Shown: positions 1 through 43,271 of the stretch, in pieces
Position numbering within the stretch: the first letter of the stretch is position 1
How the letters are laid out: each line of letters opens with the position of its first letter
DNA from: Deltaproteobacteria bacterium
GTDB lineage: Bacteria; Myxococcota; Myxococcia; SLRQ01
Assembly (NCBI GenBank): GCA_029210625.1
Contig: JARGFU010000036.1
Location: 1-43,271, forward strand
Direction of reading: 5' to 3'
Length of the DNA: 43,271 bases
The notes under the pieces: generated by a model
Told to the model about the DNA's origin: nothing
Seen by the model: the letters and a program-made list of their open reading frames with translations, nothing else
Databases searched by the model: none
Made by a program: the position numbers and the translations under genes

Positions 1-90
1 ATCGCTGCCGGGGGTCGCGCGAGCCTCGTCGAGCTCGGGGTCGAGGGGGGGGAGGGGAGGCGGTGGGCTGCCGATGGCCGGGGTGCTCAT
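1..90 (-). CDS. Possible N-terminus of a divergent gene, cut by window edge
   Basis: On the minus strand an ATG at 90-88 opens a frame that stays open to the window edge (30 codons). It begins M-S-T-P-A-I-G-S followed by a proline-rich stretch and then an acidic segment. It would be divergent to the giant MopE-type gene. No clear Shine-Dalgarno is visible and only 30 residues can be seen, so no function can be assigned. High GC alone keeps frames open for this length, so the call is tentative. Confidence 0.3.
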   Translation of the reverse strand, partial: MSTPAIGSPPPPLPPLDPELDEARATPGSD

Positions 91-249
91 GGGGTGACGC
101 TCTGGCAAGGTCCGTGCCGCGCCGCCGGCTGCCGGGATCCGGTGGCTCTCCGGGCCGGGACCGGTCCGGCTCCCGGACGAGCGGCCCGGTGCCGCTACCG
201 CCTGCTCGCTCGCTAGGCGAAGCCGGCCCCCGGTTGCTAGGGTCCGAAG

Positions 250-10328
<10,079 letters not shown>

Positions 10329-10332
<4 letters not shown>

Positions 10333-10799
10333 TCGAGGCGAAGATCGTGGAGGGCGACCTCCTCAACCAGGAGGTCGAGGTCATCGTCAACGCCTGGAAC
10401 CGCAACCTGATCCCCTGGTGGCTGCTCCTGCCCCAGGGGGTCTCGGGGGCGATCAAGAAGCGGGGCGGCGCCGCCCCTTTTCGGGAGATCGCGAGGGGTG
10501 GGGCGATGCCCCTGGGCAGCGCCCGCCTCTCGGGGCCCGGGCGGCTCCCCTTCCGGGCGATCATCCACGTGGCGGGCATCGACCTGCTCTGGCGGGCCTC
10601 GCGGGCCTCGATCCAGGGCTCGGTGGAGAGCGCCATGGCCCTGGTCGAGCAGGAGGGCTTCGCCAGCGTGGCCTTCCCCGTCATCGGCGCGGGCTCGGGC
10701 AGCTTCGACGAGGAGGGCGCGCTCCGGCTCATGCAGGAGGCGCTCGCCGGCCTCTCGAGCCGGGCCGAGGTCCGCATCGTCCGCTTCCGCCGCGGATGA
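10329..10799 (+). CDS. Macro-domain protein (ADP-ribose-binding family)
   Basis: 156 residues forming a single macro domain. The N-terminal GDLLN...VIVNAWN segment corresponds to the usual GDIT...DAIVNAAN ADP-ribose-binding motif, and FPVIGAGSGSFD to the conserved FPxIGxGxxG loop. Macro domains bind or hydrolyse ADP-ribose, O-acetyl-ADP-ribose or ADP-ribosylated side chains; which one applies here cannot be told. The usual glycine-rich GGGG loop is replaced by a tryptophan/leucine-rich segment (IPWWLLLPQGVSGAI), so the substrate pocket may differ. The ATG overlaps the preceding TGA by four bases and its own TGA overlaps an fdhD start in the same way, so translation is probably coupled. Confidence 0.8.
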
Positions 10800-11680
10800 C
10801 GCTGGCCTTCGGGGCCGGTCGGGACGAGACTCCTCCCATGGCTGATGGACCCGTCACCGAGGTGGAGGTGCAGCGCCACGGCCGCGAGCCCGGGCGCCGG
10901 GAGGACCGGGTGGTGGTCGAGGAGCCGATGGAGATCCGCCTCGAGTTCGGCCCCCTCGAGGCCCGGCTGGGCAAGAGCGTGAGCATCACCATGCGCACCC
11001 CGGGCGAGGACTTCGAGCTGGCCTCCGGACTCCTCTTCTCCGAGGGCATCATCGAGAGCGCCGCCGAGCTGAAGGGCGTCGAGCGCTGCGGGCCTCCCGC
11101 CGCCGGGAGGAGCGAGAGCAACGTGGTGAAGGTGAGCCTCTCGCCCGAGGCCGAGATCGATCCGGTGCGGCTGCAGCGCAACCTGATCTCGTCGTCGGCC
11201 TGCGGGGTCTGCGGCAAGGCCAGCCTGGAGGCGGTGGTGCCCGCCGAGCCGGTGGGGCCGGTGCCGGCGGGGCCGCGCCTGTCGGCGGCGACGATCCAGG
11301 CCTGGCCCGCCCGCCTGCGCGAGGGGCAGGACGCCTTCGCCGCCACCGGCGGAGTTCACGCCGCCGGGGTCTTCACGCCCGGCGGGGAGCTCGCCCTGCT
11401 GCGCGAGGACGTCGGCCGCCACAACGCCGTGGACAAGGTGGTGGGCGCGCTCCTCGCCCGCGGCGAGCTCCCGGTGGGCGAGCGCTGCCTGGTGGTCAGC
11501 GGCCGCACCAGCTTCGAGATCCTCCAGAAGGCGATCCGGGCGGGCTTCCCGGTGGTCGCCGGCGTGGGGGCACCCTCGAACCTCGCCATCGAGCTCGCCC
11601 GCCGCTTCGGCCTCACCCTCCTGGGCTTCCTGCGAGAGGATGGCTTCAACGTCTACGCCGGAGAGGAGCGGGTGGAGTAG
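10796..11680 (+). CDS. fdhD: FdhD, formate dehydrogenase sulfurtransferase/accessory protein
   Basis: FdhD passes sulfur from a cysteine desulfurase to the Mo-bis-MGD cofactor of formate dehydrogenase. The family's CxxC loop is present as SSSACGVCGK (Cys136/Cys139 from this start), as are VVVEEPMEI, LASGLLFSEGII, GGVHAAG and EDVGRHNAVDK. Length is 294 residues, or 280 from the inner ATG at 10838; E. coli FdhD is about 277. I chose 10796 because it overlaps the macro stop (ATGA); neither start has a good Shine-Dalgarno. It sits directly upstream of its client formate dehydrogenase genes. The stop is TAG, and a TAGGCT box overlaps it ahead of the next gene. Confidence 0.93.
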   Translation: MTLAFGAGRDETPPMADGPVTEVEVQRHGREPGRREDRVVVEEPMEIRLEFGPLEARLGKSVSITMRTPGEDFELASGLLFSEGIIESAAELKGVERCGPPAAGRSESNVVKVSLSPEAEIDPVRLQRNLISSSACGVCGKASLEAVVPAEPVGPVPAGPRLSAATIQAWPARLREGQDAFAATGGVHAAGVFTPGGELALLREDVGRHNAVDKVVGALLARGELPVGERCLVVSGRTSFEILQKAIRAGFPVVAGVGAPSNLAIELARRFGLTLLGFLREDGFNVYAGEERVE

Positions 11681-11692
11681 GCTAGCGGGGGG

Positions 11693-13207
11693 GTGAGAAA
11701 GAAGGGCGCCAGACCGGAGGAGATCCTCCCCTCCCTCGCCGAGAAGGGCGGGGTGCTCGGTGGAAGCGTGCGCGAGGTCTCTCGGGAGACCGGCGTCCCC
11801 GAGGCCGAGGTCTGGGGCGCGGGCACCTTCTACGGGCTGCTCGCCGAGCCGGGCGAGCGGGTGCGGGTCTGCGGCGGCCTCTCCTGCCACCTGGCCGGCA
11901 CCGATCGCCTCTGCGACGACCTGCGGGCCGAGGGGCACACCGTCGAGCAGGTGAGCTGCCTGGGCCGCTGCGACCAGGCCCCCGCCGCCCTCGACCCCTC
12001 CCTCGAGCTCCTCTCGGGGGTCGAGCCCGGGCGGGTGCTGCCCGCCGACCGGGAGCTCCCGATCGATCTGGGGGGGCCGGACTACGGCGGCTACACCGCC
12101 CTGGAGCGCGCCCGCGACCTGGGCCCGGCGGCGGTGATCGACCTCGTCGAGGCCGCCGGCCTGCAGGGGCGCGGCGGCGCCGCCTTCCCGGCACACCTGA
12201 AGTGGCGCGCGGTGCGGGCCGCCCGGGACGCGACCCGCTACCTGGTGGTGAACGCCGACGAGGGCGAGCCGGGCACCTTCAAGGACCGCGAGGTGATGCT
12301 GCGTCGGCCGCACCGCCTGCTCGAGGGCGCCGCCATCGCCGCCGAGGCCGTCGGCGCCCGGGAGATCGTCCTCTACCTGCGCGGTGAGTTCCTCGACTGC
12401 GCCCGCAGCCTGGAGCGGGCGCTGGAGGAGGCCCTGCCGGCGCTGGCCGGCCTGACGCTGCACCTGCACCTGGGCCACGGCGCCTACATCTGCGGCGAGG
12501 AGACGGCGCTCCTCGAGTCCCTGGAGGGCCGGCGCGGCGAGCCCCGCCTCAAGCCTCCCTTCCCCACCGAGGCGGGCCTCCGGGGACGGCCCACCCTCAT
12601 CCACAACGTCGAGACCCTCGCCTGCCTGCCCTTCGTCCTCACCGAGGGCGGGGAGGCCTTCCGCGCTCTGGGCCGCACCGAGCCCGGCACCAAGCTCTAC
12701 TGCGCCTCCGGGGCGGTGAAGCGGCCCGGGGTCTACGAGCTGCCCCTGGGCGTGACCCTCGACGAGCTGGTCGAGGCGGCTGGCGGCTACCGAGGCACGC
12801 CCCGGGCCTTCTCCCCCGGCGGCGCCTCCTCCGGCTTCCTGCCGATGCGCGAGCGCGGCCGCCCCCTGGACGTGAAGCACCTGGCCGAGGTCGGCTCGAT
12901 GCTCGGCAGCGCCGGGGTGGTGGTGCTGCCGGACACCGTCGATCTGCTGGAGGCGGCGCGGGTGCAGCTCGCCTTCTTCGCCGCCGAGAGCTGCGGGCAG
13001 TGCGCGCCCTGCCGGATCGGCACCCGCTTCCTCCTGCAGGCCGCCACCCGCTTCGCCGGAGGCGAGGCCGCGGCGCTGGCCCACGCCGGGGACGTGGCCT
13101 GGGAGATGGCCGAGGGCTCGATCTGCGGGCTGGGGATGAGCGCCGCGAGCCCCCTGACCAGCCTGCAGCGGCACTTCCCCGAGCTCTTCGAGGGAGGCGA
13201 GGGATGA
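11693..13207 (+). CDS. fdhB: NuoE-NuoF fusion: NAD-linked formate dehydrogenase beta (diaphorase) subunit
   Basis: 504 residues with a GTG start. Residues 1-115 are NuoE-like, thioredoxin-fold, with the [2Fe-2S] ligands Cys60, Cys65, Cys89 and Cys93. Residues 130-504 are NuoF-like: FMN/NAD motifs GRGGAAFPAHLKW, NADEGEPGTFKDR and GAYICGEETALLESLEG, then the [4Fe-4S] ligands Cys434, Cys437, Cys440 and Cys478. This layout is typical of the FMN-containing beta subunit of soluble NAD+-dependent formate dehydrogenases and related hydrogenases. It passes electrons between NAD(H) and the FdhA iron-sulfur chain. The TGA stop overlaps the fdhA ATG (ATGA). Distinction from complex I is by context: no other nuo genes, and fdhD/fdhA on either side. 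Confidence 0.92.
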   Translation: MRKKGARPEEILPSLAEKGGVLGGSVREVSRETGVPEAEVWGAGTFYGLLAEPGERVRVCGGLSCHLAGTDRLCDDLRAEGHTVEQVSCLGRCDQAPAALDPSLELLSGVEPGRVLPADRELPIDLGGPDYGGYTALERARDLGPAAVIDLVEAAGLQGRGGAAFPAHLKWRAVRAARDATRYLVVNADEGEPGTFKDREVMLRRPHRLLEGAAIAAEAVGAREIVLYLRGEFLDCARSLERALEEALPALAGLTLHLHLGHGAYICGEETALLESLEGRRGEPRLKPPFPTEAGLRGRPTLIHNVETLACLPFVLTEGGEAFRALGRTEPGTKLYCASGAVKRPGVYELPLGVTLDELVEAAGGYRGTPRAFSPGGASSGFLPMRERGRPLDVKHLAEVGSMLGSAGVVVLPDTVDLLEAARVQLAFFAAESCGQCAPCRIGTRFLLQAATRFAGGEAAALAHAGDVAWEMAEGSICGLGMSAASPLTSLQRHFPELFEGGEG

Positions 13208-15915
13208 GCCGGCGCCTCTCGATCCGGCTGGACGGCCGCGAGGTCGCGGCGCAGGAGGGCGAGACCCTCCTCACCGTCGCCCGCCGCGAGGGGATCGCGA
13301 TCCCCACCCTCTGCCACGACGACCGCCTCGCGCCGGCGGGCGCCTGCCGGGCCTGCCTGGTCGAGGTCGAGGGTGAGCGGCGGCTCCAGCCGGCCTGCAC
13401 CTACCCGGTCCGTGACGCCCTCGCGGTCGAGACCGCCAGTGCGCGGGTGAAGCGGCACCGCGAGGTGCTCTTCGGCCTCTACCTCGCCGATCACCGCCTC
13501 GACGCCGGCGGCCAGCCGGTGGAGACCCCCAACGGCAACGCCCTGCGGGCGCTCGCGGCCGAGCACGGCGCGCTGCCCCTCGCCGGCCTGCCGATGCTGC
13601 GGCGCGGCCGGCCCGAGGACCCCAACCCCTACCTCAAGTTCCGGCCCGAGCTCTGCCTGGTCTGCGGGCGCTGCACCCGCTACTGCGACGAGGTCGAGGG
13701 CGTCAGCGCCATCGCCCTGGGCTGGCGCGGCGGCGAGACCACGGTGGCCACCGCGGGGATGCGCGGGCTGCTCGAGACGACCTGCGAGCTCTGCGGCGGC
13801 TGCATCGACACCTGCCCCACCGGCGCCCTCGTCGAGCGCAAGCCCCCCGCCTCCCTGCGGCCCGGAGACACGGAGAAGGTCCGCAGCACCTGCAACTACT
13901 GCGGGGTGGGCTGCCAGCTCGATCTCCACGTGAAGGGCGGGCGGCTCTTGAAGGTGACGAGCCCCGCGCCGGGCACCACCGTCAACGACGGGAACCTCTG
14001 CGTGAAGGGGCGCTTCGCCCACGACTTCGTCCACCACCCCGAGCGGCTGACGACGCCGCTGGTGCGCGGCGAGGACGGGGAGCTGCACCCGGCGACCTGG
14101 AGCGAGGCCCTCGACCGGGCGGCGAGGGGGCTCCTGGCCGTGAAGAAGCGCCACCACGCCGGGGCCCTGGGCTTCGTCTCCTCGAGCCGCTGCACCGGCG
14201 AGGAGAACTACCTGATGCAGAAGCTGGCCCGGGCCGCCTTCGGGACCAACAACTGTCATCAGTGCGCGGCCACCTGACACGCCCCGACGGTCGCCGGTCT
14301 GGTGACCATGTTCGGTGCGGGCGCGATGACCAACTCCATCCCGGAGATCCGGGACGCGGAGCTCCTCTTCGTCATCGGCTCGAACACCACCGAGGCGCAC
14401 CCGATCATCGCCATGGAGATGAAGCGGGCGGTGCAGCGGGGCGCGCGGCTGATCGTGGCCGACCCCCGGGCGATCTGGCTCACTCAGATCGCGGATCTCC
14501 ACCTCCCCCTGCGCCCGGGCACCGACGTCTGGCTGCTCAACGCCATGGCCCACGTGATCCTCGCCGAGGGGCTCGAGGACGCCCGCTTCGTCGCCGAGCA
14601 CACCGAGGGCCTGCCCGCCCTGCGGGAGGCCGTGAAGGAGTACAGCCCCGAGGCCGCCGAGGTGGTGACGGGGCTGCCCGCCGGGCAGATCCGCGAGGCG
14701 GCGCGCGCCTACGCGACGACGCGGAGGGCCGGCGTCTACTACACGCTGGGCATCACCGAGCACACCCACGGCACCGACAACGTCTACGCCCTGGCGAACC
14801 TCGTTCTGATGACCGGCCACCTCGGCGTGCGCTCCGCGGGGATGAACCCCCTGCGCGGTCAGAACAACGTCCAGGGCGCCAACGACGCGGGCGCCTCGCC
14901 GATCTTCCTGCCGGGCTACCAGCGGGTCGACGACCCGGAGGCCCGCGCGCGCTTCGGCGCGGCCTGGGGCGCCCCGGTGCCGGAGGAGGCCGGGCTGAAC
15001 CTCAACGCGATGATGAAGGCGATCGGCGAGGAGGTGAAGGGCCTGCTGGTGATGGGGGAGGACCTGCTGGTCTCCGAGCCCAACGTCGGCCGCCTCGAGG
15101 AGGCCTTCAACGGGCTCGAGTTCCTGGTGGTGCAGGACATCTTCCCCAACGAGACGATGCGCTTCGCCGACGTCGTCCTGCCGGCCGCCTCCTTCGCCGA
15201 GAAGGACGGGGTCTTCACCAACAGCGACCGCCGGGTGCAGCTCGTCCGGAAGGCCGTCGAGCCTCCCGGCGAGGCCCGCGCCGACTGGGAGATCCTCTGT
15301 GACCTGGCCCGGGCGGCGGGCTACCCGATGCCCCACTACGCCTCGGCCGCCGAGATCTACGCCGAGATGGCCTCCCTCTCCCCGAAGTTCGCCGGCATCT
15401 CCCACGCCCGGATCGCGGCCGAGGGCGGGCTGCAGTGGCCCTGCCCCACGCCGGATCACCCCGGCACGCCCACCCTCCACGAGGGCGGACCGATCATCGG
15501 CAAGGCGACCTTCCAGCCGGTGGCCTACCGGCCCAGCGCCGAGGTGGAGGACGTGGAGTACCCCTTCCTCCTCTCCACCGGCCGCACCCTCTACCAGTAC
15601 AACGCCGCCACCCAGACCCGCCGGGATCCGGGCACCGCCCTGAAGGACGGGGTCTGCTTCCTCGAGATGCATCGCCACGACGCGAAGGTGGCCGGCCTCG
15701 AGGACGGCCAGCGGGTGCGGGTCAGCTCCCGTCGCGGCAGCGTCGAGGCTCGCCTCTCGGTCTCGAGCCGGGTGCGCCCCGGCCGGGTCTGGATGCCCTT
15801 CCACTACGCCGAGGCCCGGGCGAACCTCCTGACCAACGACGCCGGGGACACCGTCACCGGGACGGCCGAGTACAAGGTCTGCGCCGTGAAGGTCGATGGG
15901 CTCGGCGACGCGTAG
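13204..15915 (+). CDS. fdhA: Selenocysteine-containing formate dehydrogenase alpha subunit
   Basis: Molybdopterin formate dehydrogenase of 903 residues, read through an in-frame TGA (14275-14277) as selenocysteine 358. The N-terminus is a NuoG-like [2Fe-2S] domain (Cys37, 48, 51, 65), followed by two [4Fe-4S] clusters (Cys151/154/157/161 and Cys194/197/200/204) and the Mo-domain cluster (Cys230/233/237/266). UGA lies at the catalytic site: CAAT-Sec-HAPTVAGL corresponds to the family's C-A-R-V-Sec-H-G-P-S-V-A-G-L. The same frame then runs without interruption to the TAG at 15913 through the rest of the family (RGQNNVQG, D-V-V-L-P). The start overlaps the fdhB stop. With FdhB it would form an NAD-linked formate dehydrogenase or CO2 reductase. 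A caller that stops at UGA would split this gene in two. Confidence 0.95.
14275..14310 (+). promoter_or_regulatory. UGA selenocysteine codon and bacterial SECIS hairpin
   Basis: Eleven bases after the UGA, GGTCGCC (14289-14295) pairs completely with GGTGACC (14301-14307), allowing one G-U pair. The five-base loop is GGTCT. The E. coli fdhF SECIS has the same spacing and the same GGUCU apical loop, which SelB recognises. The hairpin is inside coding sequence, as expected for bacteria. selA, selB, selC and selD are not in this window. Confidence 0.92.
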
Positions 15916-16339
15916 GGAGAGCCTGGCCCCCGAGTTCCTCCGGCCGGCGCCCCTCCTGGCGGTGGCCGTGCTCGCCCTGAACGACCACTGGCTCAAGGGC
16001 GCGGACCTCCTGCCCGGCTGGCTGACCGGCAAGCTCTCCGACCTCGCCGGCCTCTTCTTCTTCCCCCTCTTCCTCTCGGCGCTGGTGGGCCTCCTCACCC
16101 GCCGCCCGCCGGGCACGCGCCGCCTGGCGGTCTGCGCCGGGATCACCGCGCTCGCCTTCACCGCGCTGCAGCTCTGGCCGGCCTTCCGGAGCCTCTACCT
16201 CGACCTGCACCGGGCGCTGCTCCCCTCCTGGCACTTCACGGTCACCGCGGATCCCACCGACCTGCTCGCCCTGCCGATGTGCGCCCTGGCCTTCTGGTAC
16301 GGACACCGTCGATTGACAGCGGCGACCGCCGGAGATTGA
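15896..16339 (+). CDS. Small integral membrane protein, unknown function
   Basis: 147 residues with about four hydrophobic segments, starting near residues 18-34, 41-65, 79-95 and 120-138. It has a conserved-looking motif LNDHWLKG...LPGWLTGKLSDLAGL between the first two segments. The ATG lies inside the end of fdhA (20-bp overlap), so it is probably translated with the formate dehydrogenase genes. No catalytic motif is recognised. I recall similar proteins only as uncharacterised ones in myxobacteria-like genomes. Confidence 0.75.
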   Translation: MGSATRRESLAPEFLRPAPLLAVAVLALNDHWLKGADLLPGWLTGKLSDLAGLFFFPLFLSALVGLLTRRPPGTRRLAVCAGITALAFTALQLWPAFRSLYLDLHRALLPSWHFTVTADPTDLLALPMCALAFWYGHRRLTAATAGD

Positions 16340-16347
16340 TAGGGCGC

Positions 16348-16914
16348 ATGACTCCTGCATCCGAACTGAAGCGTGGCCACCGCATCCAGGTCGACGGCGA
16401 GGCCTTCGCCGTCATCGACGTCGCCCAGCAGACCGCGACCGCCCGCGGCGGCGGCACCCTGGTCCGCCTCAAGCTGCGGAACTTGCGGACCGGCCAGCTC
16501 CTCGACCGGGCCTTCAAGGGCACCGAGCGCCTGCCCCAGCCCGACTTCGAGCGGCGACAGGTGCAGTTCCTCTACCAGGAGGGGGATCAGGTCTTCCACT
16601 TCATGGACACGAGCTCCTACGAGCAGTTCTCCATGGAGCGCGATCGGATCGCCGACGAGGTCGGCTACCTCAAGCCCGAGGACGAGGTGCGCGGCAACTT
16701 CCTCGACGGGGTCTGCATCGGCTTCGAGCTGCCCACCTCGGTCGAGCTCAAGGTCGTCGAGACCGAGCCCGGCTCCCAGGGCGACACCGTGAGCAAGGTG
16801 ATGAAGCCCGCGACCCTCGAGACCGGGATCATCGTGCCGGTGCCCCTCTTCGTGAACGAGGGGGACGTGATCGTCGTCGACACCCGCGAGGCGCGCTACG
16901 TCAAGCGAGCCTAG
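16348..16914 (+). CDS. efpL: EF-P paralogue of the EfpL (YeiP) type
   Basis: 188 residues with the three-domain EF-P layout (KOW-like N-domain and two OB folds). EF-P family proteins bind the ribosome between P and E sites to relieve stalling at proline-rich stretches. The tip of the N-domain loop reads T-A-R-G-G-G with Arg33, like the T-A-R-G of E. coli EfpL/YeiP, and not the P-G-K-G carrying the modified Lys34 of canonical EF-P. VRTG/LRTG, ELPTSVELKVVETEPG and KPATLETG match the family. So I expect an unmodified, EfpL-like factor. The ATG is nine bases after the preceding stop. A TTGACA at 16313-16318 could be a -35 box, but the -10 match is weak. Confidence 0.85.
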   Translation: MTPASELKRGHRIQVDGEAFAVIDVAQQTATARGGGTLVRLKLRNLRTGQLLDRAFKGTERLPQPDFERRQVQFLYQEGDQVFHFMDTSSYEQFSMERDRIADEVGYLKPEDEVRGNFLDGVCIGFELPTSVELKVVETEPGSQGDTVSKVMKPATLETGIIVPVPLFVNEGDVIVVDTREARYVKRA

Positions 16915-16979
16915 CGGTCCATCGTTGGCCGGAGTTCGGCTGCGCTCGGAGGGCGGCGGTCTCCTTGCAGGCAGCTCTC

Positions 16980-17056
16980 GGCTGTCAGCTATCAGCCCTC
17001 AGTCGCGTGGCTCACGTGTCGACAGCTGACAGCTGACAGCTGACAGCTGACAGCTG
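16980..17056 (+). repeat. Inverted pair of AGCT heptamer arrays, element 1
   Basis: Left arm 16980-17002 carries degenerate seven-base steps of the AGCTGTC/AGCTATC type. The right arm 17021-17056 is five perfect copies of GACAGCT plus one base. GACAGCT is the reverse complement of AGCTGTC, so the arms can pair into a hairpin with a roughly 18-base loop. It lies in the 215-base gap between efpL and the thiolase. Element 2 at 19904-19991 has the same design. Confidence 0.85.
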
Positions 17057-17129
17057 GACCACCGCGCCTCGGAACGGACTCTGTCGCCGCTCTTCAAGCC
17101 TCTCGTCGCCGGGTGTACCCTCGCCCGCC

Positions 17130-18332
17130 ATGAACGACGCTCTCATCTGCTCCGCCCTCCGCACCCCCATCGGCCGCATCCGCGGCGGCCTCTCGGACGT
17201 GCGCCCCGACGATCTCCTCGCGCTGGCCATCGAGAAGGTGGTCGAGCAGTCGGGCGTCCCTCCCGAGGTGATCGACGACGTCTACGGCGGCTGCGCGAAC
17301 CAGGCCGGCGAGGACAACCGCAACGTCACCCGGATGGCGCTGCTCATCGCCGGCCTGCCCGACTCGGTGCCTGGCGTCACGATCAACCGCCTCTGCGCCA
17401 GCAGCCTCGAGGCGGTGAACCAGGCCGCCCGGGCGATCAAGCTCGGCGAGGAGTCGGTCTGCATCGCCGGCGGCGTCGAGTCCATGAGCCGGGCGCCCTG
17501 GTCCATGCCCAAGCCCGCGATGGGGTACCCCTCGGGGAACGTCACCGTCTACGACACGGCGCTGGGCTGGCGCTACCCGAACCCTAAGCTCGAGGCCCGC
17601 TTCCCCCTCGAGGGGATGGGTGAAACCGCCGAGAACCTGGTCGAGAAGTACGGCATCGGCCGGGAGGAGCAGGACGAGTTCGCCTTCCAGTCCCACCAGA
17701 AGGCGCTGAAGGCCCAGGAGTCGGGCGCCTTCGAGGCCGAGATCATCCCGGTCTCGGTGCCCCAGCGAAAGAAGGACCCGATCGTCGTCGACCGGGACGA
17801 GGGCCCCCGCGCCGACACCACCCGGGAGAAGCTCGCCAGCCTCAAGCCCGTCTTCCGCAAGGGCGGCAGCGTGACCGCCGGCAACTCCTCCACCCTCAAC
17901 GACGGCTCGGCGGCCCTGCTCCTGGCCTCGCCCGAGGCGGCGAAGGCGCACGGCCTGAAGCCCCTCGCCCGGGTGGTGGCCTCGGCCGCCGCCGGCGTGG
18001 ATCCGCGGCACATGGGCATCGGCCCGGCGCCGGCCACCCGCAAGGCGTTGAAGCTCGCCGGCTGGTCGCTGGCGGACATCGAGCTGGCCGAGCTGAACGA
18101 GGCCTTCGCCGCTCAGTCGCTGGCGGTCCTGCGCGAGCTCGAGCTCGATCCCGCGATCGTGAACGTGAACGGCGGCGCCATCGCCCTGGGGCACCCCCTG
18201 GGGCAGTCCGGCGCGCGGATCCTGGTGACCCTGATCCACGCCCTGAAGGCGCGCGGCAAGCGCCGGGGCCTCGCCACCCTCTGCGTCGGAGTCGGTCAGG
18301 GCGTCGCGACCCTGGTCGAGCTGATCGACTAG
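17130..18332 (+). CDS. Thiolase (acetyl-CoA acetyltransferase / 3-ketoacyl-CoA thiolase)
   Basis: 400 residues, the full length of the thiolase family. The acyl-accepting Cys89 lies in [10 protein letters not shown], the catalytic His355 in [16 protein letters not shown], and the second Cys385 in CVGVGQG. NEAFA and [10 protein letters not shown] are also present. It either condenses two acetyl-CoA or cleaves 3-ketoacyl-CoA in beta-oxidation or aromatic catabolism. N-terminal similarity to PcaF/FadA-type enzymes is seen, but the chain-length preference cannot be told. No partner FadB gene is adjacent. A TACCCT box sits 8 nt before the ATG. Confidence 0.92.
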
Positions 18333-18352
18333 CCCGAGATCCGGATTGCCCG

Positions 18353-19825
18353 ATGAGTGAGCCTGGTCCAGAGCAGCATCTGCTGGAGGAGGACGCCGAG
18401 CGCTTCCGCACGCTCTACGAGCACGCTCCGGTGATGATCGACTCCTTCGACGCAGAGGGGCGCTGCCTCCTCTGGAACCGGGAGTGCGAGCGGATGCTCG
18501 GCTGGACGCGGGAGGAGCTGGAGGCGCTGAAGGATCCGCTGCGGGTCTTCTACCCGGACGAGGTGGAGAGGAACCGGGTGCTCGCCTCCATCAACCGGGC
18601 GGACGGGCAGTACCGGGAGTACCAGGTCGTCGCCAAGGACGGCTCGATCCGGCGGCAGCTCTGGGCGGACTTCCGCTTGCCCACCGGCGAGGCCCTCTCG
18701 GTGGGGCACGACGTCACCGAGCAGCGGCAGATGGAGGTCCAGCTCCGCCACACCCAGAAGCTCGACGCCCTCGGCCGCCTCTCCGGGGGCATCTCCCACG
18801 ACTTCAACAACCTGCTCACCGTCGTCCTGGTCAACACCCAGCTCCTCGAGCGCCTCGTCGGTGACTCGCCCGCGGCGCTGGAGCGCACCACCGAGATCCA
18901 GCGGGCGGCGCGGCGGGGCGGGGAGCTGGTGCGCAAGCTCATGGCCTTCGGCCGCAAGGAGATGCTGCACTTCGAGCCCCTCGATCTCCCGACCCTGGTG
19001 AGGGATCTCGCGGGCACCCTGCGGCGCCTCATCCCCGAGCGCATCGAGATCGAGCTCGAGCTGGCCGAGGACACCCCCTACGTGCGCGCCGACGCGGGCG
19101 CCATCGAGCAGATCATCATCAACCTGGCCACCAACGCCCGGGACGCCATCGAGGGCCAGGGCATCCTGCGGATCGAGACCTTCCGCTGGTCGGGGCCCGA
19201 GCGGGACCTCGCGGTCATGGCCGTGAGCGACTCGGGGCCGGGCCTCTCCGTGACCGAGCGCGACCGGATCTTCGAGCCCTTCTTCACCACCAAGCCCCCG
19301 GGCGAGGGCTCGGGGATGGGGCTGGCGATGGTCTACGGTCTGGTGCAGCAACACGGCGCCGAGATCGAGGTCACGGAGACCGGCGCCCGGGGGACGACCC
19401 TCGAGGTGCGCTTCCCCGAGGAGCTCTCCGCCCCCCTGATCCCGCCGGCCTCCAGCACCACGCTGCCCGAGGAGCGGACCGCGACCGTGCTGATCGTCGA
19501 GGACGAGCGCGCCCTGCGGGAGGCCGCCCGGGCGGTGCTGGTGGCCGAGGGCCACCGGGTGCACGTGGCCGGCAACGGCGAGCAGGCCCTCGCCCTGCTG
19601 CGGGAGAACCCCGAGGTGGACCTGATCCTCTCGGACGTGGTCATGCCGCGGATGGGGGGCCTCGAGCTCTACGAGCGCCTGGGGGGCGCCGAGGGCCGCT
19701 ACCGCTTCGTCCTGACCACCGGCTACCCCGGGATGATCCTCGACGAGGGGCTCGGCGCGACCATCCTGCGCAAGCCCTGGTCGCTCGACGGGCTGATCGA
19801 GTGCGTGCGGCAGGCGCTGGCGTGA
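18353..19825 (+). CDS. Hybrid sensor histidine kinase: PAS, HisKA, HATPase, receiver
   Basis: 490 residues without transmembrane segments, so probably cytoplasmic. A PAS domain (about 17-125) leads to a HisKA helix with phospho-acceptor His149 in GGISHDFNNLL. The ATPase domain follows (N box NLATNARDAI around Asn261, G1 DSGPG, F box FEPFFTT, G2 GSGMGL). A C-terminal receiver (about 376-490) has the DE pair after LIV, phospho-acceptor Asp428 in SDVVMP, and the conserved K-P near 466. A hybrid kinase of this form autophosphorylates and passes phosphate to its own receiver; no HPt or output gene is adjacent. It starts 20 bases after the thiolase and may share its transcript. Confidence 0.93.
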   Translation: MSEPGPEQHLLEEDAERFRTLYEHAPVMIDSFDAEGRCLLWNRECERMLGWTREELEALKDPLRVFYPDEVERNRVLASINRADGQYREYQVVAKDGSIRRQLWADFRLPTGEALSVGHDVTEQRQMEVQLRHTQKLDALGRLSGGISHDFNNLLTVVLVNTQLLERLVGDSPAALERTTEIQRAARRGGELVRKLMAFGRKEMLHFEPLDLPTLVRDLAGTLRRLIPERIEIELELAEDTPYVRADAGAIEQIIINLATNARDAIEGQGILRIETFRWSGPERDLAVMAVSDSGPGLSVTERDRIFEPFFTTKPPGEGSGMGLAMVYGLVQQHGAEIEVTETGARGTTLEVRFPEELSAPLIPPASSTTLPEERTATVLIVEDERALREAARAVLVAEGHRVHVAGNGEQALALLRENPEVDLILSDVVMPRMGGLELYERLGGAEGRYRFVLTTGYPGMILDEGLGATILRKPWSLDGLIECVRQALA

Positions 19826-19903
19826 GGGCGTGGCGACGAGTCACGAGTGCTGGCCGTCTCGGCTCGGTGCCTCGGTGATCGGCGGCGGGAGTCGGGGGAG
19901 GCT

Positions 19904-19991
19904 GCGAGCTTCGAGCTATGAGCTACGAGCCTTGAACCCTGGAACACATCCGTGAGCCTTGTTGCTCACAGCTCGTAGCTCACAGCTCACA
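19904..19991 (+). repeat. Inverted pair of GAGCT heptamer arrays, element 2
   Basis: Left arm 19904-19931 has four seven-base steps of the gcGAGCT/atGAGCT kind. The right arm 19964-19991 has four steps GCTCACA/GCTCGTA, the reverse-complement register. The loop is about 32 bases. It lies in the 239-base gap between the hybrid kinase (ending 19825) and the converging cysteine-rich gene (ending 20065), so it may help end transcription; no T-tract follows. Nothing else is seen in this gap. Confidence 0.8.
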
Positions 19992-20064
19992 GCCCCCGCC
20001 CGACAGGTCGGGAACGGCACACCACGGCGAGCCGCAGCCAGGATCCGCAGAAAGGCAGCGGTGA

Positions 20065-20523
20065 CTACTTGATCCCCAGCGCCCGCTTCAGCTTCTTCAC
20101 CGTCGCGAAGTAGGTGCTCCGGTCGTAGGGCACGTTCAGGATGTGGAAGTCGGCCTTCTGCAGGCCGACGCAGCCGAAGCAGTAGCTGCAGTCGGAGCAG
20201 CGGGTGCAGAGCTCGAGGTAGGCCGAGCCCACGCAGCTCTCGCAGCCGGTGCAGTGGGTGCAGGCGTTGCAGCGGACGCACTCGACGCACTGGTTACAGT
20301 GGGTGCACTCCTGGCAGTCCTCGCAGTAGTTGCAGCGGTAGCAGGCGTTGCAGCCCTTGCAGAACATGCAGGACGCACAGTCCTTGCACTCCCGGACCTC
20401 GTAGCAGGCGATGTTCGCCGCGGCCTCGGCGTGCTCCTTCCGGAGGGCCTCGAGGGCCCGCAGGAACCCGTTGCGATCGAGAGGAGGGAGCCCGTCCTCG
20501 CCTTCCAGGGGCTGGTCTGCCAT
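20065..20523 (-). CDS. Small protein with Cys at every third residue
   Basis: 152 residues from the ATG at 20523; an ATG 45 bases further upstream is also in frame. Cysteines occupy every third position from Cys46 to Cys97 (18 in a row), then Cys106 to Cys118 (five), with Cys40 in the same register, so all 24 Cys share one phase. Intervening residues are mainly polar. The flanks are a helical N-terminus (about 16-38) and a C-terminal segment VPYDRSTYFATVKKLKRALG. No signal peptide is visible, so it is probably cytoplasmic and reduced, and could bind several metal ions or clusters. I do not know a characterised homologue. It is divergent from the Rep helicase gene, 77 bases away. Confidence 0.8.
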   Translation of the reverse strand: MADQPLEGEDGLPPLDRNGFLRALEALRKEHAEAAANIACYEVRECKDCASCMFCKGCNACYRCNYCEDCQECTHCNQCVECVRCNACTHCTGCESCVGSAYLELCTRCSDCSYCFGCVGLQKADFHILNVPYDRSTYFATVKKLKRALGIK

Positions 20524-20600
20524 GCGGGGTCTTTGCCACGCCCGGGCCCTCTTCCGCAAGAGTGGCATTCCTCCGCCGCCGCTCTATCCTGGCGTGCCCC

Positions 20601-22634
20601 GTGATCGATCTCTCGCACCTCAACCCCGAACAGCGCGCCGCCGTCGAGAAGACGGAGGGGCCGCTGCTCGTGCTCGCCGGCGCGGGCTCCGGCAAGACGC
20701 GGGTGGTGGTGCACCGCATCGCGCACCTGCTCGACAAGCGGGTGAAGCCCGAGGCCATCCTGGCGGTGACCTTCACCAACAAGGCGGCCGGCGAGATGCG
20801 CGAGCGGGTCGCCGATCTGGTGGGCAAGAAGAAGGCCGAGCGCCTGACGGTCTCGACCTTCCACGCCTTCGGCCTCTCCCTCCTGCGGGAGCACATCGAC
20901 GCGCTCGGCTGGCCCGCGCGCTTCTCGATCTACGACACCCAGGATCAGCTGGCCCTCCTGCGCCGCCTGATGTCCACCCTGCGGGCGGGGCAGGACTTCG
21001 ATCTGAAGCGCCTGCTCTCCCACATCTCCCTGGCCAAGAACGCCGGCGTGAGCCCCGAGCTCTTCGAGCGGGTGGCCAACACCGAGGACGCCTACGAGCT
21101 GGTCCTCTGCGATCTCTACCCCCGCTACCAGCGGGCCCTGAAGGCGCAGGGGGCCGTCGACTTCGACGATCTGATCCTCTTGCCCCTCGAGCTCCTCGAG
21201 CGCCACCCCTCGGTGCGGGAGCAGGTGCACGCCCGCTACCAGTACTTCATGGTCGACGAGTACCAGGACACCAGCCACGTGCAGGTGCGCCTGCTCCAGG
21301 CGCTGGCCCACACCGGGAACGTCTGCGCGGTGGGCGACGACGACCAGTCCATCTACGCCTGGCGCGGCGCGAAGCCCGAGAACATCCTGGAGTTCGAGCG
21401 CACCTTCCCCGGCGCGGTGGAGGTGAAGCTCACCCGCAACTACCGCTCGACCCGGGCCATCCTCGAGGCCGCGAACGCGGTGATCGCCCTGAACACTGAT
21501 CGCCGGGGCAAGGAGCTCTGGACCGAGACCCCGACCACCGAGCCGATCCGGGTGGTGGTCCTCGACGACGAGCTCGAGGAGGCCGAGTTCGTCGCCGAGC
21601 GCATCGACGAGTTCGTCTACGAGCAGCGCCGTAGCCGGGACGACATCGCCGTGCTCTACCGGACCAACGGGCAGGGCTCGACCCTCGAGGAGGCCCTGCG
21701 GGCCCACAAGCACCCTTACCGGATGGTGGGGGGCACCCGCTTCTTCGACCGCAAGGAGGTCCGCGACGCGCTGGCCTACCTGCGGGTGGCCGCGCGGCCC
21801 GAGGACGAGGTCAGCCTGCGGCGGATCATCAACACCCCGCCTCGCGGCATCGGCGACACCACCCTCGAGCGCCTCGGGCAGGAGAGCCGGAGCAGCGGGC
21901 AGCCCCTCTGGAGTGTGCTGAAGCGGGCGGCCTCGGTGGCGGGCTGCGAGAAGGCCGCGCCCGCGGTGGCCGAGTTCGTCGAGCTGATCGAGCTCCACCG
22001 CAAGGCCATGCGGGGCAAGGGCCTGAAGGGTGGGGTCCACGACTTCTTCGAGGCGGCCGGGGCCTACGAGGCCGCCGGCGCGGGCCTCAAGAGCCTGGAC
22101 GCTCGGGACGCGAAGGTGGCCAACGTCGCCTCCCTGGTGCAGTCCATCGAGCGCTACTGCGAGGGCAGCAAGCGGCCGGACCTGATGGAGTACCTGCGCC
22201 GGGTGGCCCTCGACGGGCGCGACGAGGACGAGGCCGAGGACGGCGGCCAGGGTCAGCTCACCCTCCTGACCCTCCACGCCGCCAAGGGGCTGGAGTTCCC
22301 GGTGGTCTTCCTGGTGGGGATGGAGGAGGGCCTGCTCCCCCACGAGGGGATGGGCGGGCTGCCTCCGAACCTCCCCGAGGAGCGCCGCCTGGCCTACGTG
22401 GGCATCACCCGGGCCCGGGAGACCCTCTACCTGTGCCGGGCCAAGACCCGCGCCCGGCGCGGACGCCGGCAGGAGCGGGTGCCCTCCCGCTTCCTGGAGG
22501 ATCTGCCCGCGGGGGCCTTCGAGATCCAGGACCGGACCGAACCTGCCGAAGCGACCGAGACGGAATATGGTGAAGGGCTAGCATTTTTTGCCGCGATGCA
22601 GCAAAAATTGGCCGCTGGCTCCCAGGATGAATGA
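20601..22634 (+). CDS. rep: UvrD/Rep-family superfamily 1 DNA helicase
   Basis: 677 residues from GTG 20601, close to the length of E. coli Rep (673). Motifs in order: LNPEQRAAV (Q motif), AGAGSGKT (Walker A, about 26-33), TFTNKAA, DEYQDT (Walker B), VGDDDQSIYAWRGA, LTRNYRS, and the C-terminal TLHAAKGLEFPVVFLVGMEEGLLPH and VGITRARE. It unwinds DNA 3' to 5' in replication restart or repair. Rep and UvrD/PcrA types are hard to separate; length and DDDQSIYAWRG favour Rep. The GTG is favoured because the homology begins V-I-D-L-S-H-L-N-P-E-Q. The last 30 codons are unusually A/T-rich for the window. Confidence 0.92.
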   Translation: MIDLSHLNPEQRAAVEKTEGPLLVLAGAGSGKTRVVVHRIAHLLDKRVKPEAILAVTFTNKAAGEMRERVADLVGKKKAERLTVSTFHAFGLSLLREHIDALGWPARFSIYDTQDQLALLRRLMSTLRAGQDFDLKRLLSHISLAKNAGVSPELFERVANTEDAYELVLCDLYPRYQRALKAQGAVDFDDLILLPLELLERHPSVREQVHARYQYFMVDEYQDTSHVQVRLLQALAHTGNVCAVGDDDQSIYAWRGAKPENILEFERTFPGAVEVKLTRNYRSTRAILEAANAVIALNTDRRGKELWTETPTTEPIRVVVLDDELEEAEFVAERIDEFVYEQRRSRDDIAVLYRTNGQGSTLEEALRAHKHPYRMVGGTRFFDRKEVRDALAYLRVAARPEDEVSLRRIINTPPRGIGDTTLERLGQESRSSGQPLWSVLKRAASVAGCEKAAPAVAEFVELIELHRKAMRGKGLKGGVHDFFEAAGAYEAAGAGLKSLDARDAKVANVASLVQSIERYCEGSKRPDLMEYLRRVALDGRDEDEAEDGGQGQLTLLTLHAAKGLEFPVVFLVGMEEGLLPHEGMGGLPPNLPEERRLAYVGITRARETLYLCRAKTRARRGRRQERVPSRFLEDLPAGAFEIQDRTEPAEATETEYGEGLAFFAAMQQKLAAGSQDE

Positions 22635-22695
22635 TCCGGGGGGTCGGCCGGTCGAACTGGGGGGCCTGTTCGGGCCCCTGGCGAGAGGTCACACC

Positions 22696-24207
22696 TTGAG
22701 AAAACGCTCCACGATCCAGATCCTCACCGCCCTGCTCCTCGCGTCGGGAGCCGGCGGCGCCCTCCTCGGCGCGCTCGCCGCCTCCCCCGCGTCCGCCCAG
22801 CCAGGCGAACGCTACGCCGAGGTCTTCTCCGAGAAGCTCAAGATCCAGCGGGATCTGCGGGAGCGCCTCCAGGAGACCCTCTCGCCCCTGGCCGAGCCCT
22901 TCCACATCTACGTCTCGGTCTCGGTGGAGGCCAAGGCCGAGGTGCGCAAGCTCATCGACAAGGAGACCACCCCGGGGATGCAGGTGGACATGGGCTCGGG
23001 GGAGTCCTTCAAGCTCCCGGGCCTGCCCACCGTGCAGGGGACCAAGCTCAAGGGCTCCCCCAAGGTGAACATCACGGTGCCCAGCCGGGAGAGCATCTCC
23101 ACCCGGGAGACGATCCAGGCCAAGCTGCACGCGATCAAGGTCGAGGTGCGGCACCAGCCCGGCATCACCGAGGAGCGCCTGGCGCAGATGCACGAGGTGG
23201 CCGTGGGGGTCGCTGGCCTCGATCTGACGGGGGGCGACTCGATCGTCTTCGTCGAGATGGCCCGCAACGCCGCCGAGGAGGTCGAGTTGCTCTTCGCCCC
23301 CGATCTGATCCCGGTCATCATCATCTGCCTGACCATCCTGCTCTCGACCTTCATGCTGGCGATGGCCATCGGCCGCCGGAAGGTCCACACCACCGAGACC
23401 GCCGGAGCGGGCGGCGGGGCCGGCCCGAACTTCAGCGACGCCGCCGAGATCGAGCTCGAGGGTGACCCGGACGCGACCGGCAACGGCGCGATCATCGGGC
23501 ACCTCGGCACCGGGTACTTCGGCTTCGTCTCGGAGCTGAACCACGACCAGCAGGTCGAGCTCTTCGCCACCCTCGAGCCCCAGGTGGCGGCCATCGTCAT
23601 CGACTGCATCGGTGTCGCCGCCGGCGTCCTGCGGGAGGCCTTCGAGCAGGTCGAGGAGAAGCAGAAGCTGGCCCTGATCCGCGCCATGGCCGAGCCCCGG
23701 AAGGTGGAGACCGCCCGCATCGAGGCCATGGAGGCCGAGGTGCAGGCGACGGTCGACCAGATCAAGAGCCGGATCAAGATCGGCTCGGCGGCCTCGGCCA
23801 CCGAGATCCTGGCGCTGACCTCCTCGGACGACACCCGGGCGATCCTCGAGGCCATCGGCGCCGAGAACCCCGCGCTGGCCGAGCAGCTGCGCTCGGGCCT
23901 CGTCCTCTTCGAGGACGTGCCCGGCCTGCCGGTCGCCCAGGTGCGCACCGCCGTCGCCGCCGCCGACCCGCACACCGTCGCGGTGGCCCTCCGCGGCGCC
24001 GATCCCGCCATCCGCAAGGCCATCCTGGAGTCGGTCTCCAAGCGCCTGGCGGCCTTCCTCGAGTCCGAGGAGCAGTACCTCGGCGAGGTCAGCGAGGAGC
24101 AGGTCGAGGAGGCCCGGCTGCAGTTCGAGGCCCACCTGCGCAGCTCCGGCAGCGCGAAGAAGCCGGCCTCGGCGGAGGCCTCGAAGGAAGCCGCGGGGGC
24201 CGCATGA
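22696..24207 (+). CDS. Natural FliF-FliG fusion: ring segment plus motor-switch protein
   Basis: 503 residues from TTG 22696, chosen for the GAGAGG Shine-Dalgarno 8 bases upstream and the signal peptide that then follows (A-S-A just before residue 35). Residues about 65-190 resemble the third ring-building motif of FliF: HIYVSVSVEA, a 45-residue insertion, then IKVEVRHQPGITEERLAQM and GGDSIVFVEMA. A transmembrane helix (204-226) is followed by a FliG middle-like region (about 275-400, LEPQ at the EHPQ site) and a FliG C-terminal torque domain (401-478, LFEDV, VALRGADPAIRKAILESVSKR). The torque helix keeps Arg450 and an acidic cluster (Glu456, Glu458, Glu459). FliG N-domain, FliM and FliN are absent. 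It heads an operon with TPR, MotA and two MotB genes, so it is inferred to be the rotor of a stand-alone motor. Confidence 0.8.
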   Translation: MRKRSTIQILTALLLASGAGGALLGALAASPASAQPGERYAEVFSEKLKIQRDLRERLQETLSPLAEPFHIYVSVSVEAKAEVRKLIDKETTPGMQVDMGSGESFKLPGLPTVQGTKLKGSPKVNITVPSRESISTRETIQAKLHAIKVEVRHQPGITEERLAQMHEVAVGVAGLDLTGGDSIVFVEMARNAAEEVELLFAPDLIPVIIICLTILLSTFMLAMAIGRRKVHTTETAGAGGGAGPNFSDAAEIELEGDPDATGNGAIIGHLGTGYFGFVSELNHDQQVELFATLEPQVAAIVIDCIGVAAGVLREAFEQVEEKQKLALIRAMAEPRKVETARIEAMEAEVQATVDQIKSRIKIGSAASATEILALTSSDDTRAILEAIGAENPALAEQLRSGLVLFEDVPGLPVAQVRTAVAAADPHTVAVALRGADPAIRKAILESVSKRLAAFLESEEQYLGEVSEEQVEEARLQFEAHLRSSGSAKKPASAEASKEAAGAA

Positions 24208-24971
24208 AGCTCGTCGTCCTCTTTGTCGCCGGGATGGCCATGGGCAGCCTGCCCGACCGGGCCGGCCTGCGCGACGCCCTCTTCCACTATCCCAACGAGG
24301 CGGGCGAGACCGCGCCGGTGGGGGAGGACCTCGAGTGGGAGGGACAGGGCAAGGTGCAGGTCAAGTTCGCCCGCACCTACCAGGAGCGCCGGGACGCCGC
24401 CCTCACCAAGGTGGCGGACCGCCTGAAGATGCTCACCGACCTGCTGGCCACCGCCTCGGCCGCCGAGAAGAAGGCCGACAAGGAGGCCGCCCGCCTCAAC
24501 CTCAAGGGCTACGCCGCCGACACCCTCGGCCAGAACGACGCCGACTTCGTCGAGGCCGTGACCTGGGAGGGCAAGCGGATCCGCATGCTCCAGCGGGCGA
24601 TGAAGGGGGCCAAGGCCAAGAAGGAGGTCATCCCCGAGCTGCAGGGGGATCGCCTCGACAACGCCGCGGTGCTCATCGACAACGGCGTCCTCGAGGAGCG
24701 GGTGAAGCAGCAGTCGGAGGCCTACCGCCTGGTCGCCGAGAGCTACGCCGCCTTCCTCGACAACAAGCTCATCGACGCCATGAAGAAGATGGAGGAGGCG
24801 AGCAAGCTCCTCCCCGACGTCGGGCTGCCCCACGTGCTGATGGGCTCCTTCTACTTCCTCGCCCGGGACCAGGAGCAGGCCCTGAGCGAGTGGAAGAAGG
24901 CCCTCGAGCTCGATCCGGACAACGACGAGCTCAAGCAGATCATCGAGCAGTTCGCGAACCTCGACGAATAG
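24204..24971 (+). CDS. TPR protein of the motor-like operon
   Basis: 255 residues. A short hydrophobic N-terminus (MKLVVLFVAGMAMGS) may be a signal or anchor. The middle is helical and lysine-rich with a long charged stretch (about 55-150). The C-terminus holds two to three TPR-like helix pairs (about 175-253), the last reading ALSEWKKALELDPDND. TPR proteins serve as assembly or pilotin-like factors; the partner here is presumably the fused rotor protein. The ATG overlaps the rotor gene's stop (ATGA), and MotA begins 9 bases after its TAG. Confidence 0.8.
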   Translation: MKLVVLFVAGMAMGSLPDRAGLRDALFHYPNEAGETAPVGEDLEWEGQGKVQVKFARTYQERRDAALTKVADRLKMLTDLLATASAAEKKADKEAARLNLKGYAADTLGQNDADFVEAVTWEGKRIRMLQRAMKGAKAKKEVIPELQGDRLDNAAVLIDNGVLEERVKQQSEAYRLVAESYAAFLDNKLIDAMKKMEEASKLLPDVGLPHVLMGSFYFLARDQEQALSEWKKALELDPDNDELKQIIEQFANLDE

Positions 24972-24980
24972 AGAGACAGC

Positions 24981-25730
24981 ATGCGTTCCACCACCTACCT
25001 GGGCTTCCTCCTGGGTATCGCCGTCGTCTATGGCGTCGTCCTCGCCAAGGGCGGCGACGTCTCGATCTTCATGAACCCCATCGCCCTGACGGTCTGCGTG
25101 GGGGGCACGATCGCGGCCACGACCCTCTCCTCCTCCCGCTCGACGCTGATCCACGCCTTCTCGGCGATGAAGAAGCTCCTCGTGAAGCGGACCTCGAAGT
25201 GGCAGGAGGTCGCCGCCGTCATCGTCGAGATGGCCCGGACCGCCAAGACCTCGGGCCTGGCCGCCATCGATCCCGAGAAGCTGCCGCTCGCCAGCCCCTT
25301 CCTGAAGAAGGGCACCCAGCTGGTCGTCGACGGCGTGGAGCCCGAGCGGATCGAGGAGCTCCTGCGCCTCGAGTCCCAGATCCTCTCCGAGAAGCGCAAG
25401 TCCGCCGAGCGGATGTTCCGGCTGATGGGCACCTACTCGCCGATGTTCGGCCTGGTGGGCACCCTCATCGGCCTCATCCAGATGCTCAAGGACCTGCAGG
25501 ATCCCCGAGCCATCGGCCAGGGCATGTCGGTGGCGCTGATGGCCACCTTCTACGGGGTGCTCCTGGCGGGCCTGGTCTTCCTCCCCCTGGCGGGGAAGAT
25601 CCACACCCTCGACGAGGACGAGCGGCTGGTGCGGGACCAGATCCTGGCCGGGCTGCTCTCGGTGCGGGTCGGCGAGAACCCGGAGCACATCCGGGAGACC
25701 GTCGAGACCTTCGGAGCCCGACGCGACTGA
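24981..25730 (+). CDS. motA: MotA/PomA-family stator subunit
   Basis: 249 residues with four transmembrane segments (about 5-22, 32-50, 152-172, 184-204) and the long cytoplasmic loop between the second and third. Pro154 in TYSPMFGLVGTLIGLI and Pro202 occupy the conserved proline sites of MotA. The loop segment EMARTAKTSGLAAIDPE matches the charged region that contacts FliG in flagellar motors, with Lys and Asp in place of the usual Arg and Glu. With MotB it forms an ion-driven stator. ExbB/TolQ and AglR-type proteins are relatives, but the MotA-specific loop and the neighbouring MotB genes favour MotA. A GAGAG precedes the ATG. Confidence 0.9.
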   Translation: MRSTTYLGFLLGIAVVYGVVLAKGGDVSIFMNPIALTVCVGGTIAATTLSSSRSTLIHAFSAMKKLLVKRTSKWQEVAAVIVEMARTAKTSGLAAIDPEKLPLASPFLKKGTQLVVDGVEPERIEELLRLESQILSEKRKSAERMFRLMGTYSPMFGLVGTLIGLIQMLKDLQDPRAIGQGMSVALMATFYGVLLAGLVFLPLAGKIHTLDEDERLVRDQILAGLLSVRVGENPEHIRETVETFGARRD

Positions 25731-25743
25731 CGCGGGGCCGCTC

Positions 25744-26373
25744 ATGCGCACCAACCCCCGCTTCACCGAGGAGGAGTCCCCCTCCCCGCTGCAGGACGCG
25801 ACCTGGCTCTACTCCTACGCGGACATGATCACCCAGCTCCTGCTCTTCATCATCCTGACGGTCTCGGTGGTGGGCCTGAAGGCGATGGACCAGGTCAGCC
25901 AGGAGGACGAGCAGGTCAACGAGGCGGTGGAGGAGTTCGAGGACCTGATCGCCAAGCAGGGGCTCGACGATCAGCTCGACATCGACCGGGCCGCCGGAAG
26001 GCTGGTGATCCGCCTGCGCAGCTACCTGCTCTTCGGTGAGGGCAAGGCCGATCTCGGCCCCGACGCCGCGGCGGTCCTGGACGGCGTGGTGGTGCTCCTG
26101 CGGCACACCGACCGCCACATCCGGGTCGAGGGGCACACCGACAACGTGCCCATCAAGAGCGCGCGCTTCCCCTCCAACTGGGAGCTCTCCACCGAGCGGG
26201 CCCTCTCGGTGATCGAGTACTTCGAGAAGGCCGGGATCGCCCGGGATCGCCTCTCGGTCGCGGGCTACGGAGAGTTCCACCCGATCATGCCCAACGACAC
26301 CAAGGCCCACCGGACCCTGAACCGGCGGGTCGAGATCGCCCTCCTCGAGGCCAAGCAGGAGGCCGGGGAGTGA
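25744..26373 (+). CDS. motB: MotB-like stator subunit, copy 1
   Basis: 209 residues. A short cytoplasmic tail, then one transmembrane helix with the ion-binding Asp27 in WLYSYADMITQLLLF, a linker, and an OmpA-type peptidoglycan-binding domain (about 70-200: VEGHTDNVPI, SNWELSTERA, NRRVEI). It would couple ion flow to MotA and anchor the stator to the cell wall. The linker is short, so the OmpA domain begins close to the membrane. It lies 13 bases after motA and its TGA overlaps the next GTG. Confidence 0.9.
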   Translation: MRTNPRFTEEESPSPLQDATWLYSYADMITQLLLFIILTVSVVGLKAMDQVSQEDEQVNEAVEEFEDLIAKQGLDDQLDIDRAAGRLVIRLRSYLLFGEGKADLGPDAAAVLDGVVVLLRHTDRHIRVEGHTDNVPIKSARFPSNWELSTERALSVIEYFEKAGIARDRLSVAGYGEFHPIMPNDTKAHRTLNRRVEIALLEAKQEAGE

Positions 26374-27101
26374 AGAAGAAGGGCTTCCAGATCAGCCAGT
26401 CCCCGGAGACCGAGGAGGACCTCTCGGCCTTCTGGCTGATCACCTACTCGGACATGACCACCCTCCTGCTGGCCTTCTTCCTCCTCATCTACGCCTTCAC
26501 GGTGATGGGGGATCAGGGGCGGGAGTCCCTCCTCGACGCGCTGAACCTCATCGACAAGAACACGCCCGCCGAGGAGCTCGACGAGCCGCTCGCGGCCCTC
26601 CGGGAGAAGGCCGATCAGATCGCCGAGATGATGGGCCAGGAGGCCGAGGAGAAGCCCTGGGTGCAGGCCACCGAGTCCGAGGTGACCATCGGCCTGCCCG
26701 CCGGCATCACCTTCGCCTCGGGCAGCGCCAAGCTGAACCCGGCCGCCAGCAAGCACCTGGCCCACGCCGCCCGGGTCCTCCAGGGGCCCGGCCAGCTCAT
26801 CCGGATCGAAGGCCACACCGACGACATCCCGGTCCTGGGGGGGGCCTACCGGAGCAACTGGCACCTCTCGGTGGCCCGGGCCCAGACCGTGGTGCAGATC
26901 TTCGTCGCCGAGGGGATCAAGCCCCGGCAGATCGAGGTGGCGGGCTACGCCGACACCCGCCCCCGGGACACCAACGAGACCCCGCAGGGGAGGGCGAACA
27001 ACCGCCGGATCGAGATCAAGCTCCTCTCCAGCGGCGCGGCCGGGGGGGAGGCTCCTGCCCCCGCCTCGGCCCCCGCGCCGGCCCCCGGGGAGGCCGGCTG
27101 A
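26370..27101 (+). CDS. MotB-like stator subunit, copy 2
   Basis: 243 residues from a GTG that overlaps the previous stop (GTGA). The transmembrane helix carries Asp28 in [17 protein letters not shown], so the ion-binding residue is kept. The OmpA domain follows (about 100-222, [16 protein letters not shown]) and ends in an Ala/Pro-rich tail of about 20 residues. It differs clearly from copy 1, with a longer linker and different loops, so it is an old duplication. MotA-MotB stators usually have one MotB type; two suggest a mixed or exchangeable stator. Confidence 0.9.
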
Positions 27102-27147
27102 ACACCCATTCAGGCCCCGCGGACCCGCCCCCCGGATCGGTTCGATC

Positions 27148-27176
27148 TTGACGGGCCAGCGCAGGCCTCCTATAAG
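27148..27176 (+). promoter_or_regulatory. Sigma-70-type promoter of rplM-rpsI
   Basis: TTGACG (27148-27153), a 17-base spacer, then TATAAG (27171-27176). This is the best housekeeping promoter in the window. Transcription would begin near 27183, leaving a leader of about 70 bases before rplM. It separates the ribosomal genes from the motor-like operon, which ends at 27101. Confidence 0.75.
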
Positions 27177-27252
27177 CCCGCATTTCGCGCCATCGGTGAG
27201 TCTTGCCCGGTCGCGCCAGTTTTCCTCCATTGCATCTTCGGAGCTCAAGGAC

Positions 27253-27687
27253 ATGTCGACGCCAAGCATCAAGAAGGGTGAGATCGAGCGGAAGTGGCTG
27301 CTCGTGGACGCGGACGGGCAGGTGCTCGGTCGCCTCGCCTCGCAGGTCGCCTCCCTCCTCAAGGGGAAGCACAAGCCCCAGTTCACCCCGCACGCCGACG
27401 CCGGCGACTTCGTCGTGGTGATCAACGCCGAGAAGATCAAGCTGACCGGCAAGAAGCTCGCCGACAAGATGTACTACCGGCACACCGGCTACACCGGCGG
27501 CATCGTCGAGACCACCGCCGCGGAGCTGATGGAGAAGAAGCCCGAGGACGTGATCATCCACGCCGTCCGGCGGATGCTCCCCCGGAGCCCCCTGGGCCGT
27601 AAGCTCATGGGCAAGCTGCATGTCTACGCCGGCGCCGAGCACAAGCAGGTCGCTCAGCAGCCCGAGCCCTACGAGCTGAAGTACTAG
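27253..27687 (+). CDS. rplM: 50S ribosomal protein L13
   Basis: 144 residues, normal length for bacterial L13. Typical signatures: [53 protein letters not shown] and [14 protein letters not shown]. The ATG at 27253 is preceded by GGAG at 9 bases. An in-frame ATG further upstream would add 35 residues that do not belong to L13 and would start on the promoter. It is an early-assembly protein of the large subunit, in the usual pair with rpsI. Confidence 0.97.
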
Positions 27688-27701
27688 GAGTAGAGAGAAT
27701 C

Positions 27702-28094
27702 ATGGACACCCCCGTTTTCATCGCCACCGGCCGCCGCAAGCGCTCCATCGCCCGGGTTCGTATCCAGGCAGGTGAGGGCAAGATCAGCGTCAACAAGCGC
27801 GACTTCGACGAGTACTTCCCCTGGGAGACCGGCAAGGCCGCGGTGCGTCAGCCCCTCGAGGCCACCGAGATGCTCGGCAAGGTCGACATCTCGATCATCG
27901 TGAACGGTGGCGGCCTCACCGGCCAGGCCGGCGCGATCCGCCACGGGATCTCCCGGGCCCTGACCCTCTACAACCCCGAGCTGCGCGGCGCCCTGAAGAA
28001 GGCCGGCTACCTCACCCGCGACGCCCGTCAGGTCGAGCGGAAGAAGTACGGCCAGCCCGGCGCCCGCAAGAAGTTCCAGTTCTCCAAGCGCTAG
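27702..28094 (+). CDS. rpsI: 30S ribosomal protein S9
   Basis: 130 residues, normal for S9. [13 protein letters not shown], the [19 protein letters not shown] core and the C-terminal QFSKR are present; the terminal Arg reaches the P-site tRNA in known ribosomes. An AGGAG lies upstream of the ATG, and the gene starts 14 bases after rplM. Confidence 0.97.
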
Positions 28095-28102
28095 TCGCTT
28101 CC

Positions 28103-28117
28103 GAGCGGAACGCTCGC
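28103..28117 (+). terminator. Short hairpin after rpsI, possible terminator
   Basis: CGAGCG and CGCTCG pair perfectly around a GAA loop, starting 8 bases after the rpsI stop. No T-run follows, so intrinsic termination is uncertain. The remaining 150 bases to the next gene show no other clear signal. Confidence 0.3.
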
Positions 28118-28272
28118 ATCCTCGGCCGTCCCCCACGACGCCCTCCCGGGCAGCGTGGCGGGCGGCCGTCGTGTATCCGTCGCTTGTTCCAAGGTCGCGA
28201 TCGACTGTGGTAGTTGGGGGAATTCGCGGGTGTTCTCCCGTCCCCGCCCGACTTCCCCTGGAGGGTCTCGAA

Positions 28273-29745
<1,473 letters not shown>

Positions 29746-31050
29746 GAGCGCAGCGCGACCGGCACCTACAACCTGGTCTGGCAGGGCCTCGCCGCCGAGG
29801 GCCACGGCGACAACGGCGTGGGCCCCCTCTCGGTGCTCGGTGACCTCGACCAGGACGGCCTCCTCGACATCGTCACCGGCCGGACCGCCTACGACTTCGT
29901 CGGCGGCGTGATGTGGGACGACGCGGTCACCGATCGCGCCGGCGCCCCCACCGACGGCTTCGTGGCCCTGGGCAACTTCGACGCCGACCCCAACCCCGAG
30001 GTGGTGGTGGTGGCCGACGCCCAGCTCTTCCTCCTCGAGCACGACGGCACCCTGAAGTGGGGCCCCGAGCTCCTGCCGGCCGGGGCCGGGCAGACCGCCC
30101 GCCGGGGCGGCCCGCCGACCGTGGCCGACTTCGACGGCGACGGTCAGCCGGAGATCGGCCTGGCCACCAACGGCGCCTACGCCGTCTACGACACCGGCGG
30201 TGAGCTGCTCTGGAGCCGCGACACCCAGGACCTCTCCTCGGCGGCGACCGGCTCCTCGGTCTTCGACTTCGAGGGCGATGGCTGGGCCGAGGTCGTCTAC
30301 AACGACGAGGTCTACCTGCGGGTCTTCGACGGCGAGACCGGCAGCGTCCTCTACGAGCAGCCCAACACCACCGCCACCGCCTACGAGTACCCCGTCATCG
30401 CCGACGTGGACGGCGACGGCGCGGCGGAGATCGTGGTCTCGGCGAACCCCTACGGCAGCAACCCGACCACCGGCATCCAGGTCTTCGGGGGCGGCCTCGA
30501 CGGCACCGGCCAGCCGGTCTGGGTGGACACCCGCCCGATCTGGAACCAGCACGGCTACCACATCTCGAACGTCCACGACGACGGCACCCTGCCGATGGTG
30601 GAGGCCGACGCCTGGGATCCAGGCACCATCGACGGCTGGGCCTTCGGCAGCGGCGGCGGCACCTACCGCGCCAACGCCAGCCCCCCGATCGTCGGCTTCT
30701 TCGAGCCCGCGGCGGACCTCGCCGTCACCTCGGCGATGATCGACCGGAGCAGCTGCGACACCGAGCTCACCCTGCGCTTCTGGGTCGACAACGTCGGCGC
30801 CACCACCGCGCCGGCGGGCATCACCGCCGACGTCTACCGGGGCCGCTACGTGGCCGCCCCCGACTTCCTGGGCAGCGCCACCACCACGGTGGCCCTGGCG
30901 CCCGGGGAGGGGGAGCTCCTCTCGGTGCGGATCACCTCGCCGGGGGCCCGCGACGACGTGCTCATCGTGGTGGACGACGCGGACGCGATCAGCGAGTGCG
31001 GTGGCCCGGCCAACGGCAACCTGATCGTCGGCGCGGTGGGCTGCCCCTAA
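29746..31050 (+). pseudogene. C-terminal part of the broken TSP3/FG-GAP lipoprotein
   Basis: 434 codons in the same frame as the N-terminal part. It continues the FG-GAP repeats (DLDQDGLLDIV, DFDGDGQPEIGLA, DVDGDGAAEIVVS) to about 30490, then has a CARDB-like domain (AADLAVTSAMIDRSSCDTELTLRFWVDNVGA) and ends NLIVGAVGCP. The first usable start inside is GTG 29818, but it has no Shine-Dalgarno and no signal peptide, so a separate product would not reach the surface. I read it as the detached half of the upstream gene. Confidence 0.75.
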
Positions 31051-31144
31051 CCTCGCCCTTTCGTGGTGAAGCGCGCGATGGGGCGGTGACCTCATCGTGC
31101 GCTCGTGGGCATCCGCCGTGTAGGCGCATGTGCCCCGGTGTCGT

Positions 31145-31174
31145 TTGATCCGGCGGCGGCGCATCACTCACAAT
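31145..31174 (+). promoter_or_regulatory. Possible promoter upstream of the RHS gene
   Basis: TTGATC (31145-31150), an 18-base gap and CACAAT (31169-31174), four of six matches in each box. It would give a leader of about 70 bases before the ATG at 31251. This is the only promoter-like feature I see in the 200-base gap 31051-31250. Confidence 0.35.
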
Positions 31175-31325
31175 CGAGCAGGCAGATGGGGGGTCGGTAG
31201 CGGGTCGGCCCGATCCCTTCGCTCTCCTCCTGCTCATCTTGGGGGTACGCATGGCGCGTCGGTGGCTGCTGGTGGTCGGTTGCGTGGGGTCTTTCCTGCT
31301 CTCAGTGAGTGGGTGTGGAGATTCT

Positions 31326-31334
31326 CCCCCCCCC
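31326..31334 (+). repeat. C9 homopolymer at a frameshift
   Basis: Nine consecutive C just after the lipobox of the RHS lipoprotein. Length 8 or 11 would fuse signal peptide and body. This is the type of tract used in phase variation, but it is also a classic sequencing-error site. Confidence 0.7.
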
Positions 31335-32001
31335 GATAGGGGTGGATGAGCCCGGATCGAGGCGGCAGTTCGCGACGGGAGATCCTGGGTCGGGCTGTGT
31401 ACCCAGCGGCGTGACCGTCACGAGCGCCTGCGTGGATCATCAGAGAGGTCTCTGCGCGACCTACTCCTGTGAAGGTGGGCAGGGGCGCCTCCAGTGCTGC
31501 AACGACACGGGCCTCGGGTGCGGGATCGCGGACGATTGCCGCAACCCCGAGGACGAAGGGGAGGGCCTCGAAGCGCTGGCCTGCAACTCTGACGGCAGCG
31601 AGCGCACCTGCGACGGCTCGGATGACGACTGTGATGGAGAGACCGACGACGGCTTCGGCCTCGGGGAGGCCTGCGAGGAGGGGCTCGGAGAGTGCCGGGT
31701 GTCGGGTACGGTCCAGTGCGATCCCGAGGACGACACGGGGACGATCTGCGATCCGGACGCCACGCCTCCCTTGCCGGCGCCAGAGGTCTGCAACGAGAAG
31801 GACGACGACTGCGACGGGGAGGTGGACGAGGACTGCGGACCGCCGGGCGGCCCTTCGGGGCCCTGGCCGTATGGCGATGGCCCCGGCGGCGGCGGCGACG
31901 GCTGCGATCTGGTTGGCGGCTGCGGGGGCGGGGCTCCCGATCCAGCGGCGGGAGATCGATGCGAGTCCTCGGATGGGGGCAAGGTCGATCTGATCTCCGG
32001 C

Positions 32002-32004
32002 TAG
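32002..32004 (+). other. In-frame TAG in the RHS N-terminal core
   Basis: RHS proteins usually read S/T-G-E-x-F/V-L-x at this point, so TAG replaces an expected GAG. The frame continues as VFLRRGDLRVPGTGGVPLVFERGY up to about 32160. Confidence 0.7.
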
Positions 32005-32114
32005 GTCTTCCTCCGGCGGGGTGACCTGCGGGTGCCGGGAACGGGAGGCGTCCCGCTGGTCTTCGAGCGTGGCTACCTCTCCCACAGTGGAGGCGGGATC
32101 CTGGGGTACGGCTG

Positions 32115-33503
32115 GTGGACGCCCTTCGACCTGGAGCTGATCCCGCTGGTCGAGGCTCCCGGGGAAGGGCGGTGGCCGATCCGGTCTACTGGTACGACGG
32201 CGCCGGCAACGTCACCCAGGTCGCCCACTTCCTGAAGCTCGAGGTCTCGGGTGTCCAGGTGCCCACGGTGGTGCAGGCGCTCTTCGCCACGCAGGTCTCG
32301 CTCTGTCTGCAGCGAGACCACCTCGGTCGCATCACCTCGGTGGCCCTGGCGACGAAGGACCAGCTCGCGGTCCTGCCGGTGGATCTGTGCTACCTCGTGG
32401 CCGAGTCGCCCTGGGACATCGACGGCGACGCGATGGTCGGAGCGCCGCCGGACCTCCAGCCGGACGACCCGCTGATCCTGCCCCTGCTCACGATGGCCTA
32501 CGACGCCCGCAACCGCCGCAGCGAGAAGCAGGTGCTGGGGATGCGCTGGCGCTACGCGCATGGCCCCGCAGACGAGCTGATCGAGGAGCGGGTGGAGCCG
32601 GTGGTGGGGGTGGGGCTGCCCGGGAGCGTCGCCTTGACCCGCAGCTGGATCCGGGCGGGCGGCGAGCTGATCGCGAGGCGCGATCACGCCCACCGCAACG
32701 TCCTCGACCCGGCGAGCGGCCAGCGCACCACCCGCACCCTGCTCTCCCGCGTGCTCTGGTACCATGGGGACCATCTGGGGACGCCCCAGGCGCTCACCGA
32801 CGAGAGAGGCAGCGTGGTGTGGAAGAGCCACTGGCGCGACCCCTTCGGAGGCCCCGTGCAAGACCAGGATCCCGACGGCGACGGCGCCCAGGTCAGCGAG
32901 CCCGTGAGGTTGCCGGGGCAGTACGACGACGGGTACTTCGCGTGGATCGGGGAGGCCGGTCCCTACCACAACTGGACTAGGACATTCTCGCCTCGTATCG
33001 GGAGATACCTGGAGCCGGACCCGCAGCGGCAGACTCTCCCTTCTACACCAGACCAGGTGTTTTCTTACGCGAATGGCGCCCCGCTGACCGGCCTGGACCC
33101 TTTCGGCATGTATGTTCTTCATGGCACCTGTGGAGCTTGGAATACTGCTGTCGCACTGATTCGAAACCGCGTTGGAACTACCGAATGCAACTCATGCAGG
33201 AACAGGTTTCCGTTCGGCTGCAACATCGACGCCTGGCTGGTCCCCGGCAACGATCCTGATGTCTTCTTTCCAGACTGGGGCGTCTTTGGTTTTCGGGCAT
33301 ACACCAATTGCGCTGGCTTCCGTTCTGGCCCACCTGACTCCCGTCCCAACGCTGTGAATATTGCCCAACGGTTCTGCGGCGAGCCCGTTGTTCTGGCGGG
33401 CCTGATTGTTCACGAGTTCACCCGATGGTGCAGTTGTCAGGGTAACGAGTACGGGGAGGGGCAACAGGCCGGCACAAACACCGAGGTCGCTTGTGGCTTC
33501 TGA
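32115..33503 (+). CDS. RHS core C-terminus with polymorphic tip (fragment)
   Basis: The frame is RHS-like from about 32170 (YWYDGAGNVTQV) to the hallmark end of the RHS shell: DHLGTPQALTDERGSVVWKSHW, RLPGQY, GRYLEPDPQ and the junction LTGLDPFG at about 33095-33114. Most YD repeats expected between N-terminal core and this part are missing, and the two parts are in different frames, so a deletion near 32160 is likely. The GTG at 32115 is only the first possible start. The tip, about 130 residues after DPFG, is cysteine-rich and has lower GC than the core. It ends with IVHEFTRWCSC, which recalls an HExxH metallopeptidase helix but lacks the second His. Such tips are usually toxins; activity is not established here. 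Its stop overlaps the next gene. Confidence 0.75.
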   Translation: MDALRPGADPAGRGSRGRAVADPVYWYDGAGNVTQVAHFLKLEVSGVQVPTVVQALFATQVSLCLQRDHLGRITSVALATKDQLAVLPVDLCYLVAESPWDIDGDAMVGAPPDLQPDDPLILPLLTMAYDARNRRSEKQVLGMRWRYAHGPADELIEERVEPVVGVGLPGSVALTRSWIRAGGELIARRDHAHRNVLDPASGQRTTRTLLSRVLWYHGDHLGTPQALTDERGSVVWKSHWRDPFGGPVQDQDPDGDGAQVSEPVRLPGQYDDGYFAWIGEAGPYHNWTRTFSPRIGRYLEPDPQRQTLPSTPDQVFSYANGAPLTGLDPFGMYVLHGTCGAWNTAVALIRNRVGTTECNSCRNRFPFGCNIDAWLVPGNDPDVFFPDWGVFGFRAYTNCAGFRSGPPDSRPNAVNIAQRFCGEPVVLAGLIVHEFTRWCSCQGNEYGEGQQAGTNTEVACGF

Positions 33504-33849
33504 TTCGAAAGGGGCTTTCGGGGAAGTGGGTTGGGATTTCTCTGTTCTCGTGTTGGCCTCCCTGTTGGTGGCCTTCGTCGTTGGAGTGTTTCTCCCTGCA
33601 GAGGCGACCTTGCTCGGTCCTGAGATCGGAGGTTTCGGTACCGCACCTGTTGCCTCGGAAGTAGCGGTCAGTGTGGCCCGCATCCCAGGAGTATGGGTGC
33701 TTCCCCTGGTGATACCGGTAATACCGTTGTTGGTGCGGAGTACGACGTGGAGGAAGCGATGGACACGTGGATGGATAGTGATCCACCTCGTTGCCTCCAT
33801 CCTGTTGCTTTGGGCGTGGACCCTCACGGTGCAAGCCTTGACGCCCTGA
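33493..33849 (+). CDS. Small membrane protein, candidate RHS-tip immunity protein
   Basis: 118 residues from GTG 33493, which overlaps the last codons of the RHS tip by 11 bases and suggests coupled translation. Three hydrophobic segments lie near 15-35, 66-82 and 93-112. Lower GC and more mixed third positions than the surroundings match the tip and differ from the rest of the window, a sign of shared transfer. RHS tips are normally followed by a cognate immunity gene, and that position is the only basis for this call. An upstream in-frame ATG would lie wholly inside the RHS tip. Confidence 0.65.
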   Translation: MASDSKGAFGEVGWDFSVLVLASLLVAFVVGVFLPAEATLLGPEIGGFGTAPVASEVAVSVARIPGVWVLPLVIPVIPLLVRSTTWRKRWTRGWIVIHLVASILLLWAWTLTVQALTP

Positions 33850-33998
33850 TGGTTTGTTCAGTCCATTGATGTAGATGGAGCTAGGGGGTGTCCCGGGTTG
33901 CTTTGGCGAAAAGGCACGATCAACCGGCCCCGTGGGCGCTGTGTTATCCTCACCGGGTTCGACCGCGGGGGTCGAAACAGGGGAGAGCAAGAGCACTC

Positions 33999-35231
33999 AT
34001 GGAACTGAACGACATCCTCTCGGTCGCGCTGCGTGGCGGCGCCTCGGACATCCACCTGAAGGCCGGCCTGCCCCCGATGTTCCGGGTGGACGGCTCGCTG
34101 GTGCCCCTGAAGGACGCCCGGCGGCTGCCCCCCGAGGACGTGAGCCGGATGGCCTTCGGGATCATGAACAACTGGCAGAAGGAGAAGTTCAAGGAGCAGA
34201 ACGAGCTGGATCTCGCCTACGGCGTGCCCGGCCTCGGCCGCTTCCGCGTGAACATCTTCCAGCAGCGCGGCACCGTGGGCGTCGTCCTGCGGGTGATCCC
34301 CTTCCGCATCCAGACCATCGAGCAGCTCGCCCTGCCCAAGGTGCTCGAGAAGATCTGCATGCACGAGCGCGGCCTGATCCTCGTGACCGGCACCACCGGC
34401 TCGGGCAAGTCGACGACCCTCGCGGCGATGATCGATCACATCAACGCGAACCGCACCTGCCACGTGATGACGATCGAGGATCCCATCGAGTTCCTCATCC
34501 GGGACAAGCGCTCGATCATCAACCAGCGCGAGGTGGGGGTGGACACCATCGCCTTCGGCCAGGCCCTGCGCTCCGCGCTGCGGCAGGATCCCGACGTGAT
34601 CCTGGTCGGCGAGATGCGCGATCTCGAGACCATCGAGACCGCGCTGACCGCCGCCGAGACCGGCCACCTCGTGATGTCCACCCTCCACACCCTGGACGCC
34701 ACCGAGACCATCAACCGGATCATCTCGGCCTTCCCGCCCTACCAGCAGAAGCAGGTGCGCCTGCAGCTCGGCGCGGTGCTGCGCGCCGTCGTCTCCCAGC
34801 GCCTGGTGCCCAAGTCGGACGGCCGCGGCCGCTTCCCGGCCGTCGAGGTCCTCCTGGTCACCCACTTCGTGCGCGAGCTGGTCGAGGACAAGGACCGCAC
34901 CAAGGAGATCGCCGACGCCATCTCCAAGGGCCACCAGCAGTACGGCATGCAGACCTTCGATCAGTCGCTGATGTTCGCCCTGAAGAAGGGGCTGGTCAGC
35001 TTCGAGGAGGCCCTGCGCCAGGCGACCAACCCCGACGACTTCAAGCTGCGGGTCTCGGGCATCGCCAGCACCTCGGACTCCTCCTGGGACGACTTCGAGT
35101 CCGCGGCCACCGGTCAGGCGGCCGCCGTGCCGGGCACCGCCTCCTACGGTCAGGATCAGCAGCGGCAGCCCGCCGCGCCTGCGGCGCCCGCCCCGGGTGG
35201 CAGGGACGACTTCGAGATCGAAAGGTTCTAG
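33999..35231 (+). CDS. pilT: PilT/PilU-family type IV pilus retraction ATPase
   Basis: 410 residues. SDIHLKAG at the N-terminus, Walker A GTTGSGKST (131-139), Asp box TIEDPIEF (Glu160/Asp161), Walker B with DVILVGEMRDLET (199-211) and His box TGHLVMSTLHT (221-231) are all present. The hexamer powers pilus retraction in twitching motility. The C-terminus adds an Ala/Pro/Gln-rich tail of about 60 residues ending DDFEIERF, which PilT usually lacks, so it may be a second PilT-like paralogue. ATG 33999 is chosen because GGGAGAG lies 11 bases upstream and homology starts there; a longer frame adds unrelated residues. No other pilus gene is adjacent. Confidence 0.9.
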   Translation: MELNDILSVALRGGASDIHLKAGLPPMFRVDGSLVPLKDARRLPPEDVSRMAFGIMNNWQKEKFKEQNELDLAYGVPGLGRFRVNIFQQRGTVGVVLRVIPFRIQTIEQLALPKVLEKICMHERGLILVTGTTGSGKSTTLAAMIDHINANRTCHVMTIEDPIEFLIRDKRSIINQREVGVDTIAFGQALRSALRQDPDVILVGEMRDLETIETALTAAETGHLVMSTLHTLDATETINRIISAFPPYQQKQVRLQLGAVLRAVVSQRLVPKSDGRGRFPAVEVLLVTHFVRELVEDKDRTKEIADAISKGHQQYGMQTFDQSLMFALKKGLVSFEEALRQATNPDDFKLRVSGIASTSDSSWDDFESAATGQAAAVPGTASYGQDQQRQPAAPAAPAPGGRDDFEIERF

Positions 35232-35237
35232 GCCGCG

Positions 35238-36434
35238 TCACCAGATCCGATCGTGGATCGGGCGCTGGAGGAGGAGCTCCTCGCTGACCTCCTCGGCGGT
35301 CTGCAGGCGGTCCTTCGGATCCTTGCGCAGCAGCATGTGCGCCAGCCGCGCCAGGTCGTGGTCCACCCCCGGGTTGAGGCGGGAGAGGGGCGGCGGCTCG
35401 GTCTCGAGGAGCTGCCGCCAGAGCTCGAGGGGGGACTTGGCCACGAAGGGCGGCCGGCCGCCGAGGAGCTCGTAGAGGATGACGCCCAGGGAGTAGAGGT
35501 CGCTGCGGGCGTCGATCCCCTCCCCGCTGGCCTGCTCCGGGGACATGTAGCGGTAGGTGCCCACCACCCGGCCCGCGTCGGTGACCTCGTTGAGATCGGC
35601 GATGGTCTTGATCAGGCCGAAGTCCATCAGCCGGGCGTCGCCGTCCTCGTCCACCATGATGTTCGAGGGCTTCAGATCCCGGTGCACGCGGCCGCGGGAG
35701 TGGACGTAGGCCAGGGCGTCGCAGACCTGGGCCAGGAGCTCCCGGATCCGGGTCACCCGCACCGGGTTGTTCAGGCGGTCCAGGTGCGCGCTGGGGCCGG
35801 CGGGCAGGTCCATCGGGTCGAGCTCGCCGGCCAGATCGTCGTAGGGCTGATCCACCGACGGAGCCGGGCCGCTGGCGCCCACCGCCAGGTCGTCCGAGGA
35901 GGCGGCCTCGGTGCGGCCGAGGAGGAGGTCCGAGTCGGGCTCCTCCAGCCAGGCGTCCATGTCGAAGGCCTGCACCTGCTCGACCAGCGCCGAGCTGACG
36001 CTCTCCTCGTCCATGGTCTCCGCCTCGTCCAGCGCGACGGGAGGCCTCGGCGCGCGCAGCGGTCGGTCGATGCTCAGGGAGCCCTGGCTCACGGGGGTGT
36101 CGTGGGACTGCCAGGAGGCGGCGTCGTCGGCGACCCCGTCGAGGTGGCGCCGGATGTCGACCCCCTCGATCAGCTCCATCGCATAGAAGGGGAACTCGCC
36201 GGCCAGGCCGGCGTCGATCACTCTCACCACATGAGGATGATCGAACTCGACCAGGACCTCGAACTCTCGCTTGAAGCGAGAGAGCGCCCGCTTGTTGGTG
36301 TTGGTCGCGCCGGTGAGCAGCTTGATGGCGACCTCTTCGCCGTTGCGCTCGTCCTCGGCACGATACACCTCACCCAGTCCCCCGCGGCCGATGAGGCCGA
36401 GAACCCGGTAGTGACCAAGCCGTTCGGGCCGCAT
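35238..36434 (-). CDS. Hanks-type Ser/Thr protein kinase with a large insertion
   Basis: 398 residues, no transmembrane segment. G-loop GRGGLGEVYRA, Lys38 in VAIKLL, catalytic loop HRDLKPSN (251-258), DFGL (271-274), GTYRYMSPEQ and DLYSLGVILYELL are intact, so it should be active. Between the hinge (YAMELIEGVDIRRHL) and helix E (IRELLAQVCDALAYVHSRG) lies an acidic, low-complexity insertion of about 125 residues (about 100-225), where kinases normally have about 15. It may be a docking or regulatory loop, with several Ser/Thr residues that could be autophosphorylated. Unlike many bacterial relatives it has no C-terminal sensor domain. It converges on the PilT-like gene, six bases apart, and is divergent from the membrane protein at 36528. 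Confidence 0.92.
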   Translation of the reverse strand: MRPERLGHYRVLGLIGRGGLGEVYRAEDERNGEEVAIKLLTGATNTNKRALSRFKREFEVLVEFDHPHVVRVIDAGLAGEFPFYAMELIEGVDIRRHLDGVADDAASWQSHDTPVSQGSLSIDRPLRAPRPPVALDEAETMDEESVSSALVEQVQAFDMDAWLEEPDSDLLLGRTEAASSDDLAVGASGPAPSVDQPYDDLAGELDPMDLPAGPSAHLDRLNNPVRVTRIRELLAQVCDALAYVHSRGRVHRDLKPSNIMVDEDGDARLMDFGLIKTIADLNEVTDAGRVVGTYRYMSPEQASGEGIDARSDLYSLGVILYELLGGRPPFVAKSPLELWRQLLETEPPPLSRLNPGVDHDLARLAHMLLRKDPKDRLQTAEEVSEELLLQRPIHDRIW

Positions 36435-36527
36435 GACCCAAGAGGCTACGCCCCCCGGACCTCACCGATCAAGCAAACGACCCGAGGAGGAGCCACCCGC
36501 CCGCACATCGGGTAGGGTGTCAGACCC

Positions 36528-38219
36528 ATGGCGGAGGGTGACTGGCCCCTGGAGGGCGACGGCCGGGAGGAGGCCCGGGGACGTCTCTGGCGGTGGCTGA
36601 CCCTCCTGGCCGGGCTCGTGGCCTTCGCGCTCCTGGTCGCCGTCATCCAGATCTCCACCTATCAGGTCCGCTACGGGACCCAGGTCTTCGCCCAGCGGCG
36701 CTGGGTGGCCGGCCAGCGGGCGGCCCTCCGGATCGTGGTGCTGGACCTCTCCACCTCCACCTACGTCCGGGGTGTGGAGGTGAAGGCCGAGCTGGAGGCG
36801 CCCGGCGGGAAGGGCCGCCGCCCCCTGGGGGAGGGGGTGATCGGGATCAGCCGGACCCTGGAGCTGAACCCTCAGCTCCCCGACGAGACCCCGATCGGTG
36901 AGCACACCCTGATCCTGAACCTGGCCCTCCCGGGGGCCGCCCTCGAGACCGTCCGGATGCCGGTGGAGGTGATCCGGCCCGGCGAAGCCCGCCCGCCGGA
37001 GGAGCGCTGGCTGGCCCTGCGCCACGTCTGCGAGGAGGGGCGCTACCGCGAGGTCAGCGGCGCCTGGTCCCGGAGCCGGCGCTGCGAGACCCGGCCCCGC
37101 ACCCGCCTCTACCCCGAGAGCGGCACCCTGGTGGGCAACCTGGAGAACCGGGTGCTGGTCTGGACCGAGGCCGCGAACGGGGCCCCCGAGCTGGCCTGGC
37201 GCCTGCGCGCGCCTCCGCCCGGGCCGGGGATGAAGGCGCCGCCCACCGACGTCGAGCCCCAGCCCATCGAGATCGACGCGATGGGGGTGGGAGAGATCCC
37301 GCTGCGGCCCGGCTTCCCCCGGCAGCGCCTCGAGCTCTTCGAGGGCGGGACGGCGAGCAACTACTGGCTGCGGGACGCGCCCACCCAGATCCTGATCCGG
37401 GCCGAGCGCTCCCTGCAGCGGGCCGACGAGACCTTCGTCGCCCAGATCGCCTCCATGCGCCGCGACGTCCCGCTCTTCCTCGACCTCTGGCTCGAGGGGC
37501 GCTGGATCGGCTCGGACAGCGTGGTCCTCGACGGCTCGGAGAGCCTCCGCTACGAGGTGGCCCTGCCCGTCGACGCGCAGGGGATCGCCCTGCTGCGGGT
37601 CTCGACCTCGCCCGACGGGAGCAGCGGCGCCGGGGACGAGCGGGCCGTCTTCATCGACTCGCGGGCCGAGACCGCCCAGGGGCTGCGCCGGCTGGTGGAT
37701 CGGCTGGAGACCGTGCCGGCCGCCGAGCCCCAGGGGAGCGACGAGCTCGAGCTGCCCCGGGAGCCCTCCCTGCAGGAGCTGCTGGCGCTCGAGCCCCACC
37801 AGTTCGCCCGGGTGGACCGCCCGGGCCTGGACCGCGCCGCCGCGCTGCTCCTCTCCCGCCTGGAGGTGGAGACCGGACGGGCTCCCCTCCTGGGCGACGA
37901 CACCGCCCGGAAGCGGGAGCAGCTCGCCGCCTGGCAGGCCTCGCTCCGGCGCCCCCTGATCGCGGCCCTGGTCGCGGTGCTGGCGCTGGTGCTGGTCGTG
38001 GTCACGATCTCGGTGGTGCGCGCCCGCCGCCGGATGCGCGAGCGCCTCGAGGCCCTCGAGCTCGAGCTCACCCCGGAGGAGGGCGAGGAGCTGCCGCTCA
38101 CGGCGCTCGGCTCGGGGGGCCTGCGCCTCTCGGCGGTGCTCCTCGGGCTGCTCCTCCTCGCCGCGGTGGTGGGCCTCGTCATCCTGCTCGAGACCCTGCG
38201 CTGGGACATCGGCCAGTAG
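36528..38219 (+). CDS. Large membrane protein with extracytoplasmic domain, unknown
   Basis: 563 residues. A short cytoplasmic N-terminus leads to a transmembrane helix at 22-42, then an extracytoplasmic region of about 430 residues, then two more helices near 483-505 and 535-557 separated by a charged segment (RARRRMRERLEALELELTPEE). The region after helix 1 (about 60-155) looks like an alpha-2-macroglobulin MG2-type beta domain (VLDLSTSTYVRGVEVKAELE, ETPIGEHTLILNLALPG). No catalytic motif is seen. A TAGGGT box lies 9 bases before the ATG. It shares a 93-base divergent region with the kinase and could be its target or sensor; that is inference only. Confidence 0.8.
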   Translation: MAEGDWPLEGDGREEARGRLWRWLTLLAGLVAFALLVAVIQISTYQVRYGTQVFAQRRWVAGQRAALRIVVLDLSTSTYVRGVEVKAELEAPGGKGRRPLGEGVIGISRTLELNPQLPDETPIGEHTLILNLALPGAALETVRMPVEVIRPGEARPPEERWLALRHVCEEGRYREVSGAWSRSRRCETRPRTRLYPESGTLVGNLENRVLVWTEAANGAPELAWRLRAPPPGPGMKAPPTDVEPQPIEIDAMGVGEIPLRPGFPRQRLELFEGGTASNYWLRDAPTQILIRAERSLQRADETFVAQIASMRRDVPLFLDLWLEGRWIGSDSVVLDGSESLRYEVALPVDAQGIALLRVSTSPDGSSGAGDERAVFIDSRAETAQGLRRLVDRLETVPAAEPQGSDELELPREPSLQELLALEPHQFARVDRPGLDRAAALLLSRLEVETGRAPLLGDDTARKREQLAAWQASLRRPLIAALVAVLALVLVVVTISVVRARRRMRERLEALELELTPEEGEELPLTALGSGGLRLSAVLLGLLLLAAVVGLVILLETLRWDIGQ

Positions 38220-38286
38220 CTACAGGTTGGCGGTGCGGGCGGGGTTCTCGCGGGGGGCCAGCAGGTTGAAGCCCTCGACCGGCGAC
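38220..38286 (-). repeat. Duplicated 3' end of the downstream DUF1460 gene
   Basis: These 67 bases match 38401-38467, the last codons of the convergent HEAT/DUF1460 gene, with about five mismatches. The copy encodes the same C-terminal VEGFNLLAPRENPARTANL and its own stop. The mismatches within the coding part are mostly silent or at the edges. The copy is cut off from any start. Confidence 0.9.
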
Positions 38287-38295
38287 GTCCGATAG

Positions 38296-38318
38296 CGGGG
38301 GGAGCACCGCTCCCCCCG
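38296..38318. terminator. Perfect 10-bp hairpin between convergent genes
   Basis: CGGGGGGAGC and GCTCCCCCCG pair completely around a three-base loop. It lies between the ends of the membrane protein gene (38219) and the HEAT/DUF1460 gene (38401), where it could stop both transcripts, although no T-run is present. It may be part of a REP-like element that fills the 114 bases between the two copies of the duplicated gene end. Confidence 0.4.
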
Positions 38319-38400
38319 GACCCCCCAGGGCGAGCCAGGGGTCCACGGGACCGCAACGCTCCGCCGGCTATGCGCCGCCTGCGCGCGCTTCTGCCAGAGG

Positions 38401-40212
38401 CTAGAGGTTCGCGGTGCGGGCGGGGTTCTCGCGGGGGGCCAGCAGGTTGAAGCCCTCGACGGGCCACTTCTTGTAGTTGGCGTTGCGGCGCACGAAGGTG
38501 TCGAGGCGCTCGTCGACGACCTGGTGGTAGCCGGCCTTCGCCGCGTGGCGCAGGTAGGTGACCTCGCCCTTCTGGAAGACGAAGCCGAGGTGGGTGACCC
38601 GGTAGGGGCGGACGGGGAGATCCCGCCGGACCACCAGGAGCAGGGTGGCGTCGGGGATGCGGGCCATCACCTCCGGGAAGACGGCGATGGGGATGATCGG
38701 CAGGCGGTAGAGGCCGGTGGGCACCTCCTCGGAGGCGAGCGGCAGATCGACGCCCCGGCGGCTCGCCCAGAGGGCGGCGTCGAGGGTCTTCTCGGTCTCG
38801 ACCACGTGCTCCCCGCCCACCTCGCGGGTGACGTCGATCAGGTAGCCCTTCTCGACGTTGCGCGGGATCCACTCGGCCATCATCAGGTGGTTGCGCTCCC
38901 CGAAGCTCGGGCGGCCGCGGGCGTAGCGCAGGTCGAGGAGGACGGGCAGGGGATCCTCCACCGGCGAGGCGGCCAGGGCGAGCACCTGCTCGACGTAGGT
39001 CAGGCAGTCGACGGCGTCGTAGCGGGCGAGGGGATCGGGATCGAAGCCCGCGCCCTCCCCCAGGGGGGAGATCTGGTAGGGCACGCCCTTGAAGTGATCG
39101 GAGAAGGCCGCGAGGCGCTCGGCGTGGGTGGCGGGCCGCTCCCGCAGGGAGCGGATGAGGCGGCCGAGCTCCTCGCCGGGCACCGTGTCCGCCGGCCGGG
39201 CGGCGGGCGGGGCGGGCGCCCCCATGCCAGCGCCGCCGCCCTCGGTGGCCATCTTCTGGCGCAGGCGGTCCACCGTCTTCTGATCCACCTTCAGCCTCCC
39301 CATCGCGTCGGCGGCGGGGACCGCGAGTCCGTCGGCGTCGGTGTCGAGCACCTTCAGCACGTAGATGAGGCCGGCGTCGACGCCCTGGGCGCCGAGGGCC
39401 TCGGCCACGCTCAGGCGGGTGCGGGGATCGGGCTCCCCCGCCAGGGCCTTCTCCAGGGCCTTCTTCGACCAGGGGGCCTCGACCTTGCCCAGGAGGGCGG
39501 CGGCGTCCTGCCGCTGGTAGGGCTCGGGGGCGGCGAGGCCGGCCAGGAGCTGCTGCCTCGCGCTGGGATCGCCCAGGAGCGCCAGGCCCCGCAGGGCGGT
39601 GAGGCGGATCGTCTCGCTCGGGCTCTTCAGCTTCGCCTTCAGGGCGGGCGCGCTGGCGCGGTCTCCCGTGTCACCGATCGCCTCCAGGAGGTAGACCTCC
39701 AGCTCGCGATCCTCGCCGACCTTGGTCAGCGCGCCGCGCAGGGCCTTGCCCGCCGCCGGGCCGCCGAGGGCGCCGAGGGTGCGCACCGCCTCCAGCCGCA
39801 CCGGCCGCTGCGCGTCGCCCAGGAGGGCCGCCACGACCTTCACCTGCGCCCTCCCGCCGTGCCGGCGCAGGGCGAAGAGGGCCTCCCTGCGCACCTCCCA
39901 GTCGGGATCCTCGGTCGCCGTGGAGAGGGGGCCCACCACCCGGGGATTCTTGTCGAGGAAGCCCAGCAGGTAGGCCGCCTTGATCCGGGCCTGGGTGTCG
40001 GGATCCTGCAGGAGGCTCGAGATGTCGTAGGGGACCCGGGGGTGGTGCCCGAAGGAGAGCTCGTTGATCAGCGGGTCCAGCGCCTCCTTCGGCGTCTGGC
40101 GGATCCGCAGCAGGAGCAGCTCGTTCTGGGCCTTCGCCGGGGTAGGGGCCAGGAGGGCCAGCAGCAGGGCGAGAGAGAGGAGGCGTCCGGTGATACGCAT
40201 GACGCGCCACAT
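38401..40212 (-). CDS. Exported HEAT-repeat protein fused to a DUF1460 (NlpC/P60-like) domain
   Basis: 603 residues from ATG 40212, chosen because GGAG lies 8 bases upstream; a second ATG 12 bases inside is possible. A signal peptide ends at A-K-A before residue 29. Residues about 60-310 are HEAT-type helical pairs (WEVRREALFALRRHG, PVRLEAVRTLGALGG). After a Pro/Ala linker, residues 345-603 match DUF1460, an N-acetylmuramoyl-L-alanine amidase-like, papain-fold family: FKGVPYQISPLGEG, Cys403 in YDAVDCLTYVEQVLALA and His541 in VTHLGFVF are the likely catalytic pair. It would act in the periplasm on peptidoglycan or a related amide. The combination with HEAT repeats is unusual. The 3' end is duplicated downstream. 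Confidence 0.85.
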   Translation of the reverse strand: MWRVMRITGRLLSLALLLALLAPTPAKAQNELLLLRIRQTPKEALDPLINELSFGHHPRVPYDISSLLQDPDTQARIKAAYLLGFLDKNPRVVGPLSTATEDPDWEVRREALFALRRHGGRAQVKVVAALLGDAQRPVRLEAVRTLGALGGPAAGKALRGALTKVGEDRELEVYLLEAIGDTGDRASAPALKAKLKSPSETIRLTALRGLALLGDPSARQQLLAGLAAPEPYQRQDAAALLGKVEAPWSKKALEKALAGEPDPRTRLSVAEALGAQGVDAGLIYVLKVLDTDADGLAVPAADAMGRLKVDQKTVDRLRQKMATEGGGAGMGAPAPPAARPADTVPGEELGRLIRSLRERPATHAERLAAFSDHFKGVPYQISPLGEGAGFDPDPLARYDAVDCLTYVEQVLALAASPVEDPLPVLLDLRYARGRPSFGERNHLMMAEWIPRNVEKGYLIDVTREVGGEHVVETEKTLDAALWASRRGVDLPLASEEVPTGLYRLPIIPIAVFPEVMARIPDATLLLVVRRDLPVRPYRVTHLGFVFQKGEVTYLRHAAKAGYHQVVDERLDTFVRRNANYKKWPVEGFNLLAPRENPARTANL

Positions 40213-40236
40213 CTTATAGACTCCGGGGTCTGAAAG

Positions 40237-40842
40237 GTGGTGGCGCCCACAATCCCCTTTGATCTCATTCTGGCGACGTCCATCGGACTCCTCGTGACCT
40301 GGGGAGGCGCGGAGGCCCTCGAGCGCGAGGGCTGGCGCGCCTTCTGGCAGATCGGCGCGGAGGTCCTCGCCTTCCACCTGCTGATCTTCTGCCCGGTGGG
40401 GGTGTACCTCTACGCCACCGAGCCGGCCTGGTCCTGGAACTACCTCGTCGATCCCGAGGGGCCCTCGGGCTGGCTCGGCTGGGTGGGCGTGAGCCTCTAT
40501 GCGGTGATGGGGATGGTGGGGACCGCGGTCGGCGGCCTGCTGGTCCGCCGCGGCCAGCGCCGGATCCTCCTGGGCGCGGTGATCGCGACCCTCGCGATGC
40601 AGGGGCTCTTCTTCGCGGTCTTCTTCCAGGAGTTCTGGTGGGTCGGCAGCTACAAGGCCTTCCAGGCCGGCCCCGAGGCGGGTGGGATGCAGACCTTCGT
40701 CGAGGCCCGCCTCGGCTGGTCGCTCTTCCTCGTCGGCCCGATCTTCGTGGGCGTCGTGGGTTGGCTCTTCCTGCGCTGGAAGCGCTTCTCCCGGCGCCTC
40801 CGCCTCGGCCCCTCCGAGCTGGAGATGGCCGAGAAGTCTTGA
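40237..40842 (+). CDS. Multi-TM membrane protein, unknown
   Basis: 201 residues from GTG 40237. About five hydrophobic segments: 7-23, 40-60, 78-102, 110-131 and 155-177, with a positively charged C-terminal tail (RWKRFSRRLRLG). No known domain is recognised. It starts only 24 bases from the divergent HEAT/DUF1460 start, so the two genes must have overlapping promoters. The start is uncertain, because no clear Shine-Dalgarno is present. Confidence 0.7.
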   Translation: MVAPTIPFDLILATSIGLLVTWGGAEALEREGWRAFWQIGAEVLAFHLLIFCPVGVYLYATEPAWSWNYLVDPEGPSGWLGWVGVSLYAVMGMVGTAVGGLLVRRGQRRILLGAVIATLAMQGLFFAVFFQEFWWVGSYKAFQAGPEAGGMQTFVEARLGWSLFLVGPIFVGVVGWLFLRWKRFSRRLRLGPSELEMAEKS

Positions 40843-40874
40843 AATTTCTTGGGGAAAGCGGGTCTGGGGTAATA

Positions 40875-40903
40875 TTGACACTCACCCGAACGCCCTGCTA
40901 CCT
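40875..40903 (+). promoter_or_regulatory. Probable promoter of the DUF4398/OmpA lipoprotein genes
   Basis: A perfect TTGACA (40875-40880) followed after 17 bases by CTACCT (40898-40903), a poor -10 match typical of GC-rich genomes. Transcription would start near 40910. The leader contains a small hairpin (CGGCAC 40916-40921 with GTGCCG 40932-40937). Confidence 0.5.
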
Positions 40904-40960
40904 CCGATGGGCGTCCGGCACTCTTTTTCGGGTGCCGACAAGCGGCTGGGAGGGGAGAAG

Positions 40961-41341
40961 ATGCGACGAATCCTGGTGACAGCGCTGGCAGTGGCGGCCC
41001 TCGGCGTGGGCTGCGGGCCCATCGAGTCCACGGCGGTCATCGCCGACGCCTCGGTCGCCCTCTCCGGCGCCCGGACCGCCGAGGGCGAGAAGTTCGCCCC
41101 CTACGAGTTCACCTCGGCCGAGCTCTATCTGGAGAAGGCCCGCGAGGAGCGGGGCTACGCCGACTTCGAGGTGGCCATCGACTACGCCCGGAAGGCCCGG
41201 GACTTCGCCCGGCAGGCCCAGGCCAAGTCCCTGAAGGCCGTCCGCCAGGACGTCGAGGACTCGGGCGCTGGCCTGGCGCCCGCGGACGACGGCGCCACGA
41301 CCGGCTCCATCGAGACCCTGACCCCGCCGCCCATGCCCTGA
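40961..41341 (+). CDS. DUF4398-like lipoprotein
   Basis: 126 residues with a lipoprotein signal; the lipobox G-V-G-C puts Cys18 at the mature start. The body is a helical DUF4398-type segment (FTSAELYLEKAREERGYADFEVAIDYARKARDFARQA), often found in periplasmic lipoproteins next to OmpA proteins. A strong GGAGGGGAG lies just upstream of the ATG. It is followed 35 bases later by a lipoprotein with a similar helical segment, so the two are probably one operon and may work together at the outer membrane. Confidence 0.85.
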   Translation: MRRILVTALAVAALGVGCGPIESTAVIADASVALSGARTAEGEKFAPYEFTSAELYLEKAREERGYADFEVAIDYARKARDFARQAQAKSLKAVRQDVEDSGAGLAPADDGATTGSIETLTPPPMP

Positions 41342-41376
41342 ACGAGCCCCTTCGGCCCGATCGAGAGACCCACGTG

Positions 41377-42753
41377 ATGCGAAAGCCCCTTCGACTCGTG
41401 CTCCTGGCGGTGATCCCCGCGCTGATCGGCGCTGGCTGCGTCACCAGCGATCAGATCCGCACCTCCGCCGGCGTGGTGGAGCAGGACCTCAAGCTCGCCC
41501 GCAAGCAGAACGCCATGAAGTGCGCTCCCAAGGAGCTGGCCACCGGCGAGGCGCAGCTCACCTTCGCGCTGGGTGAGCTGGATCAAGGCAACTTCGTCCG
41601 GGCCAAGCAGCACATCGACATCGCCGAGACCGCCGGCAAGCAGGCGGTGCAGCTCTCCAAGGGCTGCGTGAAGAAGGTCCACATCAAGCAGCCCGAGCCG
41701 CCTCCGGTGATCGTGAAGATCGAGGAGAAGGACACGGACAACGACGGCCTCCTCGACAAGGACGACGCCTGCCCCGAGGATCCCGAGGACAAGGACGGCT
41801 TCGAGGACGACGACGGCTGCCCCGAGCCCGACAACGACAACGACGGCGTGCTCGACGTCGAGGACCGCTGCCCGATGGTGGCCGGCCCGGTCGAGAACCA
41901 GGGCTGCCCCCTCGAGGCGCCGCTGGACACCGACGGCGACGGCCTGACCGACGACGTCGATCAGTGCCCGCAGGATCCCGAGGACAAGGACGGCTTCGAG
42001 GACAAGGACGGCTGCCCCGATCCGGACAACGATCAGGACGGCCTCCTCGACGGTGACGACGCCTGCCCCAACGAGGCCGGCCCGATCGAGAACAAGGGCT
42101 GCCCGGTCCACGACCGCGACGGTGATGGCCTCACCGACGACAAGGACAAGTGCCCGGACGAGCCCGAGGACAAGGATCAGTTCGAGGACACCGACGGCTG
42201 CCCCGACCTCGACAACGACTCCGACGGCATCCCCGACATCAAGGATCGCTGCCCGATGGATCCCGGCATCCCCGAGCTCGAGGGCTGCCCGCCGAAGGAT
42301 CGGGACGACGACGGCATCTCGGACCACGAGGACAAGTGCCCCGACGAGCCGGGCGTGAAGGAAGAGCAGGGCTGCCCGAAGAAGTACACGCTGGTCGAGC
42401 TCAAGAAGGACAAGATCGAGATCAAGCAGAAGGTCTTCTTCGAGACCGCGAAGTGGCGGATCTTGCCGCGCTCCTACGAGCTGCTGAACCAGGTGGCCGC
42501 GGTCCTCAAGGACAACCCGAAGATCCAGATCCGGATCGAGGGCCACACCGACAGCAAGGGCTCCGACAGCTACAACCTGCGGCTCTCCCAGAACCGGGCC
42601 AACTCCGTGCGCGAGTACCTCATCGGCCAGGGGGTCGACGGCTCCCGGATGGAGGCGGCCGGCTTCGGCGAGACCCGTCCGATCGCCTCCAACGCGACGG
42701 CCATGGGTCGCGAGCAGAACCGCCGCGTCGAGTTCTTCATCACCGCTCAGTAG
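41377..42753 (+). CDS. OmpA-family lipoprotein with DUF4398 and TSP3 repeats
   Basis: 458 residues from ATG 41377; a GTG three bases upstream is also possible. The lipobox G-A-G-C gives Cys21. A DUF4398-like helical region (about 30-100) is followed by about eight thrombospondin-type-3 repeats (118-330, DTDNDGLLDKDDACP and similar), which bind calcium in known proteins. An OmpA domain (about 345-458) has [24 protein letters not shown] and NRRVEFFI, the peptidoglycan-binding signature. It would tie the outer membrane to the cell wall. Same family layout as many Myxococcota OmpA proteins. Confidence 0.92.
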   Translation: MRKPLRLVLLAVIPALIGAGCVTSDQIRTSAGVVEQDLKLARKQNAMKCAPKELATGEAQLTFALGELDQGNFVRAKQHIDIAETAGKQAVQLSKGCVKKVHIKQPEPPPVIVKIEEKDTDNDGLLDKDDACPEDPEDKDGFEDDDGCPEPDNDNDGVLDVEDRCPMVAGPVENQGCPLEAPLDTDGDGLTDDVDQCPQDPEDKDGFEDKDGCPDPDNDQDGLLDGDDACPNEAGPIENKGCPVHDRDGDGLTDDKDKCPDEPEDKDQFEDTDGCPDLDNDSDGIPDIKDRCPMDPGIPELEGCPPKDRDDDGISDHEDKCPDEPGVKEEQGCPKKYTLVELKKDKIEIKQKVFFETAKWRILPRSYELLNQVAAVLKDNPKIQIRIEGHTDSKGSDSYNLRLSQNRANSVREYLIGQGVDGSRMEAAGFGETRPIASNATAMGREQNRRVEFFITAQ

Positions 42754-42791
42754 CGCAGGGCCGGCGGCGGTCGGCGAAAGGTAGAGCCGAA

Positions 42792-43271
42792 ATGGCCAAG
42801 TACGAGGTCTTCATCCCGGCCCAGGAGCTGGTCGGCTTCGACATGACCTTCCGGGTCGACGCCGACAACTGGATGGCCGCGCTCAAGATCGGGATGGAGA
42901 AGACCGGCGGCGCGGGCCCCGGCGCGAACATCCTCTGCGACATCAAGGACGACAACTCGATCCACGTGACCGATCCCGGCTCGGGCAAGGTCTTCCGGAT
43001 CCGGGAGCTCTCCGAGGCCGAGGCGGCCGGGGCGATGATCGCCCCGGCTCCCGAGGCGCCGCCCGCCGACGAGCTCGGCTCGGCGCCGGCGTTGGCGATG
43101 GACGAGGACGAGCCGGGGACCGAGCCCGGCGCGCCCATGGCCCCGGAGGAGATCACCGCACCCGGCGGCGGGACCCTGCCGGCGATGCCCGCGGCGACCC
43201 AGCCGGCCGCGCCCGCCCGGGCGCCCGCCCCGCCCACCGAGCCGGCCGCTCCGTCGCGCAGCGCGGCGCCG
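42792..43271 (+). CDS. N-terminal part of an uncharacterised protein, cut by window end
   Basis: The frame from ATG 42792 is open for 160 codons to the window edge. AAGGTAGAG lies upstream. Residues 1-75 form a compact domain (KYEVFIPAQELVGFDMTFRVDADNWMAALKIGMEK, then VTDPGSGKVFRIRELSE), followed by a long Pro/Ala-rich low-complexity stretch. I recall similar N-termini in uncharacterised deltaproteobacterial proteins with a further C-terminal domain, which is out of view here. No function is proposed. Confidence 0.7.
   Translation, partial: MAKYEVFIPAQELVGFDMTFRVDADNWMAALKIGMEKTGGAGPGANILCDIKDDNSIHVTDPGSGKVFRIRELSEAEAAGAMIAPAPEAPPADELGSAPALAMDEDEPGTEPGAPMAPEEITAPGGGTLPAMPAATQPAAPARAPAPPTEPAAPSRSAAP

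Follow-up and report, generated by a model that had tools for sequence, protein, structure and literature searches.

A conserved, non-flagellar rotor-stator gene set with a FliF-FliG fusion in Myxococcota

In the flagellar motor the S-ring, with its 33-34 subunits, is formed by the RBM3/collar part of FliF, and to our knowledge FliG-based rotation occurs only inside flagella. The AglRQS gliding motor of Myxococcus uses the TolR-like subunits AglQ and AglS, and we know of no FliG rotor in it. In E. coli, the contacts between rotor and stator involve R281 and D288-D289 of FliG together with R90 and E98 of MotA (PMC12505986). Myxo-type non-flagellar type III secretion systems (T3SS) have been reported to be devoid of FliG and MotAB (PMC3459982).

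The window analyzed here, a stretch of 43,271 nucleotides, contains at positions 22696-27101 five open reading frames on the + strand, in which adjoining genes overlap or are separated by no more than 13 bases. The original prediction of five tightly packed motor genes was borne out, as all reading frames are found at the coordinates given for them and their families are matched by Pfam and NCBIfam (FliG; TPR; MotA_N and MotA_ExbB; OmpA and MotB_plug, the latter pair twice). The operon is a real, conserved and non-flagellar rotor-stator gene set assembled from known parts, the features of which are listed in Table 1.

Table 1. Features of the rotor-stator operon, in window positions
Feature	Position	Strand	Evidence
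FliF(RBM3/collar-TM2)-FliG(M+C) fusion, 503 aa, TTG start	22696..24207	+	profile, structure model and sequence
Shine-Dalgarno-like AGAGGT 5' of the fusion TTG start	22684..22689	+	sequence
Putative signal peptide of the fusion (MRKRS...ASPASA)	22696..22797	+	inferred from the sequence; A32 and A34 do not vary within the family
RBM3/S-ring domain, predicted to be periplasmic, whose long beta-hairpins make up the collar	22801..23265	+	profile-profile, model, Foldseek
Transmembrane helix equivalent to FliF TM2	23308..23397	+	profile-profile, model
FliG middle and C-terminal domains; topology places them in the cytoplasm	23521..24153	+	Pfam, NCBIfam, profile, model, Foldseek
R450, equivalent to E. 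coli FliG R281 (stator contact)	24043..24045	+	invariant in 7/7; R281 role from PMC12505986
E458, equivalent to E. coli FliG D289 (stator contact)	24067..24069	+	invariant in 7/7; PMC12505986
TPR protein: signal peptide and N-terminal helical domain limited to this operon	24204..24971	+	Pfam, profile search
MotA, flagellar-type stator subunit; K89/D97 align with E. coli R90/E98	24981..25730	+	Pfam, NCBIfam, alignment, tree
MotB1: channel Asp D27 (25822-25824) in the TM helix; wall-binding domain of the OmpA type	25744..26373	+	Pfam, NCBIfam
MotB2: channel Asp D28 (26451-26453) in the TM helix; wall-binding domain of the OmpA type	26370..27101	+	Pfam, NCBIfam

Three other genes of the window may be mentioned. 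One (20065-20568, - strand) encodes a small protein that matches no Pfam family and has a long series of cysteines in CxxC spacing. The second (250-10332, + strand) is a 3360-aa reading frame that consists mostly of metal-binding repeats of the Cu-binding_MopE family and has a TIG domain towards its end. The product of the third (28171-29745, + strand) contains seven or more thrombospondin type 3 repeats.

The FliG similarity of the first gene, which had been proposed for profile testing, passes such tests: the protein matches Pfam FliG_C with 1.8e-17 and NCBIfam TIGR00207 (fliG) with 2.3e-16, the latter under the equivalog cut-off, and a profile of seven homologous fusions finds structures of the FliG middle and C-terminal domains with an E-value of 2.4e-37. 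No Pfam match was obtained for the FliF part; the second half of its RBM3 and TM2 do however align to a profile of FliFs taken from flagellar loci of the same phylum (hhalign profile-profile comparison, probability 94%, E 8.7e-8). In the AlphaFold2 model, the confidence of which is modest (mean pLDDT 71), the RBM3 core and the FliG parts mostly reach 80-93, the collar and the linkers being low, and Foldseek searches with this model retrieve FliG entries at E 1e-9 and FliF S-ring entries at about 1e-6. The predicted fusion is thus real, but it unites only RBM3/collar-TM2 of FliF with the M and C domains of FliG; RBM1, RBM2, TM1 and FliG_N are absent, and the protein is not a complete FliF, which would have RBM1, RBM2, RBM3 and two transmembrane helices. 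Judged from sequence and model, the fusion is a putative S-ring/collar joined via TM2 to the torque part of FliG, in which a ring-forming domain is tied to the rim that a stator would push. A phage origin of the fusion was dismissed, as there is no PHROG match.

Several residues of the rotor-stator interface are retained. The equivalents of FliG R281 and D289 do not vary among seven fusions whose identity to the window protein is only 27-31%, whereas those of K264, D288 and R297 are lost in the fusion family, so that two of the five FliG charges are kept. On the stator side (E. coli numbering set by eye), the position of MotA R90 is occupied by K or R in all copies compared, and that of E98 by D in six out of seven and by N in one genome. 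The window MotA shares 67-69% identity with the operon MotAs of other genomes, resembles solved MotA/PomA structures (E 9e-49 to 8ucs_C) and exhibits the flagellar-type (FIT) architecture of MotA_N and MotA_ExbB. Both MotBs retain the Asp of a YAD or YSD motif as well as the wall-binding motifs, although this Asp could be seen in only seven of eight MotB1 sequences, MotB1 being incomplete in one genome (L038). The operon accordingly combines, as a flagellum does, a FliG torque domain with a MotA/MotB stator and the charge contacts between them, and the retention of these charges and of the MotB channel Asp agrees with the ion-driven stator that had been suggested.

It had been considered that the host might possess a flagellum elsewhere whose missing FliF and FliG are supplied by the fusion. 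The host genome, which is 98% complete, carries a single FliG_C protein, has no match to the rod/hook family PF00460 and encodes neither FliM nor FliN, its sole SpoA protein being the SctQ of a T3SS. As a second FliG, rod and hook, and FliM/FliN are all missing, the fusion does not complete a flagellum there and this explanation was ruled out. Rod and hook genes are also missing in four other genomes (G035, G055, G104 and G195).

A survey of further genomes, which the original prediction had suggested, showed that the gene order recurs in seven of them. The fusion is present in eight of 195 genomes of the phylum, window host included, as confirmed by profile search. The whole order fusion-TPR-MotA-MotB1-MotB2 is found in G044, G043, G192, G104 and G035, while in G039 a contig end cuts the fusion and makes the start of MotB1 unreadable, and in G055 the contig stops after the TPR gene. 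A profile of the TPR N-terminal domain identifies exactly the same eight genomes among the 195 searched. With the MotA profile, the seven operon MotAs score 474-492 bits, all others remain below 190, and a decayed copy that stands alone in G054 lies in between with 317. A MotA of this clade is present in seven of the eight fusion genomes, the eighth being cut by a contig end, and in one further genome as a relic. When about 85,000 species were scanned with two MotA peptides, an exact-match procedure that can overlook divergent members, six loci were obtained from organisms named Anaeromyxobacter, Myxococcales or Deltaproteobacteria. One of them, G195, has the TPR protein, MotA and both MotBs at the very start of a contig, with the break on the side where the fusion would lie, and the fusion was not found elsewhere in this genome. 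A cultured carrier of the operon is Anaeromyxobacter oryzisoli SG63 (NZ_JALCZA010000039.1). Beyond the close pair G043/G044, no sharing of operon neighbours between genomes is visible.

In the MotA tree the operon copies form a single clade (support 100/100, stem 1.53) whose internal branching is broadly taxonomic, which suggests that the operon was anciently inherited and lost many times. At L134:9579-10649, G054 has a single MotA that belongs to the operon clade and evolves fast; it has none of the other four genes in its vicinity and is likely a relic of operon loss. It is very improbable that the operon as a whole is a decaying remnant of a lost flagellum: apart from the TPR protein, every component is homologous to a flagellar one, and G054 does retain nothing but a lone decayed MotA, but the five genes stay in order and are under purifying selection (dN/dS 0.23-0.39 for the genes of G043 versus G044, calculated from full reading frames in which the fusion 5' ends may hold non-coding bases), G043 and G192 bear the operon alongside separate flagella, and the operon MotA clade is distinct from the flagellar MotA of the same genomes.

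Taken together, we regard it as rather likely that the operon encodes a dedicated rotary ring motor that is driven by ions and does not belong to a flagellum. Since it is conserved even in relatives that have no flagellum, this motor probably turns some other machine of the cell envelope. Copies of the fusion would assemble into an inner-membrane ring via the periplasmic RBM3/collar, although such assembly is uncertain because RBM1 and RBM2 are missing, and the FliG torque domain of each copy would reach into the cytoplasm. The stators, composed of MotA and one or both MotBs and anchored to the wall, may then push against the FliG rim by way of the charge pairs still present, so that torque would be generated by fusion and stators together. 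As the FliM-binding EHPQ motif of FliG is not conserved in the fusions and the host has no FliM/FliN, rotation is probably one-way and switchless. The secreted TPR protein, for which a fold search returned generic TPR matches only, is exclusive to the operon and the best candidate for a periplasmic adaptor passing torque to the load.

A candidate for this load is the T3SS of the host, which resembles the short Myxo-type non-flagellar T3SS described by Abby and Rocha (2012, PMC3459982). The operon itself contains neither the export gate RSTUV nor SctJ or SctN, and the original prediction, that no export apparatus is present, is true of the 43-kb window; elsewhere in the host genome, however, contigs C27 and C20 carry a T3SS. 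The cluster on C27 comprises the only FlhA/SctV of the host together with SctJ, SctQ, a FliO-like protein (E 5e-4, narrowly missing the Pfam cut-off), R, S, T and U, as well as an SctI-like protein assigned by similarity between genomes only. The SctN ATPase is located on C20 with FliH-like and FliJ-like neighbours, which were called by eye.

The T3SS qualifies as a candidate because SctJ has the ring domains that are absent from the fusion. In a narrower form of the non-flagellar motor, which we consider unlikely, the operon would provide a rotary, PMF-dependent drive for the T3SS: SctJ would contribute RBM1-RBM2 and the fusion RBM3-TM2-FliG, and the two would surround the export gate as a FliF/FliG ring split between them. 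The two domain inventories are indeed complementary, as the host SctJ stops after RBM2 without a transmembrane helix and neither a FliF RBM3 nor a FliG is encoded in the T3SS locus itself. The motor had been called stand-alone, which goes beyond the evidence, because the SctJ of this non-flagellar T3SS could complement the missing ring domains. A non-flagellar SctV or SpoA gene occurs in eight of the nine genomes bearing the operon; the 66%-complete G039 yielded none. This co-occurrence is nevertheless uninformative, because the short T3SS is present in nearly all Myxococcia, the operon in few, and the gene content of the T3SS is identical with or without the operon. For the same reasons the T3SS does not need the motor. 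Moreover, in the stretches read the operon never adjoins T3SS genes, and the T3SS of G192 is instead of the long type and includes a FliG-like protein of its own. It is quite doubtful that a split MS-ring of SctJ and the RBM3-FliG fusion is turned by MotA/MotB1/MotB2 around an export gate without needle and secretin, and equally doubtful that such a rotating T3SS, as part of that arrangement, represents an intermediate form between flagellum and injectisome.

Two observations on these secretion loci should be added. In the long Myxo-type T3SS a protein of about 500 aa is encoded right after SctJ (L181:7324-8823 in G094, L182:4185-5771 in G104 and about 4047-5000 of L183 in G192). The G094 copy matches Pfam FliG_C above the cut-off (29.4 bits), in contrast to the published report of no FliG (PMC3459982), and the torque residues of this FliG-like protein look lost. 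The first gene of the T3SS loci (L051:11899-12309 and its counterparts) encodes a small protein of no Pfam family, the C-terminus of which (SNIMRARHEAAQNAIANIR) is conserved across the short and the long loci that were compared; it may be a subunit similar to those of a rod or needle.

Another envelope complex is as likely a load as the T3SS, or more so. A second narrower form of the non-flagellar motor, tentative but a serious possibility, is a drive for surface motility or for envelope work apart from the T3SS, similar to AglRQS-Glt but with its own rotor. The hosts are related to gliding myxobacteria, the one MotA and two B subunits correspond in number to AglR and AglQ/AglS, and a secreted TPR adaptor would fit; on the other hand, no Glt-like or outer-membrane gene was recognised in or beside the operon, the neighbours vary between genomes and the stators are of the flagellar type with wall-binding domains.

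A search of mainly open-access literature revealed no described system of this composition, in line with what the original prediction had supposed. If the proposal is true, a FliG rotor that is conserved together with a stator of its own, in hosts lacking any flagellum, would mean that the motor is separable from propeller, switch and export. The operon would also offer a much smaller rotor-stator pair for structural work, and it bears on the 2012 proposal in asking whether the early-branching Myxo T3SS truly lost FliG and MotAB.

In comparison with known systems, the name of the anti-phage system Zorya does not apply: a MotAB-type stator is shared and both MotBs score on ZorB models, but MotA has no ZorA match, no Zorya effector was matched and the operon possesses a FliG rotor, so that identity with Zorya was ruled out. 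With AglRQS the operon shares one A and two different B subunits (PMC9120999), but both of its B subunits are of the MotB type with an OmpA domain. Myxo-type non-flagellar T3SS (PMC3459982; needleless T3SS* in PMC12075869) occur in the same hosts and their SctJ carries FliF domains that are absent from the fusion, whereas the operon is without any T3SS gene. With the flagellar motor, finally, it has in common the S-ring domain, a FliG torque domain with R281/D289, a flagellar-type MotA and wall-binding MotB, but it differs in its natural fusion without RBM1/2 and FliG_N, in two distinct MotBs, in a TPR protein of its own and in a host without FliM/FliN, rod or hook.

What the first reader, a model, noticed from the sequence alone, without database searches (positions are those of the whole stretch)
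22696..24207. Natural FliF-FliG fusion with signal peptide and only one ring motif
The protein keeps a FliF third ring-like domain, one transmembrane helix and the FliG middle plus torque domains in 503 residues. The FliF first and second ring motifs and the FliG N-domain are gone. Since the FliF C-tail normally binds FliG N-domain, the fusion makes both dispensable. Laboratory FliF-FliG fusions can support rotation, so a natural one is meaningful.
Basis: partly seen in the sequence, partly recalled or inferred. Interest (0 to 1): 0.8.

Follow-up and report, generated by a model that had tools for sequence, protein, structure and literature searches.

The report
Flagellar rotor-stator cassette without a flagellum
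Some soil bacteria related to Myxococcus carry a conserved five-gene set that looks like the spinning core of the flagellar motor (a natural fusion of two rotor-ring proteins plus the ion-driven stator) although several of them have no flagellum, so the motor probably turns something else.

Summary
Confirmed, and larger than reported. The 503-residue protein (22696-24207) is a signal peptide, FliF RBM3 ring domain, one transmembrane helix, a disordered linker, and FliG middle plus C-terminal torque domains. FliF RBM1/RBM2 and the FliG N-domain are absent. Profiles and a predicted structure support both halves. It heads a five-gene cassette: FliF-FliG fusion, secreted TPR protein, MotA, MotB1, MotB2 (22696-27101). 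The same genes, in the same order, occur in Myxococcota of four families (8 of 195 genomes; two copies cut by contig ends), in otherwise unshared neighbourhoods. The window's genome (98% complete) has no other FliG, no canonical FliF and no rod/hook proteins; four other carriers also lack rod/hook proteins; two carry a separate flagellum. The fused FliG forms one clade (100/100) under purifying selection. Torque-interface Arg281 is invariant and Asp289 is conserved as Glu; Lys264, Asp288, Arg297 and the FliM-binding motif are not kept. MotA/MotB channel residues are intact. Best reading: a dedicated MotAB-driven rotor ring independent of flagellum and switch. Its output is unknown. I found no description of it in the papers searched. 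Ring formation and rotation are inferred, not shown.

The parts
22696..24207 (+). FliF(RBM3-TM)-FliG(M+C) fusion gene, 503 aa, TTG start
22696..22800 (+). signal peptide or signal anchor (residues 1-35, ASPASAQ cleavage-like site)
   Evidence: read from the sequence; hydrophobic N-terminus in all orthologues with a complete 5' end; no signal-peptide program was available
22801..23268 (+). RBM3 ring-building domain with collar insertion (residues 36-191)
23308..23376 (+). transmembrane helix (residues 205-227), equivalent to FliF TM2
   Evidence: RRK directly after it
23377..23511 (+). disordered linker in place of the FliF C-tail and FliG N-domain (residues 228-272)
   Evidence: pLDDT under 50 in 227-271; no FliG_N match
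23512..24162 (+). FliG middle plus C-terminal domains (residues 273-489)
24040..24075 (+). torque helix (residues 449-460) with Arg450 (= Arg281) and Glu458 (= Asp289)
24204..24971 (+). TPR protein, 255 aa, with hydrophobic signal-like N-terminus; start overlaps the fusion stop
24981..25730 (+). MotA, 249 aa; Pro173 and Pro222 kept, R90 to Lys (tentative) and E98 to Asp
25744..26373 (+). MotB1, 209 aa; channel Asp kept, OmpA-like peptidoglycan-binding domain
26370..27101 (+). MotB2, 243 aa; channel Asp kept, OmpA-like domain; overlaps MotB1 by 4 bases

Best explanation
The five genes encode a self-contained ion-driven rotary device of the inner membrane. The fusion protein is exported by its signal sequence. 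Its RBM3 domains assemble a periplasmic ring (an S-ring/collar without the inner RBM1-RBM2 rings that hold the export gate), and its FliG M+C domains hang from the membrane helix as a cytoplasmic torque ring. MotA with MotB1 and/or MotB2, anchored to peptidoglycan by their OmpA-like domains, pushes on the FliG torque helix and turns the ring. The TPR protein probably acts in the periplasm, positioning the stators or coupling the ring to a load. The ring works without a flagellar export apparatus, rod or hook and, because the FliM-binding motif is lost, probably without a direction switch. Shown here: domain content, cassette conservation, intact channel residues, purifying selection, and absence of detectable flagellar genes in the host genome. 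Inferred: ring assembly, rotation, role of the TPR protein. Unknown: what it turns.
For: Both halves confirmed by profile and fold. Stator genes lie in the same operon with overlapping starts and stops. Five-gene order kept in Myxococcota genomes while flanking genes differ. MotA of at least 67% identity occurs only in fusion carriers, 7 of 195 genomes. Arg281 and Asp289-to-Glu of the torque helix invariant; MotA prolines and MotB Asp kept. No other FliG, no rod/hook protein and no canonical FliF in the window genome; its only MotA_N match is the cassette MotA. Purifying selection, dN/dS 0.23-0.55. Engineered FliF-FliG fusions assemble and rotate (PMC10128058) and form rings in non-motile hosts (PMC6079021 abstract).
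Against: No experiment shows a ring or rotation. Lys264, Asp288 and Arg297 of the torque interface are not kept. The fusion evolves fast (27-31% identity between window and orthologues) and the cassette is rare. The structure model is a monomer from eight sequences with pTM 0.36. No load or output component is conserved beside the cassette.
Confidence: 0.65

Rival explanations
1. The ring couples MotAB energy to the myxobacterial non-flagellar T3SS: it surrounds the SctJ ring of that system and supplies a rotor, giving a rotary or pmf-boosted secretion machine.
For: All fusion carriers except the 66%-complete G087 also have an SctJ-type T3SS, including the window genome (contig C27). That system is known to lack FliG and MotAB (PMC3459982), and RBM3 is the part of FliF that SctJ lacks.
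Against: SctJ-type T3SS is present in most Myxococcota without the cassette, the loci lie apart, and no T3SS gene is in the cassette.
Confidence: 0.12
2. The cassette is a surface-motility (gliding-type) or envelope-processing motor, analogous in use to AglRQS but with a true FliG rotor: a special case of the best explanation with a specified load.
For: Same phylum as AglRQS gliders; most carriers have no rod/hook proteins.
Against: No Glt-like or adhesin gene beside the cassette; both MotB proteins have OmpA-like domains, which suggests fixed stators, whereas Agl units are thought to travel (PMC13104615).
Confidence: 0.1
3. The fusion does not rotate: it is a static anchor or mechanosensor that docks MotAB stators, for example to gate ion flow on contact.
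For: Partial loss of torque-interface charges; no conserved load gene.
Against: Ring domain, torque helix, Arg281 and channel residues are all kept.
Confidence: 0.1
4. Decaying relic of a lost flagellum.
For: Rare and fast-evolving rotor; G097 has a lone 50% MotA with no other cassette gene detected in 18 kb.
Against: Five intact ORFs, order kept in unrelated neighbourhoods, dN/dS below 1, a single deep clade distinct from the flagellar FliGs of the phylum, and two carriers that have a flagellum as well.
Confidence: 0.03

Closest known systems
Bacterial flagellar MS-ring/C-ring with MotAB stator
   Same: RBM3, TM2, FliG M+C, MotA and MotB with channel residues
   Different: FliF and FliG are one chain; no RBM1/RBM2, FliG-N, FliM-binding motif, rod, hook or flagellar export apparatus; two MotB proteins and a TPR protein in the operon
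Engineered FliF-FliG fusions (Salmonella; Vibrio 8z4d/8z4g)
   Same: Covalent FliF-FliG; those assemble and rotate (PMC10128058) or give S-ring structures (PMC11481574)
   Different: Man-made and full length; the natural one is cut down to RBM3-TM-FliG M+C
Myxo non-flagellar T3SS (PMC3459982)
   Same: Same phylum and often the same genome; an intermediate between flagellum and injectisome
   Different: It keeps SctJ and the export gate and lacks FliG and MotAB: the complementary half of the flagellum
AglRQS gliding motor of Myxococcus
   Same: One MotA-type and two MotB-type proteins, ion-driven, in Myxococcota (PMC13104615; the one-plus-two composition is from general knowledge)
   Different: The cassette has a FliG rotor and OmpA-like domains on both MotB proteins; not known for AglRQS (general knowledge, not tested here)
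PflA/MotK/MotC/FlcB TPR scaffolds of flagellar motors
   Same: TPR protein beside stator genes; those scaffolds are TPR-rich and tied to stators or the E-ring (PMC13023049)
   Different: Only generic TPR fold matches were found; homology is not shown

Membership tests
FliF (MS-ring protein) | RBM3 domain followed by TM2 | tested here: met
FliF (MS-ring protein) | RBM1 and RBM2 (PF01514) | tested here: not met
   only PF01514 match in the genome is on contig C27; about 36 residues precede RBM3
FliG | FliG C-terminal torque domain | tested here: met
FliG | FliG middle domain fold | tested here: met
   profile and fold cover it; Pfam FliG_M only weakly, in 3 of 8
FliG | FliG N-domain | tested here: not met
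   disordered linker instead; no FliG_N match
FliG | FliM-binding EHPQR motif | tested here: not met
   LEPQ in the window, variable in orthologues
MotAB stator | MotA channel prolines, MotB channel Asp, peptidoglycan-binding domain | tested here: met
MotAB stator | 5:2 assembly and ion-driven rotation | not testable with these tools
   needs structure or physiology
Bacterial flagellum | rod/hook proteins, canonical FliF and FliG in the genome | tested here: not met
   genome 98% complete
Myxo NF-T3SS | SctJ, SctV, SctR in the locus | tested here: not met
   these lie on contig C27, not beside the cassette
AglRQS gliding motor | Glt partners; no FliG-type rotor | tested here: not met
   a FliG-type rotor is present; no shared gene next to the cassette; Glt genes elsewhere in the genome were not searched
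PflA/MotK/FlcB-type TPR scaffolds | specific structural relationship beyond the TPR fold | tested here: inconclusive
   generic TPR matches only

The most novel reading that the evidence does not exclude
A stand-alone, naturally minimal rotary motor: a MotAB-driven rotor ring built from one fused FliF-FliG polypeptide that turns a non-flagellar load, a class of machine that I did not find described.
Probability: 0.6. Interest if true: 0.92.

Novelty: new variant of a known kind. Interest (0 to 1): 0.8.

Why it matters
[quoted passage not shown] This cassette is a concrete, conserved candidate answer: stator and rotor together with no export apparatus or propeller. If it rotates, it shows which parts of FliF and FliG suffice for a torque-bearing ring, supplies a minimal natural rotor-stator for structural work, and bears on whether flagellar rotation modules can exist apart from type III secretion.

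Tried and rejected
Chance or a spurious ORF: rejected (orthologues, profile hits, dN/dS). Flagellar relic: rejected. Relatives through genome contigs: only three loci, of which one (Elusimicrobia, L018) matched in the FliG C-domain only. Plasmids: only partial FliG-region matches, no fusion. Association with the T3SS by phylogenetic profile: no specific link, as SctJ is widespread. The TPR protein could not be tied to a specific motor scaffold family. No sigma-70-type promoter was found ahead of the operon, which is uninformative here. A first alignment used the wrong strand of L006 and was replaced. Literature searches gave no natural FliF-FliG fusion; most subscription papers and preprints are not held, so absence of a report is not proof.

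Full report
Observation. The ORF at 22696-24207 (+) encodes 503 residues. It starts at TTG behind a GAGAGG-like site, has the codon-position GC profile of a coding gene in this 71% GC window, and overlaps the next start codon. Pfam finds FliG_C (E 1.5e-17, residues 386-482). Seven further orthologues, one of them partial, were found in Myxococcota. A profile of the eight matches solved FliG middle plus C-terminal domains (3ajc E 4.3e-36). Scanned singly, all eight match FliG_C, five match YscJ_FliF_C and three match FliG_M weakly. The N-terminal part aligns by profile to FliF RBM3 through TM2 (probability 93.9, E 1.6e-7), including the GLD..RGD-like stretch of RBM3.

Structure. AlphaFold2 on the eight-sequence alignment gave helix 36-66, strands 71-92, 95-99, 124-128 and 131-153, helix 159-173 and strand 182-187 (the RBM3 order), a helix 205-227, a disordered stretch 227-271 and FliG-type helices 276-486. 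Against solved structures, residues 36-191 match the flagellar S-ring/RBM3 (8z5v Z 12.8; 8ftf 2.8 A over 102 residues; 7bk0 3.4 A over 102) and 273-489 match FliG (8wiw Z 15.7, 3.7 A over 215; FliG bound to MotAB, 8ucs, 1.5 A over 86). The model is a monomer with pTM 0.36, so relative domain positions are not reliable.

What is missing. RBM1/RBM2 (PF01514) is not matched here; the only match in the genome is an SctJ-type protein on another contig. The FliG N-domain is replaced by the linker. The EHPQR FliM-binding motif is lost.

Torque interface. Against E. coli FliG, Arg281 is Arg450 and is invariant; Asp289 is Glu458 and is Glu in all eight; Asp288, Lys264 and Arg297 are not conserved. The reported flagellar contacts are MotA R90 with FliG D288-D289 and MotA E98 with FliG R281 (PMC12505986). 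In the cassette MotA these positions align with Lys and Asp, and Pro173 and Pro222 are kept (the alignment has a gap close to R90, so that assignment is tentative).

Surroundings. The gene heads an operon: a TPR protein with a signal-like N-terminus (24204-24971), MotA (24981-25730), MotB1 (25744-26373) and MotB2 (26370-27101). Both MotB proteins have the channel Asp and an OmpA-like domain; the Asp is kept in all 13 sequences compared. Ribosomal L13 and S9 genes follow; a UvrD-family helicase gene precedes.

Conservation. The same five genes in the same order occur in G016, G057 (contig of Anaeromyxobacter oryzisoli SG63), G089 (Myxococcales BP5.bin31), G125 and G192, and in part in G098 and G087, whose contigs end inside the cassette. 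With the window that is 8 of 195 genomes, six genera, four families. Apart from the congeneric pair G016/G089, flanking genes are not shared (weak hits to kinase or OmpA-type domains aside). MotA of at least 67% identity occurs in 7 of 195 genomes, all fusion carriers; G098's contig ends before MotA; G097 has a lone 50% MotA. Identity to the window is 27-31% for the fusion and 67-69% for MotA. dN/dS (Nei-Gojobori) is 0.23-0.55 over five genes in two pairs. In a tree of 44 FliG rows the fused ones form one clade (100/100) on a long stem; where the clade joins flagellar FliG is unsure because of long branches.

Flagellum or not. The window genome (98% complete) has no other FliG and no rod/hook protein. 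It has one FlhA-type, one FliP-type and one FliM/N-type gene, all on contig C27 with SctJ, as expected for the short myxobacterial non-flagellar T3SS (PMC3459982). G057, G089, G098 and G125 likewise lack rod/hook proteins; G016 and G192 have flagellar genes with their own FliF and FliG. So the cassette neither needs nor excludes a flagellum. SctJ-type T3SS is present in most Myxococcota without the cassette, so no specific tie to it is seen.

Mechanism. From established knowledge, RBM1/RBM2 of FliF hold the export gate and RBM3 forms the outer S-ring and collar; keeping RBM3 alone fits a ring with no export function. Joining FliF to FliG replaces the FliF C-tail/FliG-N contact. Engineered fusions assemble and rotate (PMC10128058) and form rings in non-motile hosts (PMC6079021 abstract). 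With the stator genes in the same operon, the simplest reading is a MotAB-driven ring. TPR proteins of flagellar motors (PflA, MotK, MotC, FlcB) are tied to periplasmic rings and stators (PMC13023049); the cassette TPR protein may act likewise, but only generic TPR similarity was found. Loss of the FliM motif predicts no chemotactic switching. Ring formation, rotation and load are inferences.

Verdict. I rate it a new variant of a known kind (flagellar rotor-stator), possibly a machine of its own, with interest 0.8.

Noticed in passing
L074 7597-8328 (G097:C13): A lone MotA with 50% identity to the cassette MotA and no fusion, TPR or MotB match within 18 kb; perhaps a remnant or a different partner.
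   Followed up: partly
L055 about 4300-12400 (G000:C27): The window's genome has a short non-flagellar T3SS locus (FlhA/SctV, FliP/SctR, SctQ and SctJ matches).
   Followed up: partly
A3 alignment: Four of eight fusion proteins match Pfam MgtE_N (best E 9.7e-6); the same Pfam family marks the ARM-like domain of E-ring proteins FlgY/FlbB (PMC13023049).
   Followed up: no
28171-29745: Protein with at least seven thrombospondin type 3 repeats, followed by an FG-GAP repeat protein (29818-31050).
   Followed up: no
250-10332: Very long ORF (3360 aa) whose start reads like a lipoprotein signal (LTGCNCGEG); not searched against families.
   Followed up: no
38401-40881 (-): HEAT-repeat protein with a C-terminal N-acetylmuramoyl-L-alanine amidase-like domain.
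   Followed up: no
11693-15915: NuoF-like and NuoG/molybdopterin oxidoreductase-like subunits split over three ORFs, NADH-dependent dehydrogenase type.
   Followed up: no
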